64,000 nt of DNA. It comes from Polyangiaceae bacterium (lineage in GTDB: Bacteria > Myxococcota_A > Polyangia > Polyangiales > Polyangiaceae). The notes below the pieces were generated by a model. That model made no database searches. It had not been told where the DNA came from and saw only the letters and a list, made by a program, of their open reading frames with translations. The stretch lies in NCBI GenBank assembly GCA_020846005.1, contig JADLEQ010000085.1, positions 62,001-126,000 of the forward strand. Direction: 5' to 3'. Positions 1 to 64,000 of this stretch are shown in pieces; positions within the stretch are counted from its first letter, which is position 1, and every line of letters begins with the position of its first letter. The translations under genes and the position numbers were made by a program.

Positions 1-1
1 C

Positions 2-520
2 GCCCGCCGGAGCCACAGCCGGCCGAGCAGCTACACCCGGCTCGGGCTCGACGCGACGGTCATCTGGGGCGAGGTGGACCTCGTGCTCCGCAACCCGCAC
101 CCGGCGCCCGTGATCGTCCACGCGTACCTCTCGACTCCGACCACGCTCCGCGTCGAGCTGCTCGGCGCGCCGCCCCCAGCGAAGGTCGAGTACTCGTACG
201 GCGTCGCGCGGACGCACGACTTCTACCGGCGTGTGACCACCAAGCCGTGGATGAGGGATCGCACGCTGAAGCGCCAGCGGGGGATCCGGGGGCTCGACGT
301 GGTGAGCGTCGTTCGCGTGATCCTCGCCGACGGCCGCGCCCGAGAGCACCGATACTTCAGCGAGTATCGCCCCGTCCCCGAGGTCTTCTGGGTCGGACCG
401 GACGCGGCGCCGGCCGGGCTCCCGGAGCTCCCCGAGGGCGCGGTGCGCGTCGAGGTCGACGGCGCGGAGCAGCGCGGCGCCTTCCTCGCAGCCGGCGCCC
501 CGGATCGACAGGGGACGTGA
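2..520 (+). CDS. VanW family protein, C-terminal part (5' end outside window)
   Basis: The frame is open from the left edge, so only the last ~172 residues are present. They carry the end of a VanW domain: a Ser-Ser-Tyr-Thr stretch, then 'LGLDATVIWGEVDL' and 'LRNPHPAPVIVHAYL', followed by a C-terminal segment containing 'YFSEYRPVPEVFWVGP'. VanW proteins are named from vancomycin-resistance clusters but are widespread, usually exported, often joined to peptidoglycan-binding domains, and biochemically undefined. The next gene is an L,D-transpeptidase lipoprotein, so a cell-wall role fits but is inferred. An internal start at 74 exists but would cut through the conserved domain. Confidence 0.75.
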   Translation, partial: ARRSHSRPSSYTRLGLDATVIWGEVDLVLRNPHPAPVIVHAYLSTPTTLRVELLGAPPPAKVEYSYGVARTHDFYRRVTTKPWMRDRTLKRQRGIRGLDVVSVVRVILADGRAREHRYFSEYRPVPEVFWVGPDAAPAGLPELPEGAVRVEVDGAEQRGAFLAAGAPDRQGT

Positions 521-602
521 GCCGCGCCGGCTGGTCCCGGCCTCGGCGGGCCGGCGGCGCCGGTTGACCTGGGCGCCGCCGGGTGACAATTGCGCCCGTG
601 CC

Positions 603-2432
603 GTGGGGCGCTCTCTCCCCCTCTACGCCGCCTGCCTGGTGGGCGCTCTCGGGCTCGCCTGCCAGCGCGGGGCGCCCAGCGCCGAGGCCGTGCCCAGCGC
701 GAGCGTCGCCGGGGACGGCGGGCCGGCGCCGCTGTCGTCGATCGCAGTCGATCACGGTGAGCTCGACACCCGGCCGCCGTCCGCGGCGCCGAGCGTCGCC
801 GCTCGCGTCATCGCGGCGACGATCTACAAGCTGCCGGACATCGAATCGCGGCGGCTCGGCTACGTCCGGCTCGGTGGTTCCGTCCCGCGCGACCCGGCGC
901 CCGTCCGCGGGAAGGGGTGCAAGGGCTCGTTCTGGCGCGTCTACCCGATGGGGTACATGTGCGACGAGGACGTGACGACGGACCTCGACGCGCCCCTGGT
1001 GCGCGCGGCCGCGGTGCGCCCGCGGCTCGACCGCCCGCTCCCGTACGCGTACGGGTTCGTGCGCGCCACGGCGCCGCAGTACCTCCAGGTGCCGACCCGC
1101 AAGCAACAGCTCGCCAGCGAGCTCCAGCTCGAGGAGCACCTCGCGTGGTACGAGGAGCACCGCGCCGAGGTGCAGACGGTCGTGCGCGGCGCCAACGATG
1201 TGCTGCTCGACTCGCGCGGCGTGCCCTCGCCCCGCGCGGAGCCGGCGGCGGGGCACCGCGAGTCGACGTCGCTCTCGCTGCTCGAGCTGTTCGGCGCTGC
1301 TACGCCCGCGGGCGAGCTCCCGGAGTGGCTCGCCGGGGGCCGCCGCGCCGTCCCGAACGTCTCGGCGTTCCAGGTCCCCGAGTACGCCGTCTTCGCGGAC
1401 CGCGTCCGCCGCAAGACGGGCCTCTCGTTCGTCGGCGCGTTCCTGGCCGAGGACGACGGCCTCGCGCGGCCGTTCGGCATCACCGTCGATCTGCGGCTCA
1501 TCCCGCTCACGAAGGTGAAGCCCGACACCGGCTCGGCCTTCCACGGCCTGGACCTCCGGCAGCTCGAGCTGCCCATCGCGTTCGTCTCGCGGTCGGGCGC
1601 GCGCGCCTGGCACCTCCGCCGTGGTCGGGACGAGACCGTGGACGCGGGCGAGGTGCCGTATCGCGCGGTCGTCCCCCTCACGGGCAAGGCGAGGATCAAG
1701 GCGGGGAAGCGCCACTACCAGACACGGAAGGACCCGAAGCTGTGGCTCCGCGCTGAGGATCTCGGGATCGTCGCTCCGCCGCCCACCTGGCCCGAGGCCG
1801 CGGAGAAGGGGGAGAAATGGATCGACGTGTCGCTCGTCCAGCAGACGCTGGTGCTCTGGGAGGGCAAGCGGCCGTTCTACGCGACGCTGGTCTCGACTGG
1901 GCGCGATCGCCTCGGCGACCCGAAGACCTCGCTCGCCACCCCGCGCGGCGAGTTCCGTCTCCAGAGCAAGCACGTCGCCGCCGCGATGGACTCCGAGGAG
2001 AACTCGGCGGTCGCCGGCGGCACGAGGTCAGCGCGCTCCGGCGGGCTCTCCGCCGAGCATCGCGCGCTCCACGAGAAGCTCGAGGCCGACGAGGCGGCCG
2101 GGCGGAGGCTCTCGGACGAGGACCGGCGCAGGCTCCTCAACCTGCGCAAGGGGCGCCACCCCGAGTACGGCGTCACCGTGCGACGCGGCGCCGCCAACTT
2201 CGAGCTGCGTGACGTGCCGTGGATCCAGTACTTCGCGGCCGGCTACGCGCTTCACGGCGCGTATTGGCACGACGTCTTCGGCGCCCCGCGGAGCCACGGT
2301 TGCATCAACCTCGCTCCGGCCGACGCGCGCGTCGTCTTCCAGTGGACGGATCCCCCGCTGCCGGCCGGCTGGCACGGCGTGAACATCGGCTCGGACATGG
2401 GGCTCGGGACTCCGGTGGTGGTGCGCGAATGA
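603..2432 (+). CDS. L,D-transpeptidase (YkuD domain) lipoprotein
   Basis: Predicted periplasmic peptidoglycan cross-linking enzyme of about 609 residues. The YkuD signature 'HGAYWHDVFGAPRSHGCIN' lies near the C-terminus, with the catalytic Cys in SHGC (about residue 566). The upstream part contains an SH3-like stretch ending in 'FWRVYPMGYMC' and a long region of unknown role. The GTG at 603 is preferred because it gives a compact lipoprotein signal ending LGLAC (Cys20); an ATG at 564 in the same frame would add 13 unlikely residues. Its stop overlaps the next gene's ATG by 4 bp, so the methyltransferase is translationally coupled. The VanW gene lies just upstream. Confidence 0.88.
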   Translation: MGRSLPLYAACLVGALGLACQRGAPSAEAVPSASVAGDGGPAPLSSIAVDHGELDTRPPSAAPSVAARVIAATIYKLPDIESRRLGYVRLGGSVPRDPAPVRGKGCKGSFWRVYPMGYMCDEDVTTDLDAPLVRAAAVRPRLDRPLPYAYGFVRATAPQYLQVPTRKQQLASELQLEEHLAWYEEHRAEVQTVVRGANDVLLDSRGVPSPRAEPAAGHRESTSLSLLELFGAATPAGELPEWLAGGRRAVPNVSAFQVPEYAVFADRVRRKTGLSFVGAFLAEDDGLARPFGITVDLRLIPLTKVKPDTGSAFHGLDLRQLELPIAFVSRSGARAWHLRRGRDETVDAGEVPYRAVVPLTGKARIKAGKRHYQTRKDPKLWLRAEDLGIVAPPPTWPEAAEKGEKWIDVSLVQQTLVLWEGKRPFYATLVSTGRDRLGDPKTSLATPRGEFRLQSKHVAAAMDSEENSAVAGGTRSARSGGLSAEHRALHEKLEADEAAGRRLSDEDRRRLLNLRKGRHPEYGVTVRRGAANFELRDVPWIQYFAAGYALHGAYWHDVFGAPRSHGCINLAPADARVVFQWTDPPLPAGWHGVNIGSDMGLGTPVVVRE

Positions 2433-3241
2433 CCTCGTCGCGCCGCTCCGTCGCTGCCGCGGGCGGGATCGCGCTCGCCTGCTCGCGGGGCGGGCCTCCC
2501 CCCGAGTCGCGCGGCGAGCCCGACGCTCCGGGCGCTCCCGGCGCGGCCGCGCGCCCCGCGGCGGGCGCCGGCGCCTCGGCGGGAGCCACGGCGGAGCGTG
2601 GCGCCGAGCGCGCTCGGATGCTCGAGCAGTTCCGCGCGCGCGGCGTCGACGACGAGCGGGTGCTCGCGGCGATGGGGCGAGTGCCGCGGCACCTGTTCGT
2701 ACCGGCTGCGCTCGAGACGGACGCCTACGCCGATCGCCCGCTCCCGATCGGCGGCGGCCAGACGATCAGCCAGCCGTACATCGTCGCGCTCATGACGGAG
2801 GCCGCGAGGCCCGGCCCGCGGGATCGGTGCCTCGACGTGGGCACGGGCAGCGGCTACCAGGCGGCCGTGCTCGCCGAGCTGTGTGGCGAGACGTTCAGCG
2901 TCGAGCTGCTCCCCGCGATAGCGGCGTTCGGCGCCGAGAACCTGCGCCGGGCGGGGCCCCCCGGGGACACCGTGCGGCTCCGCGTCGGCGACGGCTGGGC
3001 GGGCTGGCCCGAGGCGGCCCCGTTCGATGTCATCGTGGTCACGGCGGCTCCGGAGCGGGTCCCTCCACCGCTCCTCGAGCAGCTCGCGATCGGGGGGCGT
3101 TTGATCGTCCCGGTCGGGAGGCAGGACTCCGTCCAGGTGCTCGAGCGATGGACGCGCCTCGCGCCGGGAGCGGCCGGCCTGCGCCGCGAGGAGCTCACCG
3201 ACGTGCGGTTCGTGCCGCTGGTGAGCGACGCGGGGCGCTGA
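2429..3241 (+). CDS. pcm: Protein-L-isoaspartate O-methyltransferase, lipoprotein-like
   Basis: Class I SAM-dependent methyltransferase of the PCMT family, 270 residues, which repairs L-isoaspartyl residues in aged proteins. The SAM-binding motif I is 'LDVGTGSGYQAAVLAEL', preceded by 'RHLFVPAALETDAYADRPLPIGGGQTIS' split over the usual substrate-binding region, and followed by 'FDVIVVTAAPERVP'. ATG 2429 overlaps the transpeptidase stop (ATGA). The first ~20 residues resemble a lipoprotein signal ending in LACSRG, and a Gly/Ala/Pro-rich linker follows. PCMTs are normally cytosolic, so export is a notable inference; co-translation with an exported transpeptidase supports it. Confidence 0.88.
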   Translation: MTSSRRSVAAAGGIALACSRGGPPPESRGEPDAPGAPGAAARPAAGAGASAGATAERGAERARMLEQFRARGVDDERVLAAMGRVPRHLFVPAALETDAYADRPLPIGGGQTISQPYIVALMTEAARPGPRDRCLDVGTGSGYQAAVLAELCGETFSVELLPAIAAFGAENLRRAGPPGDTVRLRVGDGWAGWPEAAPFDVIVVTAAPERVPPPLLEQLAIGGRLIVPVGRQDSVQVLERWTRLAPGAAGLRREELTDVRFVPLVSDAGR

Positions 3242-3385
3242 CCCGAGGTCGAGGGAGCGGTCGCGGTCGACCGCCGGAGGCGAGGCACGGAGCGTGCTTG
3301 GACTTCAGCGTTGGCTCCACGAGCCGAACGCAATTGTTGCCCGCGGCGCGCGCGCCGGCCGATCCTTGATGTAGGTGAAGGTAAG

Positions 3386-4306
3386 ATGAATTCGCGATCT
3401 CCCGATCCCGGCAGCGTGACGCAGGCTCCCGCCAGGACTCGCGCCGGCTCGGTCCTGGCGGCGCTCCTGCTGGCGACGGGCTTCGCGAGTGCGGCTCGAG
3501 CGGTCGCGGGAGGCGGTGGGGACGCGGGCGGGCCGCCGTTCGCCGCGGCGGTCGCCGGCGCGGCCGGGCCTGACATCGCTGTCGCGGCGGGGCGATCGGA
3601 CGCCGAGCTCTCCGAAGGCGCCGCTCCCGCGTCCGCGTGCCCGGGCGACATGGTGCTCGTCAGCGGCGACTACTGTCCGGACGTCCGGCACACGTGCACG
3701 CGCTGGCTGGACGATCCGAAGCTCCCGTACGCGCGCTGCGCCGAGTACGCCGAAGCCGCGCGGTGTGTCGCCAGGAGGGTGCATAAGACCTTCTGCATCG
3801 ACCGCGACGAGTACACGCCCGAGGGCCACGAGATCCCGCTGAATCACTCGAGCTTCGTCACGGCGTCGAGGATCTGTGGCGACCTAGGCAAGCGGATCTG
3901 CACCGAGAGCGAATGGAACTTCGCGTGCGAAGGGGAGGAGATGCGCCCCTACCCGTACGGCTGGAAGCGCGAGCCGGTGTGCAACCAGGACCGCGAGGAC
4001 CTCTACACGAAGACGCCTCGAGGTCGAATCATGAACGACCTGAGGCGGCCCTCGGCCGAGCTCGTCGAGTGCGTGTCGCCGTTCGGCGTGCGCAACATGG
4101 TCGGAAACATGGATGAGCCGGTGCTCCGCGAGGAGACGCGGCACAACTACCCGTTCCGCAACGCGCTGAAGGGCGGCTGGTGGATGTCGGCGCGGAACCG
4201 ATGCCGACCCGCGACGACCGCCCACGACGACCACTACGAGGACGTGCAGGTCGGTGTCCGGTGCTGTGCGGACGTCCCGGGCGAGCCCGGGACGCCCAAC
4301 GGTTAG
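3386..4306 (+). CDS. SUMF1/FGE-fold protein, secreted, paralogue 1
   Basis: 306 residues with a signal peptide (Ala/Leu-rich stretch ending about ASAARA) and a formylglycine-generating-enzyme-like fold: 'FCIDRDEYTP', 'SESEWNFACEGEEMRPYPYGW'-type core (here CTESEWNFACEGEE), 'GVRNMVGNM' and a final 'VGVRCCADV'. ATG 3386 has a GAAGG ribosome site; the ATG at 3311 would add residues before the signal peptide. The two catalytic cysteines of true FGE do not appear in the segment before RNRCRPATTAH, so sulfatase activation is unlikely. Such domains in myxobacteria are often binding or scaffold modules. It is closely related to the next gene. Confidence 0.78.
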   Translation: MNSRSPDPGSVTQAPARTRAGSVLAALLLATGFASAARAVAGGGGDAGGPPFAAAVAGAAGPDIAVAAGRSDAELSEGAAPASACPGDMVLVSGDYCPDVRHTCTRWLDDPKLPYARCAEYAEAARCVARRVHKTFCIDRDEYTPEGHEIPLNHSSFVTASRICGDLGKRICTESEWNFACEGEEMRPYPYGWKREPVCNQDREDLYTKTPRGRIMNDLRRPSAELVECVSPFGVRNMVGNMDEPVLREETRHNYPFRNALKGGWWMSARNRCRPATTAHDDHYEDVQVGVRCCADVPGEPGTPNG

Positions 4307-4428
4307 CGGCCGAGATTCCATTTCGATCGGAAACATCGGCTCCCGACGGTAGGCATTCCGCCCGTGCTGGATGTCCGGCGTCGCTTTCCCTTGACCGGTG
4401 GCGATCCAGCCGTGACAGTTACCGGGCA

Positions 4429-5262
4429 GTGCGGGCGAGACACTTCCTCCTGGCTCTCGGCGCGGTCGCGCTCGCGAGCGCTGCGCTGAGCGGCTGTCGG
4501 GCGGAGCGATCGGAGCGGCTGGAGCCCGTCGCGGCGCTCGCCGTGACCGCCGCCGCTGCGCCGGGGGCGCCCGTGCTGGCGGCCGTGGCCCCCGCGGCCC
4601 CGGCGGCCGACGACGAGCCTGCCGCTTGCCCCGGGGGGATGGTGCTCGTGGAGGGCGACTACTGCCCGGACGTGCTCCACCGCTGCCGCCGCTACATGGA
4701 TCCCCCCGGCCGGTACGAGGAGTTTCGCTGCGCGGAGTACGCGCAGCCCGCCACCTGCCGCTCGAAGGAGCGCGTCCACAAGCGGTTTTGCATCGACCGG
4801 GACGAGTACACCCCACCGGGGCAGTCGCTCCCCGCGAATTTTCAGAGCTGGACGCGCGCCAACCAGGTCTGCAGGTCGCTCGGCAAGCGGATGTGCATGG
4901 AGAGCGAGTACAACTTCGCCTGCGAGGGCGAGGAGATGCGCCCGTACCCGTACGGGTGGAAGCGCGACTCCACAGCGTGCAACGCCGACCACCAGGACGT
5001 GGTCGGCTCGGACGGCAAGCTCATCGATCGGCGCGCGCCGGGCGGGTCGTACCCCCGCTGCGAGAGCCCCTTCGGCGTCCGCGACCTCGCGGGCAACGTC
5101 GAAGAGTTCGTCACCATCGATCGGGCCGGGCCCCCGCAGCCCGCGATGAAGGGCGCCTACTGGCAGCCCAGCCGGAACTTCTGCCGCGCCGCGCAGACGG
5201 CCCACGACCAGTACTACAACGGCATGGAGACGGGCTTCCGCTGCTGCGCGGACGCCCCCTGA
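4429..5262 (+). CDS. SUMF1/FGE-fold lipoprotein, paralogue 2
   Basis: 277 residues and a clear tandem paralogue of the preceding gene. Both share the Cys-rich entry (CPGGMVLVEGDYCPDV), 'KRFCIDRDEYTPPG', 'ACEGEEMRPYPYGWKR', 'SPFGVRDLAGNVEEF' and the ending 'TGFRCCAD'. GTG 4429 begins a lipoprotein signal with lipobox ALSGC; an in-frame GTG at 4180 lies inside the upstream gene and is rejected. As in paralogue 1, the last conserved Cys pair is present but the catalytic FGE cysteines are not evident. TTGACC at 4391 could be a -35 element, but no convincing -10 was seen. Role unknown; an extracytoplasmic binding module is inferred. Confidence 0.78.
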   Translation: MRARHFLLALGAVALASAALSGCRAERSERLEPVAALAVTAAAAPGAPVLAAVAPAAPAADDEPAACPGGMVLVEGDYCPDVLHRCRRYMDPPGRYEEFRCAEYAQPATCRSKERVHKRFCIDRDEYTPPGQSLPANFQSWTRANQVCRSLGKRMCMESEYNFACEGEEMRPYPYGWKRDSTACNADHQDVVGSDGKLIDRRAPGGSYPRCESPFGVRDLAGNVEEFVTIDRAGPPQPAMKGAYWQPSRNFCRAAQTAHDQYYNGMETGFRCCADAP

Positions 5263-5276
5263 GCCGCGGTCAGGGG
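5256..5276. terminator. Bidirectional hairpin across two convergent stop codons
   Basis: CCCCTGA, a 7-nt loop, then TCAGGGG form a perfect 7-bp stem. The left arm ends with the TGA stop of SUMF1 paralogue 2, and the right arm starts with the TCA that is the argC stop on the other strand. No T-tract follows. Placement between convergent genes suggests a shared terminator or 3'-end stabiliser. Confidence 0.5.
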
Positions 5277-6331
5277 TAGCCGCCGGGGTCCTCGAGCGTC
5301 GTCCGCTCGTCGAGCTCGAGCATGAGGTTCAGGTTCTGGATCGCCTGGCCCGCCCCACCCTTCATCAGGTTGTCCGTGACCGAGAAGGCAGTGACCAGGC
5401 GGGTGTCGCCCTCCACCGGTCCGAGCAGCCAGCCGACCTCCGCGTGATTGGAGCCGGTCACGGCGACCACCTCGGGGAGCCGCAGCGCGGGCACCCTCAC
5501 GAACGGCTCGTCGTCGAAGCTCTCCCGGTACGCCTCCGCGAGCTGCGCCTCCGTCGTCGACGCCGGGACGCGCGCGAACGCGGTCGCGAAGATCCCGCGG
5601 ACGAGCGGCGCCGAGACGGGGACGAACGACAGCCGCGGGTGCCGCGCCCCCGCGGCCTGGAGCGTCTCCACGATCTCGGGCGAGTGCTGGTGATCGAGGG
5701 GGCGATACGTCCGCAGGTTGCCGGCGCGGACGGGGTGGTGCGTCGCGGCGGACGCCGTGACGCCGCTGCCGCTCGACCCCGTGATCCCGACCACCTCGAT
5801 CGCGCCCTCGAGCAGCCCGGCGCGGGCGAGCGGGAGCAGCCCGAGCTCGATCGTCGTCGCGAAGCACCCCGGAGACGCGACGCGCCGCGCGCCGCGGAGC
5901 CGGTCGCGGTTCAGCTCCGGGAGCCCGTAGACGAAGCTCTCGACCAGCTCGGGCGCGGGGTGCTCGCCGTAGTGGCGGCGGTAAGCGTCCAGATCGCGGA
6001 GGCGGAAGGCGCCGGAGAGATCGAGCAGGCGAACGTCACGCGTCGCCGCCGCCCGCACGACCTCGACGCTCACCGAGTGCGGGAGGCCCATGAGCACCAC
6101 GTCGACGTCGTCCGCCGCGCGCTCGGGGACGGTCGCCTCGAAGCGCAGCGACGTCTGTCCCTCCAGGTGCGGGTGGGCGGACCACACCGGCTCGCCGAGG
6201 TGGTCCGCGGCGCAGGCGCGCACCACCTCGACGTGGGGGTGGCGGAGCAGGCGGCGGAGCAGCTCGGCCCCAGCGAAGCCGGAGGCGCCCAGGATCGCGG
6301 CTCGGAACCTGCGGGTCGGGCTCTGCGTCAT
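5270..6331 (-). CDS. argC: N-acetyl-gamma-glutamyl-phosphate reductase
   Basis: 353 residues. It reduces N-acetyl-glutamyl phosphate to the semialdehyde with NADPH in arginine biosynthesis. Seen: the Rossmann motif GASGFAG (15-21), the catalytic cysteine in 'ASPGCFATT' (Cys156), 'GITGSSGSGVTASAATHHP', and the C-terminal 'FSVTDNLMKGGAGQAIQNLN'. The ending 'DNLMKGGAGQA' and the overall length are typical of the short ArgC type. No other arg genes are present, so it is a scattered arginine gene. LysY (the LysW-dependent lysine enzyme) is a close relative that sequence reading alone cannot fully exclude. It converges with the SUMF1 gene 7 bp away. Confidence 0.92.
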   Translation of the reverse strand: MTQSPTRRFRAAILGASGFAGAELLRRLLRHPHVEVVRACAADHLGEPVWSAHPHLEGQTSLRFEATVPERAADDVDVVLMGLPHSVSVEVVRAAATRDVRLLDLSGAFRLRDLDAYRRHYGEHPAPELVESFVYGLPELNRDRLRGARRVASPGCFATTIELGLLPLARAGLLEGAIEVVGITGSSGSGVTASAATHHPVRAGNLRTYRPLDHQHSPEIVETLQAAGARHPRLSFVPVSAPLVRGIFATAFARVPASTTEAQLAEAYRESFDDEPFVRVPALRLPEVVAVTGSNHAEVGWLLGPVEGDTRLVTAFSVTDNLMKGGAGQAIQNLNLMLELDERTTLEDPGGYP

Positions 6332-6391
6332 CCACGCGTCCGTAGCACCGCGCCGCCGACCGGAGGAGCCCCGTGGTAGCGAGGTCGGCGC

Positions 6392-7162
6392 GTGCTCGAC
6401 CCTGAACTCCTGTGGCCTGCGCTCGCGGTGGCCGGGCTGGTGTCCGGCTTCGTGAACGTGGCCGCTGGTGGCGGCTCCACGCTCGTGCTGCCGCTCCTCG
6501 TCCTGTTCGGGCTACCCGCCGACGTCGCCAACGGCACCAACCGCCTGAACGTCCTCACGCAGTCGCTCACTGGGTTCACCACGTTTTACCGCGCCGGCCG
6601 CGTCGAGACGAAGGGGGTGCTCCCCCTCGTGGGCGCGAGCGCCGCGGGCGCGGTCGTCGGCGCCGCGCTCGCCTCGCGCGTGCCCGAGCCCGTGCTGCGC
6701 TGGGTGCTGCTGCTCACCATGCTCGCCGTCGCGGTCGCGATGATCGCGCTCCCGGCGCTCGTCCCCGGTGCGGGGGTCGAGCGCCCGCTCCGCCTGCGCG
6801 AGAGCCCCTTCGGGACGCTCGGCGTCTTCGCCGCGGCGCTCTACGGCGGGTTCGTCCAGGCTGGTGTCGGTCTCGTGCTCGTCGCCGTGCTCGGCGGGCT
6901 GCTCCGCTACGACCTCGTGAGGGCGAACGCGCTCAAGATGCTTTGTACGTTCGTGTACGGCTCCGTCGCGCTGGCCGTCTTCGCCTGGACGGGGCAGGTC
7001 GCGTGGGGCCCCGCCGCCGTCCTGGCCGTGACGAGCGCGCTCGGCGCGTGGCTCGGCGTGCGGTTCACCTTGCGCATCCCCGCTGCGTGGCTGCGGTGGT
7101 TCGTCCTCGTCGGCGTCGTCGTGGTGGTCGTGGCCGCCCTCGCGGCGAGCGGCCGCGGGTGA
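6392..7162 (+). CDS. TSUP family permease (sulfite exporter TauE/SafE)
   Basis: 256 residues, almost entirely hydrophobic, with about eight membrane segments. The TauE/SafE signature is visible in both halves: 'SGFVNVAAGGGSTLVLPLLV' with 'ANGTNRLNVL' in the N-terminal half, and 'GGFVQAGVGLVLVAVLGGLL' with 'ANALKMLCTFVYG' in the C-terminal half, the pseudo-repeat expected for this family. TSUP proteins move small anions such as sulfite or sulfoacetate; the substrate here cannot be read. The start is GTG 6392, 60 bp from the divergent argC start. A GC-rich inverted repeat (7196-7211) follows. Confidence 0.88.
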   Translation: MLDPELLWPALAVAGLVSGFVNVAAGGGSTLVLPLLVLFGLPADVANGTNRLNVLTQSLTGFTTFYRAGRVETKGVLPLVGASAAGAVVGAALASRVPEPVLRWVLLLTMLAVAVAMIALPALVPGAGVERPLRLRESPFGTLGVFAAALYGGFVQAGVGLVLVAVLGGLLRYDLVRANALKMLCTFVYGSVALAVFAWTGQVAWGPAAVLAVTSALGAWLGVRFTLRIPAAWLRWFVLVGVVVVVVAALAASGRG

Positions 7163-7195
7163 ACGGAGGGCGTCGACCGGCGGAGAGCTGGCGCG

Positions 7196-7211
7196 CCGGC
7201 CCGCGGGCCGG
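7196..7211 (+). terminator. GC-rich palindrome downstream of the TSUP gene
   Basis: CCGGCC-CGCG-GGCCGG, a 6-bp stem with a 4-nt loop, lies 34 bp after the permease stop. There is no U-tract. It may end the permease transcript before the exporter operon's promoter. Confidence 0.35.
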
Positions 7212-7265
7212 TCCCCGAGCACGTGGGGTCAACGCGTCGGCCCGTCCCGCTCCGACGCGCCCGAC

Positions 7266-7293
7266 TTGCATCGCGTCGCGAATCGTTCATTAT
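7266..7293 (+). promoter_or_regulatory. Candidate promoter of the exporter operon
   Basis: TTGCAT (7266-7271) and CATTAT (7288-7293) are spaced by 16 bp, and the -10 box ends 7 nt before the ATG at 7301, so the transcript would be nearly leaderless. The spacer begins with TCGCGTCGCGA (7271-7281), a perfect palindrome around one central base. It could be an operator for the TetR protein encoded at 10429; that link is a guess from position. Confidence 0.4.
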
Positions 7294-7300
7294 CGGTCGC

Positions 7301-8293
7301 ATGATCAAGAATGGTTGGCAGGTCCTCGGCGTGGCCGTGCTCGTCGTCGCCGGCGCCCCGCTCCCGGGCTGCTCCCGCGCGCACGCGGCCACCGACGAGC
7401 CGTACCAGGGCGTCGTCGAGCACGACGAGCGCGTCATCGGCTTCGAGGTCGGCGGCCGCGCCGACGCGATCCGCGTGACGCGCGGCGCGGCGGTGAAGCG
7501 GGGGGACGAGCTCGCGCGCCTCGACGACACGCTGCAGAGCCAGGCGGAGGCGGTGCGCGGGGACGAGGTCGCCGTGGCCGAGGCGCAGGTGAAGTCGGTC
7601 CGCGCCGGGAGTCGCGCGGAGGAGCTCCGCGCGCTCGAGGCGCGGCTGCGCGCGGCGCGGGACGCGGAGCGCACGGCAGCTCGCGTGCTCGCGCGTGAGC
7701 GCGGCCTGGTCGAGCGTGGCGTCTCGGCGGCGGCGCGGCTCGACGAGCTCGAGTCCGCGGCGAGCCGCACCCGGGCGGAGCGCGAGGCGCTCGAGCAGCA
7801 GCTCCGTGCGGCGCGGAGCGGCGCACGCCCGACGGACATCGACACCGCCGAGAAGCGAGTCACCCTGGCGCGCTCCGCGCGGGAGCTCGAACGCAAGCGG
7901 CTCGAGCGCCACGTGCTGCGCGCCCCGGTCGAGGGCACGGTGACGGACGTGCACGTCGAGGCGGGCGAGGTCATCGGCGCGGGCGCGCCGGTGGTGAGCC
8001 TCGCGGACACGACCCGGCCGTACGCGGACGTGTTCGTGGCGCAGGCGGCGCTGGATGGCATCCGCGTGGGCTCGCGGGCCACGGTGCGGGTGGACGGCGT
8101 GCCGGAGGCGTTGCCCGGAACCGTGGAGTACGTCTTTCCGCGCACGGAGTTCACCCCGCGGTACCTCTTCAGCGAGCGCGAGCGTCCGAACCTCGTGGTC
8201 CGCGTGCGCGTCCGGATCGAGGATCCCACCTCGCGCCTCCACGCCGGTGTCCCGGCGCGCGTGCAGATCGAGCGCGGCGGAGCGGCCCCATGA
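7301..8293 (+). CDS. HlyD-family membrane fusion (adaptor) protein
   Basis: 330 residues. The periplasmic adaptor of an ABC exporter. It has an N-terminal hydrophobic signal with possible lipobox LPGC (Cys24), a lipoyl/barrel half starting 'VIGFEVGGRADAIRVTRGAAVKRGDEL', a long Ala/Arg/Glu-rich coiled-coil hairpin, the second lipoyl half 'LRAPVEGTVTDVHVEAGEVI', and a beta-barrel. ATG 7301 is chosen because it starts the signal sequence and follows a promoter-like element. The last 4 bp overlap the ATPase start. The order adaptor-ATPase-permease-TetR resembles the E. coli ybhG/ybhF/ybhS/ybhR set and its regulator, although here there is one permease only. Confidence 0.87.
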   Translation: MIKNGWQVLGVAVLVVAGAPLPGCSRAHAATDEPYQGVVEHDERVIGFEVGGRADAIRVTRGAAVKRGDELARLDDTLQSQAEAVRGDEVAVAEAQVKSVRAGSRAEELRALEARLRAARDAERTAARVLARERGLVERGVSAAARLDELESAASRTRAEREALEQQLRAARSGARPTDIDTAEKRVTLARSARELERKRLERHVLRAPVEGTVTDVHVEAGEVIGAGAPVVSLADTTRPYADVFVAQAALDGIRVGSRATVRVDGVPEALPGTVEYVFPRTEFTPRYLFSERERPNLVVRVRVRIEDPTSRLHAGVPARVQIERGGAAP

Positions 8294-9243
8294 GCGACGA
8301 CGAGGACGAGTACGTCGTCGTCACCGACCACCTCTCGCGCAGGTTCGGCGCGCTGGTCGCGGTGCGCGACGTCTCGCTGCGGGTGCGGCGCGGAGAGATC
8401 TTCGGCGTCCTCGGCCCGAACGGCGCGGGCAAGAGCACGACCATCCGCATGCTGTGCGGCCTCCTCGACCCGAGCGGCGGCTCCGGCCGGGTCGTCGGGC
8501 ACGACCTCGCGACGGAGCCGGAGCGCATCAAGGAGCGGATCGGCTACATGACCCAGCGCTTCAGCCTCTACGAGGACCTCTCCGTCGTGGAGAACCTCCG
8601 CTTCTACGCCGGGATCTACGGCGTTCCCCGCGCTCGGCGCTCGCGCCGGGTCGAGGACGTGATCGAGCGCGCGGGCCTCGGCCCGCGGCGCAAGCAGATC
8701 GTCGGCACGCTGAGCGGGGGGTGGAAGCAGCGCGTCGCGCTGGCCGGCGCCACGATCCACGAGCCGCCGCTGCTGTTCCTGGATGAGCCCACCGCGGGCG
8801 TCGACCCGGTGAGCCGGAGAGACTTCTGGGAGCAGATCCACCGGCTCTCCGCCGAGGGGACGACGGTGCTCGTCACGACCCACTACATGGACGAGGCGGA
8901 GCGGTGTCACCGGCTCGCGTTCATCTTCCATGGTGACCTGCTCGACGTGGGCACGCCGGAGCAGATCGTCGAGCGCCGGCAGCTCCAGGTCATCGAGCTC
9001 GAGCTCGAGCAGGCGACCCGCGCCGCGGACGCGCTCCGCGGGCGCCCGGAGGTCGAGGAGGTCGCGCACTACGGGCACGTGGTGCGGCTCGCGACCCGCG
9101 ACGGTCAGGATCCGGAGGCTCTGGCGCGCGCCGTCCTCGACCCGCTCGGCATCGCGATCACGCGCGGGCGGCCGGCGCGCGTCACCGTCGAGGACGCCTT
9201 CGTCTCGATGGTGCGCCGCGAGGAAGCGAGCGCAGCGGCGTGA
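8290..9243 (+). CDS. ABC transporter ATP-binding protein
   Basis: 317 residues. The ATPase that powers the adjacent ABC-2 exporter. Walker A is GPNGAGKST (42-50), the Q-loop glutamine is in 'YMTQRFSLY', the signature is LSGGW (141-145), Walker B is LLFLDEP (161-167), and the H-loop is 'VTTHYMDEAERC'. A C-terminal extension of ~100 residues follows, as in YbhF/DrrA-type ATPases. The signature reads LSGGWKQR rather than LSGGMKQR, a common variant. Both ends overlap neighbours by 4 bp, so the three transporter genes are translationally coupled. Confidence 0.93.
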   Translation: MSDDEDEYVVVTDHLSRRFGALVAVRDVSLRVRRGEIFGVLGPNGAGKSTTIRMLCGLLDPSGGSGRVVGHDLATEPERIKERIGYMTQRFSLYEDLSVVENLRFYAGIYGVPRARRSRRVEDVIERAGLGPRRKQIVGTLSGGWKQRVALAGATIHEPPLLFLDEPTAGVDPVSRRDFWEQIHRLSAEGTTVLVTTHYMDEAERCHRLAFIFHGDLLDVGTPEQIVERRQLQVIELELEQATRAADALRGRPEVEEVAHYGHVVRLATRDGQDPEALARAVLDPLGIAITRGRPARVTVEDAFVSMVRREEASAAA

Positions 9244-10367
9244 GCTCCCGCGTGTTCGTCGTCGCCTTCAAGGAGCTGCTCCAGCTCCGGCGCGATCGGC
9301 TCACCCTCGCGATGATGCTGGTGCTGCCGGTGATGCAGCTCCTGCTCTTCGGGTGGGCGATCAACACCGACGTGCGCCACATCCCGACGGTCGTCTACGA
9401 CCAGGACGGCAGCAGCGCGTCGCGCGACCTCGCCCGGAGCCTCGAGGCGACCGGCTTCTACGATCTCGTCGGGGCGGTCGGTGACTACGAGGAGGCCGCG
9501 CGCGCGCTCCGCGCGGGGAGGGCGCGCGTCGCGCTCGTGATCCCGGCCTCCTACGCGTCGGACGTCGCGCGCGGCGCCCGCGCCAAGGTGCAGCTCGTCG
9601 TGGACGGCTCGGACCCGCAGACGGTCGCGAGCGCGACGAACACGGCCGCCGCGCTCGTGCAGGCCCGGTCGGGCAGCCTCCTGGTGCAGCGGCTCGCGGC
9701 GACCGGCGCGCCGATCGCCGGGCCGCCCCTCGAGCTCGAGCCGACGACCTGGTACAACCCGGAGCTGCGCACGGCGGTCTACGTCGTCCCGGGGCTGGTC
9801 GGTGTCATCCTCACGATGACGATGGTGATGCTCACCGCGATGGCGATCGCGCGCGAGCGCGAGCGGGGGACGCTGGAGCAGCTCATCGTCTCGCCCGTGA
9901 GGCGGACGGAGCTGGTCGTGGGCAAGATCGTGCCGTACGTCCTCATCGGGTACGTGCAGATGACGCTCATCCTGCTCGCGGGGAGCTTCGTCTTCGATGT
10001 CCCGATCGTCGGCTCGCTCCCGTTGCTCTACGCGCTCGCGTTCGTGTTCATCGCGGCGAACCTCGCGCTCGGGCTCTTCTTCTCCACCCTCGCGCGGACG
10101 CAGCAGCAGGCGATGCAGATGTCGTTCTTCTTCATGTTGCCCAACATCCTCCTGAGCGGCTTCATGTTCCCGTTCGAGGGGATGCCCCGAGAGGCTCAGT
10201 GGATCAGCCAGGGGCTGCCGCTCACCCACTTCCTCCGTATCGTCCGCGGCATCACGTTGAAGGGCGCCGACTTCCAGGACGTGCGGCTCGAGCTCGTGTG
10301 GCTCGCCGCGCTCCTGGCCGCGCTCGTGACCCTCGCGTCGCTGCGCTTCAGCAAGAAGCTCACCTGA
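9240..10367 (+). CDS. ABC-2 type permease
   Basis: 375 residues. One N-terminal membrane helix ('LTLAMMLVLPVMQLLLFGWA'), a large extracytoplasmic domain, then five helices, the standard ABC-2 layout of the YbhS/YbhR type. The core motif 'ERERGTLEQLIVSPVRRTELVVGKI' is the ABC-2 family signature. The start GTG at 9240 overlaps the ATPase stop. There is a single permease, so the transporter is presumably a homodimer. No TolC-like outer-membrane channel is encoded nearby, so a shared channel must complete the efflux path, if it is tripartite. Confidence 0.9.
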   Translation: MSSRVFVVAFKELLQLRRDRLTLAMMLVLPVMQLLLFGWAINTDVRHIPTVVYDQDGSSASRDLARSLEATGFYDLVGAVGDYEEAARALRAGRARVALVIPASYASDVARGARAKVQLVVDGSDPQTVASATNTAAALVQARSGSLLVQRLAATGAPIAGPPLELEPTTWYNPELRTAVYVVPGLVGVILTMTMVMLTAMAIARERERGTLEQLIVSPVRRTELVVGKIVPYVLIGYVQMTLILLAGSFVFDVPIVGSLPLLYALAFVFIAANLALGLFFSTLARTQQQAMQMSFFFMLPNILLSGFMFPFEGMPREAQWISQGLPLTHFLRIVRGITLKGADFQDVRLELVWLAALLAALVTLASLRFSKKLT

Positions 10368-10428
10368 GGCCCGCGCCGCGAGCCCGCACGGACCCTCCGC
10401 ACCGTACCCCTCCTCCCCAGCACGCCTC

Positions 10429-11049
10429 ATGGCACGACCTCGTGGTGATCTCCAACCTCGCATCGTGCGCGCTGCGCGCGAGCGGTTCCTCGCCGACGGC
10501 GTCGACGGCGCGTCGCTCCGGGCCATCGCGCGCGGCGCGGGCACCGGCATCGGCATGGTCTACTACTACTTCCGGACGAAGGACGAGCTCTTCCTCGCGG
10601 TGGTCGAGGAGACGTACGCGCGCCTGCTCGGCGGGCTCGAGGTGGCGCTGGACCCGGCGCTGCCGGTGGAGGCGCGGATTCGTAGGGTGTTCGAGCGCTT
10701 CGGCGAGCTCGCGGGTGACGAGGTGGACGTGCTCGGGCTGGTCGTGCGGGAGGCGCTCTTCTCGCCGACGCGGCGCGAGCTCGTCATCGAGCGGTTCTCT
10801 CGGGGGCACATCCCGCTGCTCGCCGCGCTGGTCGTCGACGGCAGGGCCAGCGGGGCCCTCCGCGAGGACGTGCCGCCGACGGTCCTGATGATGAGCGCGC
10901 TCTCTCTCGGCATCGCGCCCCAGCTCGTCCGGCGGTTCGTCGGGGATCGGTTCGTCTTCGCCGAGGCGCCGCGGGGCGTCGCGCTGGCCCACGCGCTAGC
11001 GGAGGTGCTGATGCGCGGTGCGGCCGCCGAGCCGAGGCGCGACGAGTAG
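10429..11049 (+). CDS. TetR/AcrR family transcriptional regulator
   Basis: 206 residues. The N-terminal helix-turn-helix is typical: 'RIVRAARERFLADGVDGASL', then 'AIARGAGTGIGMVYYYFRTKDELF'. The C-terminal ligand-binding domain is helical and not diagnostic. It lies 61 bp after the permease and in the same direction, so it probably autoregulates and represses the exporter genes, as in comparable adaptor-ABC-TetR units. The inducing ligand is unknown. A strong 11-bp hairpin starts at its stop codon. Confidence 0.9.
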   Translation: MARPRGDLQPRIVRAARERFLADGVDGASLRAIARGAGTGIGMVYYYFRTKDELFLAVVEETYARLLGGLEVALDPALPVEARIRRVFERFGELAGDEVDVLGLVVREALFSPTRRELVIERFSRGHIPLLAALVVDGRASGALREDVPPTVLMMSALSLGIAPQLVRRFVGDRFVFAEAPRGVALAHALAEVLMRGAAAEPRRDE

Positions 11050-11080
11050 CGCCCGGCCGGCGTCGGGGGCGGCCGGGCGC
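11049..11080 (+). terminator. Terminator-like hairpin after the exporter operon
   Basis: GCGCCCGGCCG (11049-11059) pairs perfectly with CGGCCGGGCGC (11070-11080) around a 10-nt loop. The stem begins on the last base of the tetR stop codon. There is no T-run, as is usual in GC-rich genomes. Confidence 0.5.
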
Positions 11081-11092
11081 AGCGGAGCAAGC

Positions 11093-11122
11093 TGGACGGG
11101 CTCCGGAGCCGGGGAGTACGCT
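11093..11122 (+). promoter_or_regulatory. Candidate promoter for a leaderless lipoprotein mRNA
   Basis: TGGACG (11093-11098), an 18-bp spacer, then TACGCT (11117-11122), ending 7 nt before ATG 11130. The TSS would fall on or next to the start codon. No ribosome-binding site is visible. Confidence 0.35.
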
Positions 11123-11129
11123 CCCGGCC

Positions 11130-13325
11130 ATGAGGACGCTCCGTGGGCGAAGGCTCGTCTCGTTCGTCGTCGTTGGCTTCGCCGCCGCCGCGCTCGTCGC
11201 GGGCGGGTGCAGCGCGGACCAGGGGCCCGAGGTCGCGGGCCCGGGCGCCTTCGGCGGCTTCGGCGGCGGCGACGCCTCGGCGAGCGGCGGCACGGGCGGC
11301 GGCTCCTCGGGCACCGGGGGCGGCGCGGCGTCCGGCGGCACCGGAGGCGGCCTCGACCTCGACAGCTCCACGGGGGAGCTCGAGTCGCTGTCCATTTCGC
11401 CGCCGACCGCGATCCTCGAGGTCGTCAACGGGGTCGGTGCGCCCGCGCAATTCACGGTGACGGCGCACTACGCCGGTGGCGGGGCGCAGCCGGTGCAGGC
11501 CACCTTCGCCTTCGACCGGACGGATCTCGCGCTGGTCAGCGGCGCCGGGGTCGTCACGGCGAACGGTACGAAGGGAGGACAGGGGACGCTCACGGCGACC
11601 TTCGAGGCGATGTCGGTGACCGCCGCCATCACCGTGAAGCTGGTGCTCGAGTCGAACGACGCCGGGCTCGATCAGGCGGCGAAGGACGCCTTCGCGACCC
11701 CCGGGTCCACGGCCAGCGGGACGCTCCTCTACCCCTACGACCAGACGGTCTTCGGGCGGGGCATCCCGGCGCCCGAGCTGATGTGGGACGGCGGCGAGGC
11801 GGGCGCCACGTACCGGGTCTCGATCGCGGACAAGTACTACTCGTCCGTCGCGTGGGTGACGGCGGATCCGCCGAGCCGCTACGTGCTCCCCGCGCCGTGG
11901 TGGAACGCCCTCGCGGAGTCGAGCGACGGCGCTCCGCTCACGGTGACGGTCCAGCGGCGCGATCCGTCGGGCGCGACCCATCAGCCGATGAGCCAGTCGT
12001 GGAAGATCGCGCCCGGGAGCCTGCGCGGCACGATCTACTACTGGGCGGTCAACCAGGGCGCGATCCAGAAGATCAGCCCCGGCGCGACGGCGCCGGTACC
12101 TGCGTTCGATCCGGGGCCCTACGATCAGCTCGGGGCTCCGGCGCCCGTGAGCGGCTACGACGGACGCGTCCCGCCGTGGGACGACCAGGGGAGCGGGAAG
12201 CGCTGCGTGGCGTGCCACACGGTGTCGAAGGATGGCAGCCGGCTCGCCGCGCTCTTCAGCGCGTGCCAGCCGGGGCAGCCCTGCGATCGCCCGTGGGGCA
12301 TCGTGGACACCGCCTCCTCGCAGATCACGGCGCTCAGCAACTACTCGCCCGGTAGCGCCATCTACAGCGCGCTCTCGCCGAACGGCTCGCACCTGGTGTG
12401 GGACACCCAGCAGTTCGGCATGCACCTCGGTGATCCGGCCACCGGGCTCGGCCTCGCGAGCGGGCTCGACGCCCTCACCCAGGTAGCGCACCCGCAGTTC
12501 TCGCCGGACGGGAAGCTCCTCGCGTTCGCGTCCGGGACGGCGGGGCCGTACCCGGTGGAGTTCTCGCGTGCGGATCTGTCCGTGATGGACGTCGACCTGA
12601 CGACGGCGCCGTTCTTCGCCAACCAGCGCCAGGTCCTGGCGGGCGGCACGGAGGCGATCGCCTTCCCGAGCTTCTCGCCGGACTCGCGCTTCCTCGTGTT
12701 CCAGAAGGGCAACTACACCCGCGGGAGCTACGGCGCATCGTTCCCGTTCTCGACCGGGTACAACGACCTCTTCCTCGTCGACGCCGTCGCGCCGCAAGGG
12801 GCCACGCGCCTCGATCGCGCCAACGGCGTCGGCTGGCTTCCGGCGGCGGACGCGTCACGCAACTACCAGCCTCGCGTGAACCCGGTCGCGGTCGGCGGCT
12901 ACTTCTGGGTCGTGTTCGTCAGTCCCCGGAGCTACGGCAACCGCATGCGGTCGTCGACGGACGCGACCAACGAGAACCGCAAGCAGCTCTGGGTCGCGGC
13001 CATCGACGCCGACCCGCAGCCCGGTACGGATCCGAGCCACCCGGCGTTCTGGCTGCCGGGGCAGGCGCTCGAGAGCATCAACATGGACGGCTACTGGGCC
13101 CTCGAGCCGTGCAAGCAGCAGGGGGCGTCGTGCAGCGACGGCTACGAGTGCTGCACGGGCTTCTGCCGAGATCAGGGCGGGGGCGCCTTCGCCTGCGTGG
13201 ACCCGCCTACGAACGACTGCTCCCGGGTGGGTGAGACGTGTGCGACCACCGCGGACTGCTGCCCGCGCCCCGGCAGCAACATCTCCTGCATCGGCGGTGT
13301 GTGCGCGCTCGAGGGTCCGGCGTAG
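11130..13325 (+). CDS. Large lipoprotein: Ig-like domain, WD40-like propeller, Cys-rich tail
   Basis: 731 residues. The signal ends in VAGGC (Cys27), followed by a Gly/Ser/Ala-rich linker. Residues ~85-170 look like a bacterial Ig-like (Big-2) domain. A CxxCH heme-binding-type motif (Cys359, Cys362, His363, in 'KRCVACHTVS') follows. Next come TolB/PD40-like blades ('SALSPNGSHLVWDT', 'PQFSPDGKLLAFASG', 'PSFSPDSRFLVFQKG'). The tail has two tandem cysteine modules ('CSDGYECCTGFC', 'CATTADCCPRPG'). Probably outer-membrane or surface exposed. If heme is bound, it would be an electron-transfer or sensing propeller; the function is otherwise unknown. Strong hairpin upstream separates it from the tetR gene. 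Confidence 0.75.
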   Translation: MRTLRGRRLVSFVVVGFAAAALVAGGCSADQGPEVAGPGAFGGFGGGDASASGGTGGGSSGTGGGAASGGTGGGLDLDSSTGELESLSISPPTAILEVVNGVGAPAQFTVTAHYAGGGAQPVQATFAFDRTDLALVSGAGVVTANGTKGGQGTLTATFEAMSVTAAITVKLVLESNDAGLDQAAKDAFATPGSTASGTLLYPYDQTVFGRGIPAPELMWDGGEAGATYRVSIADKYYSSVAWVTADPPSRYVLPAPWWNALAESSDGAPLTVTVQRRDPSGATHQPMSQSWKIAPGSLRGTIYYWAVNQGAIQKISPGATAPVPAFDPGPYDQLGAPAPVSGYDGRVPPWDDQGSGKRCVACHTVSKDGSRLAALFSACQPGQPCDRPWGIVDTASSQITALSNYSPGSAIYSALSPNGSHLVWDTQQFGMHLGDPATGLGLASGLDALTQVAHPQFSPDGKLLAFASGTAGPYPVEFSRADLSVMDVDLTTAPFFANQRQVLAGGTEAIAFPSFSPDSRFLVFQKGNYTRGSYGASFPFSTGYNDLFLVDAVAPQGATRLDRANGVGWLPAADASRNYQPRVNPVAVGGYFWVVFVSPRSYGNRMRSSTDATNENRKQLWVAAIDADPQPGTDPSHPAFWLPGQALESINMDGYWALEPCKQQGASCSDGYECCTGFCRDQGGGAFACVDPPTNDCSRVGETCATTADCCPRPGSNISCIGGVCALEGPA

Positions 13326-13361
13326 GGCGGGCCAGGTCGGCCGCGTTGGGCGGAGGCGCGC

Positions 13362-16300
13362 TCACAGCGTGCCACGCGCGAACGGGACGTGAAACACCCG
13401 CCGATTGCGCCAGAGCACCGCGAGCGAGAACACCACGGCCGAGACGGTGTGACCGGCGAACACTCGGAGCATGATCCACCCTACCAGGGCGCACCACCCC
13501 CAGAAGAGCGCGGTCGCGGCGTACCCTCGCGCCCACACGCGCGGCCCGCCGATCCTCGCGAGCACTCTGCCGCCGCGGCGGCGGGTGCCACCCCCGAACG
13601 GCGCTGCGCCCGAGAGGGGCGTTCCGAACGCGAAGTCGAGGCGCTCGAAAGCGCTGGCGACGAGCGTCGCACGGCTCGCGCGTGGGGCCTCGCTCGCCCG
13701 GGTGATGGTGTCCGCCAGCTGCCACAGCAGGTCGCGACCGGTGCCGGACTCGGGCTGCGCTGCGGCCAGGTGAGCGCGCGCGGCGGTGGTGTCGCCGAGG
13801 AAGCTCGCGTGGAGCGCGAGGGTCGGCTCGTAGGCGAGGCGGTCGGCCGCCCGCGATGCGGCCAACGCAAGTCGGCACACCTCCGCGGCCCGGTCCGGCA
13901 TGCCCAGGAGGAGGAACGTGAGCGAGACGTGCTCGACGGCGTAGCCGGCCAGGGCTCGCTCTCTCCAGCCCAGGTGCCAGAGCGCGGCCCACCCGAAGGC
14001 GCCTGCGTGCGTGAGGGCGAAGCTCACGGCGCTCCAGGCGTCCGGGTCGGACCGCGCCGCCCCCCAGTACCGCCAGACCAAGCGGACCACCGGGCCCGTC
14101 GCGTTGTGCTTCCCCAGCGCTTCACACGATGCGGCCAGCGCCAGGCGTCCTGCCGAGTCGGACGCTTCGAAGAGGTGGTCGAGGGCCGTCGTTGCCGGGA
14201 CCGAGCCCGAGGAGACGACCGCTCTCGCCCACTCAGCGGCGATCGGTCCTCGTGCGACCCCGAGGGGCCCCGGGTTGTCGGCGATCCCGAGGGACTGCTC
14301 GAGCGCGTCCACCGCAGTCGGCGTGTCGAGCAACAGCAGTTGACCGACGACGAACGAGACGTCGTCGCCCTGGCAGCCCGGGTCCGCCAGCACCGCGAGG
14401 GCCTCCGCCTTCGCGAGCGGCCGCAGGCGCTCGGCCACCGCGATGCGGAGCAGGAGCAACCGTCGCACCAGGGGACGGACCCGCGCTGCGTGGCGGCTGA
14501 CGGTGGCCCGCGCGGCCTGCGGGTCGCCGTGGTCGAGGTCGAGGCCGCAGGCCCCCTCCAGCGCGCGCTCGTTGCCAGGGTCCAGGGCGAGCGCCCGGGC
14601 GTAGGCAGCGCGGGCCCGTCGGGTCCTCCCGAGGGCGGCCAGCGCGGCGCCCGTCGCCTCGTGTGATCGGGAGACTCGGGGCCAGACGCGGACGAGGCCG
14701 CGTGCCTCTCGGCGCGCCTGGCGCGGATCTTGGGCCGCGAGGTCCCACGCGACGAGGAGGCTCCGTCCCCAGAGGAAGCTGGGGCAGGCGCGCACCAGCG
14801 CCCGCAGACGCTCGCGGGCAGCGTCGTGATCGCCTCGGTGCCACGCGATCGCGGTGGCGCGTCCTCTCAGCTCCATCGGCGGAGCCGAGCCGAAGACGGC
14901 CGGCGCGCAGGCCGCCTCCGCGGCGTCGTGGTCACCGAGGTCGACCAGGAGCTGAGCGCGCAGATCGTGGCCCTCGACCAGCGACGGCTCGCGCTCGAGC
15001 GCGCGCTCGACGATGGTCAGGGCCGCCCGGCACGAGCGCGTCGCCTCGAGCGCGGCCAGGCGAAGCGCGAGCCGCGGGCTCCACGGTTGCGCCTCGACGA
15101 GGGCGCGAGCGCGCTCGAGCGCGCGGTCCCCGTGCCACGCGACGAACTCGCTCCAGAGCGCGTCGCTCGCCGGCGCCAGATCGAGCGCGCGCTCCAGCAC
15201 CAGCGACGCCGCTTCGGGTTGGCCGGCGTCACGGAGCAGCGCTGCCTCGTCGAGCAACAGCTCGGAGTCCCGCGGGCACTGGCGGAGGCCCTGACGGACG
15301 ACCTCGAGCGCGACCTCCAGGCGACCAGCGTCGCGCTCCAGCGAGGCGACGAACGCCACGGACCTGGCGCGCCCCGGGTCCAGCGACAGCGCGTGCCGCG
15401 CCGCTCGGAGTGCCCCCTCCGCGTCGCCCGCGAGGCGCGCCGCCTCGGCGGCGTACCGCCAGCAGGCGGGGACGTGGGGGAACGCGGCCGTCCCGCGAGC
15501 TGCGAGCTCCACCGCGGCCGCTGCGTCCTCACGAGCGAGCGCGAGCTCGACCCGGCACGAGATGGGCGCCCAGGAGTCGGGGCGCGCCTCGCCGAGCGCC
15601 GCGAGCCGGCGATCCAGCGCCTCGGGCTCGAGCAAGGCGCGTGCGCTGGAGAACCACGCGAGGATGCCCTCCTCGCCCTGTCCGCGCTCGAGGACGAGCG
15701 CCTCGACCAGGTCGACCACCGACCGCGCCTGCCCGCGCGAGGGCGCTCCCTCGACGAGGGCGACGATCGCGGTCTCGCAGTCCGGCCACGCGCGGAGGGC
15801 CTCGAGGCGCCGGGCGCGCGCCTCGCGAGGGTCGCCGGCCAGCTCCGCCAGACGCGCGGCGACCAGGTGCGTGGAGACGTGCGCAGGAGAGATCGCGGTG
15901 GCGGCGCCCAGCGCCTCGCGCGCGCCCGCCAGGTCGCCCACTTCCGCCCGGCGGAGCGCGAGCTCGCGCCACGCCCACGCGTCGCCGCTCGAGAGCGCGA
16001 GCAGCGCCTCGAGGTCGCGGGTGGCCTGGTGCGGGTCCAGACCCCCGCCGTAGGAGCTGAGCTGCCGGCGCAGCTTGGCGTTGTGGGGGAGGCGCGCGCA
16101 CGCCTCGGCGAGCCAGGCGCGGGCGCGGTCCTCCCCGTGATGCGCTGCGACCAGGGCGGCCACCCTCGCTTGGGCGTCGACGTGAGCCGGGGCGCCGAGG
16201 GCGGCCTCGCGAGCGTGCTCGAGGGCCCCGACCGGGTCGCCGCGGAGCTCGCTCACGAACGAGGCGCACTGCGCCCACATCGTCGCTGGGACGAACGCCC

Positions 16301-18452
16301 GCGCCGCAGCGAGCAGCTCGCGCGCGTCGTCCGGGCGACCGCAGCGCGCCACGAGCTCGGCCTCGAAGCACGCGAGCGACGCGTCGGTGGGTCGGGCCTC
16401 GCGCGCGCGGCGCAGCCAGTCGAGCGCCTCGCCGATGGCGTTGGATCGGTCGAGCGTCGCTGCCAGGCGCATCGTCGGGGAGCCCGAGCTCCGGAGGTAG
16501 CGCGCCGCCCGCTGCCGCAGGCGGTCGAGCGCGGACGCGGTATCCCCGAGTGAGGCCGCGATCTCGAAGTACCGCGCCACGAAGCCGTCTTGGGTCCCGT
16601 CGAGCGCGACGGCGATCTCGTAGGCGTCCATCGCCATTCGGCGGTCGCCCCCAGCCCAAGCGATCTCGCCGAGCGCCGCCGCCAGCGACGGGGTGGCGCC
16701 GAGCGTGGCGCCGACCCTGCGCGCGAGTCGCCGGGCGTCGTCCCGGCGCCGGTGATCGTGGCTCCAGGTGAGGACCAGCGCCTCAGCGAGCGCGGGGTGA
16801 GCGCCGGGCTCCGTCGCCAGGCACTCCAGCTCGGAGAGGTGACGCGCGTCCTCGCCGAGGGAGCTGAGCGCGCTCGTTCGCTGGAGGACGAACGTGACGT
16901 TGTCGGGGAAGCGCGCCAGGCGCTCGTCGATCACGGCCGCGACCTCTGGGACGTTTGCGTCGAAGTCGGCGAGCGCCCCACGTGCCGATGCCGTGACCTC
17001 GTGGTGGGGCGCGTGGTCGCGGAGCGCGGCCACCGCGGCGCCGGCGGCCTCGCGGTCGCCGGCGGCCAGGGCGCGCGCGGCGGTGTCGAGCTGATCGAAG
17101 AGCTCCGCGTCCGGGAGGGGCAGCGCGGCGAGCTCGGCGGCCCTCGCGACCGGCACGAGCGCCATCCCCCGAGGGCCGTACGGCGCTTGGTGTTCGAACA
17201 ACGTGTCGGCGATCGCCTCGACCACCCCGTTCGCGTTCGGATCCCGGAGCAGCAACAGTCGGAGCGCGGCGTCGTATCCGCAGACGACGCGCGCGTGGGC
17301 GCTCGTGGCGTGCACGGTGTCGAGGCGGAACGGGAGGCCGCGGTCGATGAGCGCCACGGTCGCCGCCCACGTGACGGTGAACTCCCGGCACGCGAAGCCG
17401 TGCTCCAGCGCCCACCGCCGCCCGGCGTGCGGGCTGGTGCCCGCGTAGCAGATCGCCTCGGCCACCTCGGTGCGGTCCACCGGGAGCTCGTGGAAGGCGC
17501 CGATCATCTCGAGGCACGCGGGCACGCACGCGAGCTGGTGCTGGCGGCGGAAGGGGACAGGGAGCGACACCCGCGGCCCCCCCTCGCCGCCGTCGAGGCG
17601 GGCCGCCAGGTGGTCGTGAAACGGGTCTCCCGCCCGCCGCGCGGCCCGCGCCGCGCCGGCAGAGTCGCCGAGGGCGCGGCGGCAGTCTGCTTCGAGCGCA
17701 GCGAGGCGCCGCAGCTCGGACTCTCCCGGGTCGACGACCAGCGCCGCGGCGCGCTCGCTGACGCGCAGCGCCGCGGCGCCCTCGCCGACCTCGCACCACA
17801 GGGAAGCGAGGAGCGAGCAGAGCCAGGGCGACTCCAGCTCGGGCTCGATCGGCGCGATCAGCTCGATCGCGGCGTCGGCGCCGAGCTGCGTGTGGAGGAG
17901 CTCGGCGAGCGTCAGCACCACCGTGGCCGAGCGCGGCGCGGCGGCGTGGGCGTCGCGCGCCGCGGCCAGGGCCTCCTCGGCGCGGTCATCGGCGAGCAGG
18001 CGCCGCGCGCGGAGCACGAGGAGGAACGGATCGTCGTCGAGCGCGCGCGCAGCGGCGAGCGCTGCGTCCGCGAGGTCGAAGCGGCGGAGGTCGGTGGTGA
18101 GGGCCGCCTGGAGCCACCACCCGTACGGGCCGTGCGGGGCGGGGCGGCGCCGCCACCAGAGCCACGCCGCGAGCGGCCCCCGTGACTCCACGCACGTCAA
18201 CCCGGCGACGAACGCCGCACGCTCGAACGTCGGGTCGAGCCGGTACGCCCGCAGGCCGAGCCGGCGCGCGCGCGCGTGACTACCCGAGTGGCTCTCGACG
18301 CGTGCGGCGACGACGAGCGCCGACGGGTCGCTCCACGCGGACGGCGGGGCGGAGCACGTGGCGAGCGCCGCGCGAGCGGCGCCGAAGCGACCGACGTCGC
18401 AGAGGGCGTCGGCGCGCGCGACCGTGGCAGGGTCCGGATCCCGGTTCGGCAC
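13362..18452 (-). CDS. Giant TPR-repeat protein with embedded C39-like peptidase domain
   Basis: 1696 residues. Tetratricopeptide-like helical repeats run over nearly the full length. At residues ~290-420 they are interrupted by a papain-like fold of the C39_2 type: 'PVPFRRQHQLACVPACLEMI' with candidate Gln oxyanion residue and nucleophile Cys309, then 'HARVVCGYD' (His386) and 'LLLRDPNANG' (Asp404). This is a complete Q-C-H-D set in the expected order. The C-terminus has two hydrophobic segments (~1645-1685), suggesting membrane attachment. The start is ATG 18452. It stands alone between convergent and head-on neighbours. A protease or peptide-binding platform is inferred; the substrate is unknown. 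Long opposite-strand ORFs here are shadows. Confidence 0.85.
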   Translation of the reverse strand: MPNRDPDPATVARADALCDVGRFGAARAALATCSAPPSAWSDPSALVVAARVESHSGSHARARRLGLRAYRLDPTFERAAFVAGLTCVESRGPLAAWLWWRRRPAPHGPYGWWLQAALTTDLRRFDLADAALAAARALDDDPFLLVLRARRLLADDRAEEALAAARDAHAAAPRSATVVLTLAELLHTQLGADAAIELIAPIEPELESPWLCSLLASLWCEVGEGAAALRVSERAAALVVDPGESELRRLAALEADCRRALGDSAGAARAARRAGDPFHDHLAARLDGGEGGPRVSLPVPFRRQHQLACVPACLEMIGAFHELPVDRTEVAEAICYAGTSPHAGRRWALEHGFACREFTVTWAATVALIDRGLPFRLDTVHATSAHARVVCGYDAALRLLLLRDPNANGVVEAIADTLFEHQAPYGPRGMALVPVARAAELAALPLPDAELFDQLDTAARALAAGDREAAGAAVAALRDHAPHHEVTASARGALADFDANVPEVAAVIDERLARFPDNVTFVLQRTSALSSLGEDARHLSELECLATEPGAHPALAEALVLTWSHDHRRRDDARRLARRVGATLGATPSLAAALGEIAWAGGDRRMAMDAYEIAVALDGTQDGFVARYFEIAASLGDTASALDRLRQRAARYLRSSGSPTMRLAATLDRSNAIGEALDWLRRAREARPTDASLACFEAELVARCGRPDDARELLAAARAFVPATMWAQCASFVSELRGDPVGALEHAREAALGAPAHVDAQARVAALVAAHHGEDRARAWLAEACARLPHNAKLRRQLSSYGGGLDPHQATRDLEALLALSSGDAWAWRELALRRAEVGDLAGAREALGAATAISPAHVSTHLVAARLAELAGDPREARARRLEALRAWPDCETAIVALVEGAPSRGQARSVVDLVEALVLERGQGEEGILAWFSSARALLEPEALDRRLAALGEARPDSWAPISCRVELALAREDAAAAVELAARGTAAFPHVPACWRYAAEAARLAGDAEGALRAARHALSLDPGRARSVAFVASLERDAGRLEVALEVVRQGLRQCPRDSELLLDEAALLRDAGQPEAASLVLERALDLAPASDALWSEFVAWHGDRALERARALVEAQPWSPRLALRLAALEATRSCRAALTIVERALEREPSLVEGHDLRAQLLVDLGDHDAAEAACAPAVFGSAPPMELRGRATAIAWHRGDHDAARERLRALVRACPSFLWGRSLLVAWDLAAQDPRQARREARGLVRVWPRVSRSHEATGAALAALGRTRRARAAYARALALDPGNERALEGACGLDLDHGDPQAARATVSRHAARVRPLVRRLLLLRIAVAERLRPLAKAEALAVLADPGCQGDDVSFVVGQLLLLDTPTAVDALEQSLGIADNPGPLGVARGPIAAEWARAVVSSGSVPATTALDHLFEASDSAGRLALAASCEALGKHNATGPVVRLVWRYWGAARSDPDAWSAVSFALTHAGAFGWAALWHLGWRERALAGYAVEHVSLTFLLLGMPDRAAEVCRLALAASRAADRLAYEPTLALHASFLGDTTAARAHLAAAQPESGTGRDLLWQLADTITRASEAPRASRATLVASAFERLDFAFGTPLSGAAPFGGGTRRRGGRVLARIGGPRVWARGYAATALFWGWCALVGWIMLRVFAGHTVSAVVFSLAVLWRNRRVFHVPFARGTL

Positions 18453-18554
18453 AGGGGAGGAGCGTATCGGACCCCGCGGGGGCGGGGGGAGAGGGCGGGG
18501 GCCGGCGCGAGCGGGAGGGCGTGATCGAGGGCGTGATCGCGCGCGTCGAGGGCG

Positions 18555-18992
18555 TCACTCGGCGTCCGTCACGCGGCGGGCTCCCTTCGTGCACTCCACC
18601 TCCCGGGTGATCGGCACGCGCTTCGCCGGCATGATGTCGATCTTCACGGGCTTGCCGCCGCGGCAGCTCACGTCGCCCAGGAAGGGCGTGTCGCCGACGG
18701 GGACGCCGTCCACGAACACCTGCGCGCGGCCGTGCACGCTGTCGACCACGAGGGACATGCGCACCGGCGCGCCGGCCGGGGTCGCCGCCGAGCGGGCCGC
18801 GGGGGCAGCGGAGGGCTCCGCGGACGGAGGCGGCGGCTCGGGCTGCGGCGCGGACGTGGCCGGAGCCGCCGCGGGCGAGGCCGTCGCGCCGCGGACGGCC
18901 AGCCACGCGAACCGCATGCTGGGGGCGAGCAGCAGAACCGCGCCGGCGACGCCACAGAGGGCCGCCACGCGCTCGAGCAGGCGCCCCGTCAT
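18555..18992 (-). CDS. Membrane-anchored PEGA-domain protein
   Basis: 145 residues: an N-terminal hydrophobic helix (residues ~9-34), a Pro/Ala/Ser-rich linker (~38-76), then a PEGA-like domain ('GRAQVFVDGVPVGDTPFLGD', with two cysteines further on). Its ATG overlaps the stop of the GspE-like ATPase gene by 4 bp, so the two are co-translated. PEGA domains are usually extracytoplasmic beta modules on lipoproteins or kinases. A structural partner for the ATPase complex is inferred. The frame is open for 573 codons upstream, but that extension is the antiparallel shadow of the ATPase gene. Confidence 0.72.
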   Translation of the reverse strand: MTGRLLERVAALCGVAGAVLLLAPSMRFAWLAVRGATASPAAAPATSAPQPEPPPPSAEPSAAPAARSAATPAGAPVRMSLVVDSVHGRAQVFVDGVPVGDTPFLGDVSCRGGKPVKIDIMPAKRVPITREVECTKGARRVTDAE

Positions 18993-20515
18993 CCGGACAC
19001 CCGCAGCACCTCGGTGAGCGAAGTCTCGCCGGCCACCGCGCGCTCGAGGCCGTCCACCAGGAACGAGCGCATGCCCTCGGTGATCGCGAGCTGCTGGATC
19101 TCTGCCGTCGGTCGCCGCTGATGGACGGCCTGCCGCAGCGCGGGCGTGACGAGCATCACCTCCGCGATCGGCGCCCGCCCCGCGAAGCCGAGCCCCTCGC
19201 AGAACGTGCAGCCCACCGGCTCCCAGTACTGCGCCTTGGGGAGGGCGAGGCCTTGTCGCGCGAACCGCTCCACGTGGATGGGCTCGGGATCGGCCGGGCG
19301 CCGGCACGCGGTGCACAGGAGCCGGACGAGTCGCTGCGAGACGCTGCCGATGGATGCGCTCGCCAGGACGAAGGGCTCCACGTCCATCTCGATGAGGCGC
19401 GCGAACGCCCCCGCGGCGCTGTCGCCGTGGACGGTCGTCAGGATCAGGTGGCCGGTGAGGCCGGCCTGCATGGCGATCTCGGCCGTCTCCCGATCGCGGA
19501 TCTCTCCCAACATGAGGACGTTCGGATCCTGGCGCAGCACGCTGCGCAGGGTCCCGGCGAAGGTCATGCCGGCGCGCGGGTTCATCTGGGTTTGCGTGGC
19601 GAACGGGAGCTGGAGCTCGATCGGGTCCTCGAGCGTCACCATCGTCGTCGTCGAGCCGCGCGTGCGGGCGATGTGCTGGAGCGCCGCATAGAGCGTGGTC
19701 GTCTTCCCGCTGCCCACCGGTCCGGTCACGAACAGCAGCCCCTGCGGGCGCGCGAGCATCTCGACGAGCTTCGCGCGCACGTCCTCGGCGAACCCGAGCG
19801 TCTCGATCTCCGGCGTGACGGCGCCGCCGCGGAGGAAGCGGAGGACGATCCGCTCGCCGGCTTCGGTGGGGAGCGTAGACACCCGCGCCTCGACGGGGCT
19901 GCCCGCGAGCGTCGTGACCAGGCGGCCGTCCTGGGGCTTGCCGTGGATGTAGGTGTCGAGGCGCGCCAGGACCTTCACCCGGGTCGAGAGCAGGGGCGCG
20001 ATCTCCGGCCTGGCGACGGCGGCCTCGCGCAGCGTCCCCTGGACGCGATACGTGGCGCGGAGCGCGTCCGGCGTAGGCGAGAGGTGGAGATCGCTGGCGC
20101 CGATCCGGAGCGCGCCCCCCAGCAAGACGTCGAAGGCCGCGATGATGTCCGGCTCGGGGCGATCGAGCGCCTCGGCGACGCGGCGCTGGACGGCCGCGAC
20201 CAGCTCGGTGACCGACGCGCCCGCGTCGCCCTCGGCCTCGTCCACCGTCCCTCGCGGGCGCACGCGCGGGAACCACCCGCTCGCGAGCTGCGACGCCGCC
20301 GCGAGTCCCAGCAGGGCAGCGCCGGCGCCGGCCGCCCAGCGGAAGGGGCCGGGCTCGGTGGCCTGGCCGGCGTACGCGCCCAGCCGGGCGGCGACCGTGG
20401 CGAGATCCGCGCCCGGCTGCGTGGCGGCGAGGGCGCCCGTGGCGAGCGCGCCGCCCGTGGCGAGGAGGAGCGCTCGCACCGCCGAGTCCGCCGACATCGG
20501 CTCGGAGCCTGCCAC
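18989..20515 (-). CDS. GspE/PilB/PilT-like secretion ATPase with N-terminal membrane segments
   Basis: 508 residues. ATPase of the type II secretion / type IV pilus family. Walker A is GPVGSGKTTT (265-274); the Asp box includes 'TLEDPIE'; Walker B is 'VLMLGEIRDRETA' (333-345); the His box is 'TTVHGD'. A four-cysteine zinc site (Cys401, 404, 436, 439) is as in GspE/PilB. Unusually, two hydrophobic segments (~12-32, ~58-80) replace the normal soluble N1 domain. No GspF/PilC, pseudopilin or secretin gene is nearby. It is coupled to the PEGA gene. It could energise an unrecognised envelope assembly or serve a pilus system encoded elsewhere. The start could also be ATG 20497. Confidence 0.88.
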   Translation of the reverse strand: MAGSEPMSADSAVRALLLATGGALATGALAATQPGADLATVAARLGAYAGQATEPGPFRWAAGAGAALLGLAAASQLASGWFPRVRPRGTVDEAEGDAGASVTELVAAVQRRVAEALDRPEPDIIAAFDVLLGGALRIGASDLHLSPTPDALRATYRVQGTLREAAVARPEIAPLLSTRVKVLARLDTYIHGKPQDGRLVTTLAGSPVEARVSTLPTEAGERIVLRFLRGGAVTPEIETLGFAEDVRAKLVEMLARPQGLLFVTGPVGSGKTTTLYAALQHIARTRGSTTTMVTLEDPIELQLPFATQTQMNPRAGMTFAGTLRSVLRQDPNVLMLGEIRDRETAEIAMQAGLTGHLILTTVHGDSAAGAFARLIEMDVEPFVLASASIGSVSQRLVRLLCTACRRPADPEPIHVERFARQGLALPKAQYWEPVGCTFCEGLGFAGRAPIAEVMLVTPALRQAVHQRRPTAEIQQLAITEGMRSFLVDGLERAVAGETSLTEVLRVSG

Positions 20516-20658
20516 GGCATCGGCGGCGGCGCGAGGCGCCCCTCGCGGTGCCCGGGCGGATCGTTCTCTGCCGTCGCGCGTACCACGACGCAGCGCCCTC
20601 GAAGGCCCCGCCGGGGCCGGGGCGCGGGCGGCGTGCCGCCGAACCCGGAGCTCAGACG

Positions 20659-22137
20659 ATGAAGGTGCGGACGGTGGCGCTGCTCGCGGCGCTCGGGATG
20701 ACGGCGACGAGCTACTCGGTCTGGTCGTTCGGGCCCCGCCCGGACGGGCGGGGATCCGCCACGCGGGCGGGGGCCGGTTCGCCGGGGCTCGAGCTCGCCG
20801 TCGGCGACGGCGGCGCGGCGTTTCGTGCGGACGGCGCCCTTCGGGTCGAGGGCCGCCTCGGGCACGAGCGGCTCGCCTCGGGACGTGCGGCGTCGACGTT
20901 CGCCCTGGTCACCGTCACGGCCGACGCGCGCGCCACGGAGCGGACCGCGGCCCCGCTCGAGCTCGCGATCGTCCTCGATCGCTCCGGGAGCATGCGCGGC
21001 GCGCCCCTCGAGCGCGCCATCGCCGCCGCTCGCGGCGCGATCGACCGCCTGCGCGACGGCGACTCGGTGAGCCTCGTCACCTACGCCGGCGAGGCGAGGG
21101 TGATCGCGCGGTCCGTCGCGGTGGACCGGTGGAGCCGCTCCCGCCTGCTGGCCGAGCTCGATCGGGTCCAGGCCGAGGGCGAGACGTGCATCTCCTGCGC
21201 CCTCGACGCCACGCTCGGCGTCCTGCGGGGCGGCGACGCGCGCGTGTCGAGGGTGTTGCTCCTCTCGGACGGTGAGGCGACGGCCGGGGTGCGCGACGTG
21301 GAGGGGTTCCGCCGCATCGCCCGGCGCTTCCGCGAGCGTGGCGTGCCGATCAGCTCGATCGGCGTCGACGTCGAGTACGATCACTTGGTGCTGGGGGCGC
21401 TCGCGCTCGAGTCGAACGGCCGGCACCACTTCGCCGAGTCTGCCGGGGAGCTCCCCGCGATCTTCGATCGGGAGCTCGGCGCGCTCGTGCGATCGGTGGC
21501 CGCAGACGCGATCGTGGAGCTCGAGCTCGCGCCGGGGGTCGAGCTGGTCCGAGTGCTCGATCGGGCCCACGAGCTGCAGGGCCGCCGCCTCCGCGTGCCG
21601 ATCGGAGATCTGTCGGCGGGCGAGGAGCGCACGGTGCTCGTCGAGCTGCGGCTGCCCGCCGCCGCGCGGGCTCGGGAGCCGGTCGCGCGGGTCGACGTCT
21701 CTTGGGTCGACCTCGCCCGGGAGCGGCGCGACAGCGCGTTCGGGACCCTCACGGCGCGCCGTGACCCGGGTGGCGACGACGCGCCACTCGATCCCGTCGT
21801 CGCCACGCGGCTCGAGCGCAGCGAGACGGCCGCCGCGCTCCGCGACGCGAACTCGCTCTTCGCGGCTGGGCGCACGGACGACGCGCGTCGACGCCTGGCC
21901 GAGCGCCAGGGCGCGCTGGCGGAGCGGCGCGAGCGGATCGTGGCGGCCTCGCCCGCACCGGACCGCGCGCGGGTCCGCGAGGATCTGGAGCGGCAGGAGG
22001 GCTCTGTCGGCTCGGCGTCCGGGGGCTTCGCTCGCGCGGAGGGTGCCCCGGGCACGCCGCCTTCGCCCGCTGCCACGAAGGCCGGCCGCGCACAGGTCCG
22101 GCGGAGCGCCGAGACCGCGGTGGACCTCGCGTTCTGA
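20659..22137 (+). CDS. Von Willebrand factor A domain protein, membrane-anchored
   Basis: 492 residues. An N-terminal hydrophobic segment is followed by a VWA domain with intact metal-ion-dependent adhesion site: Asp107-x-Ser109-x-Ser111 in 'IVLDRSGSMRG'. The middle part, 'AGEERTVLVELRLPA', is a beta domain like those flanking VWA in CoxE/YfbK-type proteins. The C-terminal ~110 residues are charged and probably helical. ATG 20659 has a GGAG ribosome site 7 nt upstream; longer extensions overlap the divergent ATPase promoter region. It precedes a VIT-VWA giant on the same strand, so a joint envelope role is likely but not shown. Confidence 0.82.
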   Translation: MKVRTVALLAALGMTATSYSVWSFGPRPDGRGSATRAGAGSPGLELAVGDGGAAFRADGALRVEGRLGHERLASGRAASTFALVTVTADARATERTAAPLELAIVLDRSGSMRGAPLERAIAAARGAIDRLRDGDSVSLVTYAGEARVIARSVAVDRWSRSRLLAELDRVQAEGETCISCALDATLGVLRGGDARVSRVLLLSDGEATAGVRDVEGFRRIARRFRERGVPISSIGVDVEYDHLVLGALALESNGRHHFAESAGELPAIFDRELGALVRSVAADAIVELELAPGVELVRVLDRAHELQGRRLRVPIGDLSAGEERTVLVELRLPAAARAREPVARVDVSWVDLARERRDSAFGTLTARRDPGGDDAPLDPVVATRLERSETAAALRDANSLFAAGRTDDARRRLAERQGALAERRERIVAASPAPDRARVREDLERQEGSVGSASGGFARAEGAPGTPPSPAATKAGRAQVRRSAETAVDLAF

Positions 22138-22351
22138 TCGTCGAGGCGCCGCGCGTGCCCCACGCCCGGCGGCAGCTTCGGTTCGCGTCGGGCGCCTGGT
22201 ATCGTCACGTGTCCACCGGCCCGTCCCAGGGTCGGCGAGCGCTGCGTCGCTGCGTCGCCGCGCTCGGCGCTGGCCGCTCCGTCGGGGGCGCCCGCCAGCG
22301 CCGGGAAGAACTTCTCGGGGTCCTCGTCGTCGTAGCCACCACGGAGCCAGC

Positions 22352-25300
22352 ATGAACGTCCCGCCCTCGACTCGTCCCCGCCCGTCCACCCGTCGCCGTC
22401 CCGTGGCGGCGCGCCTCGCCGCTGCGCTCGTCGTGGCGCTCGTGCTGCTCGGGGCCGTCGCCTGCGGGCAGAAGGCGCCCGGGAAGGCGCCGCCCATCCA
22501 GGCGCGTCTCGAGCTGGCAGCCGGGCCCGTGACCGTCGACGTGGGGACGGGCCCCGCGCGCGCCGTCACCGGGACGGCGCTCCTCGCCGACGCGCGGATC
22601 GCGACCGAGAAGGGCGCCCGCGCGCTCGTCCGCCTGCCCGACGGCTCGGCCCTCTTCCTGCGCGACCAGTCGGCGGTGAAGTTGGCGGACGGCAAGGTGG
22701 CGCTGGAGAGCGGCGAGTACTGGCTCGACGCGCCGCCGACCGATCGGCAGGCGCTCGCGCACGAGGCCGGCGGTGTCACGGTCTCGGGCGCCGAGTGCGG
22801 CCTCTCGTTCCGCCGCGAGGGCGACGGCGCGACCGTCTACGTCGCGCGCGGGATGGCGACCGTCACCTCGCAGGGCGGGCGGGTCGAGGTGAAGGCCGGC
22901 GAGCAGGCGAGCGTGGCCGGTGGCGCTGCGCCGAAGGTGGCCCCGGTCGCTTTCTGGGACGACTGGACGGGCGGGATGGCGGACGCCGGCGGCAAGGGCC
23001 TGCCCGGCGCCGGATCGGGCTCCATCTACGGGGTCGACTCCGCCGCGCCCCCCGGGAGCGCGGCGCGGCGCCTGGAGATCCAGAAGCAGGTGGTCACCGC
23101 CAAGGTGCGCGAGGGACTGAGCCAGACCTCGGTGGATCAGACGTTCTTCAACCCCGGGGATCGCCCGGTGGAAGGGTGGTACTGGTTCACCGTACCGGAG
23201 CGGGCCAGCGTGACGGGGTTCGCCGTGGAGACCAACGGCGTGCTCGTCGAGGGTGAGTTCCAGGAGCGCCGCGAGGCGGCCGCCAACTACTCGACGGCCA
23301 AGGCGACCGGGCATGCGCCCGCCATCCTCGAGTGGGTCGACGCGCGCACGTACCGCGCGCGCATCTACCCCGTGCCGGCGGGCGGCACGCGGCGGGTCGT
23401 CCTGCGGTATCTGGAGCTGCGCCCGGCGGTCGACGGCCGGCTCTCCTACACCTACCCGATGGGATCGAGCCGCGATCCGGTGCGGATCGGAGAGTTCTCC
23501 TTGTCGGTCGATCTCGGGCCGGCGGGCAAGAAGGCGAAGCTCGCGACGCTCGCCGACGCGCGCGTCGAGGAGGGCGGGACCAAGGTGACGATGCGCCGGT
23601 CCGGCTATACACCGCGCGCGGACTTCCAGCTCGAGCTGGAGTCGAGCGAGCGCCTCCCGCCGCTCACGGTGGCACGCTACCAGGCCGGAGGCGAGTCGGC
23701 GGACTACGTGCTCTTCCGCTATCGCCCCGACGTCGACTGGGCCAAGGCGAAGCAGCAGCGCGCCGACGTTGTGGTGGTCGTCGACACCTCCGCCGGCGGT
23801 GACGAGGCGTCGCGCCAGCTCCGCACGCAGACGGCCGAGGCGATCTTGCGCGCACTCTCGGACGAGGATCGGTTCGCGTTGGTGTCGCTCGACGTGAAGC
23901 CCACGGTGCTCCACCCGAAGGACGGCATGGCGCCGGCGAGCGACGCGGAGATCGCGAAGGCGCTCGAGGCGCTGGCGGGCCACGCCGTCGGGGGCGCCAC
24001 CGACCTTGCGGCCGCGTTCGAGCCGTCGCTCGCCCGCGTCCACGGGACGGAGCAGCCGGCCGTCATCTACGTGGGGGACGGCATCGCGACGAGCGGCGAG
24101 CGTACGGGCGAGCAGCTCGTGGAGCGGCTCCGCCGCGCGCTCGCGTCCTCACGCGCGCGGCTGTTCACGGTCGGGGTCGGCGTCGAGGCGGACCACGCGC
24201 TGCTCGGCGAGCTGGCGCGCGCGGGCGGCGGCGGCTCGTTCCGGGTCGACGACGCCGAGGCAACGACCGCCCGCGCCCTCGAGGTGGCGGCCGCGGTGAA
24301 GGTCCCCACCGTCACGGACCTCGAGATCGATCCCGGGGCCGGGCTCGACGAGCCGCTGCTCAGCGCGAGCGGCAAGGTCGCCCGCGGGGAGGAGGTCCTG
24401 CTGCTCGCCCGCACGCACTTCGACACGCCGGGACGGGTGAAGGTCCGCGGGCGCGTGGGCGGGGAGGCGTTCGAGAAGGAGTACGGCGTCGAGAAGGAGA
24501 AGAGCGTCCTCGCCAGCTTCGTGCCGCGCCTGTGGGCGGCGGAGTACGTCCGCCGGCTCCTCGGCAGCGCGCAGGGCGCCGAAGCGGAGCGCGGGCGGAT
24601 CGCCGCGCTCGGCATCGACTATGGGCTCCTCACCCCCTACTCGAGCATCCTCGCGCTCGAGAGCGAGAGCGCCTACGCCCGGATGGGGATCGTCCGCAAG
24701 CGGAGGCCGCTGCGCGGCGCTGAGCTGACCCGGCTCGATCCCCGCGAGGAGGGGCGGCTGGTCGAGATGCTGCACGCCTCCGCCCCGTGCGCGGTGGCCT
24801 TCGGGTGCAGCAAGCTCGAGCGACGCCGCCAGGCCGCGCCCACGACCGAGGCGCTGGAGGAGCAGGAGGCGGACAACAAGGAGGGCGGCTCCGGGATCCG
24901 CGCGAAGGCGGAGGAGGGGAGCATGGGCAACCCGAGCTCTCCGCGAGCGGCGAACGCCTACGCCACGCCCCAGGCCGCGCCGGCGCGGGCGGAGGACTCG
25001 TACGACAAGGGTGACGACCGCCCGGCGCCGCCGCCCGGGGAGGTCACCGGGGGCCTCGGCCTGAGCGCGGCCGGCGAAGGCGGCGGTGGGGTCGGGGACC
25101 CGCTCGGCGCGATCGGCACGATCGGCCACGGCGCTGGGACGGGCGTCGGGCAGGGCTTCGGCGCCGGCTCGGGGCGCGCCCCGACCGGTGCGAGGGCCGG
25201 CGGGGGCGACCAGGCCGCCGCGCGACCGGCCCCGGCGGACGAGAAGCAGAAGCAGGTGGACGACTCGCTCCGCCAGGCCGCGGACGCCGCGGCGCGCGCA

Positions 25301-26650
25301 GCCCTCGAGCGCGCCGCGCGGGCGCGACGGATCGTGGACCGCCCGCTCGGCACCTGCAGCGACATGGCAGAGCGGCCGCTCGCCCAGCGCGTGCTGCTCT
25401 GGCGCGCGCGGCTGAGGACGGCGCGGACGCCGGGCGAGCTCATCGAGCGGTACGAGGGCGCGCGCCGCGCCTGCGAGCTCCCGGACTGGCTGGCTGAGCG
25501 GACGTTCCTCGACCTCCTCCAGCAGCGGATCCAAGACCCGGGCGCGGTCACGGCGGTGCTGGCGCACTTCTCAGGCCGCCCCGAGGTGCAGAAGCACGTG
25601 GCAAAGCTCATCCTGCGGCGGGCGGTGAGCGACGCGATGGTGACGGCCGTCGAGCGCGTGCTGTTCGGGAGCGCGGTCGTGTGGAACGACGTGGACAACA
25701 AGCTCGCGGCGATCGAGGACGTGGAGAAGCGGCTGGAGAAGCTGCGCGAGTTCATCGCGAAGGCGCCCGAGGATCCCAACGGACAGATCCGGCTGGTGCG
25801 GCTGCTCTCGCTCGCCGGCAAGAAGGACGAGGCGCTGGTGGTCGGGCGGCGCTTGCGGGACAGCGGCCTGCTCGGCCCGATGATCGCGCAGCGGCTGGGT
25901 GACGCGCTCGCCCGGGCGGGCGAGGGTGACGAGGCGGTCCGCACGTACTCCGAGATCGTCGAGTTCGACCCGGAGGGGGTCGCCCCACGGCGCCTGCTGG
26001 GCGACGTGTACCTGGGTCACGGGTGGTACGAGCCCGCGTATCGCCAGTACCGGACGATCACGGAGCTCGCGCCGGAGGACGCGCTCGGCTGGCTCCGCCT
26101 GGCCGCCGCCGCCGCGGGTACGGGGCGGGTGGACGAGGCGCTGCGGCTCGAGCGGCAGGTGGCGAACGCGCAGGGAGTTCCGGGAGCCAGCGACCCGCGC
26201 CGATGGGCGAAGCTGATGAGCGCCGCGCGGCTCGCGCGGCTGCTCCACGAGCCCGCCGCGCCGGTCGCGGGCCAGCCCCCGGTCGACCCGGCGAAGCGCG
26301 CCGCCGCCATGGAGCGCGAGCTGAAGGAGCTCCAACTCCTCTCCGGTCCCGGGACGCTCGTCGTGCTCACGTGGGAGGCGCTCGACGCGAGCGTCGAGCT
26401 CGTGGCCCGCGTCGGCGGAAAGGAGCTCGCGCTCGGCGAGGTGACGGACGCCGCGCCGGTGGGGCTCCAGGCGGTGGTGGCGGCGACGGCCGAGCTCGCC
26501 AGCGCGTCGCTCCACGCCCGGCTGCGGACGCCGCGCCGCGACGACCCGACCCCGCTCCTGCGCCACGACCTGGTGTGGGACGGCAAGAAGTTCACCGTCG
26601 CCGTGCGGAAGGTCGAGCTCCCGGCCGGCACCTTCGAGATCGCGCTCTGA
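22352..26650 (+). CDS. FecR-VIT-VWA-TPR multidomain lipoprotein
   Basis: 1432 residues. The lipoprotein signal ends in GAVAC. A FecR-like domain follows (~60-200; 'GARALVRLPDGSALFLRDQS'), then a VIT domain (~240-370; 'TVPERASVTGFAVETNG', 'EFQERREAAANYS'), a VWA domain (~470-650), a Gly/Ala-rich low-complexity stretch (~850-990), and TPR-like repeats (~1100-1270) with a C-terminal beta region. The VWA metal site reads Asp478-Thr-Ser480-Ala-Gly482, lacking the second Ser, while Thr550 is kept. ATG 22352 follows GGAG; the frame's upstream extension overlaps the previous gene and is rejected. Eukaryotic ITIH proteins share VIT-VWA. A cell-surface adhesion or complex-assembly role is inferred. Confidence 0.85.
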   Translation: MNVPPSTRPRPSTRRRPVAARLAAALVVALVLLGAVACGQKAPGKAPPIQARLELAAGPVTVDVGTGPARAVTGTALLADARIATEKGARALVRLPDGSALFLRDQSAVKLADGKVALESGEYWLDAPPTDRQALAHEAGGVTVSGAECGLSFRREGDGATVYVARGMATVTSQGGRVEVKAGEQASVAGGAAPKVAPVAFWDDWTGGMADAGGKGLPGAGSGSIYGVDSAAPPGSAARRLEIQKQVVTAKVREGLSQTSVDQTFFNPGDRPVEGWYWFTVPERASVTGFAVETNGVLVEGEFQERREAAANYSTAKATGHAPAILEWVDARTYRARIYPVPAGGTRRVVLRYLELRPAVDGRLSYTYPMGSSRDPVRIGEFSLSVDLGPAGKKAKLATLADARVEEGGTKVTMRRSGYTPRADFQLELESSERLPPLTVARYQAGGESADYVLFRYRPDVDWAKAKQQRADVVVVVDTSAGGDEASRQLRTQTAEAILRALSDEDRFALVSLDVKPTVLHPKDGMAPASDAEIAKALEALAGHAVGGATDLAAAFEPSLARVHGTEQPAVIYVGDGIATSGERTGEQLVERLRRALASSRARLFTVGVGVEADHALLGELARAGGGGSFRVDDAEATTARALEVAAAVKVPTVTDLEIDPGAGLDEPLLSASGKVARGEEVLLLARTHFDTPGRVKVRGRVGGEAFEKEYGVEKEKSVLASFVPRLWAAEYVRRLLGSAQGAEAERGRIAALGIDYGLLTPYSSILALESESAYARMGIVRKRRPLRGAELTRLDPREEGRLVEMLHASAPCAVAFGCSKLERRRQAAPTTEALEEQEADNKEGGSGIRAKAEEGSMGNPSSPRAANAYATPQAAPARAEDSYDKGDDRPAPPPGEVTGGLGLSAAGEGGGGVGDPLGAIGTIGHGAGTGVGQGFGAGSGRAPTGARAGGGDQAAARPAPADEKQKQVDDSLRQAADAAARAALERAARARRIVDRPLGTCSDMAERPLAQRVLLWRARLRTARTPGELIERYEGARRACELPDWLAERTFLDLLQQRIQDPGAVTAVLAHFSGRPEVQKHVAKLILRRAVSDAMVTAVERVLFGSAVVWNDVDNKLAAIEDVEKRLEKLREFIAKAPEDPNGQIRLVRLLSLAGKKDEALVVGRRLRDSGLLGPMIAQRLGDALARAGEGDEAVRTYSEIVEFDPEGVAPRRLLGDVYLGHGWYEPAYRQYRTITELAPEDALGWLRLAAAAAGTGRVDEALRLERQVANAQGVPGASDPRRWAKLMSAARLARLLHEPAAPVAGQPPVDPAKRAAAMERELKELQLLSGPGTLVVLTWEALDASVELVARVGGKELALGEVTDAAPVGLQAVVAATAELASASLHARLRTPRRDDPTPLLRHDLVWDGKKFTVAVRKVELPAGTFEIAL

Positions 26651-26677
26651 CGTGCCCCGTCGCGGGCTCCGTGGGCC

Positions 26678-28129
<1,452 letters not shown>

Positions 28130-28138
28130 GAACCACCG

Positions 28139-28144
28139 AGTCTA
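28139..28144 (-). promoter_or_regulatory. -10-like box of the response-regulator gene
   Basis: TAGACT read on the minus strand, 9 nt upstream of GTG 28129. No clear -35 box. It matches the TAnnnT pattern found before several other starts in this window. Confidence 0.3.
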
Positions 28145-28280
28145 CACCGGGTCTCCACGGACCCAGCGCCTCCTGGTGGGGGCATCCCCCCCGGGTGGTG
28201 AGCCCCCCGAGCGAGCGCGCGGCCGCTCAGCCGCCCCTACGATCCGGCTCTCTTCTGGCCGGGTGCCCGCGGCCCCGGTC

Positions 28281-28309
28281 TTGCCTCGGATCCGATGCCG
28301 GCGTAAGGT
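28281..28309 (+). promoter_or_regulatory. Candidate sigma70-type promoter of the Cys-repeat lipoprotein gene
   Basis: TTGCCT (28281-28286), a 17-bp spacer, and TAAGGT (28304-28309). Transcription from ~28316 would give a ~22-nt leader that holds the strong AGGAGG ribosome site (28329-28334), 3 nt from the first ATG. Confidence 0.5.
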
Positions 28310-28337
28310 TGCCGTGCCGGCAGAGCCCAGGAGGTTC

Positions 28338-30272
28338 ATGATGACGAGCCAGCGAACCCGTTCGAAACAGCGTGGTTGGGGGTCCTGGGTGCTCGCCGCG
28401 GGTCTCGTCGCCTCGCCAGCGTGGGTCGTCCTCGCGTGTGGCGGGTCTGGCGACGACGCCGGCGGCGGGAGCGGCGCGGCGGGCGGCGGCGCGGGCGACG
28501 GTGGTGGCGCGGGCGGCGGCAGCGCCGCGGGGGACGGCGGCGGGGGCGCGGCGGCCGCCGCCGGGGCGGGCGGGGGCGCGGCGAGCGGCGCAGGCGGCGG
28601 CGCGGCGAGCGGCGCGGGCGGCGGCGCCGCCAGTGGTACCGGGGGGGGGATGATCGGCGCGGACGGCGGCGCCTGCGTACCGGCCACCTGCGAGGGGCTC
28701 GGCGTCGAGTGCGGCCCGGCGCCAGACGGCTGCGGGAGCGTGCTCGCTTGTGGCACCTGCGCCAGCGGGACGGTGTGCGAGCCGGTGGCGAAGGCGTGCG
28801 TCCCGCGGACCGGCGCGTGCGCGACCGCCGGCTACGAGTGCGGGCTCCTGTCCGACGCTTGTGGCAACCCCATCGACTGCGGCACGTGCCCGGTCGGCGA
28901 GGTGTGCGTCGGTGGGCAGTGCGGCCCCTGCCAGCCGGCCGTGTGCGCGGGGCGGTGCGGTTCGCTGCCGGACGGCTGCGGCGGGACGATCGAGTGTGGT
29001 GGGTGCGGCAACGGCGAGGCGTGCGACGCGGTCACCAGCCAGTGCGGCCCGTGCCAGCCCGTTACGTGCGAGTCGGCCGGGATCGAGTGCGGCTCGGCGT
29101 CGGACGGCTGCGGCGACCGGCTCCAGTGCGGGACGGCCGCCTGTGTCGGCGGCCGGACCTGCCAGAACAACCTGTGCCTCCCGCCGCCGCCACCGGCGCC
29201 GTGCGCCGCGGTCGGGGCCGAGTGCGCGACCGTGCGGGATCCGTGCACCGGTCGACAGGTGCAGTGTGGGGACTGCGTCGCCGGCGAGGTGTGCGTGGGC
29301 ACCCAGTGCGTGGCCTGTGTCCCCAAGACCTGCGACGAGCTCGGCCTCGAGTGCGGCACCGCGGACGACGGCTGCGGTGGCAGCATCCAGTGCGGGGCGT
29401 GTCCGACCGGGGACGTGTGCGACGAGAACCTCTGCTGCACGCGGCGCACGTGCGCCGGCGTCGGCGCGGAGTGCGGGGAGGTCTCGGACGGCTGCGGCGG
29501 CACGCGCCAGTGCGGATCGTGTCCGACGGGCGAGGAGTGCGGAGGCGCCGGGACGGCGAACGTCTGCGCGCCGTGCGTCCCGCGCTCGTGTGAGGACCTC
29601 GGCCGCGAGTGTGGGACGGCCTCCGACGGCTGCGGCGGCCAGGTCGCGTGCGGCGACTGCACGACGGAGCAGGTGTGCGCCGGCGGGCAGTGCTGCACGC
29701 CGACGACCTGTGACGCGCTCGGCAAGAACTGTGGGTCCGTGTCGGATGGCTGCGGCGGGACGCTCGAATGCGGCAGCTGCGAGGGCGGGGACGTGTGCGG
29801 GGGCGGCGGGACGGCGAACGTCTGCGCTCCCTGCCAGCCGCAGGACTGCACCGCGCGGGGCGCCGAGTGTGGGGTCGCCACGAACGGGTGCGGCGGCACG
29901 GTCGACTGCGGGACGTGTCCCGCCGGCGTGTGCGTGGACAACCAGTGCTGCACGCCGAGGACGTGCACCGAGGCTGGCGCCGAGTGTGGGAGCGCCTCGG
30001 ACGGCTGCGGCGGCCCTCTCGACTGCGGCACGTGCCCAGGCGGCGTGTGCGTGGACAACCAGTGCTGCACGCCGAAGACCTGCGAGCAGCTGGGGCGCAC
30101 GTGCGGCTCCGAGGCGAACGGCTGCGGCGGCACGCGCGACTGTGGCTCCTGCCCGGCGACCCAGGTCTGCCTCGCGAACGGCACCTGCTGCCAGCCGATC
30201 AACTGCGCGCAGAGCTGCGGCTACGTGGGCCCCGATGGCTGCGGCAACACGGTGAGCTGTCCTCCGTGCTGA
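28338..30272 (+). CDS. Cysteine-repeat lipoprotein (13 tandem CG-x-DGCGG-type repeats)
   Basis: 644 residues. Start ATG 28338 (or 28341) after AGGAGG. The signal ends VVLAC (Cys34), followed by a ~75-residue Gly/Ala-rich linker. Then come 13 imperfect repeats of ~30-45 residues of the form C-x-P-x-T-C...EC-G...S-D-G-C-G-G...CG-x-C, for example 'GVGAECGEVSDGCGGTRQCG'. Each holds 5-6 cysteines, so the exported part is probably a disulfide-stabilised rod. Such repeats are common in Polyangiaceae surface lipoproteins and are sometimes misannotated as tryptophan synthase. The next gene overlaps its end by 7 bp. A 9-G tract (28641-28649) sits in the linker. Function unknown; surface structure or adhesion inferred. 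Confidence 0.8.
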   Translation: MMTSQRTRSKQRGWGSWVLAAGLVASPAWVVLACGGSGDDAGGGSGAAGGGAGDGGGAGGGSAAGDGGGGAAAAAGAGGGAASGAGGGAASGAGGGAASGTGGGMIGADGGACVPATCEGLGVECGPAPDGCGSVLACGTCASGTVCEPVAKACVPRTGACATAGYECGLLSDACGNPIDCGTCPVGEVCVGGQCGPCQPAVCAGRCGSLPDGCGGTIECGGCGNGEACDAVTSQCGPCQPVTCESAGIECGSASDGCGDRLQCGTAACVGGRTCQNNLCLPPPPPAPCAAVGAECATVRDPCTGRQVQCGDCVAGEVCVGTQCVACVPKTCDELGLECGTADDGCGGSIQCGACPTGDVCDENLCCTRRTCAGVGAECGEVSDGCGGTRQCGSCPTGEECGGAGTANVCAPCVPRSCEDLGRECGTASDGCGGQVACGDCTTEQVCAGGQCCTPTTCDALGKNCGSVSDGCGGTLECGSCEGGDVCGGGGTANVCAPCQPQDCTARGAECGVATNGCGGTVDCGTCPAGVCVDNQCCTPRTCTEAGAECGSASDGCGGPLDCGTCPGGVCVDNQCCTPKTCEQLGRTCGSEANGCGGTRDCGSCPATQVCLANGTCCQPINCAQSCGYVGPDGCGNTVSCPPC

Positions 30273-32116
30273 GCCGACTCACGATCGCGGCGGTCGCGGC
30301 GGCGGCCGCGCTCGCGGCCGCGTGCGGTGACGACTCCGCGGGCGCGGGCGGCGGCGCCTCGGGAGCCGACGGCGGCGGCGCGGGAGGCGGAGCGGGCGCG
30401 GGCGGCGGCGGGGCCGGCGGCGCCGGGCAGCCGTATGAGGCCTGCAGCGCCGACGGCTGGTGCTGGTACGCCCCGTCTCCGCAGGGCAACGATCTGCGCG
30501 CCGCCTGGGGCAGCAGCCTGAGCGACGTGTGGGCGGTGGGGACCCACGGGACGCTGCTGCACCACGACGGCGGGGGCTGGCGCGGGCTGGCGGCGGGGAC
30601 GACCTCGACGCTCCTGGCCGTGCATGGCGCGGAGGGCGTCGTCTGGGCGGTCGGCGCGGAGGCCACCGTGGTGCGGGTCGCCGCCGGCAGCGCGGCCGCC
30701 ACCCAACTCACGATCGACGGAGAGACGCTGACGGACGAGCTGCGCGGCGTCTGGTCGTTCGGGCCCGAGGAGGTCTGGGCGGTCGGAGCCGGTGGGCTCA
30801 TCTTGCGTTGGGACGGCTCCGAGTGGACTCGCACCAACTCGCCGTCGGCGGTCGCCCTGAGCGGCGTCTGGGGCAGCCGCCGCGACGACGTGTGGGCGGT
30901 CGGGGCGAGCGGCACGGCGCTCCGTTACGACGGGGCGACGTGGAAGAAGGTGGCGTCGGGGGCGACCGCGACGCTCACCGCCGTGGCCGGCTCGGGCGTG
31001 GACGACGTCTGGGTCGGCACCGCGACCGGCGAGGTGAGGCGTTGGAACGGTGCGAAGTGGACGACCACCAAGCCGTCCGCCTACTCGATCCGCGCGCTCG
31101 CGGTCGAGTCCGCGGAGCGAGCCTGGGTGGCGGGCAACGACGGTCGGGTCCACCGCTGGGACGGCACCGAGTGGTCGGCCCTCGCGAGCGGGACGAACGA
31201 GCACCTCCGCGGTGGCTTCTCGCCCGCCGGGGATGAGGTGTTCCTCGTCGGCGACGGCGGCGCGATGGTCTTCTTCCGTGGCGACGCGCGGTCGACCGAG
31301 CTCCGTGGGTCCGCGGCAAATCGCCTCGCGCTCGCAGGCGGAGGCCCCGAGCTCTGGGCCGTGGGCGACGAGGTCGTGAAGCTCGAGGCGGGCGGGCCGC
31401 GCGTCGTGCCGTCGGGGACACCGCGCGCGCTCTACGGCGCGGCGTCGGCCGGCGCTGGTGACCTGTGGATCGCGGGCACCGCGGGGACCGTGCTGCGCTT
31501 TGACGCGGCCTCCGGGATCGGCGGCGCGTTCGTCTCTGAGACGGTGCCATCGGGCGCGTGGCTGCAGGGCGTGTGGTCGCTCGGCGGCGGTGAGGTGTGG
31601 GTCGTCGGGTCGGGCGGGGTGCTCCTGCACCGGAGCGAGGGCGTTTGGGAGAAGTCCTCCCTCGGAGGCAGGGATTTCCGCGCCGTCTGGGGGCCGACCC
31701 CGGCCCGCGCGTGGGCGGTCGGGGAGCTGGGCGAGGTCCGCGAGTACGACGGATCGGCGTGGACCCAGGTCGCGGTCGAGCCGGGGACGCCGAAGCCCGA
31801 CTTCCGCGACGTGCACGGCACCGGGCCGGACGACGTGTGGGTCGTCGGGTCGCTTGGGAGCGTCTACCGCTGGGACGGCAGCGCCTGGACGGCCGCGATG
31901 AAGGGTGAGGGGCACTCGTTCAACGGCGTCTTCGCGCTGGCGAAGGACGACGTGTGGGCGGTGGGTACGGGCGGCGTCGTCCGGCACTGGGACGGCGCGA
32001 GCTGGGCGCCGAGCGACGCGGGGACGGGCGTGTCGCTGAACGACGTCTGGGCTCGCTCCGCCGACGAGGTGTGGGTCGTCGGCGAGGGCGGCGCGATCCT
32101 CCGCCGCGTGCGCTGA
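30266..32116 (+). CDS. Beta-propeller lipoprotein with repeated 'DVWAVG' blades
   Basis: 616 residues. The GTG at 30266 overlaps the previous gene's stop by 7 bp and starts a signal ending LAAAC (Cys19). A Gly/Ala-rich linker precedes at least ten repeats of ~40 residues with the core D-V-W-x-V-G...G...L/V-x-R/H-x-D-G-x-x-W, seen as 'SDVWAVGTHGTLLHHDGGGW', 'DDVWAVGASGTALRYDGATW' and 'DEVWVVGEGGAILRR'. The pattern is that of a many-bladed propeller. Coupled to the Cys-repeat lipoprotein, it probably forms part of the same cell-surface complex. Ligand unknown. The stop lies in a hairpin shared with the next, convergent gene. Confidence 0.8.
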   Translation: MLSRLTIAAVAAAAALAAACGDDSAGAGGGASGADGGGAGGGAGAGGGGAGGAGQPYEACSADGWCWYAPSPQGNDLRAAWGSSLSDVWAVGTHGTLLHHDGGGWRGLAAGTTSTLLAVHGAEGVVWAVGAEATVVRVAAGSAAATQLTIDGETLTDELRGVWSFGPEEVWAVGAGGLILRWDGSEWTRTNSPSAVALSGVWGSRRDDVWAVGASGTALRYDGATWKKVASGATATLTAVAGSGVDDVWVGTATGEVRRWNGAKWTTTKPSAYSIRALAVESAERAWVAGNDGRVHRWDGTEWSALASGTNEHLRGGFSPAGDEVFLVGDGGAMVFFRGDARSTELRGSAANRLALAGGGPELWAVGDEVVKLEAGGPRVVPSGTPRALYGAASAGAGDLWIAGTAGTVLRFDAASGIGGAFVSETVPSGAWLQGVWSLGGGEVWVVGSGGVLLHRSEGVWEKSSLGGRDFRAVWGPTPARAWAVGELGEVREYDGSAWTQVAVEPGTPKPDFRDVHGTGPDDVWVVGSLGSVYRWDGSAWTAAMKGEGHSFNGVFALAKDDVWAVGTGGVVRHWDGASWAPSDAGTGVSLNDVWARSADEVWVVGEGGAILRRVR

Positions 32117-32133
32117 GCGCGCGGCGCGCTCAG
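32113..32133. terminator. Bidirectional hairpin across two convergent stop codons
   Basis: CTGAGCGCG, a 3-nt CGG loop, then CGCGCTCAG: a perfect 9-bp stem. The TGA of the propeller gene (32114-32116) and the stop of the thioredoxin-TPR gene (32130-32132 on the other strand) both lie in the arms. Confidence 0.55.
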
Positions 32134-33626
32134 GGCTCACGCCCGGCGCGGACGCGCGCGAGGCGCGCGCGCGCGTCGGCGAGATCCCGGGCCGCGGCCG
32201 CGCCGCGCTGCGCCTCCCAGCCGCGGATCTCCTCCTCGAGCGTCGCCATCGCGCCCTCGCGGTCGCCGAGCCGCGCCTGCAGCGACGCCTTGAGCTCGAG
32301 GTAGCCGAGCCGCCGCGGGCCGTAGGCGCGCTTCAGCGCGCGCTCCAGCGCGACCAGCGCCTCGCGGGGGCGCCCGGTGCGCGACAGCACGCTGGCGAGC
32401 CGCGCGGGAGGCTCGTACGAGTCCGGGAGCTGACGCTCGCGCTCCTCGAGCATGCGGACGGCCTCGTCCGGGCGGCCAAGCGCCACGTAGGCGTTCGCGC
32501 GGCCGTAGTCGAACGTCTGCGCGGCCTGAGGGGACGGGGCGCGGGCCGCCGCCTCCTCCATCACGGCGAGGCGCCGCTCGTGGGCGGCTCGCGCGCCCGC
32601 CGCGTCGCCGAGCGCCGCGCGCGCGTCGGCCAGGATGGCGAGGGCGTCGGACACGTCGTCGGCCGCCATCTCCACCGGCGGCGCGCCGGTGAGCGCGGTG
32701 AGGCGCCGCTCCACGCGCCGGAGCGCGCGCTCGCGGTCGGCCGCGGACCCGAGGTGGCGCGCGCAGTCGCTCACGTAGCGCGCGAAATCGGCCGGCAGCG
32801 ACGCCCCGTGGATTTCGTCCAGGTGCTTCTCGCCGACCCGCACGCACTCGGCGTGCTTCTGCGAGCCGACGAGCGCCATCATCCAGCGCAGGAGCACCTC
32901 GCTCCGGCGGGGCCAGTCGGCCGGCGCGTCGTCGACCAGCGAGCGATAGAGGCGCTCGGCGTCCACCGGGCGGTCCTTCGCCTGGGCGGCCTTGGCGGCC
33001 AGGAGCTTCCGCAGCAGTGGGTCCGGTGAGCGCCCGCTGCGGGAGGCGTCGAACGCCTCGAGCGCGTCGTCGAGGAACCGACGGAGCTCGGCCAGCGACG
33101 CGGAGCCCGGCCAGTAACCGAGGACAGCTTCGGTCGTCGGGTCCAGGACGAAGAAGGTCGGCCAAACGTGGATCGCGAACCGCTCGACGAACTCGCGGTT
33201 CTCCTCGCGGTCGGTGTCGATCCCGACGAACCCGAGCCGCTCGGAGTACGGCTGGAGCGCGGGCTCGCGCATGACGTACTCCTGCATGCTGATGCACGTG
33301 TGGCACCACGGGGCCCACGCATCGACGAACAGCGGGCGCCCCGCGGCCCGGGCCCGTGCCCGCGCGGCGCCGTAGTCGTCGTGGGTGAAGGGCAGGGAGG
33401 GACCGACCGGCGCGCCCGCGGGGGCCGCGGCGCTCGTCGCCGGGGCGCTGCCGCTCGGGGTCCCTGGGGTACCCGCCGCTGGCGCCGACGGCGCGCCGCT
33501 CGAGCCGACGGGCGGCGCGGCGCCCGTCGGCGCTGGCGCGCCGGGAGCGGGCGCGCCTGCGCACGCCGCCGCCGGGCCGAGGACGGCGAGCGGAGCCACG
33601 AGGGAGCGGAGCAGCCGGAGGGTCAC
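32130..33626 (-). CDS. Thioredoxin-fold lipoprotein with TPR repeats
   Basis: 498 residues. GTG start. The signal region ends PAAAC (Cys22), followed by a Pro/Ala/Gly-rich linker to ~75. A thioredoxin-like domain (~80-190) has the redox motif Cys108-His-Thr-Cys111 in 'DAWAPWCHTCISM' and the conserved cis-Pro in 'VWPTFFVLDP'. TPR-like helices fill the C-terminal 300 residues. CHTC and the 'VDAWAPWCHTC' context resemble DsbD-gamma/SoxW-type periplasmic thioredoxins. Likely a periplasmic thiol-disulfide protein with a docking arm. A TAGGCT box lies 6 nt upstream of the GTG, suggesting a leaderless mRNA. Confidence 0.82.
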   Translation of the reverse strand: MTLRLLRSLVAPLAVLGPAAACAGAPAPGAPAPTGAAPPVGSSGAPSAPAAGTPGTPSGSAPATSAAAPAGAPVGPSLPFTHDDYGAARARARAAGRPLFVDAWAPWCHTCISMQEYVMREPALQPYSERLGFVGIDTDREENREFVERFAIHVWPTFFVLDPTTEAVLGYWPGSASLAELRRFLDDALEAFDASRSGRSPDPLLRKLLAAKAAQAKDRPVDAERLYRSLVDDAPADWPRRSEVLLRWMMALVGSQKHAECVRVGEKHLDEIHGASLPADFARYVSDCARHLGSAADRERALRRVERRLTALTGAPPVEMAADDVSDALAILADARAALGDAAGARAAHERRLAVMEEAAARAPSPQAAQTFDYGRANAYVALGRPDEAVRMLEERERQLPDSYEPPARLASVLSRTGRPREALVALERALKRAYGPRRLGYLELKASLQARLGDREGAMATLEEEIRGWEAQRGAAAARDLADARARLARVRAGREP

Positions 33627-33632
33627 GGGCGG

Positions 33633-33638
33633 AGCCTA
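33633..33638 (-). promoter_or_regulatory. -10-like box of the thioredoxin-TPR gene
   Basis: TAGGCT on the minus strand, 6 nt before the GTG start at 33626. No convincing -35 element. Confidence 0.3.
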
Positions 33639-33701
33639 GCAGCGCCCCGCCGCCCGCAGGATCCTCGCCACGGCGCCCGGCTTCGGCCATGGTTCTGAGC
33701 C

Positions 33702-34529
33702 ATGTGCCGCGTCTTCGGCTTCCGCAGCGTCATCCCGAGCCAGGTACATCGGTCGCTCCTCGACGGGGACAACGCCCTCGGTCGCCAGAGCGGACAGCAC
33801 CCCGACGGCTGGGGGGTCGCCTTCTACGTCGACGGCGCGCCCCACCTGACGAAGAGCGCCGAGCGAGCGCTCGGCGATCAGCTGTTCCACCGCGTGTCTG
33901 GCGTGGTGGCGAGCGAGACGGTGGTGGCGCACGTCCGCAAGGCGACCCACGGCGCCCTCAACGTGCTGAACTGCCACCCGTTCCAGTATGGGCGCTGGGT
34001 GTTCGCCCACAACGGCGACATCCCGCGCTTCCCCGACCGTCGGGAGGCGCTCCTGGCCGAGGTGGCACCCCGGCTTCGCCGGTACGTGCTCGGCGACACG
34101 GACAGCGAGGTCGTGTTCTTCGTGTTCCTGTCGGTCCTCTCCGGCCACGGACCGCTCGACCGCCGGCACGGCGTGGAGACGGTCGCCAGCGCGGTCCGCG
34201 AGGCGCTGGCCAAGGTGCGGCGGATCTGTGACGGCGACGGCGCACCTCCGTCGCTGCTCACCGTCGTCGTGAGCGACGGCGACACGCTCGTGGCGGCGCA
34301 CGGCGGCAAGGAGCTCTACTGGTCGACCTACAAGCAGCGCTGCGCGGAGCGAGAGGCGTGCCCGCACCTCGCGCCCGCGTGCGAGGCCCCGCCGGCCACC
34401 GGGTTCGTGAACCACTTCCTCGTGTCGAGTGAGCCGCTCGGCGGCGAGAACGTCTGGCTCCCGCTCGCCCCGGGGGACGTGATCGGGGTCGACGCTCGGA
34501 TGCGACTCCACCTCGCGCGGGCCGAGTAG
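33702..34529 (+). CDS. Class II glutamine amidotransferase (YafJ/EgtC-like)
   Basis: 275 residues. Ntn-hydrolase glutaminase fold. The start is 'MCRVFGFRS', so Cys2 becomes the N-terminal nucleophile after Met removal. Other family marks: 'SGQHPDGWGVAFY', 'VVAHVRKATHG' and 'NCHPFQYGRWVFAHNGDI'. The product releases ammonia from glutamine or cleaves a gamma-glutamyl bond; YafJ has no firmly known substrate and EgtC acts in ergothioneine synthesis. No egt genes are near, so the specific role is unassigned. The end shows 'NHFLVSSEPLGGENVWLPLAPG', typical of the YafJ branch. Confidence 0.88.
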   Translation: MCRVFGFRSVIPSQVHRSLLDGDNALGRQSGQHPDGWGVAFYVDGAPHLTKSAERALGDQLFHRVSGVVASETVVAHVRKATHGALNVLNCHPFQYGRWVFAHNGDIPRFPDRREALLAEVAPRLRRYVLGDTDSEVVFFVFLSVLSGHGPLDRRHGVETVASAVREALAKVRRICDGDGAPPSLLTVVVSDGDTLVAAHGGKELYWSTYKQRCAEREACPHLAPACEAPPATGFVNHFLVSSEPLGGENVWLPLAPGDVIGVDARMRLHLARAE

Positions 34530-34542
34530 CCCGGCGCGCGCT

Positions 34543-34564
34543 CGGCCGCGTGGCGCGGCGGCCG
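34543..34564. terminator. Hairpin between convergent genes
   Basis: CGGCCGC (34543-34549) and GCGGCCG (34558-34564) form a 7-bp stem with an 8-nt loop, between the stops of the amidotransferase and the DUF6263-like lipoprotein gene. No T-tract. Confidence 0.4.
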
Positions 34565-34568
34565 TCGC

Positions 34569-35702
34569 TCACTCCACGCGCTCGAAGCGTACGGCCGTCG
34601 TCATCTGCATCGTCACGTCGCGCTGCACCCCGCCGACGCCCGCCTTCATCCGGACCTTCGAGCTCGACTTCAGCTCGCCCTGCGGGATCCCTCGGGTCAG
34701 CTCGAACTCGAGCTCCCCCGCCCCCGAGGCGCTCATGCCGAGGAATTCGGCGTCGACCCCGGGCGGAAGCCCGGGCGGGCGCGCCTTGGACGCCGGCGCC
34801 CGCTGCGCCAGCTCGACGCGCACGCGGCCCCTCGTGCCCTCGCGCGCGAGCAGCGTGTAGGTGGCCGTCTGCGTCAGCCGCATGCCTTGCTGATCGACGC
34901 TGGAGCGCACCCGCCATCGGGCACCGACGCCGATCGGCGCCTCGGGGAACGGGGCGCCCATCTGCCCGAACGACTGCTGCATCGAGTCCATCATCAGCTC
35001 GAGCGAGGGGTTCTCGAGGTTGCTGGTGTCGAGGCGGACCTCGCGCAGGACGCCACGCGTGTCGACCACGTCTGTCCCCGTGAGCCCCTCGATCCCGGCG
35101 AGGGCGCCGGAGATCTGGGCGCGGACGCCGGCGTCCACCCCGGGCGTCTCGAGCAGCCGGAACCGATCGATGGTCAGCTCGCGTCGGGCGCGGTCGCCCG
35201 ACAACAGCTCCAGCACCGCGAGCGTCGCGGTGATCTCGACGTCGGGCGCCGCGGGCGACGGCGCCTTCTGCTCGCCCACCACGACCTCCACCTGGGTGCG
35301 GTTCACCATCCGCAGCCGCTCCTTGGAGCCGGCGCGGAAGACGTACCGGAGCTCCGTCCGCGGGGGCGTGCCCGGCTCCAGCACCTTGACCTCCGGCGCG
35401 GCGCTCGCCTTGGCGACGGATCGGCTCCTCTTGCGCTTGCGCGCGCGCGGCGCGCCCGCGTCCGCGGCCGCCGCGCTCGCCGCAGCGCCCGGGCTCGGCT
35501 CGTCGGGGGCGTCGAAGGCTGCGTCGTCTCCGGGAGCCTCCGCGTCCGTGGCGGCGTCCAGCCGCGCTGCGGCGACGCCCGCCGCGGCCGTCGCGGACGC
35601 GCTCGCGGAGGCTCCAGCGCCCGGGATCGGGGCGAGGCCCCGATCGCAGCCGATCGCGAACCAGACGGTGCCCAGCGCGAGCACGCGGAGGATGCGTGAC
35701 AT
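34569..35702 (-). CDS. DUF6263-like lipoprotein, function unknown
   Basis: 377 residues from ATG 35702, which gives a clean lipoprotein signal ending AIGC; an ATG 12 bp upstream (35714) is less likely because TATCAT at 35718-35713 is a plausible -10 box for a near-leaderless transcript. After an Ala/Asp/Pro-rich linker and a basic patch, residues ~110-377 form a beta-rich domain with '[21 protein letters not shown]', split here by description only, and the late motif '[17 protein letters not shown]'. This layout resembles DUF6263, a family without known function. Periplasmic or outer-membrane location is inferred. Confidence 0.7.
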
Positions 35703-35712
35703 CTGGCGCGGC

Positions 35713-35718
35713 ATGATA
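35713..35718 (-). promoter_or_regulatory. -10-like box TATCAT
   Basis: TATCAT on the minus strand ends 10 nt upstream of ATG 35702 and overlaps the alternative ATG 35714. It favours the downstream start. Confidence 0.3.
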
Positions 35719-35760
35719 CCGATGACGGCGCGGCGGTCGAGCCCGCAGCCGCGCCGTACG

Positions 35761-36579
35761 TCAGCGGGCGGCGCCCGCGGCCGCGAGGTGCGCGGCGAGC
35801 GCGGCGGACACCTGGCCGGGCGCCTCCAGCGCCGAGCTGTGACCGCAGCGCTCGAGGACCACGAGGCGAGATCCTGCGATGCCGGAGCGCAGTCGCTCCG
35901 CCTTCGCCGGCACGGTCGCCACGTCCTCCTCGCCGGCCACGATCAGCGTCGGGACCTGGATTCTGGGCAGCAGGTGCTCCACGCCCTCGCGCTCGAGGAC
36001 GCCGCCGAGCGCCCGGGTCGCGCGGGGCCCGTTGGCGGCGATGCGGCCGAGGATATCGCGCCGGACCTCCGCGCGTTCCGCGGCCGTGAGCGTGGTACGG
36101 CCAACCATGAACGGGAGGATCCGCGTCGCGAGGCGGGCTGGCCCGACCCGGCTCGCGAGAAACGCCAGCGCGCGGTAGCGGGGCAGGTTGCTTCTCGGCT
36201 CCGCCTCGGCGCTCGTGTTCAGGAGCGCGAGCGAGCGGAGCCGCCCCGGGTGGCGCCCCGCGATGCGCAGGCCGACGAACCCGCCCATGCTGAGCCCGAC
36301 GAAGTGGACGGGCTCGGGGGCCAGCCGATCCAGCAGGGCCAGCGCGTCGTCCGTGACGAGCTCGATGCCGATCGACCGCCGGCGATCGTCGGCGCTCCGA
36401 CCCTGGCCGCGGTGATCCCAGGCGATGATCCGGTAGCGGTCACGCAGGTGCTCGATTTGGGGGCGGAAGAGCTCGAGATCGAAGAGAAAGCCGTGCGAGA
36501 ACACGACCGTCTCGCCGGTCGAGCCGGGGCCGGTGTCCTCGTACGCGAGGTCGGTGTCGTGGAGGGCGAGGCGGGGCAT
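35761..36579 (-). CDS. Alpha/beta hydrolase
   Basis: 272 residues. Classic alpha/beta hydrolase fold: oxyanion region '[10 protein letters not shown]', '[10 protein letters not shown]', nucleophile elbow GLSMGG (Ser97), acid in '[10 protein letters not shown]', and His in '[10 protein letters not shown]'. The closest style is the 3-oxoadipate enol-lactonase / haloperoxidase group, but the substrate cannot be read. Start ATG 36577-36579, the first residue of a conserved '[17 protein letters not shown]' opening. It is divergent from the aldehyde dehydrogenase gene (~120 bp between starts), so shared regulation is possible. Confidence 0.9.
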
Positions 36580-36702
36580 CCCGGGAGCACTAGGCGCGCC
36601 GCGGTGGCGGCGCCAGGCCCGCGCGGCCGCGCCTGGGCATTGCGGTCCCCGCGGCGTGGCGCCATGACCCTGCCCTCGCGAGCGCGGCTGGAGGCCAGGT
36701 AC

Positions 36703-38121
36703 ATGAAGAAGTACGATCAAATCTACATCGGCGGTGAGTGGGTCGACCCGACGGGGAGCGGCTCGTTCCAGGTGATCGACGCGTCGACCGAGGAGCCGAT
36801 CGGGACCGTACCGGCCGGGTCCGCCGGCGATGCCGGTCGCGGTGTCGCGGCGGCGGTCGGGGCGTTCGAGGCGTGGTCCCGTACCCCACCTCAGGCGCGC
36901 GCGGGCGTACTTTCCCGGCTCCAGGAGGGCCTCGTCGCGCGCCAAGCGGAGCTGGCGGCGACGATCTCCGCGGAGGTGGGTATGCCGATCCGGCTGGCCG
37001 GCGCCATCCAGGCGGGGCTGCCCGCCGTCGTCTGCGGCTCGTTCGCCGCGCTGCTGCGCGAGTACCGGTTCGAGGAGCCAGTGGGTAACTCGATGCTCGT
37101 GCGGGAGCCGGTGGGGGTCGTCGCCGCGATCACCCCGTGGAACTACCCGCTCCACCAGGTGGTCGCCAAGGTGGCCCCGGCGCTCGCTGCGGGCTGCACG
37201 GTGGTGCTCAAGCCGAGCGAGGTGGCGCCGCTCAGCGCGTTCGTCTTCGCCGAGATCGCCCACGCGGCGGGGCTGCCGGCTGGCGTGTTCAACCTGGTGA
37301 GCGGCGACGGCCCTACGGTCGGCGAGGCGCTCGTGATGGATCCGCGCGTGGACATGGTGAGCTTCACGGGCTCCACGCGCGCCGGTCGCCGGGTGTCGGA
37401 GCTCGCCGCGGCGACGGTGAAGCGCGTCACGCTGGAGCTCGGCGGGAAGAGCGCGAACGTCATCCTCGACGATGCCGATCTCGAGAAGGCCGTGCGCTCC
37501 GGCGTCAACAATTGCTTCCTCAACTCCGGGCAGACGTGCTCGGCGTGGACACGCATGCTGGTGCCGCGATCGCGCTACGAGGAGGCGGTCGGGCTGGCGA
37601 AGGCCGCCGCCGAGAAGCTCACCGTCGGGCCGGCGTCGAGCGAGTCGACGCGCCTCGGGCCGCTCGCGTCGCGGGCGCAGCGCGACCGGGTGCGGAGGTA
37701 CATCGAGCAGGGGGTCGCCGAGGGCGCGCGCCTGGTCACGGGCGGGGCGGAGCCTCCCGCCGGTCTCGCGCGGGGGTGGTTCGTCCGGCCGACGGTGTTC
37801 GCCGACGTGCGCCCCGAGATGACGATCGCGCAGGAGGAGATCTTCGGGCCGGTGCTCTGCCTCCTCGCGTACGAGGACGAGGAGGACGCCATCCGCATCG
37901 CGAACGGGACGGTCTACGGCCTCGCCGGCGCGGTCTGGTCGCGCGATCCGGAGCGGGCGCAGCGGGTGGCGCGGCGGCTGCGCACCGGGCAGGTGGACGT
38001 GAACGGCGGCGCGTTCAACCCGCTCGCTCCCTTCGGCGGCTACCGGCAGAGCGGCAACGGTCGGGAGTTCGGTCGCCACGGCCTCGAGGAGTTCCTCGAG
38101 GTGAAGGCCATCCAGACGTGA
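36703..38121 (+). CDS. Aldehyde dehydrogenase family protein
   Basis: 472 residues. NAD(P)-dependent aldehyde oxidation to acid. Seen: '[20 protein letters not shown]', '[11 protein letters not shown]', catalytic Glu245 in LELGGKSAN, catalytic Cys279 in '[11 protein letters not shown]', and '[20 protein letters not shown]'. ATG 36703 is chosen because GGAGG lies 9 nt upstream; an ATG at 36664 would add 13 residues. The frame is open far upstream, antisense to the hydrolase and lipoprotein genes, and that part is not coding. The substrate is not evident from sequence; the divergent hydrolase suggests a small catabolic pair. Confidence 0.93.
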
Positions 38122-38140
38122 TCGGGTCGGGCCCGGCGGG

Positions 38141-39196
38141 CTAGCGTTCGACCACGACGCCGTAGTCGAAGTGCGCGAGCTCCGGGTCGTCGTGCGAGGT
38201 GACGGGGAGCACGGAGACGACCCGCTCGACCCCGCGCCGCTTGGCCCGGGCCGGGATCGCGCCCGGCTCGCAGTGCCCGGCGCCGGCCAGGACGACGAGC
38301 TGCCGCGCCGGGCGGCGAGCGGAGAGCCACGCTGCCGCGACGGCGGCCATCGTCTCGTCGCGCACGACCTGCGCCGCGTAGAGCCGATCAGCATCTGCGT
38401 CGTGGGGGTGAGCGTCCATTCGAGCCGTGAAGCGCTCGCGATGGCGCTGGTCGTCGAGGTCCAGCTCCGGGAGGTCGGCGCGGTCGTCCGGCGCGAGGGC
38501 GTCGACCCCGCGGCGGGCGACCGCCCGCGCGAGCTCTCGGCGAGCGCCGAGGGCGAGCAGCGCCGCGCCGTCCGCCACCGCGGCGCGGACGATCGGGCGG
38601 TAGAGCGCGTAGTCGTGGCCCCAGCGCTCCCTCCACTCCGTGTCGCGCAAGAGTGACCGCTCGTCCAGCTCGCGCGCCGCGTAGCGGTCGAGGACGGGCT
38701 GGAACCGGCGCTCCCACATCTCGAGACCGAGGCCGAGCTCACGGCCGGCGAGCTCGGCGCGGTCCTGGAGCTCGGCGAGGACGGCGAGCTGGGCCGCGTG
38801 GTGTCTCGGGTCGTCGTGGTGCTCGCCCACGCACACGAGCTCCTTGCGCGCCAGCGCGTAGCCGAGCTCCCGGGCCTCGAGCGGCTGCCGGCGCGAGACG
38901 TCCCACCCGTGCCAGGGCGGCAGCGCCGGACGCTCGAGACGATGCGAGCGCGCGGCGCGCGGTCCGCCCGCCGCTCCGGCCGCGGCGGCGTCGCCCGCAC
39001 CGGCGGCGCCCGGCGCCGCCGTCGGTGAGTCGCCTTCCATCGGCGCCGTGCCGGGCGCGCTCCCCGCGCCGCGCGTGTACCCGACGAACGGGGGGCGCGC
39101 CTCGGCAGCGGCGTCGTGGACCAGGCGCCCTCCGGCGCACGCGACCAGGACGAGCGACGCCGCTCCGCAGGTGGCGCGCGCGCAGGCGGAGCTCAC
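38141..39196 (-). CDS. ChaN-like (DUF399) heme-binding lipoprotein
   Basis: 351 residues. The GTG start overlaps the helicase stop by 4 bp (GTGA). The signal ends LVLVAC, followed by an Ala/Gly/Pro-rich linker to ~75. The ChaN/DUF399 domain has '[20 protein letters not shown]', '[18 protein letters not shown]', 'YRPIVRAA' and '[14 protein letters not shown]'. ChaN of Campylobacter is an outer-membrane heme-binding lipoprotein tied to iron uptake. The histidine-rich [10 protein letters not shown] stretch fits a metal or heme site, or a remote metallohydrolase fold. Translational coupling to a cytosolic helicase gene is odd functionally. Confidence 0.82.
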
Positions 39197-41715
39197 AGCG
39201 CCCGCTCCCGCAGCTCGTCGGGGAACACGAGGCTCGGACGCCCGGTCGCTACGATCCAGAGCTGGTGCGCGGCGCGCGTCGCGCCGATGTGGAGGAGGTG
39301 GCGCGACTCGTCGTCGAGCGGGTAGGAAGAGTCGTTCGCCTCCACGAGGAGGACGTAGTCGAACTCGAGGCCCTTGACCTGGCGGACGTCCGTCACGTCG
39401 ATGCCGGGGCGGAAGCTGAAGTCCTGGGCGGCGACCCGGCGGAGGTAGGGGACCTCGCCCTGGCGCAGGCCGGTGAACCAGAGATCCGCCTGCTCGGGGT
39501 AACGCGCGACGACCGCGACCGAGGCGCGCGGCTCGGCCGCCATCAGCTCGCGCAGCGCCTCGGACACGAAGCCGACCGCGTCGCCGGTGTGGGCGAACCC
39601 GAAGAGCTCCACCGGCGCTCCCCGCCTCGTGGCGACGGGGGAGTCGGCCGGCGCGAGCGGCCCGAGCACGGCCCGGGCGAGCTCGACGATCTCGGCCGTC
39701 GATCGGTAGCTCAGCCGCAGGGGCTCGATCTCGACGTGGGACAGCCCGAGCTCGCCGAGCAGGCTGTGCCACCCATAGAAGCCGTTGTCCATGTGCAAGC
39801 GCTGCGCGACGTCGCCCGCCAGCGTGACGCTGCGGCCACGGACCGTGTCGAGCACGACCGCGAGCTCGACGGGCGACAGATCCTGCGCCTCGTCGATGAG
39901 GACGTGCTCGTACTGGAGCACCGTCTTCGGGCGAGCGCCCTTGCCGGTCTCGAGCAGTGGCCCGCGCAGGCGCTGCACGAGCCGCAGGAGGAGCGTGTCG
40001 TCCTCCGGATCGAGCTTCGCGCGCTCCTCGAGGTCGCGCCCGTCCGCGCCCTCGTCCCACGCCGGTCCCTCGCGGTCGTGCTCCTCGTCGGCCTCGTCGG
40101 AGGACGCCGCGCGTCGGACGACGGAGGCGCGAGGCTCGACCTCCTCGCGCGACGGCTCGTCGCCGGCGACGTCGTCGGCGCCGGCGGCCGCGCGCCGCTC
40201 GGCGAGCTCGGCCTGGCGCTCCTCGGCGGCCTCGGCGCGGCGCTCGAGCTCGCCGACCACCTCGGCGACTCGCGCCGTACACCAGCTGTGGGCGCGCGTG
40301 AGCTCGGCCTCGGTGAGCGCGTGCGGGTGTCCGGCGAGCGCCTCGGCGAGCAGGGCGCGATCGGTGAGCAGGTCCGCCCACGCGCCGATCACGTCGGCTG
40401 CGCGCGCGAGCCCGGCCTCCGCCAGTCGCTCCGCGCTCGAGCGGACGCTCGGCGCGATCGCCGCGCGCGGCTCGCGCGCCGCCGTGGCGATCGCGTGGAG
40501 GCGGTGCGCGAGCGGACGCTCCCCCCCGGAGTCCCAGGAAGCGAGCAACGGCGCGGCCGGTTCGCCCAGGGCCGCGAGCCCGGCGCGAGTCTGCGCGGCG
40601 GCGCGCTCGACGAGCAGCTCGATCGCTCGCAGCATCGCAGGGTGCTTCTTCAACCGAGTGACCTCGGACGGCGTGTCGTCGCGGGTCTCGCGCGGGGTCC
40701 GCGGCAGGTGCCCGAGGCGGGCCTTCGCAGCCCACCCCAGGTACGTCCGGATCGCGACGCCCTGCACCTCGAGCGCCGGGAGGACGAGCGACACGTACCG
40801 CGCGAGCGCGTCGTTGAACACGACGACGAGCATGCGCTCGGGGCGGAAGCGTCGCCGATCGTGGAACGCGAGCCACGCGAGGCGGTGCAGCCCGATGGTC
40901 GTCTTGCCGCTGCCGGCGCCGCCCTGGATCACCACCAAACCGGAGTCCGGCTGCGTGATGAGCTCGAACTGGCGCGGATCGATGAGCGCGGTGATCTCGC
41001 GCAGGTGCTTGTCCTCGCGGTCGTCGATCTCGCCGGTGCCGAGCTTCCCTGGGGGCCGGTGCTCGGAGGCGCGGAGCGCCGCGCCGGCGCCACCGCGGAG
41101 GTGGGCGGACCCCTCGTCGAGGCGCCTCCACCCGCTCCGGGGCGAGCGAGCGAACGAACCCTGGGGCGAACCGATCCGGCGGAGCCCGGCGTCGACGATG
41201 GTGACGCTCCGGCGGAGCATCACCTCGCCGGTGACCTCCTTCTCGCCGAACACCTCGTCGTACTCGTCGCCCTCCTCGTAGCGGTAGAAGAGCCGGCTGA
41301 CGGGCGCGTCTCGCCAGTCTACGATCCGCACGCCATCCTTCGTGTCGAGGTAGGTGGATCGGCCGATCAGCACCTCGCGCTTGCGTCCCTGCTCCGCCAG
41401 AACGAGGCGGCCGAAGTACGGGGAGCGGCCGTCCACGTGCTGGGGGACGATCTCGCGGCGGCGCGCGGCGAGCCCCTGGAGGCGTTCCATCTGCTCGAGG
41501 AGCGGCGGGATGTCCTCGGTGCGGGCGACCGCGATCTGATCCCGGAGGCTGAGCAGCTCGGCGTCGTAGTCGGCGCGGGCGCGATCGGCGGCTGGCGCGG
41601 TTGCGCGGCGAGCGAGGTGCTCGAGCACCCGCGCGAGCGACGCCTCCTCCTCCCCCACGATGCGTGAGAGCTCCGGATCGGGCGGCGACGAGGGGGTGGG
41701 GTTCGGATCGGACAA
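39193..41715 (-). CDS. HelD-like superfamily 1 DNA/RNA polymerase-associated helicase
   Basis: 840 residues from TTG 41715; a GTG at 41793 in the same frame would add an Arg/Pro-rich stretch that does not look coding, so the start is uncertain. UvrD/HelD superfamily: Walker A 'VIQGGAGSGKTTIGLHRLAW', 'LIDEAQDLSPVELAVV' (Walker B, DEAQD), 'VTLAGDVAQRLH', 'LRLSYRSTAEIV', and 'VKGLEFDYVLLVEA'. The N-terminal coiled coil ('LLSLRDQIAVARTEDIPP') and the 'YFGRLVL' plus 'VDWRDAPVSRLFYRYEEGD' segment match HelD/HelR proteins that recycle stalled RNA polymerase. The mid-region insert (~470-600) is charged. An ordinary UvrD role is a less likely alternative. Confidence 0.88.
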   Translation of the reverse strand: MSDPNPTPSSPPDPELSRIVGEEEASLARVLEHLARRATAPAADRARADYDAELLSLRDQIAVARTEDIPPLLEQMERLQGLAARRREIVPQHVDGRSPYFGRLVLAEQGRKREVLIGRSTYLDTKDGVRIVDWRDAPVSRLFYRYEEGDEYDEVFGEKEVTGEVMLRRSVTIVDAGLRRIGSPQGSFARSPRSGWRRLDEGSAHLRGGAGAALRASEHRPPGKLGTGEIDDREDKHLREITALIDPRQFELITQPDSGLVVIQGGAGSGKTTIGLHRLAWLAFHDRRRFRPERMLVVVFNDALARYVSLVLPALEVQGVAIRTYLGWAAKARLGHLPRTPRETRDDTPSEVTRLKKHPAMLRAIELLVERAAAQTRAGLAALGEPAAPLLASWDSGGERPLAHRLHAIATAAREPRAAIAPSVRSSAERLAEAGLARAADVIGAWADLLTDRALLAEALAGHPHALTEAELTRAHSWCTARVAEVVGELERRAEAAEERQAELAERRAAAGADDVAGDEPSREEVEPRASVVRRAASSDEADEEHDREGPAWDEGADGRDLEERAKLDPEDDTLLLRLVQRLRGPLLETGKGARPKTVLQYEHVLIDEAQDLSPVELAVVLDTVRGRSVTLAGDVAQRLHMDNGFYGWHSLLGELGLSHVEIEPLRLSYRSTAEIVELARAVLGPLAPADSPVATRRGAPVELFGFAHTGDAVGFVSEALRELMAAEPRASVAVVARYPEQADLWFTGLRQGEVPYLRRVAAQDFSFRPGIDVTDVRQVKGLEFDYVLLVEANDSSYPLDDESRHLLHIGATRAAHQLWIVATGRPSLVFPDELRERAL

Positions 41716-41802
41716 GGGCGGGCAGCCTGGGCGAGGGCGTCGGAGACGGTCGCCGCACCTAGCACGCGGCGAGGCGGGGGCGAGCCGTGCCACGCCCGCG
41801 GC

Positions 41803-42531
41803 TCATGCGAGGCACTCGGACAGCAGGTCGCCGAGGCCGTTCAGGACGGCGTCCCCGATGCCGTGGCCACCGCGGAACGGCACCCAGCGGACGTCGATGC
41901 CGGCCTCGGTGAGCTGGTCCCGGAGCTCCTCGGCCGCCGAGAACGGCAGCATCGGGTCCTCGCGCCCGTGGCTGAGGAGCGTCTTCAGGCCCCGGCGCAG
42001 GGGGTAGCGCGCTGCCCACTCCGGCGCGCAGATGATCGTCCCGCTCATGAGGACCAGCCCGGCGAGCGGGCGCGCCGAGCGGAGCGCGACATCGCACGAC
42101 AGCATCGCGCCCTGGGAGAACCCGCCGAGGACGAGCTGACCCGGCGGGACCCTCCAGTCGCGCTCGAGCTGGTCGAGGAGCTCCGTCACCAGCGCGCGCG
42201 CCTCGGCGAGCCCCGGCGGCGTCTCGTCGTGCAGGACCCGAGCGCCGCCCGCCAGGGTCGCGCGCAGGATCCGCTCGAGGTCCAGGTTCCACCAGGCGCG
42301 TCCGCCGGGCGGCGCCATGGGGCCGCTCAGCGCGATCGGCCCCTCCGGGAACACGAAGCGGGTGCCAGCCGGCGCCCGGAGCTCGCGCCAGAGCGGCAGC
42401 AGATCAGTCCCCGGCGCGCCGTACCCGTGGAGCAGGACCACGGCGGGGCCATCGCCGCCGCCCTCACGGTCGGAGCCACCCGTCAGTCGGGTCTTCAGGC
42501 CGCCCAGCGTCGTCTCACGCATGGGCGGCAT
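41803..42531 (-). CDS. Carboxylesterase/phospholipase-type alpha/beta hydrolase
   Basis: 242 residues (ATG 42531; an ATG at 42522 is an alternative). Motifs: 'AVVLLHGYGAPGTDLLPLW', nucleophile Ser in GGFSQGAML, acid Asp in 'SHGREDPMLPF', and His in 'FRGGHGIGDAVL'. This matches the predicted esterase group (COG0400, AB_hydrolase_2), which hydrolyses short acyl esters or lysophospholipids. Cytosolic, without signal peptide. It precedes the helicase gene on the same strand by ~90 bp, but a functional link is not evident. Confidence 0.9.
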   Translation of the reverse strand: MPPMRETTLGGLKTRLTGGSDREGGGDGPAVVLLHGYGAPGTDLLPLWRELRAPAGTRFVFPEGPIALSGPMAPPGGRAWWNLDLERILRATLAGGARVLHDETPPGLAEARALVTELLDQLERDWRVPPGQLVLGGFSQGAMLSCDVALRSARPLAGLVLMSGTIICAPEWAARYPLRRGLKTLLSHGREDPMLPFSAAEELRDQLTEAGIDVRWVPFRGGHGIGDAVLNGLGDLLSECLA

Positions 42532-42621
42532 CTACTGGAGGGCCGCCGAGGGGAAAAGCCGGGGACGAGAGGGCCGGCCGGCCGGCTTGCGCCGACGACG
42601 ACCCTGTGGGAGGCTCGGCGC

Positions 42622-43692
42622 ATGCGGATCTGGGCGTCGAGGGCGTCGATCGGGTGGGTAGCGCTGGCGCTGGCGATCGGCTGCAGCGCAGCGGACGGCG
42701 GCGGGGAAGGGGGGGCCGGCGGGTCCACGGCGGGGGGCGCCGGGAGCGGCGCCACGGCCGGCGGCGGCGCGGGGGGAACCGCCAGCGGCGGGGGCGGCGG
42801 TGCAGGCGCGTCCGGGGCTGCGGGTGGCGGCGGGGCCGGCGGCGCCGCCGGAGCTGCTGGAGGTGCAGGCGGCTCCGGTCCCGGGGGACCGGCCGGCGTC
42901 GCGGGGGCCGCCGGGAGCGGCGGAGCGGGTGGGGCCGGCGGCGCGGCCGCGAGCGGAGGGACGGGGGGGACCGGGGGCAGCGCCGGTGCCGGCGCGGCGT
43001 TCGGGGCGACGGCTGCGCTCCCCTCGCTCGGGTCGCTGGTGATCCTCGGCGATTCCATCGGGGACGGCGGAGGGCAAGCCCCCTATTACTATGACCTCTT
43101 GCGCGCAGATCTGCAGGCCCGCTACGGCACCCTCCAGTACCAGAGGAAGGCGAACAGCGGCAGCAAGACGGACGACCTCGACGACCAGGTTCAGGACCTC
43201 CCGTCGACTCTGGCCGGGCCCGTCGCGGTCTGCATCTCGAGCGGCGGCAACGACATGAAGGCGGCGCTCGCCCAGATCGTCCTCGGCACCGACGCGGTCG
43301 CCAAGGCGACGATGGGCAACCAGATCACCCAGGCGCTCGATCTGCTGCTCGCTCCCGGTCGGTTCGGCCCGGGCGTCTCGGTCTACGTGTTCGAGCTGAA
43401 CATCTACGACGCCAGCGACGGGCAGGGGAACTTCAGCCAGGGCGGCTGCGCGTTCGGCGGCGGGCTGCCGGCGATCCCGACCGACGCCTGCTTCGCGAGC
43501 TGGAACGCCGAGATCGCCTCCCGAGTCAACGGCCGCGGGATGCTCACCGACCTCTGGGGCCACTTCCGCGACCACGGCTACAACCACCCGCCCAAGTGGT
43601 ACGCGAACGACTGCACCCACCCCAATTCGGTCGGGCACGATCAGCTCCGGCGCCTGTTCTACTGGAAGATCACGGGCCAGCTCCTGCCCTGA
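42622..43692 (+). CDS. SGNH/GDSL hydrolase lipoprotein
   Basis: 356 residues. ATG 42622 follows GGAGG. The signal ends ALAIGC. A ~110-residue Gly/Ala/Ser linker (42,690-43,020) leads to an SGNH hydrolase: block I 'LVILGDSIGDGGG' with nucleophile Ser145, block III 'SSGGNDMKAAL' (Gly, Asn), and block V 'DCTHPNSVGHDQL' with the Asp-x-x-His dyad. The family hydrolyses lipids, acetylated sugars and similar esters. The exported, linker-tethered form suggests action at the cell surface. Substrate unknown. Confidence 0.88.
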   Translation: MRIWASRASIGWVALALAIGCSAADGGGEGGAGGSTAGGAGSGATAGGGAGGTASGGGGGAGASGAAGGGGAGGAAGAAGGAGGSGPGGPAGVAGAAGSGGAGGAGGAAASGGTGGTGGSAGAGAAFGATAALPSLGSLVILGDSIGDGGGQAPYYYDLLRADLQARYGTLQYQRKANSGSKTDDLDDQVQDLPSTLAGPVAVCISSGGNDMKAALAQIVLGTDAVAKATMGNQITQALDLLLAPGRFGPGVSVYVFELNIYDASDGQGNFSQGGCAFGGGLPAIPTDACFASWNAEIASRVNGRGMLTDLWGHFRDHGYNHPPKWYANDCTHPNSVGHDQLRRLFYWKITGQLLP

Positions 43693-43731
43693 GCCCGCGG
43701 GCGCTGCGCGACGGCGCCACGCGCGGAGCGG

Positions 43732-43761
43732 TGGATCGACGGGGGGCGCCTCGGGTATCCT
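43732..43761 (+). promoter_or_regulatory. Candidate promoter of the ATP-grasp cluster
   Basis: TGGATC (43732-43737), an 18-bp spacer, then TATCCT (43756-43761), with only 9 nt to the TTG at 43771. Leaderless or nearly so. The -35 box is weak. Confidence 0.35.
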
Positions 43762-43770
43762 CGGGCCCGC

Positions 43771-45246
43771 TTGCGCATCGACGGCTACCAGCTCGACGGC
43801 TACTTCGATGAGATGTTCGAGCCCGGCGGCGTCGTGCGGCCTCACTACCGAGAGCTCGCCCAGCGGCTGGGCGAGCTCTCGGACGCCGAGCTCGCGAGTC
43901 GCCGCCGGATGGTCGACCTCATGCTCCGCAACCAGGGTGTGACGTTCACCGTCTACTCGGACCAGAGCGGCATCGAGAAGGTGTTCCCCTTCGACCCGAT
44001 CCCGCGGCTGCTCGCCGCCGAGGAGTGGGATCGGGTGGAGCGAGGCCTGGTGCAGCGCATCGAGGCGCTGAACCTCTTCCTGCGCGACGTGTACCACGAG
44101 CAGCACATCCTGCGGGATCGCGTCGTGGATCCGGAGCTGGTGCTCGGCGCGACGTTCTTCCGTCGTGAGATGATGGGCTTCGATCCGCCCCGAGGCATCT
44201 ACGTGCACGTCGTCGGCACGGATCTCATCCGGGACCGCGACGGCGACTTCATGGTGCTGGAGGACAACGCCCGCAACCCGAGCGGCGTCTCGTACGTGCT
44301 CCAGTGCCGCGCCGTGCTGAAGCGGGTCTTCCCGGCGCTGTTCGCCCACTACGGCGTGCGCCCGGTGGACGACTACGCCGAGTGGCTGAAGGAGACGCTG
44401 CTCCACGTCGCGCCTCGCGGCGCGGCGGAGCCGACGGCCGTCCTCTTGACGCCCGGGATCTACAACTCGGCGTACTTCGAGCACTCGTTCCTCGCGCGGC
44501 AGATGGGGGTGCAGCTCGTCGAGGGCCGGGATCTCACGGTGAAGGACGGCGCCGTCTGCATGCGGAGCACGCGGGGGCTGCAGCGCGTCGACGTGATCTA
44601 CTCGCGAATCGACGACGACTTCCTCGATCCCGTGGCGTTCCGGCCCGACTCGCTCCTCGGCTGTGCCGGGCTCTTCGCGGCCTACCGGGGCGGCGCGGTC
44701 GCGGTCGCCAACGCGCCGGGGACGGGCGTCGCGGACGACAAGGCCATCTACCCGTTCGTGCCCGACATGATCCGCTACTACCTGAAGCAGGACCCGATCC
44801 TGCCGAACGTGCCCACGTGGGTCGCTTCCCGCCCGAGCGATCTGGCCTACATCCTCGAGCACCTGGAGGAGCTCGTCGTCAAGCAGACGGACGCCTCCGG
44901 GGGCTACGGCATGATGATCGGTCCACACGCCACGGCCGCCGAGCACGCGGAGTTTCGCCGGCGCGTCGCCGCGGAGCCGCGGCGCTACATCGCCCAGCCG
45001 ACCATCAGCCTGGGGCGCCACCCCACGATCTGCGACGACGGCCTCGAGGGGCGCTGCGTGGATCTGCGGCCGTACGTGCTCTTCGGGGAGCGGATCCGCG
45101 TCATCCCCGGCGGGCTCACACGCGTCGCGCTCCGCCGCGGATCGCTGGTCGTCAATTCGAGCCAGGGCGGCGGTTACAAGGACACCTGGGTGCTGGCCGC
45201 CGAGGCGGGCGTCGGGCCCCGCGAGGAGGCAGCAGATGCTCAGTAG
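43771..45246 (+). CDS. Circularly permuted ATP-grasp protein (DUF404/DUF407)
   Basis: 491 residues from a TTG start ('MRIDGYQLDGYFDEMFEPGG'). Signature stretches: 'FPFDPIPRLL', 'FLRDVYHEQHIL', 'MVLEDNARNPSGVSYVL', 'EGRDLTVKDGAVCMRST' and 'VVKQTDASGGYGMMIGP'. These match CP_ATPgrasp_1/2, predicted ATP-dependent peptide-bond or amide ligases. It opens a four-gene run with an alpha-E protein, a transglutaminase and a kinase. This ATP-grasp/alpha-E/transglutaminase combination is described as a predicted peptide-synthesis or protein-modification system; the product is unknown. Overlaps the next gene by 11 bp. Confidence 0.93.
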   Translation: MRIDGYQLDGYFDEMFEPGGVVRPHYRELAQRLGELSDAELASRRRMVDLMLRNQGVTFTVYSDQSGIEKVFPFDPIPRLLAAEEWDRVERGLVQRIEALNLFLRDVYHEQHILRDRVVDPELVLGATFFRREMMGFDPPRGIYVHVVGTDLIRDRDGDFMVLEDNARNPSGVSYVLQCRAVLKRVFPALFAHYGVRPVDDYAEWLKETLLHVAPRGAAEPTAVLLTPGIYNSAYFEHSFLARQMGVQLVEGRDLTVKDGAVCMRSTRGLQRVDVIYSRIDDDFLDPVAFRPDSLLGCAGLFAAYRGGAVAVANAPGTGVADDKAIYPFVPDMIRYYLKQDPILPNVPTWVASRPSDLAYILEHLEELVVKQTDASGGYGMMIGPHATAAEHAEFRRRVAAEPRRYIAQPTISLGRHPTICDDGLEGRCVDLRPYVLFGERIRVIPGGLTRVALRRGSLVVNSSQGGGYKDTWVLAAEAGVGPREEAADAQ

Positions 45247-46165
45247 GGTGGCGGACGCCCTCTACTGGATGGGTCGGTACGTCGAGCGGGCGGAGCACGC
45301 CGCGCGGGTCCTCGAGGTCACGCGCCAGCTCCTGCTCGACGTCCGCGAGGTCGATCCGGCTGCCGCGGAGCTCCACTGGCAGGGCGCGCGCGTCGCGCTG
45401 TCGATGCCCGAAGCGACGGACGCCTGCGCGGTCGCGTTCGACGAGCACGAGCCCGGCTCGATCGCGTCGTCGGTCGCGCGAGCGCGAGAGAACGCGCGCC
45501 AGGTGAGGGAGGTGATCTCGAGCGAGATGTGGGAGCACCTGAACCAGACGTACTGGGCCCTGCGCGAGGCGTCGCAGCAGCCCGCGCGCGAGGACGAGCT
45601 CTCCGCCACGCTGGGGAGCGTCGTCTCGGCCGGGTTCTCCTGGGCCGGCGTCACCGACGGCACCATGCGCCGCGGAGAGGGCTGGCTCTGGATCAAGCTC
45701 GGCCAGGAGGTGGAGCGCGCGGATCGTGTCGCGCGCCTGCTCGCGGTGCGGGGCAGCGACGCGTCGGGCGCCCCAGCGCGGAGCCTCGGGGGGGGGGACA
45801 ACGTGCTCTGGCCGACGCTGCTCCGAGGCGCGAGCGCGCTCGAGGCGTACCGGAAGGTGCACCCGGCGCGCGTCGATCCCCGCCGGGTCGTGGATTTCCT
45901 GGTCCTCGATCGGGAGTTCCCCCGCAGCGTCCGGCACTGCGTCGCACAGGCGGCGGCGCTCGCGGGGGCGCTCGTGGTCGCCAACGGGGACGGGGGCGGG
46001 CGGGGCCGGGGCGTCGAGCGTGCGTTCGGTCGGCTGGCGTCTCGGCTCGAGTACACGGACGTGGACGATGTCCTCAGCGCCGGGCTCGCGCCGTTCCTCC
46101 TCGAGGTCCTGCATGAGCTCGGCGGCGCGAGCCACCAGCTCCAGCGCACGTACTTCCTGCACTGA
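45236..46165 (+). CDS. Alpha-E domain protein (DUF403)
   Basis: 309 residues, almost all helical. The opening 'MLSRVADALYWMGRYVERAEHAARVLEV' is the alpha-E family hallmark; 'VRARENARQVREVISSEMWEHLN'-type helices (here 'ARARENARQVREVIS') follow. Its chemistry is unknown; it always partners the circularly permuted ATP-grasp enzyme and may be its scaffold or peptide carrier. ATG 45236 lies inside the ATP-grasp gene's end, so translation is coupled. A 10-G run (45788-45797) encodes Gly-Gly-Gly and is a possible slippage site. Confidence 0.92.
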   Translation: MLSRVADALYWMGRYVERAEHAARVLEVTRQLLLDVREVDPAAAELHWQGARVALSMPEATDACAVAFDEHEPGSIASSVARARENARQVREVISSEMWEHLNQTYWALREASQQPAREDELSATLGSVVSAGFSWAGVTDGTMRRGEGWLWIKLGQEVERADRVARLLAVRGSDASGAPARSLGGGDNVLWPTLLRGASALEAYRKVHPARVDPRRVVDFLVLDREFPRSVRHCVAQAAALAGALVVANGDGGGRGRGVERAFGRLASRLEYTDVDDVLSAGLAPFLLEVLHELGGASHQLQRTYFLH

Positions 46166-46196
46166 CCGGCCCGCGCGCCGCCCCCCACGGATCTCC

Positions 46197-47141
46197 ATGC
46201 TCCTCGCCATCCGCCACCGCACCGAGCTCGGTTACGACGCGCCCATCAGCGAGACGGCGATGGAGCTCCGGATGACGCCGGAGACGACCGCGCGCCAGGT
46301 GCTGCGCGGCTTCGGCATCGCGGTGGCTCCTCCCGCGACGCTCCACGAGCACGTCGACTGGTCAGGGAACCGCGTCCACTCGTTCTCGATCGCCGAGGCG
46401 CACGATCGGGTCGTGATCCTCGCGCACAGCGCCGTCGAGACGCGCCCGGCGCCCGATCCGTTCGAGGCCGCGCCGGGGCCCGGGCCCGAGGCGGGCGACC
46501 CACGTCTGCTCGACTACCTGCGCTTCGAGGGGCCCGTCACCGCGGACCGCCGGATCGAGGAGATCGCTCGCCAGCTCGGGTTGGCCGGGTGCGCGACCCA
46601 CGCGGAGGTCGGGTCGCGGATCTGCCACGGGCTGCGCGGCCGCCTCGAGTATCGGCGCGGCGTCACGACCAGCCTCGCCACGGTGAGCGACGCGCTGGAG
46701 CGCGGGGCCGGCGTATGCCAGGATTTCGCCCACCTGGCGATCGCGCTGCTCCGTCACACCGGGGTGCCGGCGCGCTACGTGTCCGGGTATCTGTATCGCC
46801 CGGGCGCGGAGGAGGTCGAGACGCACGCCTGGGTGGAGGCGCACCTCCCCGGGCGGGGGTGGAGCGGCTTCGATCCCACGCACGCAGAGGTGGTCGGCCT
46901 CGGCCACGTCGCCGTCGCGACCGGTCGCAGCTACGCGGACGTCCCGCCGAACCGCGGGGTCTACCGGGGCGCAGCGACCGAGACGATCCGCGTGGTCGTC
47001 CGCATCGACGAGGTGGTCGAGGTGCCGCGCGGGCTCCTCGCGCCTGCCGCGGCCGGGCTCGACGTGGCGACGCTCGCCTTGACGGCCGCCGATCATCGCG
47101 AGCGGCTCGACTACCAGCAGCAGGAGCAGCAGCAGCAGTGA
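46197..47141 (+). CDS. Transglutaminase-like cysteine protease-fold protein
   Basis: 314 residues. Bacterial transglutaminase N-terminal domain, then the core with triad Cys174 (GVCQDFAH), His210 (ETHAWVEA) and Asp226 (GFDPTHAE). It is the third member of the ATP-grasp/alpha-E/transglutaminase set and may act as a peptidase that trims or removes the peptide built by the ligase. ATG 46197 is 31 bp after the alpha-E stop. The protein ends with a glutamine-rich tail (YQQQEQQQQ) not usual for the family. The proteasome-like Anbu subunit often seen nearby is absent here. Confidence 0.92.
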   Translation: MLLAIRHRTELGYDAPISETAMELRMTPETTARQVLRGFGIAVAPPATLHEHVDWSGNRVHSFSIAEAHDRVVILAHSAVETRPAPDPFEAAPGPGPEAGDPRLLDYLRFEGPVTADRRIEEIARQLGLAGCATHAEVGSRICHGLRGRLEYRRGVTTSLATVSDALERGAGVCQDFAHLAIALLRHTGVPARYVSGYLYRPGAEEVETHAWVEAHLPGRGWSGFDPTHAEVVGLGHVAVATGRSYADVPPNRGVYRGAATETIRVVVRIDEVVEVPRGLLAPAAAGLDVATLALTAADHRERLDYQQQEQQQQ

Positions 47142-47274
47142 GCGCGCGGCCGGGCGGCGGCGTGCCAGCGCACACTGGGTCGTCGGCGCGCACACCGGGC
47201 CGAAAGCGACGCCGGAGCGCGCGATCGTCGGATCGGCTCGACGCGCGCACGATCCGCGGTGAAGATCTCAATCC

Positions 47275-49140
<1,866 letters not shown>

Positions 49141-49191
49141 CGCGCGCTCGCACGAGGCCCGGGCTGGCTGGGCCTGGGCGAGGAGATCCGC

Positions 49192-49197
49192 TAGGGT
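49192..49197 (+). promoter_or_regulatory. -10-like box upstream of the cytochrome gene
   Basis: TAGGGT, 23 nt before ATG 49221. Transcription from ~49204 would leave a short leader with GAGGAG as ribosome site. No clear -35 box. Confidence 0.3.
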
Positions 49198-49220
49198 TGG
49201 GGGATCTTGAGGAGCTGCCG

Positions 49221-50135
49221 ATGAATCGCTGGATCAAACGGATGGCGTTGGGGCTTGGGGCCGTGATCGGCGTCGTGCTGATCGGCGGAGGCTCCTACGT
49301 GGCGGCGAAGTCGGCGGCCTACGAAGAGAGCATCGCGAAGGTCTACGCCGTGCCCCCCGTCGACGTGGCCCGCTCGAACGACCCCGCCGTCGTCGCGCGC
49401 GGAAGACATCTCGTCCACGCGACCGCGGCGTGCGGCAGCTCGGACTGCCACGGCGCGGATCTCGGCGGCGGCAAGCCGCTCGCCATGGGCCCGGTCGGCA
49501 CCTTCGTAGGGCCGAACCTCACGCCGGGGGGCGTCATCGACACGTACTCCGACGGCGAGCTCGCCCGGGTCGTTCGCCATGGCGTGAAGAAGGACGGGCG
49601 ATCCGTTCGGTTCATGCCCTCGCAGGACTTCTCCTGGCTGCCGGACGCCGATCTCACCGCCATCGTCTCCTTCCTGCGCACGGTACCGGCCGTCCGGCGC
49701 GACAACCCGTCCACCGAGGTGGGCGTGCTCGGCAAGGTGCTCGACCGCCGCGACGAGTTCGTGGTCGACGTAGCGCGCCGGATCGATCACCTCGCGAAGG
49801 GGGATCCCACCCCGCGGGAGCCCAGCGCCGCGTACGGCAAGCTGCTCGCGCGGATGTGTCAGGGCTGCCACGGCGAGGGGTTCTCGGGCGGCCCCATCCC
49901 CGGTGCGCCGCCTTCGACGCCGATCCCCTCCAACCTGACCCCGCACGCGAGCGGCCTCGCCGGATGGACGTACGAGGATTTCGATCGGCTGCTCGTGCAG
50001 GGGACGCGCAAGAGCGGAGCGAAGCTCGATCCCTTCATGCCGATCGAGGCGTTCGGACGCCTCGACGAGACGGAGAAGCGAGCGCTCTTCGTGTTCCTGT
50101 CCGGGCTCGAGCCTCGGCCGTTCGGCGGGCGGTGA
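49221..50135 (+). CDS. Membrane-anchored di-heme cytochrome c
   Basis: 304 residues. One N-terminal membrane helix (9-30) and two class I cytochrome c domains. The first heme site is Cys71-x4-Cys76-His77 (CGSSDCH), unusual because c-type hemes normally use CxxCH. The second is the standard Cys213-x2-Cys216-His217 (CQGCH). Candidate distal methionines are in 'VRFMPSQDF' and 'DPFMPIEAF'. ATG 49221 follows GAGGAG. Likely a periplasmic electron carrier. No oxidase or dehydrogenase partner is adjacent. Confidence 0.88.
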   Translation: MNRWIKRMALGLGAVIGVVLIGGGSYVAAKSAAYEESIAKVYAVPPVDVARSNDPAVVARGRHLVHATAACGSSDCHGADLGGGKPLAMGPVGTFVGPNLTPGGVIDTYSDGELARVVRHGVKKDGRSVRFMPSQDFSWLPDADLTAIVSFLRTVPAVRRDNPSTEVGVLGKVLDRRDEFVVDVARRIDHLAKGDPTPREPSAAYGKLLARMCQGCHGEGFSGGPIPGAPPSTPIPSNLTPHASGLAGWTYEDFDRLLVQGTRKSGAKLDPFMPIEAFGRLDETEKRALFVFLSGLEPRPFGGR

Positions 50136-50230
50136 TCCCAGGGGGACCTGAGCGCGCGCAGACCCGGCGCGTGCGCAGGGCGACGAGCGTCGTGCCGGCG
50201 CGGCCCGCGGGCGCGGCGTGCCGATCGCGG

Positions 50231-51097
50231 TCAGCGCGAGAACAAGGCGTCCGCGGTCGCGCACGTCGCCGCCGCGCGCAGCCAGAGGTCGAGCGCGCCG
50301 AGGTCCCGGCACTCGAGGATCCGCGCGCGCAGCGCCGGCGAGACGGCGACCTCGCGCGCCTCCAGGACGGCGAGGATGTCCTCGGCCTTGCCCTCGGCCT
50401 TGCCCTCGGCCGCGGCGCGGCGGAATCCTTCGTCGGCGAACTGGTAGCCTTGGGGGAGCATCTCGAAGACCTCTCTGGCCTGGGTGCCGAGCGCGGCGAC
50501 GAGCAAGTCGTAGCACAGCAGGGCGTCGCCTCCCTGCAGGGCCTCGCGGACGGCCTCGGCGGCGATGAGCGCGGCGCGCGCGGCTTCTCGGGGCTCCGCG
50601 ACCCGGCCATGGACGGCGGCCGTGAGCGCCGCGTAGGTCGGGTGGGCGCGCGCGAGCGTGGCGTCGGTGAGCAGGGGGAGCTCCGCGGGGCCGAGGACGT
50701 GCGCCTGGACGAAGCCTGAGCCGGGACCGAGGGGGATCGGCTGGCGCGCCCAGGCGGGGACCGCGAGGTCGTTCGTGATGACGAACAGGACGGCGTCCAG
50801 GGTGCGGAGGGAGGCGCGAGCCGAGACCAGGTACGAGGGCCAGACGAAGAGCTTCTGTCGGGCGATCCAGAGCTGGACCTCGAGGACGACGGCCAGTACG
50901 GCTTCCTGGCCCAGGAAGACGCCGAAGACGCCGTCGGCGCGGAGCTCGGTGGGCCTGTGGTCGCCGAGCTCTGCGGGACGGACGACGATGGAGTCGTGCT
51001 TCGGCGCGCCGGAGGCGGTGAAGTGCAGGAGCTCGGCGATGATGTCGGGGCGCTGGCGCAGGAGGTGGGCGAACGCCTCGTGCAGCGTGGAGGGCAT
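50231..51097 (-). CDS. PD-(D/E)XK nuclease-like / Rpn-related hypothetical protein
   Basis: 288 residues. Opening 'MPSTLHEAFAHLLRQRPDIIAELL' split around a family-typical start, then 'PTELRADGVFGVFLG' (acidic Asp) and 'LAVVLEVQLWIARQKLFVWP' (Glu-x-Gln), a PD-(D/E)XK-like arrangement with D and ExQ. The C-terminus has 'AEGKAEGKAEDILAVLEAR', the Gly-Lys-rich helix frequent in Rpn-type proteins. Homologous proteins are multicopy in actinobacteria and myxobacteria and have no proven function. DNA cleavage is inferred from fold style only. Confidence 0.7.
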   Translation of the reverse strand: MPSTLHEAFAHLLRQRPDIIAELLHFTASGAPKHDSIVVRPAELGDHRPTELRADGVFGVFLGQEAVLAVVLEVQLWIARQKLFVWPSYLVSARASLRTLDAVLFVITNDLAVPAWARQPIPLGPGSGFVQAHVLGPAELPLLTDATLARAHPTYAALTAAVHGRVAEPREAARAALIAAEAVREALQGGDALLCYDLLVAALGTQAREVFEMLPQGYQFADEGFRRAAAEGKAEGKAEDILAVLEAREVAVSPALRARILECRDLGALDLWLRAAATCATADALFSR

Positions 51098-51312
51098 GGG
51101 TCACGCCACCGTCGGCCCGCAGCGGAGCGAGTTGCTGGCGGCCGGCATGAAGCCAGGGCGGGCCAAGAGCCACGCCGTGCGCTCGCGCCATCACGGCCGC
51201 CGGTGCCGCCCAGCCGAGGGCGCGCCCGCGACGCGCGCGCGGTCGCGTCCGGCGCGGGCGGTCGCGGGGGCGGGCGTTGACGGGCCGAGTCGCCCGTGGT
51301 GAGCTACGGCTC

Positions 51313-51726
51313 ATGGATCTGGACGAGCTGGTGAAGGGGCTGCTGGGCGAGCTCGGCAAGGTGTCGAAGAGTGACGCAGTCGTCGGCACGGTGCGCGACG
51401 CGGGGCGCGCCAAGGTGATGCCGCTCAGCAAGATCAGCATCGGGTTCGGCGCCGCCTCGCTCGGCGCCTCGAGCAAGGCGGCCGGCGAGCGCCCGGCGGA
51501 CGCGGGCGCCGAGGGCGGCGGCGTCGGTGGCGCGCTCGTCGTCGAGCCCAAGGCGTTCGTCGTCGTCGGCGAGGACGGTGTACCGCACATGCTTGCACTG
51601 AAGCGTGGCAAGGCGGCGGTGCTCCGGCGGGGGATCGAGATCCACTCGGACGGCAGGCTCGCGCAGCTCCCGGGGTCCCCAGCGAAGGCGCTGCCGAAGA
51701 AGGCCGATCCGGAGAGCAAGAAGTAA
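51313..51726 (+). CDS. GerW/YtfJ family protein 1
   Basis: 137 residues. 'KVSKSDAVVGTVRDAGRAKVMPLSKISIGFGA' in short form and a Gly-rich loop followed by 'VEPKAFVVVGEDGVPHMLAL' are hallmarks of the GerW (YtfJ) sporulation-protein family. In Bacillus the ytfJ neighbour ytfI encodes a DUF2953 protein, and the same pair occurs here although this organism is apparently Gram-negative. Role unknown outside endospore formers. ATG 51313 is used; there is no good ribosome site. Confidence 0.82.
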   Translation: MDLDELVKGLLGELGKVSKSDAVVGTVRDAGRAKVMPLSKISIGFGAASLGASSKAAGERPADAGAEGGGVGGALVVEPKAFVVVGEDGVPHMLALKRGKAAVLRRGIEIHSDGRLAQLPGSPAKALPKKADPESKK

Positions 51727-51732
51727 GCGCCG

Positions 51733-52431
51733 ATGGACGCCGCCGCCTGGGCCGTCGCCGGGGCGGGGTTCATCGTCGCGGCGGCGCTCGTCGCGCTCAC
51801 GCTGGCGCCCCTCAGCGTGCACCTCTCCGGCCAGGCGCGAGGCGACCCCTCCGGGGCCTGGGCCGCCGCGGGTGGGATCCGGATCGCGTTCGTCGCCGTC
51901 GCCCTCGTGGCCGCGCGAGACGCGCCGGCGACGGCACACCTGCTGGTGTTCGGCCGCCGTGTCGCCACCCGCCGACTGCGCGATCTAGGGCGTCGCGCCC
52001 GGTCGGAGGCAGGAGACCGGCTGTCTGCCGAGGAGCTCCGCGCGGCGTTCGCGCGGCTCGAGCGCCACCTCGACCCGCTCGAGCTCGTCGGGTTCCTGCT
52101 TCGCGAGCGGCGTCGGATCGAGCTCGCCGACGCGAGCCTCGACTGCGAGTACTCGTTCGCGGACGTGGCGCTCACCGGCAAGGTGCTGGCGGCCCTCTGC
52201 GTCCTGGACGGCGCGCTCCCGCCGTGGATCGCCGTCCGTGGGCGACCGGGTTGGGAGGCCGTTGATCGGGCGTCGCTGGCGCTCTCGGCGACGCTGAGGC
52301 TCTGGCCGGGGAGGGCGGTCGTCGATACCGCTGTCTTTCTGGCCCGCCGCGCTCGCTGGCGTCGCGCCCCGGGGTCGGTCGGCGGCCCGTCCCCCGCAGC
52401 CGAGCTGGGGGGCGCTGCCGGCTCGCGTTGA
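51733..52431 (+). CDS. DUF2953-type membrane-anchored protein
   Basis: 232 residues. An N-terminal membrane helix ('GAGFIVAAALVALTLAP'), a beta-rich middle and 'CEYSFADVALTGKVLAALCVL' match DUF2953 (YtfI). It sits 6 bp after GerW-1 and ~60 bp before GerW-2, so the three genes form one unit. In Bacillus, DUF2953 and YtfJ proteins are spore associated; a cytoplasmic-membrane role in developmental spores of a myxobacterium is possible but inferred. Confidence 0.78.
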   Translation: MDAAAWAVAGAGFIVAAALVALTLAPLSVHLSGQARGDPSGAWAAAGGIRIAFVAVALVAARDAPATAHLLVFGRRVATRRLRDLGRRARSEAGDRLSAEELRAAFARLERHLDPLELVGFLLRERRRIELADASLDCEYSFADVALTGKVLAALCVLDGALPPWIAVRGRPGWEAVDRASLALSATLRLWPGRAVVDTAVFLARRARWRRAPGSVGGPSPAAELGGAAGSR

Positions 52432-52490
52432 CGCGCCGCCGCGGCGGCGGGATGATGCCTCGACCGACACCTCGTGCGGGGAGACGGACC

Positions 52491-52949
52491 TTGAGCGACA
52501 AGATCCACAACATCGTCAACACGCTGCTCGACGGAATCCACGGGATCTCGAAGAGCGAGACGATCATCGGCGAGCCGCAGCGGGCCGGCGAGGCCACCGT
52601 CATCCCCGTGCATCGGCTGAAGATCGCCTTCGGCGCCGCGGGAGCAAAGGCGGACGCCCGCGGCAGCCGCGTCGGGGGCGGCACGGGCGGGCACGGCGCA
52701 GGCGGCGCCGTGGAGCTGGATCCGGTGGCCGCCATCGCGGTCGGGAAGGACGGCACGGCGCACCTCCTGACGGTCGAAGCCGACGCGGGCGGTACCTGGG
52801 CGGGGCTCCTCGAGGAGGTGCCCGAGCTGGTCACGAAGATCGCGCACTCGCTCGGCGAGCGCGCCGTGGACGTGCTGCAGAAGAAGAAGCTGGCGCCGAC
52901 CGCCCAGCCCGCGGGCGAGCTCGCCGAGGCCGCGACCAAGGACTCCTGA
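52491..52949 (+). CDS. GerW/YtfJ family protein 2
   Basis: 152 residues from TTG 52491, preceded by a GGGGAGA ribosome site; this gives 'MSDKIHNIVNTLLDGIHGIS'. An ATG at 52452 is an alternative with an unlikely Arg/Pro-rich lead. Family marks: 'SKSETIIGEPQRAGEATVIP', a Gly-rich loop ('GSRVGGGTGGHGAGGAVELD'), and 'AAIAVGKDGTAHLLTVEAD'. It is more like canonical YtfJ than GerW-1. C-terminal ~45 residues are charged. It converges on the lysine aminotransferase gene. Confidence 0.82.
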   Translation: MSDKIHNIVNTLLDGIHGISKSETIIGEPQRAGEATVIPVHRLKIAFGAAGAKADARGSRVGGGTGGHGAGGAVELDPVAAIAVGKDGTAHLLTVEADAGGTWAGLLEEVPELVTKIAHSLGERAVDVLQKKKLAPTAQPAGELAEAATKDS

Positions 52950-52971
52950 GCCCGGCCGGCGCTCGAGCGCG

Positions 52972-54306
52972 CTACGCGGCGCCGAACACCCCCTCGAGCG
53001 CGCCTCCGAGCCGGCGGACGCCCTCCGCGATGTTCTCGGCGGTGACGTTGAGCGCCGGGCGGAACCGCAGGCCGCGGTCGCCGCACGGCAGGATGATCAT
53101 GCCGCCGTCGAAGCACGCGCGCACTACCGCGCGCTGGTGGTCCTTCGAGGGCACGTCGAGCGCGCACATCAAGCCGCGCCCGCGGACGTTGCTCACCTGA
53201 GGGCCGAGCCGGCCGGCGAGCGCCTGCAGGCCGGCGTGGAGCTCGGCGCCCCGCGCCGCCGCGTTCTCGAGGAGCCGCTCCTCGACGATGATCTCCAGGA
53301 TGTGGGTGCAGCGCACCATGTCGCTGAGAGAGCTGCCCCAGGTCGAGTTGATGCGGCTCGGCTTGACGAACACGTTGTCGGCGACCTCGTCGATGCGCCG
53401 AGAGACGAAGATGCCGCCGACCTGCATCTTCTTGGCGAAGCACACGATGTCCGGCACCACCCCGAGCTGCTGGAAGGCCCACCAGCTCCCGGTGATCCCC
53501 AGCCCGGTCTGTACCTCGTCGAAGATGAGCAGCGCCTCGCGCTCGTCTGCGAGTCGGCGGAGCTCAGCGAGGAACTGCGGCCGGAAGTGGCGGTCCCCCC
53601 CCTCGGCCTGAATGGGCTCGACGAGGATGGCCGCGATGTCGCCCTCGCGCTGGTCGAAATAGCGCTCCGCAGCGGCGATCGCCTCGGCCTCGGCCGCCTG
53701 CACCCGGTCCAGGCGCTCGCCCTCCAGCGGGTGCTCGATCGCAGGTGAGGGGATCCTCGGCCAGTCGAAGCGCGGGAAGTACTGGGTCTTGGCCGGATCG
53801 GTGTTCGTGCACGAGAGGGTGTAGCCGCTGCGCCCGTGGAAGGCGTGGCGCAGGTGGAGGACCTGCGAGCCTCGCTCGCCAGCGCCGCGGGCCAGGTTCT
53901 TGCGCACCTTCCAGTCGAACGCGGCCTTCATCCCGTTCTCGACGGCGAGCGCGCCGCCATCGATGAAGAACCAGTGCGGGAGCTCCGGCGGCGCCGCGGT
54001 CCGCTCGAGCATGTCGACCAGCTCCGCCATGAAGGGCGTGTAGTAGTCGGCGTTGCTCACCTTCACCGTCGCGGCGCGCGCGAGGCGCTCCTGGACGGCG
54101 GGCGCCGCCATGCTCGGATGATTGAAGCCGATGGGGTTCGACGCGAAGAAGCTGAAGAAGTCGAGGAGCTCGCGGCCGCTCTTCGCGTCGCGGACCCAGG
54201 AGCCGTGGCTACGCTCCAGGTCGATCACCATCGGGTAGCCGTCGACGAGGAGGTGGCGCCGGAGCATGTCGTGCACGGCGTCCGGGGCGATGGAGCGGCG
54301 GAGCAT
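52972..54306 (-). CDS. lat: L-lysine 6-aminotransferase
   Basis: 444 residues. Class III PLP-dependent aminotransferase. It transfers the epsilon-amino group of lysine to 2-oxoglutarate, giving aminoadipate semialdehyde. Seen: 'LLDFFSFFASNPIGFNHP', 'FIDGGALAVENGMKAAFDWK', the Glu switch in 'PIQAEGGDRHF' (Glu235), 'IFDEVQTGLGITGSWWAF', and the PLP lysine in AKKMQVGG (292/293). These match LAT specifically rather than ornithine transaminases. ATG 54306 is chosen; an upstream ATG adds a Pro/Arg-rich stretch. It stands alone. It may serve lysine catabolism or a secondary metabolite precursor route. Confidence 0.9.
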   Translation of the reverse strand: MLRRSIAPDAVHDMLRRHLLVDGYPMVIDLERSHGSWVRDAKSGRELLDFFSFFASNPIGFNHPSMAAPAVQERLARAATVKVSNADYYTPFMAELVDMLERTAAPPELPHWFFIDGGALAVENGMKAAFDWKVRKNLARGAGERGSQVLHLRHAFHGRSGYTLSCTNTDPAKTQYFPRFDWPRIPSPAIEHPLEGERLDRVQAAEAEAIAAAERYFDQREGDIAAILVEPIQAEGGDRHFRPQFLAELRRLADEREALLIFDEVQTGLGITGSWWAFQQLGVVPDIVCFAKKMQVGGIFVSRRIDEVADNVFVKPSRINSTWGSSLSDMVRCTHILEIIVEERLLENAAARGAELHAGLQALAGRLGPQVSNVRGRGLMCALDVPSKDHQRAVVRACFDGGMIILPCGDRGLRFRPALNVTAENIAEGVRRLGGALEGVFGAA

Positions 54307-54365
54307 GGGCGACGGCTTAGCAGACGGGTCGCGCGCGGACACCCCGCGAAGCCGGGGGGACGGGC

Positions 54366-54394
54366 TTCGCAACGCCCGGCGGGAGGGCTAGGCT
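54366..54394 (+). promoter_or_regulatory. Candidate promoter for a leaderless mRNA
   Basis: TTCGCA (54366-54371), a 17-bp spacer, and TAGGCT (54389-54394), 9 nt before ATG 54404. There is no ribosome-binding site in between. Confidence 0.4.
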
Positions 54395-54403
54395 GAGTCC
54401 CCC

Positions 54404-55054
54404 ATGCGCCCCACCGAAGCCCTCCAAGCCGCCGCCGGTTACCTCAAGCGTCACCCTGAGGAGCTCGTCCGAGCGGCGCGCAACGCGCTGGATCTTCGTT
54501 TCGGAGTGCCGGTGGCCGCGCTGCGCTGGCTGGCCGGCCAGGCGAAGGGACGCAAGGCGCCGAAGGACATCGAGATCGAGGCGGTGCCGCCGGGGCTCCG
54601 CGCGAGCGCGACCGTGGATCTGATGGGCAACTCGGTGCGCGCCTCGGCGATCGTCGTCATCGAGCGCGTGTGCCTCACCCCGGACGAGCTGAGGTTCGAA
54701 ATCCGCCTGCGCGACGTGACGCTCGAGATCCTCCAAGCCGCGCCAGACTCCCCGGTGGCCACGCTGCTGCTCTCGGGCGCGCTGGATCTCAGCAAGCCGG
54801 GCAACCTCGTGAACTTCATGCCCAAGAAGCCGCCGATCCTCGTCGAGGCCGAGGGCGATCGGATCGTCCTCGACCTCCGAAAGCACCCGAAGCTCGCGAA
54901 CGCGCGTGCTGAGAAGATCATCGGGCTCGTCACCTCGCTCGTGTCCGTGCGCGCCATCGAGAGCGACTGGGACCACCTCGAGCTGGAGCTCGAGACGCTG
55001 CCGGATGGCGTCGTCGAGGCGGTCTACGCTGTTCGGCGGATGACCGAGCGCTGA
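54404..55054 (+). CDS. Conserved hypothetical protein, 216 residues
   Basis: I do not recognise a named family. No signal peptide or membrane helix. The N-terminal ~50 residues look helical ('YLKRHPEELVRAARNAL'), and the rest alternates beta-like stretches ('ASAIVVIERVCLTPDELRFE', 'PPILVEAEGDRIVLDLRK'), ending with 'RMTER'. Codon usage and the strong position-3 GC bias match neighbours, and the frame has no competing strand reading of similar quality. It is divergent from lat and likely leaderless. Confidence 0.65.
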   Translation: MRPTEALQAAAGYLKRHPEELVRAARNALDLRFGVPVAALRWLAGQAKGRKAPKDIEIEAVPPGLRASATVDLMGNSVRASAIVVIERVCLTPDELRFEIRLRDVTLEILQAAPDSPVATLLLSGALDLSKPGNLVNFMPKKPPILVEAEGDRIVLDLRKHPKLANARAEKIIGLVTSLVSVRAIESDWDHLELELETLPDGVVEAVYAVRRMTER

Positions 55055-55070
55055 GCGCGGGCGGGCGCTC
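55053..55070. terminator. Hairpin between convergent genes
   Basis: GAGCGC (55053-55058) and GCGCTC (55065-55070) form a 6-bp stem, starting in the TGA stop of the 216-residue gene and followed by a GC-rich stretch before the stop of the membrane protein gene on the other strand. Confidence 0.35.
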
Positions 55071-55083
55071 GCCGCCGCCGGCG

Positions 55084-56823
55084 TCAGCCCGCGGCGGCCG
55101 CGCTCGAATCGGTGGGGGCAGCGTGCGGAGCGTGCGGCTCGGGCGCGTTGGCCAGCCACGCCTTGAGGCGCGCCACGCTGAAGGGGCGCGAGTAGGCGTA
55201 GAGGATGAGCCCGCTGAAGAGCAGGAACAGCCAGGAGATGCCGGTGAACTGGTCGTCGACCCAGTAGTACGACTTGTACAGCACGTAGCTGGCGCCGCTG
55301 ACGACGAGGGCGACTGCGCCGAAGCCTGGGCGCACCACCATCAGCGCGGGCGCGATGATGTACATCGAGTAGTAGTAACAGGTCAGGTTCGTGAGGCTCA
55401 TCACGAGGGGCAAGCTCAGGCAGAGGCCGATCCAGAGGTGCTTCGTCCGGCGGAGGGCCCACGCAGTCCACAGGCCCACGAACGCCACGATCGCGAGGAA
55501 GAGCGGCTTGATCCTCTTGAAGCGCTCGTTCCGTCCTTCCTTCCAGGGCTTGAACGGGTCGTCGAGGTTGTCGTCCCGGGTGAACCGCATCCGACCCTTC
55601 TCGGTGTGGACGAGGTTCGTCTCGAGGCCCATCTGGTTCGTGAGCGGCGTCCGGGCGTGCGTCACCAGCGTGTGCTGGATGAACTCCTTGTAAGAGCCCG
55701 ACCCCCCGGTCGCCAGCATGCTGGCGGGGACGAGTACCGCGAGCGCGACCGCGGCGCCGGCGATGAGACGCTTGTGGTCCGGGTGGAACGCGCGCTCCTT
55801 GAACAGGTGGAAGAGCACCATGATCCCCCAGCCCGCGAACAGGATCGCCGGGAACACCCGGAGGAGCGCCGACCAGGTCAGCGCCGCGCCGGCCAAGGCG
55901 AGCCGGCGCTTCTTCGCCAGGCAGAGCGCCGCCACGACGAAGAAGAACCAGTCCTGGCGCATGAACGCGCCGCCCGTCCAATAGAAGTTCGCCGGGGCGT
56001 TGCACCCCCACCACACCGTGCACACCGCGCCGACACGCCAGCCGAAGGCCCAGTAGAGCAGCACCACGATGCCGACGTGCAGCGCGATGTCGATGAGGCT
56101 CAGCGCCTTGAAGAAGCCGTCATCCGCCGTGCCGAAGCTGCCGAAGAACTTCCCCGCCATCGTCCAGACCGGCGGCGGGTTGTAGCCGTGGTCCTTCTGC
56201 ATGTTCTCCCAGTAGGACCCGGCGCTCGACCGGTAGAACCAGTCGACCTCGCGCTTCCACTCCTCCCAGCGTGGCTCCCCGCCGCTCTTCAGGAAGATAC
56301 CCTTGCACTCGCTGATGTACTGCGCGATCTGCGGGTCGGTGTTCTTCTTGATGAGGTTCTCGCGCAGATCGCGCAGCTCGCGCCGCTGCACCACGCCAGC
56401 GCGCCCGAGCTCCATCTCCGCGGCGGCCGCGCACTCGTAGAGCCGGTTGTAACCGATCTCCTCGAAGTACTTCGAGCCCATGTAGTAGTGGAAGAACTCG
56501 TGGCGGTGGTAGTACTCGATGTACCGCGTGTTCGGGTTGAAGAAGTCGAAGTAGACGCCGAACGCGAGCCCGGTGAAGAGGATCGCCACCCAGCGACGCC
56601 ACTTGACCGACATCGAGATCCGGAGCCTGAGCGCGCGGGCCTCCAGCAGGAGCAAGATCGCGCCGCCGAAGGTGAGGAACAGGCGCAGGCCCGTCATCAG
56701 CGGATCGAAGGTGTCCTTCTGAAAGTAGGCGGCCTCCCAGTGCTGGGCGAGCCACGTCGGCTGGCCAGGGGCGGCCGTGAGCCAGGCGAGCAGATCGACG
56801 AAGGAAGACGCGAGGGCGCTCAT
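55084..56823 (-). CDS. Polytopic membrane protein, glycosyltransferase-like (GT87/DUF2029 style)
   Basis: 579 residues with about ten membrane helices. A soluble region (~110-240) in the first half includes 'YFDFFNPNTRYIEYYHRHE', 'YYMGSKYFEEIGYNRLYEC' and 'WFYRSSAGSYWENMQKDHGY', then 'WWGCNAPANFYWTGGAFMRQ' between helices. The layout resembles polyprenyl-phosphate-sugar-dependent mannosyltransferases of the GT87 kind, whose catalytic Asp lies in an early outside loop; the family assignment is tentative. ATG 56823 is 9 nt from TAGCCT, so the mRNA is probably leaderless. It is divergent from the radical SAM gene with only 83 bp between starts. Confidence 0.72.
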   Translation of the reverse strand: MSALASSFVDLLAWLTAAPGQPTWLAQHWEAAYFQKDTFDPLMTGLRLFLTFGGAILLLLEARALRLRISMSVKWRRWVAILFTGLAFGVYFDFFNPNTRYIEYYHRHEFFHYYMGSKYFEEIGYNRLYECAAAAEMELGRAGVVQRRELRDLRENLIKKNTDPQIAQYISECKGIFLKSGGEPRWEEWKREVDWFYRSSAGSYWENMQKDHGYNPPPVWTMAGKFFGSFGTADDGFFKALSLIDIALHVGIVVLLYWAFGWRVGAVCTVWWGCNAPANFYWTGGAFMRQDWFFFVVAALCLAKKRRLALAGAALTWSALLRVFPAILFAGWGIMVLFHLFKERAFHPDHKRLIAGAAVALAVLVPASMLATGGSGSYKEFIQHTLVTHARTPLTNQMGLETNLVHTEKGRMRFTRDDNLDDPFKPWKEGRNERFKRIKPLFLAIVAFVGLWTAWALRRTKHLWIGLCLSLPLVMSLTNLTCYYYSMYIIAPALMVVRPGFGAVALVVSGASYVLYKSYYWVDDQFTGISWLFLLFSGLILYAYSRPFSVARLKAWLANAPEPHAPHAAPTDSSAAAAG

Positions 56824-56832
56824 GCGGCGGGC

Positions 56833-56861
56833 AGGCTAGTACGGGCCGTCGCAGGTCGCCA
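56833..56861 (-). promoter_or_regulatory. Minus-strand half of the divergent promoter region
   Basis: TGGCGA (56861-56856) and TAGCCT (56838-56833) read on the minus strand with a 17-bp spacer. The -10 ends 9 nt before ATG 56823. Confidence 0.35.
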
Positions 56862-56870
56862 AGCGGGGCG

Positions 56871-56898
56871 TGGCGGTCCGCGAGGGGCGGGGTACACT
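56871..56898 (+). promoter_or_regulatory. Plus-strand half of the divergent promoter region
   Basis: TGGCGG (56871-56876) and TACACT (56893-56898) with a 16-bp spacer; the GTG start of the radical SAM gene follows after 8 nt. Leaderless. No ribosome site is seen. Confidence 0.35.
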
Positions 56899-56906
56899 CG
56901 CCCCTC

Positions 56907-58151
56907 GTGACGACCACGCCGCGCTCTCGCCGCCTGGAGGTGCTCCGCGAGTGTAAGCCGTTGTTCGTGGTCTGGGAGATCACGCTCCGCTGCGATCAAC
57001 AGTGCCGCTTCTGCGGGACGAGGGCGGGGAAGGGTCACCCCGCCGAGCTCGACACCCAGGAGGCGCTCGATGTCGTCCGCCAGCTCGCGGAGCTGGGCAC
57101 GGCCGAGGTCGCCATCCACGGCGGCGAGGCGTACCTGCGCGGGGACTGGCTCGAGATCGTGCGCGCGATCCGCGCCGCGGGCATGGACTGCACGATGGTG
57201 ACCGGCGGGCGCGGGTTCGACGAGTCGCTGGCGCGAGGGGCGCGCGAGGCGGGGATCACCGCCGTCAGTGTCTCGGTCGACGGTCTCGAGGCGACGCACG
57301 ACGCGCTCCGGGGGCTGCGCGGCAGTCACCGCGGCGCGCTCCGCGCCCTCACGCTCCTGCGGGAACAGGGCGTGCCCGTCGGCTCCAATACGCAGATCAA
57401 CCGGCGCAACCAGGCCGAGCTCGTCGAGCTCATCGAGCTGCTCGCACCGTACGGCATCTACGGGTGGCAGGTGCAGCTCATGGTGCCGATGGGGCGCGCG
57501 GCGGAGGCCGAGGATCTCTGGCTCCAGCCCTACGACCTCCTCGAGATTTTCCCGCGCATCGCCGAGGCCCGGCGCCGCGCGGACGCCCACGGGATCAAGC
57601 TCTGGCCCGGGAACAACGTCGGCTACTTCGGGCCGTACGAGCACCTGCTCCGCGCCGATCGCTCCCGCTTCGGTTACTCGAGCGGGTGCGGGGGCGGGAT
57701 CCGCACGATGGGCATCGAGGCGAACGGCGACATCAAGGGCTGCTCGGCCATGGCCTCCACCGGGTTCGTCGGCGGCAACGTGCGCGAGCGATCCATCCGA
57801 GACATCTGGGAGAACACGCCGGAGCTGCAGTTCACGCGCGGGTTCGTGATCGACGATCTCTGGGGGTACTGCCGGAGCTGCTACTACGGGGCGATCTGCA
57901 AGGGGGGGTGCATCTGGACCTCCTCGACGCTCCTCGGCCGCACGGGCGACAACCCCTACTGCCATCACCGCGCGCTCGAGCGGCTCGCGGAGGGCAAGCG
58001 CGAGCGGCTCGAGTTGATCGAGCCGGCGCGCGGGCTCGTGCGCGACACGGCACGCTTCGCCCTGCGCCTCGAGGACGCACCGGAGGAGTGGCTCGCGCTA
58101 GCTCGGGCCGCGCACCTGGGCGAGCCCCTCGCCGCGTCGCGCGAGGCGTGA
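56907..58151 (+). CDS. Radical SAM/SPASM maturase, AYGPPP-lipoprotein associated
   Basis: 414 residues from GTG 56907. The [4Fe-4S]-SAM motif is Cys29-x3-Cys33-x2-Cys36 in 'LRCDQQCRFCGTRAG'; 'AEVAIHGGEAYLRGDW' is the GGE motif. The C-terminal third is a SPASM-type domain with several cysteines: 'SSGCGGGIRTMGIEANGDI', 'KGCSAMAS', 'YCRSCYYGAICKGGC' and 'NPYCHH'. Such enzymes mostly modify ribosomal peptides or proteins. Convergent, 26 bp away, are two small lipoproteins sharing a motif, AYGPPP, which are plausible substrates. No protease or transporter is present, so export would use the general lipoprotein pathway. The substrate link is an inference. Confidence 0.9.
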   Translation: MTTTPRSRRLEVLRECKPLFVVWEITLRCDQQCRFCGTRAGKGHPAELDTQEALDVVRQLAELGTAEVAIHGGEAYLRGDWLEIVRAIRAAGMDCTMVTGGRGFDESLARGAREAGITAVSVSVDGLEATHDALRGLRGSHRGALRALTLLREQGVPVGSNTQINRRNQAELVELIELLAPYGIYGWQVQLMVPMGRAAEAEDLWLQPYDLLEIFPRIAEARRRADAHGIKLWPGNNVGYFGPYEHLLRADRSRFGYSSGCGGGIRTMGIEANGDIKGCSAMASTGFVGGNVRERSIRDIWENTPELQFTRGFVIDDLWGYCRSCYYGAICKGGCIWTSSTLLGRTGDNPYCHHRALERLAEGKRERLELIEPARGLVRDTARFALRLEDAPEEWLALARAAHLGEPLAASREA

Positions 58152-58156
58152 CCGCG

Positions 58157-58175
58157 GGCGACGGGCCCGGTCGCC
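58157..58175. terminator. Hairpin between the maturase and lipoprotein A genes
   Basis: GGCGAC (58157-58162), a 7-nt loop, then GTCGCC (58170-58175). It lies between the convergent stop codons. Confidence 0.4.
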
Positions 58176-58177
58176 GC

Positions 58178-58642
58178 TCAGCCGCCGCCCGAGCCGCCCG
58201 AGGGTGGGGGCCCGTACGCAGGCGCGGCGCCGCCCTGGCCGCCGGCGCTCTGCCCGGCCGCGCCGCCCTGGCCCCCCGCCGCCTGCCCGGCCGCGCCCCC
58301 CATCGGAGGCGGACCGTACGCGGCGACCATCCCGCCCTGCCCGGCCGTACCTCCCATCGGAGGCGGACCGTACGCCGGAGCGATCCCGCCCATGCCCCCG
58401 CTCCCTTGCCCGCCGGCCCCCCCCGCCGAGCCGTCCGTGCCGCTGTCGCCGGTCACGTTGCCGCCCGTCTTGCCGTCGTCGGTGTCGCCGCCGCAGCCCG
58501 TGAGGGTCAGGCCCATGCCGAACAGGATCGCCGCGGTCAGGCCGCGCGCCGCGCTCGGCGTCGGGCGCCTGCAGAACGGGCACTCGCGCTCCGAGGCGAG
58601 GTGATGGCGGTGACAGTGCTCGCAGACGATCAGCTCTTGCAT
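58178..58642 (-). CDS. Zinc-ribbon/AYGPPP lipoprotein A
   Basis: 154 residues from ATG 58642, with an AGGAGAG ribosome site. Residues 1-30 form a treble-cysteine zinc ribbon: Cys7-x2-Cys10, His13, Cys21-x2-Cys24 ('CEHCHRHH', 'ERECPFCRR'). A hydrophobic segment follows, ending in a lipobox (LTGC, Cys50). The exported part is Gly/Ala/Gln-rich and holds three copies of AYGPPP (90-95, 108-113, 142-147), each followed by a Met/Ser-Gly-Gly. A zinc ribbon before a lipobox is odd: on signal cleavage it would stay in or be removed from the cytoplasmic side. It may be a leader recognised by the adjacent radical SAM enzyme. Substrate role is inferred. Confidence 0.75.
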   Translation of the reverse strand: MQELIVCEHCHRHHLASERECPFCRRPTPSAARGLTAAILFGMGLTLTGCGGDTDDGKTGGNVTGDSGTDGSAGGAGGQGSGGMGGIAPAYGPPPMGGTAGQGGMVAAYGPPPMGGAAGQAAGGQGGAAGQSAGGQGGAAPAYGPPPSGGSGGG

Positions 58643-58791
58643 GGCGCGCGTCTCTCCTGCGCAGAGATCGTGACCCGCGCCGGCGGCGCGCGACTTGATC
58701 GAGCGCAAGTCGCACCGGCGCAGACCGGCGCCTCGGCGCGAGCGCGAGTGGTCGGGCAGGGCCCCCCCCGCGCGGCCTGCGGTGGGGCCGG

Positions 58792-59172
58792 CTACTTCGG
58801 CGGGGGGCCGTACGCGGCGACCGGGCCACCGCCGCCGCCGTTGGGATCCCCAGGCTCGGTCTCGCTCGGCGCCGTCTCGCCCGGCTCCTTCGCCGCGGGA
58901 TCGCCCTCGCCGGGCTCATCTGCGCCGGGGGACGGCTGCTCGGTGGGCTCCACCGGAGGCCCGCCGTAGAGCGCGACGGCGCCGCCGCCCGCCTCGGGCC
59001 CGGGGCCGCCCGCGCCACCGCCGCAGGCCGACACGGCGAGCCCGACCGCGAGCGTGGTCGCGACGAGCGCGCTGGTCACGACGTGGCGCCCGGAGCGCGC
59101 GCAGAAGGGGCAGTGGGCCTCGGTCGCGTGGACGTGCCGTCGGCAGGTGGGGCAGGGGACGAGCGTGGTCAT
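58792..59172 (-). CDS. Zinc-ribbon/AYGPPP lipoprotein B
   Basis: 126 residues. Same plan as lipoprotein A with identical spacing: Cys7, Cys10, Cys21, Cys24 ('CPTCRRHVH', 'EAHCPFCAR') and lipobox Cys50 (AVSAC). The exported part is Gly/Pro/Glu-rich, has an LYGGPP stretch (68-73), and ends exactly in AYGPPPK (120-126). ATG 59172 gives the register match; an ATG at 59190 adds six residues. It precedes lipoprotein A on the same strand by ~150 bp. Its length and acidity differ from A, so only the N-terminal plan and the motif are conserved, which supports functional constraint. Confidence 0.72.
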   Translation of the reverse strand: MTTLVPCPTCRRHVHATEAHCPFCARSGRHVVTSALVATTLAVGLAVSACGGGAGGPGPEAGGGAVALYGGPPVEPTEQPSPGADEPGEGDPAAKEPGETAPSETEPGDPNGGGGGPVAAYGPPPK

Positions 59173-59206
59173 CGAACCGCATCCTATCATGCGTCCGGGG
59201 GTCCGG

Positions 59207-59758
59207 TCAGCGGGCGTCGCCGTCCCCGGGAGCGCGCACCCGGGTCGCCGAGAGCGCGAAGCCGAGCGCGCACGGGAGCCGCTCGAAGCCGCCGTCGGCG
59301 CCGACCAGGGCGCTGCAGTCCGATCCCGGGACCGAGGCGTACTCGTAGCGGAGCTCGCCGGCGAACGAGGGCACGTCCAGCGCGGCGCCGTCGAGCCGCC
59401 CGGCCGCGCGGTCCCGCCGGATGACCCCGCACCCCGGCTGGTCGCGCTCCGGCTCGAGGACGCCGACGCGGGTCTCCGACACGATCTCGAACGCGCCGTC
59501 GGCGCCGACGGTCCCCTCGATCGGCGCCTCGCCGTTCAGCCAGTAGAGCGACGAGGCGTCGCGCGAGAGCCGCACCTCGAACCGCCAGACGGCCGGCGCT
59601 CCCAGCGCGCCCGCGCCGCAGGTGCCCGGGTCGAGCGTCCCCACGACGGCGTACGTCCCGAGCTCCTCGCCCGGCAGCCGCGCGTCGCCTGGCTCCGACG
59701 GGAACCAGCACCCGGTCGCGAGGGCGGCGAGCGCCGTGGCCAGGGCGGTCCGGGTCAC
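59207..59758 (-). CDS. Hypothetical lipoprotein, 183 residues
   Basis: GTG start. The signal ends LATGC (Cys17). The exported domain is beta-rich with four further cysteines ('DPGTCGAGALG', 'QPGCGVIRRD', 'GSDCSALVG', 'LPCALG'), likely two disulfides. No family recognised. It lies 34 bp upstream of lipoprotein B on the same strand, so it may belong to the same transcript as lipoproteins B and A, which would make it a third component. It carries no AYGPPP motif or zinc ribbon. Confidence 0.68.
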   Translation of the reverse strand: MTRTALATALAALATGCWFPSEPGDARLPGEELGTYAVVGTLDPGTCGAGALGAPAVWRFEVRLSRDASSLYWLNGEAPIEGTVGADGAFEIVSETRVGVLEPERDQPGCGVIRRDRAAGRLDGAALDVPSFAGELRYEYASVPGSDCSALVGADGGFERLPCALGFALSATRVRAPGDGDAR

Positions 59759-59805
59759 GAGCGGGTCGAGTAGCGGCGGGCGGCTCTCCGGGCCAAGTTC
59801 GCCTC

Positions 59806-60519
59806 GTGCGTCGCCAACTCCTCGCGCTGGGGCTCCGGGTGCTCGCCGTGGGCGGCGCGCTCGGCGCCCTCGCGGCGGGCGTCATCGTGCTGACCGACGA
59901 GGCATACTCCACGACCGGCATGCGCGCGGCGCGCCTCGCGGCCGTCCTCCCCGGCGTGGCGAGCGCGGCCGTATGGATCGGGCTCGAGCGATCGAGGGCC
60001 CTCGGCGAGCTCCGCGCGCTCGAAGCGCTCGGCGTGCGGCCGTCCGTCGCCCGGTTCGGGGCGGTCGCTGCGGGGTGGGCGCTCGGCGCGGTGGGGGTGG
60101 TCGCGCTCCTCGTCGCGGGCGACCCGAGCGCGCTGTTCCCGGCCGTCACGTCCGGCGAGCCCTGGAGGCTGACCGCGGGCGCGCTCGTCGAGCCATGGGG
60201 GAGAGTCTCCTTGAGCGAGGCGGGCCAGCTCACGCTCGGCGCGGCCGGTGGCGCGCCGCCTCCGCCCGCCGCCGGCCCGGGGCGAGCGGCGGCGTTGGCC
60301 GTGATCGGCCCGCTCGCCGTCCTCGGGCCGGCGTGGTGCGCCGCGGCGCTCGGCAACCGCGCGCGGCTCGGCGGCGCGGCGCTCAGCATCGCGCTGGCGC
60401 TCCTCGCCCTTCATGCCGTGGCGGCGGGGCGCGCCCCGGTCGTGGCGCTCGGTCTCGCCGCGCTGCCGCTGGCCGCTCAGCTGATGTTCGCGGCTGCGCC
60501 GCCGCGCGCTGCGCGATGA
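59806..60519 (+). CDS. Membrane protein, weakly LptF/LptG-like
   Basis: 237 residues from GTG 59806. About five membrane helices: 'VLAVGGALGALAAGVIVL', then a cytoplasmic loop 'RSRALGELRALEALGVRPS' that resembles the coupling loop of LptF/LptG and FtsX-like permeases, then more helices. It is much shorter than LptF or LptG (~350-400) and lacks most of the periplasmic domain, replaced here by a ~70-residue segment. Function unknown. Divergent start 47 bp from the hypothetical lipoprotein. Confidence 0.6.
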   Translation: MRRQLLALGLRVLAVGGALGALAAGVIVLTDEAYSTTGMRAARLAAVLPGVASAAVWIGLERSRALGELRALEALGVRPSVARFGAVAAGWALGAVGVVALLVAGDPSALFPAVTSGEPWRLTAGALVEPWGRVSLSEAGQLTLGAAGGAPPPPAAGPGRAAALAVIGPLAVLGPAWCAAALGNRARLGGAALSIALALLALHAVAAGRAPVVALGLAALPLAAQLMFAAAPPRAAR

Positions 60520-60532
60520 TCGGCGCGGCCGA
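60520..60532. terminator. Short hairpin after the LptF-like gene
   Basis: TCGGC-GCG-GCCGA, a 5-bp stem directly after the stop codon and before the small convergent gene. Weak candidate. Confidence 0.25.
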
Positions 60533-60550
60533 GCACGGCCAGGCGGGTGC

Positions 60551-60721
60551 TCAGGTCGCCGGGGGCTCGTTCGGCGCTTCGGGCGCCTTGGGGCGCTTGC
60601 GCGCGAGGGCGTCCTCCAGCCCGACGCGGAGCCGGGAGCGCCGCTTCACGCGCTTGCCCTTGGCGGGGGTAGCCAGCGACTCGTGGCGGAGCCTCACATT
60701 CCAGATCGCGCGGTTCGACAT
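60551..60721 (-). CDS. Small basic hypothetical protein, 56 residues
   Basis: Sequence opens 'MSNRAIWNVRLRHESLATP', followed by a Lys/Arg-rich core and a Pro/Ala-rich end. No family recognised. ATG 60721 sits between the larger GGDEF gene upstream (same strand, ~70 bp) and the LptF-like gene. The frame extends further upstream, but that part is antisense-like and Arg-rich. The Trp/hydrophobic start and basic helix suggest a small nucleic-acid-binding protein; low confidence. Confidence 0.4.
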   Translation of the reverse strand: MSNRAIWNVRLRHESLATPAKGKRVKRRSRLRVGLEDALARKRPKAPEAPNEPPAT

Positions 60722-60789
60722 CGGGGACGCCGCCCTAGCTCGGGTCCGGCCCTCGCGCAAGCCGCGGATCGGGAACGGTCGGCGCGGGC

Positions 60790-61755
60790 TCAGGCGGCCG
60801 GGGGCGGGGCGGTCGTCTCCAGCGTTCGCCGGGCCGCCGAGACGACCACGCGATCCCGCCCGCCGCGCTTGGCCGCGTACACCGCCCGGTCGGCGGCCTC
60901 GACGAGGGCGTCCCCGGTTACCGCGTCGAGGAGCTCCAGCCCCGCGACCCCGAAGCTCGCCGTGCAGCGGAGCGAAGCGCCCTCCCGCAGCGCGATCTCG
61001 TGCGACGCGATGCTCGCGCGCAGGCGCTCCGCGACGTCCGCGGCCTCGCGCAGGCCCGTCTCCGGGAGCAGGATCGCGAGCTCCTCCCCACCGACTCGGA
61101 ACACGGTGTCGGTGGCGCGCGTGCCGAGTCGGAGCAGCGCCGCGACGGCGCGAAGCGCCGAGTCCCCCGCCGAGTGCCCGTGCTGGTCGTTCACGCGCTT
61201 GAAGTGATCGACGTCGACCGACACGAGCGAGAGCCGTGACCGGTAGCGACGCCACCGGTCGAGCTCGCGGGCGAGGGCGTCCTCGAACGCTCGCCGGTTG
61301 GCCAGGCCGGTGAGCGGATCGGTGAGCGCGAGCTGCTCCAGCCGCTCGTTCGCGGCGCGGAGCTCGGCCTCTTGCCGCATCAGACGCAGGTGCAGCCGGG
61401 CGCGCGCCACGAGCTCGGACGGATGAAACGGCTTGGTCACGTAGTCCGACGCGCCCAGCCCGAGCAGGCGCGCCGTCGACTCCGGATCGGCGACGGCGGT
61501 GAGCACGATCACTGGGATCCGCCGCGCGGCGGCGTGCGCCGCGCGCAGCCCGAGCAGCTTCGTCGCGTCGGCGCCCGGCATCTCGAGGTCCGAGACCACC
61601 AGATCGACCGGCCCATCGACGAGGCGCCGGAACGCCTCGAGGCCGTTCGTGGCCTCGAGGACCTCGTTGGCCAGCCCCGCGGCCGTCAGGGCCTCTCGGA
61701 CGTGCCGGCGCGCGGAGGCGCTGTCGTCGGCTACGAGGACGCAGGTCATCGACAC
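60790..61755 (-). CDS. Response regulator with GGDEF domain (diguanylate cyclase)
   Basis: 321 residues (GTG 61755; ATG 61749 is an alternative). PleD-like plan with one receiver: Asp10/Asp11, phospho-acceptor Asp56 and Lys108; then GGDEF domain with active-site GGEEL (222-226). An RxxD product-inhibition site (Arg213-Asp216) lies five residues before it, so feedback by c-di-GMP is expected. It makes c-di-GMP from two GTP when activated by phosphorylation. No kinase gene is beside it. Divergent from the Ser/Thr kinase gene by ~60 bp. Confidence 0.93.
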   Translation of the reverse strand: MSMTCVLVADDSASARRHVREALTAAGLANEVLEATNGLEAFRRLVDGPVDLVVSDLEMPGADATKLLGLRAAHAAARRIPVIVLTAVADPESTARLLGLGASDYVTKPFHPSELVARARLHLRLMRQEAELRAANERLEQLALTDPLTGLANRRAFEDALARELDRWRRYRSRLSLVSVDVDHFKRVNDQHGHSAGDSALRAVAALLRLGTRATDTVFRVGGEELAILLPETGLREAADVAERLRASIASHEIALREGASLRCTASFGVAGLELLDAVTGDALVEAADRAVYAAKRGGRDRVVVSAARRTLETTAPPPAA

Positions 61756-61814
61756 AGGGATCGGTCAGGCCAGGGAGACCTTGAGCCCTCGTGGTAGCCT
61801 GGTCCGGAGATCGC

Positions 61815-62756
61815 GTGCAAAACCAGCAGGTCCCCGTGCTCCCGCGGACGGGCGGCGTCGTCGTCTCGCCGCGCGGACACCGGTATCTCCTCGGTCAGCT
61901 CCTCGGGGAGGGCGCGTTCGGCCTGGTGTTCGACGCCGTGGGCCCGTTCGATCAGGCGTACGCGGTGAAGGTCTTCCTCCCGGCCCATCGGCCGTACGCG
62001 GCCGTCCGGGACCAGTGGCTCCGGGAGGCCGGGCGACTGCTCCTGCTGCGGCACCCGAACATCGTCTACGTCCATGACTCCTTCGAGGCGGCGGGTCTCT
62101 TCTACCTGCTGCTGGAGCGGTGCGATCACACGCTCGAGCAGATGATCGGCACGCCGTTCACGGATCGGCTCGTGGTCGACATCAGCCGACAGCTGCTCTT
62201 CGCACTGCAGTACCTGGCCGACTCGGGGATCGTCCACAACGACCTGCACGCAGGGAACGTCATGGTCGTGCAGACGGATCGCCCCACGGTGAAGCTGAGC
62301 GACTTCGGCATCGCGCAGGAGCTGTACGGGCAGCGCGCGGTGCGGCCGACGCTCGTGCACCACCGCATCATGGCGCCGGAGGTCGTCGCGGGGGGCTACT
62401 CCACGACCCAGAGCGACCTCTACCAGCTCGGCCTGCTCGTATACGCCATGCACACCGGCCTCTACCCGATCGACTTCGGCGCCGGTTACGACGACGTGGT
62501 CGCGCAGATCCGCGCGGGCGTGCCGCGGTCGCGCGCCGAGGCGCTCGGGACGCCGATCGGAAACATCGCGAGTGTGCTGCTGCGGCGTCACGAGCAGTAT
62601 CGGTACACCTCGCCCGCGCAGGTCTGGGAGGATCTCCGCCGCCTGGATGTCTGGGGGCCCACGGATCCACCGCCCCGGCGCACGCCCGTCCATCCGCCGC
62701 CCGCGACGGTGCCGCCGCCGCCCGCCCGGGCGCGCGGTGGCTCGCCAACCTCGTAG
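61815..62756 (+). CDS. Hanks-type protein kinase, HND variant
   Basis: 313 residues from GTG 61815, after GGAG; an upstream GTG at 61791 is an alternative. Kinase features: GEGAFG (31-36), Lys52, Glu71, catalytic loop 'HNDLHAGNVM' (His141-Asn-Asp143, Asn148), DFG (163-165), and 'MAPEVVAGGYSTTQSDLYQLG'. HRD is replaced by HND and K by H in the loop, a variant seen in some bacterial kinases that are still active because Asp is kept. No membrane helix; a Pro-rich C-terminal ~45 residues ends the protein. A tandem 54-bp duplication follows the stop. Confidence 0.88.
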   Translation: MQNQQVPVLPRTGGVVVSPRGHRYLLGQLLGEGAFGLVFDAVGPFDQAYAVKVFLPAHRPYAAVRDQWLREAGRLLLLRHPNIVYVHDSFEAAGLFYLLLERCDHTLEQMIGTPFTDRLVVDISRQLLFALQYLADSGIVHNDLHAGNVMVVQTDRPTVKLSDFGIAQELYGQRAVRPTLVHHRIMAPEVVAGGYSTTQSDLYQLGLLVYAMHTGLYPIDFGAGYDDVVAQIRAGVPRSRAEALGTPIGNIASVLLRRHEQYRYTSPAQVWEDLRRLDVWGPTDPPPRRTPVHPPPATVPPPPARARGGSPTS

Positions 62757-62788
62757 CCTCCTCGCGACGCGCGCGAGCGATCCGCCCC

Positions 62789-62896
62789 ACCGACCACGCG
62801 CGGGGGCGTGGGCGACGAGCGCTCAGCCGCTCTCCGCGCGGAACCGACCACGCGCGGGGGCGTGGGCGACGAGCGCTCAGCCGCTCTCCGCGCGGA
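62789..62896. repeat. Tandem 54-bp direct duplication
   Basis: Bases 62789-62842 and 62843-62896 are identical. Each unit holds an inverted repeat CCACGC...GCGTGG (62794-62811 and 62848-62865) and the palindrome GAGCGCTC. The right copy runs into the end of the zinc-ribbon gene and covers its last codons and stop. Likely a recent duplication. The hairpins could end both convergent transcripts. Confidence 0.9.
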
Positions 62897-63221
62897 GTCG
62901 GCGCCGGCTGCGCGCCTTGTGCGTGGCGCACGGGCGGCACAGTGACTCGCCGTGCGACGCCGCCCCGCAGATCACGCACCGCCCCGCGTCCCGCCGCTCC
63001 CGGTAGCGCTCGCGCATCAGCTCGCTCGATCGCTCCGCGCAGGCGGTGCAGAGCTGGTAGCCGCGAGCCCCGGCGCCGCACTGGATGCATCGCCCGGCCT
63101 CGCGGCGCTTGCGGCGGTACTCGCGGAAGTACGCGACGTGCGCGCGGCACTGGCGGTGGCCCGGCGCCGCCGGACGATCGCACTTCGTGCAGCGTCGGGT
63201 CGACTTGCGGGGGGCGGCCAT
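62877..63221 (-). CDS. Zinc-ribbon-repeat protein, 114 residues
   Basis: Three cysteine-pair repeats of the form C-x2-C...C, in 'RRCTKCDRPAAPGHRQC', 'GRCIQCGAGARGYQLC' and 'GRCVICGAASHGESLC', spaced by basic 'YRRKRREA'/'YRERRDA' helices. Net charge is strongly positive. ATG 63221 is used; longer readings cross the tRNA gene. Such 'CxxCG...LCxxC' repeats are small DNA- or RNA-binding-like proteins without known function. It lies 46 bp from tRNA-Pro on the same strand. The 3' end is duplicated by the 54-bp repeat. Confidence 0.72.
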   Translation of the reverse strand: MAAPRKSTRRCTKCDRPAAPGHRQCRAHVAYFREYRRKRREAGRCIQCGAGARGYQLCTACAERSSELMRERYRERRDAGRCVICGAASHGESLCRPCATHKARSRRRLRAESG

Positions 63222-63267
63222 GGAAGCGTGCGGGGCTCGCGAGCTGCGGATCGAGGCGGCGCTGTAG

Positions 63268-63341
63268 TCGGGGTGGCAGGATTTGAACCTGCAACAGCCG
63301 GCACCCAAAGCCGGCCCTCTACCAGGTTGAGGTACACCCCG
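63268..63341 (-). tRNA. tRNA-Pro (anticodon UGG)
   Basis: Full cloverleaf on the minus strand, 74 nt: acceptor CGGGGTG/CACCCCG with discriminator A, D arm CCTC/GAGG, anticodon stem CCGGC/GCCGG with loop TTTGGGT (anticodon TGG), T arm GCAGG/CCTGC with loop TTCAAAT. The CCA end is not encoded. It reads CCA/CCG-type proline codons. It lies upstream of the zinc-ribbon gene, in the same direction. Confidence 0.95.
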
Positions 63342-63414
63342 AGAGGTGCGGGGCGGCAAGCTAGCGCAGGCCGGGCCCCACCGCCAACGCCTCGTGTGGG
63401 TCACCCGGTGCCGC

Positions 63415-63774
63415 TCAGTCGGGCACCGGGACCAACACCACGCGCAGGCGCACGGGGGCGCGATCGGCCTCCACGATGCGGTCCCAGGGGAAGTACCCGG
63501 GGCGCTCCACCGTGATCCGATGCTGGCCGACCGGCAGGCGGACCCCGCGCGCGGCGACGTACGCTAGCGGCCCGACGTACTGTTCGTCGATGTACACCGC
63601 AGCGTCGCCGGGTGCGGGGCGCTGCACGTCGAACCGCAGGCTCACCGCCGCTCGCCCGGCGGCAGGGCCGCACGCCGCCACGGCGCCGGCCAGCGCCGCC
63701 GCCAACGCCAGGGCGCGCCAGCGCGATCGCCCGCCGCCGGGGCGCGGCGGCCGCCCCCGCCCGCTCACTCCCAT
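63415..63774 (-). CDS. PEGA-domain lipoprotein, 119 residues
   Basis: Signal ends VAACG (lipobox AVAAC). Then '[17 protein letters not shown]' and '[20 protein letters not shown]' give a PEGA domain, common on bacterial surface lipoproteins and linked to binding of polysaccharides or proteins. ATG 63774 overlaps the guaA 3' end by 10 bp, so it is co-transcribed with guaA. Function unknown; the coupling to purine synthesis is probably incidental. Confidence 0.75.
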
Positions 63775-64000
63775 TCGATCGTCGCCGGGGGCTTGCTGCT
63801 CACGTCGTAGACGACCCGGTTGATCCCGCGCACCTCGTTGATGATGCGGGTCGAGAGCGTCGCCAGGAGATCGTGCGGGAGGCGAGCCCAGTCGCTCGTC
63901 ATGCCGTCGCTCGAGTGGACGGCCCGGATCGCGCAGCACTCCTCGTACGTGCGGTCGTCTCCCATCACCCCGACGCTGCGCACCGGGAGGAGCACGGCGA
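63765..64000 (-). CDS. guaA: GMP synthase (glutamine-hydrolysing), C-terminal part
   Basis: Only the last ~78 residues are in the window; the gene continues beyond the right edge. '[20 protein letters not shown]', '[13 protein letters not shown]' and the ending 'KPPATIEWE' are the conserved GuaA C-terminal dimerisation domain. GuaA converts XMP to GMP with ATP and glutamine. The upstream part, with glutaminase and ATP-pyrophosphatase domains, is not visible. Confidence 0.95.

Follow-up and report, generated by a model that had tools for sequence, protein, structure and literature searches.

The 64,000 nt stretch of Polyangiaceae DNA analysed here (the window) contains a locus that is probably a splicease-type protein-modification cassette with lipoprotein substrates, in which a radical SAM/SPASM enzyme very probably acts on XYGxP motifs carried by two small lipoproteins, A and B. 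The clade of the enzyme and the motif both suggest that the reaction is likely to be the excision of tyramine.

An earlier note on this DNA had described a SPASM-type radical SAM gene convergent with two small lipoprotein genes, and both the open reading frames (ORFs) and the domain matches agree with this arrangement (Table 1), with the stop codons of the enzyme gene and gene A being 26 bp apart. The ATG codons of A (58642) and B (59172) are preceded by AGGAGA, which resembles a Shine-Dalgarno sequence, and by AGGA, respectively, and the family alignment agrees with both starts. Lipoprotein A has the layout MQELIVCEHCHRHHLASERECPFC...LTGC...PAYGPPPM...AAYGPPPM...PAYGPPPS, which bears out the three AYGPPP motifs noted previously, and B has the layout MTTLVPCPTCRRHVHATEAHCPFC...VSAC...ALYGGPPV...AAYGPPPK. 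The terminal AAYGPPPK of B had been correctly recognised, but it is not the single site that it was taken for, since the second site ALYGGPPV (Tyr69) had been overlooked. All Tyr residues of A (three) and B (two) are inside XYGxP sites, giving five X-Tyr-Gly sites encoded together with the enzyme. The positions of the Cys residues are identical in A and B (7, 10, 21, 24 and 50), with the first four forming a CxxC...CPFC knuckle located N-terminal to the signal sequence, and Cys50 being part of the lipobox. This knuckle was absent from the earlier note.

Table 1. Positions of the enzyme gene, the lipoprotein genes and their sequence elements in the window
Feature	Position	Strand	Details and basis
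Radical SAM/SPASM maturase, splicease-like	56907..58151	+	414 aa; begins with GTG at 56907 (uncertain)
Lipoprotein A, proposed substrate	58178..58642	-	154 aa; ORF and AGGAGA; leader family; three AYGPPP sites
Zinc-knuckle leader of A, CEHCHRHHLASERECPFC	58571..58624	-	Pattern search; first 20 residues pLDDT ~95
Lipobox of A, LTGC (Cys50), after hydrophobic stretch	58493..58504	-	Sequence; alignment A2
Site 1 of A, PAYGPPP (Tyr91)	58358..58378	-	Sequence
Site 2 of A, AAYGPPP (Tyr109)	58304..58324	-	Sequence
Site 3 of A, PAYGPPP (Tyr143)	58202..58222	-	Sequence
Lipoprotein B, proposed substrate	58792..59172	-	126 aa; ORF and AGGA; leader family; two sites
Zinc-knuckle leader of B, CPTCRRHVHATEAHCPFC	59101..59154	-	Pattern search
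Lipobox of B, VSAC (Cys50)	59023..59034	-	Sequence; alignment A2
Site 1 of B, ALYGGPP (Tyr69)	58954..58974	-	Sequence
Site 2 of B, AAYGPPPK, very C-terminus (Tyr121)	58795..58818	-	Sequence

The product of the radical SAM ORF matched the Pfam models PF04055 (81.9 bits) and SPASM PF13186 (32.4 bits). The highest-ranking NCBIfam models were TIGR04103 ('nif11-class peptide radical SAM maturase 3', 434.8 bits with a cut-off of 725) and TIGR03913 ('GDL motif peptide-associated maturase', 386.5 bits with a cut-off of 591.75), and as both scores are below the curated cut-offs, the enzyme is close to these two families without strictly belonging to either; the third-best model followed at 149 bits, approximately 240 bits beneath these two. 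The TIGR04103 score thus indicates a relative inside that clade rather than an equivalog, and the Nostoc enzyme does clear the same cut-off with 853 bits. A maximum-likelihood tree built from 65 enzymes placed the window enzyme in a 13-member subclade (support 100/99), which formed a larger clade (support 98/97) with other Polyangia enzymes and the Nostoc TIGR04103, GDL and Tropicibacter enzymes. The Bacteroidales TIGR04133 and Agathobacter enzymes and other SPASM-like enzymes of the window's genome fell outside this larger clade, with the outgroup placements being unsure because several of the outgroup branches are very long. The window enzyme is therefore placed in the clade of TIGR04103, the family that we equate with InterPro IPR026482. 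An AlphaFold2 model of the enzyme (pLDDT 84) showed a SPASM maturase fold, with PqqE, SkfB, SuiB and anSME as the nearest solved structures. There was no RRE-sized extra N-terminal domain in the predicted fold, and no small extra gene or PlpY-like RRE gene was seen beside the enzyme among the ORFs of the locus.

The splicease PlpX, which acts together with the RRE protein PlpY (PMC11002830), has been assigned to IPR026482 (PMC10533398). The splice reaction removes 135.0757 Da per site (PMC10533398), and X-Tyr-Gly is the signature of the tyramine-excising spliceases (PMC10533398, PMC11002830). The splice tag derived from PlpA2 is GPIRPLYGLPI, and the natural PlpXY sites are MYG and LYG (PMC10533398). 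The Nostoc TIGR04103 enzyme adjoins a Nif11 precursor ending in GGRGSIALYGLPPELF (ALYGLPPELF), and a 71-residue gene without a family match is located 3′ of this enzyme, where a plpY-like partner would be expected. The PlpA2 tag, the MYG and LYG sites and the end of the Nostoc precursor show that known members of the clade use P/A-X-Y-G-x-P, the sequence which is repeated in A and B. The window system thus resembles PlpXY of Pleurocapsa in its SPASM clade, in the X-Tyr-Gly site with a Pro two residues on, and in having several sites per substrate. It differs in that its substrates are lipoproteins with a zinc-knuckle leader, whereas PlpXY leaders are of the Nif11 or nitrile-hydratase type (A and B had no NCBIfam leader match), in that a PlpY-like RRE gene was not seen at the locus, and in the predicted removal of the leader by LspA.

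The earlier view that no described system has such a substrate is not supported, as the site is the splicease signature and the enzyme is inside the splicease clade, and the chemistry is probably already known. A total of 27 characterised and 939 predicted splicease systems are cited in PMC10533398. The 939 are those of Scott et al. 2022 (Chem 8:2659), whose title has the word 'proteins', and lipoproteins of the A/B type may be included there. It is possible, if somewhat doubtful, that the present system is already among those 939, so that neither its chemistry nor its substrate class is new: a genome survey based on PlpX would probably have caught the Polyangia homologues at 45–55 percent identity, but the open-access spliceotide papers appeared not to link spliceotides with lipoproteins or myxobacteria, and the lipoprotein family is missing from both Pfam and NCBIfam. 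This explanation bears on novelty only, and is compatible with tyramine excision from lipoproteins. No useful open-access literature was found on TIGR04103, TIGR03913 or DUF1843. With no model in either Pfam or NCBIfam, the leader lipoproteins are an undescribed family by the standard of these databases, and the new part of the system is the leader, the export route and the scale.

Two further systems pair related or similar enzymes with Tyr-containing substrates. The GDL system (TIGR03913 with DUF1843 peptides) has related enzymes and the same kind of knuckle, there fused to the enzyme, with the C-termini of GDL enzymes being CRGCNQYIWPHETDCPHC, CRDCNQHVYEGTEICPHC or CRSCDQYVWPHETDCPHC; these resemble the lipoprotein leader, as does the N-terminus of the Tropicibacter enzyme (CPDCGRHVLLRDQVEDTRCPFC). 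The window enzyme differs from the GDL enzymes in lacking a C-terminal knuckle, and the GDL substrates differ from A and B in being small peptides that look cytosolic and have neither lipobox nor knuckle. Those encoded beside related enzymes have Tyr-Gly, Tyr-Ala or Tyr-Met near the N-terminus (PLYAV, KPYGV, MLYGG). Membership of the GDL system was rejected on the basis of the TIGR03913 score, the lack of a DUF1843-like ORF at the locus and the lack of a knuckle on the enzyme. The pairing with a lipoprotein led us to consider TIGR04133/TIGR04134 of the Bacteroidales, where a SPASM enzyme is likewise found beside a lipoprotein with Tyr-Gly-x-Pro just after the lipobox (ACDSDGPGNELCEYGTPSADY). 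However, that enzyme is only ~27 percent identical and outside the clade, and that lipoprotein has a folded domain and no knuckle leader; membership was rejected, with the window enzyme scoring 147.7 of 425 bits, A and B having no TIGR04134 match, and the tree being against it.

The knuckle was present in cis in 4/4 related enzymes outside the lipoprotein systems, versus 0/90 enzymes with leader lipoproteins, although the cis enzymes are few. We infer that the knuckle is a docking module which may sit on either the enzyme or the substrate; RREs also occur fused or separate. The AlphaFold2 prediction for A had low confidence beyond the first 20 residues, and is informative for the knuckle only. 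Identity of the leader as RING-type zinc finger (zf-C3HC4_3) was rejected, as the match (E 0.001) was below the cut-off.

Members of the lipoprotein family were collected by the leader pattern alone, and hence the conservation of the leader is by construction, while that of the remainder is not. Most enzyme homologues in other genomes have such small proteins among their neighbours. In the shared plan, CxxC-x-RH-x5-9-CPFC in the first ~25 residues is followed by a hydrophobic stretch and a lipobox, and then by a disordered tether and 1–5 copies of XYGxP. The lipobox was found behind the hydrophobic run in 144/153 complete members, with its Cys near residue 60, and Cys50 is invariant in alignment A2, though it was not a selection criterion. 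In all 168 members recovered, with other classes included, the part beyond the leader holds a Tyr with Gly, Ala or Ser as the next residue, and the same was true for the exported part of all 153 complete proteins, with YG being present in 144 and replaced by YA or YS in the other nine (for example AIYSAAI and SFYAGPED). The sequence YG.P occurs 257 times in the 153 complete proteins, compared to a mean of 7.3 and a maximum of 15 upon shuffling, which rules out plain low complexity as the source of the motif. The XYGxP site is the sole strongly conserved part of the exported region, and has the consensus [P/A]-[L/A/P/M/R/V...]-Y-G-[A/G/L/P]-P-P, in which the Tyr is invariant, X is free (L, A, P, M, R, V, D, I and C were found) and the Pro residues vary. 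The literal AYGPPP put forward previously is not the general motif, as it is confined to one subclade, with LYGAPP, MYGMPA, PYGIPP, CYGVPP and others found elsewhere. Orphan leader genes, remote from the enzyme genes, still bear the Tyr motif. The lipobox Cys itself serves as X in 17 cases (LAACYGVPPD, VLAACYGTPGG), which come from a few Polyangia and from the phylum's other classes. Two leader variants lacking the RH pair were spotted by eye (L055, CGVCLNFTQPGEHRCPFC; L168, CPCCDGFVPPGASACPHC, with LMACYGMPP), which makes the count of systems a lower bound.

The target of the enzyme had been proposed to be Tyr, Gly or Pro, and of these the Tyr is by far the likeliest, the residue before it being fused, since the Gly can be replaced by Ala or Ser and the Pro positions are variable too. 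An unlikely alternative is that the XYGxP sites are indeed the target, but receive another modification from the enzyme, such as epimerisation, a crosslink starting at the ring of the Tyr, or an oxidation at X or Tyr, with the chemistry having diversified while the docking motif was kept. SPASM enzymes are chemically diverse, and the 290 bits separating the window enzyme from the TIGR04103 cut-off, the PlpY-like partner not seen at the locus and the existence of Gly-to-Ala and Gly-to-Ser substrates would all fit such a change; however, among the SPASM systems described so far, an X-Tyr-Gly site is to our knowledge peculiar to tyramine excision, and an invariant Tyr with a widely varying X suits a reaction at the Tyr and the backbone, and not one that depends on a particular side chain at X.

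The association of enzyme and leader was assessed in 318 genomes of the class, which we take to be Polyangia since nearly all of the named loci are from Myxococcota, with the enzyme called at E ≤ 1e-60 and the leader by exact DNA pattern; these genome-wide counts rest on pattern and protein searches. The enzyme was detected in 204/318 genomes and at least one leader in 129/318, with the leader present in 128/204 enzyme-positive versus 1/114 enzyme-negative genomes (Fisher p 3e-33). The lone leader-positive genome without the enzyme is 73 percent complete, and the reversed leader pattern, used as control, had no match anywhere in the 318 genomes. As genomes are not independent, co-occurrence was recounted by genus: the enzyme is present in all 68 leader-positive genera, a further 33 genera have it without the leader and 51 have neither (p 3e-18, with genera not being fully independent either). 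A similar association was found in the rest of the phylum, where the enzyme (E < 1e-100) was present in 13/14 leader-positive versus 5/35 leader-negative genomes (p 4e-7). The leaders of A and B are the only two in the window's genome, which has a single enzyme of this type, and both components are missing from the genus's other genome. The number of leader matches per genome is up to 24 (G139).

A leader lipoprotein was located within 4.5 kb of 90/122 enzyme genes, a total in which non-family reference enzymes are counted. The convergent gene order was found in 10/10 pairs of the window's subclade, and enzyme and lipoprotein genes are on one strand in other subclades. The leader was undetected in 37/165 genomes with a good homologue of the enzyme, even at wider pattern spacing, which suggests that some members of the clade use other substrates. 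Some close homologues (59–66 percent identical) also lack a nearby substrate gene, with leader genes present elsewhere in most of these genomes. The enzyme-lipoprotein pairing is thus recurrent, jointly present or absent, and physically adjacent, and the refutation envisaged in the earlier note, with enzymes occurring mostly without AYGPPP proteins or the reverse, was not borne out once the motif was widened to XYGxP. It is highly improbable that AYGPPP serves the exported lipoproteins as a structural or binding repeat that stays unmodified, with the enzyme working on something else in the cell. Gly/Pro-rich repeats are indeed common in myxobacterial lipoproteins and the substrates are low-complexity, but the joint presence or absence over 318 genomes and 68 genera, the adjacency of the genes, the same motif in the unrelated protein context of the Nif11 precursor beside the Nostoc enzyme and the Tyr dipeptides of the GDL peptides beside related enzymes all argue against it.

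In the proposed mechanism of tyramine excision, the pro-lipoproteins A and B would be synthesised in the cytosol, where the zinc knuckle in their first 24 residues would dock on the radical SAM enzyme and so serve as RiPP leader. The Ala sites would be converted to alpha-keto-beta-homoalanine, and the Leu site of B to the Leu equivalent. The modified chains would then be exported, lipidated on Cys50 by Lgt and cleaved by LspA, and as this cut is predicted to take knuckle and signal together, the ordinary lipoprotein signal peptidase would also remove the leader. The mature product would be a disordered, Gly-rich tether, held at the cell envelope by its lipid anchor and bearing two or three electrophilic ketoamides. 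In the variants with the lipobox Cys at X, the lipid-carrying residue would gain a backbone ketone if spliced. A comparable order of events is known for DybA/DybH, a RiPP-lipoprotein hybrid of the MNIO enzymes, in which RiPP modification is followed by lipidation (PMC12636315). A and B likewise have a lipobox Cys behind a hydrophobic signal, and are predicted to pass through the lipoprotein pathway, with export, lipidation and cleavage, once they have been modified in the cytosol; the systems differ in enzyme superfamily and chemistry, and in that DybA/DybH recognition is by a C-terminal motif, without a knuckle leader. The weakest step concerns the use of the product, for which covalent inhibition or capture of proteases would be the likeliest, as protease inhibition has been reported for known spliceotides (PMC11117315, PMC10373908); protease inhibition is put forward here as a tentative function.

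On a wider scale it is conceivable, and far from assured, that a whole branch of bacterial lipoproteins, for which a Myxococcota genome can have as many as 24 leader matches, is backbone-spliced before export via a zinc-knuckle docking module, which is located on the substrate here and fused to the enzyme in GDL-type relatives, and that in other classes, where the site abuts the lipidated Cys (LAAC-YG-VPP), the anchor itself is converted to a lipidated alpha-keto-beta-homocysteine. If true, swapping of the zinc knuckle between enzyme and substrate would make substrate recognition in this clade directly testable, and the many orthologous enzyme-substrate pairs, with natural full-protein multi-site substrates and a self-removing leader, would be available for protein engineering and tetrazine labelling. 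It would also provide a function hypothesis for an undescribed family of short lipoproteins. The pairing in well over a hundred related genomes suggests a surface decorated with chemically reactive, spliced proteins, and ketoamide-making backbone splicing would then be routine equipment of envelope lipoproteins in a large group of bacteria, rather than a rare trick of secondary metabolism.

Tyr-Gly, Tyr-Ala or Tyr-Met was also present close to the N-terminus of DUF1843/GDL peptides adjoining TIGR03913-type enzymes at three loci (L143, L145 and L071; site sequences PLYAV, KPYGV, MLYGG and RPMYMA). This suggests that spliceases also act on DUF1843 peptides. The Bacteroidales TIGR04133/TIGR04134 pair, labelled 'hypothetical equivalog', may represent another splicease-like system. 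Its lipoprotein at locus L147 carries a Tyr-Gly-x-Pro site shortly past the lipobox (LCEYGTPSADY).

Flanking the window system, the ORF next to lipoprotein B contains neither the N-terminal zinc knuckle nor a Tyr-Gly-x-Pro site, has no family match in Pfam or NCBIfam, and seems to lie outside the enzyme-lipoprotein system. On the upstream side of the enzyme gene lies a membrane protein gene whose product had no Pfam match at E <= 1.

The Bacteroidales pair, and features flanking the window system
Feature	Location	Strand
Third small lipoprotein-like ORF, ATGC lipobox, adjoins B	window 59207-59758	-
Multi-spanning membrane protein, 579 aa, upstream of enzyme gene	window 55084-56823	-
Bacteroidales enzyme-lipoprotein pair TIGR04133/TIGR04134	L147:6026-6511 with L147:4935-6011	both +

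In several Myxococcota outside the class Polyangia (L208-L223), YG follows straight after the lipobox cysteine (LAACYG), and hence the lipid anchor and the proposed splice site coincide. Some knuckle-bearing leader proteins (L163-L167) have large Cys-rich domains downstream of an SFYAGPED or AFYAGCPP site, and thus big folded lipoproteins may also be modified.
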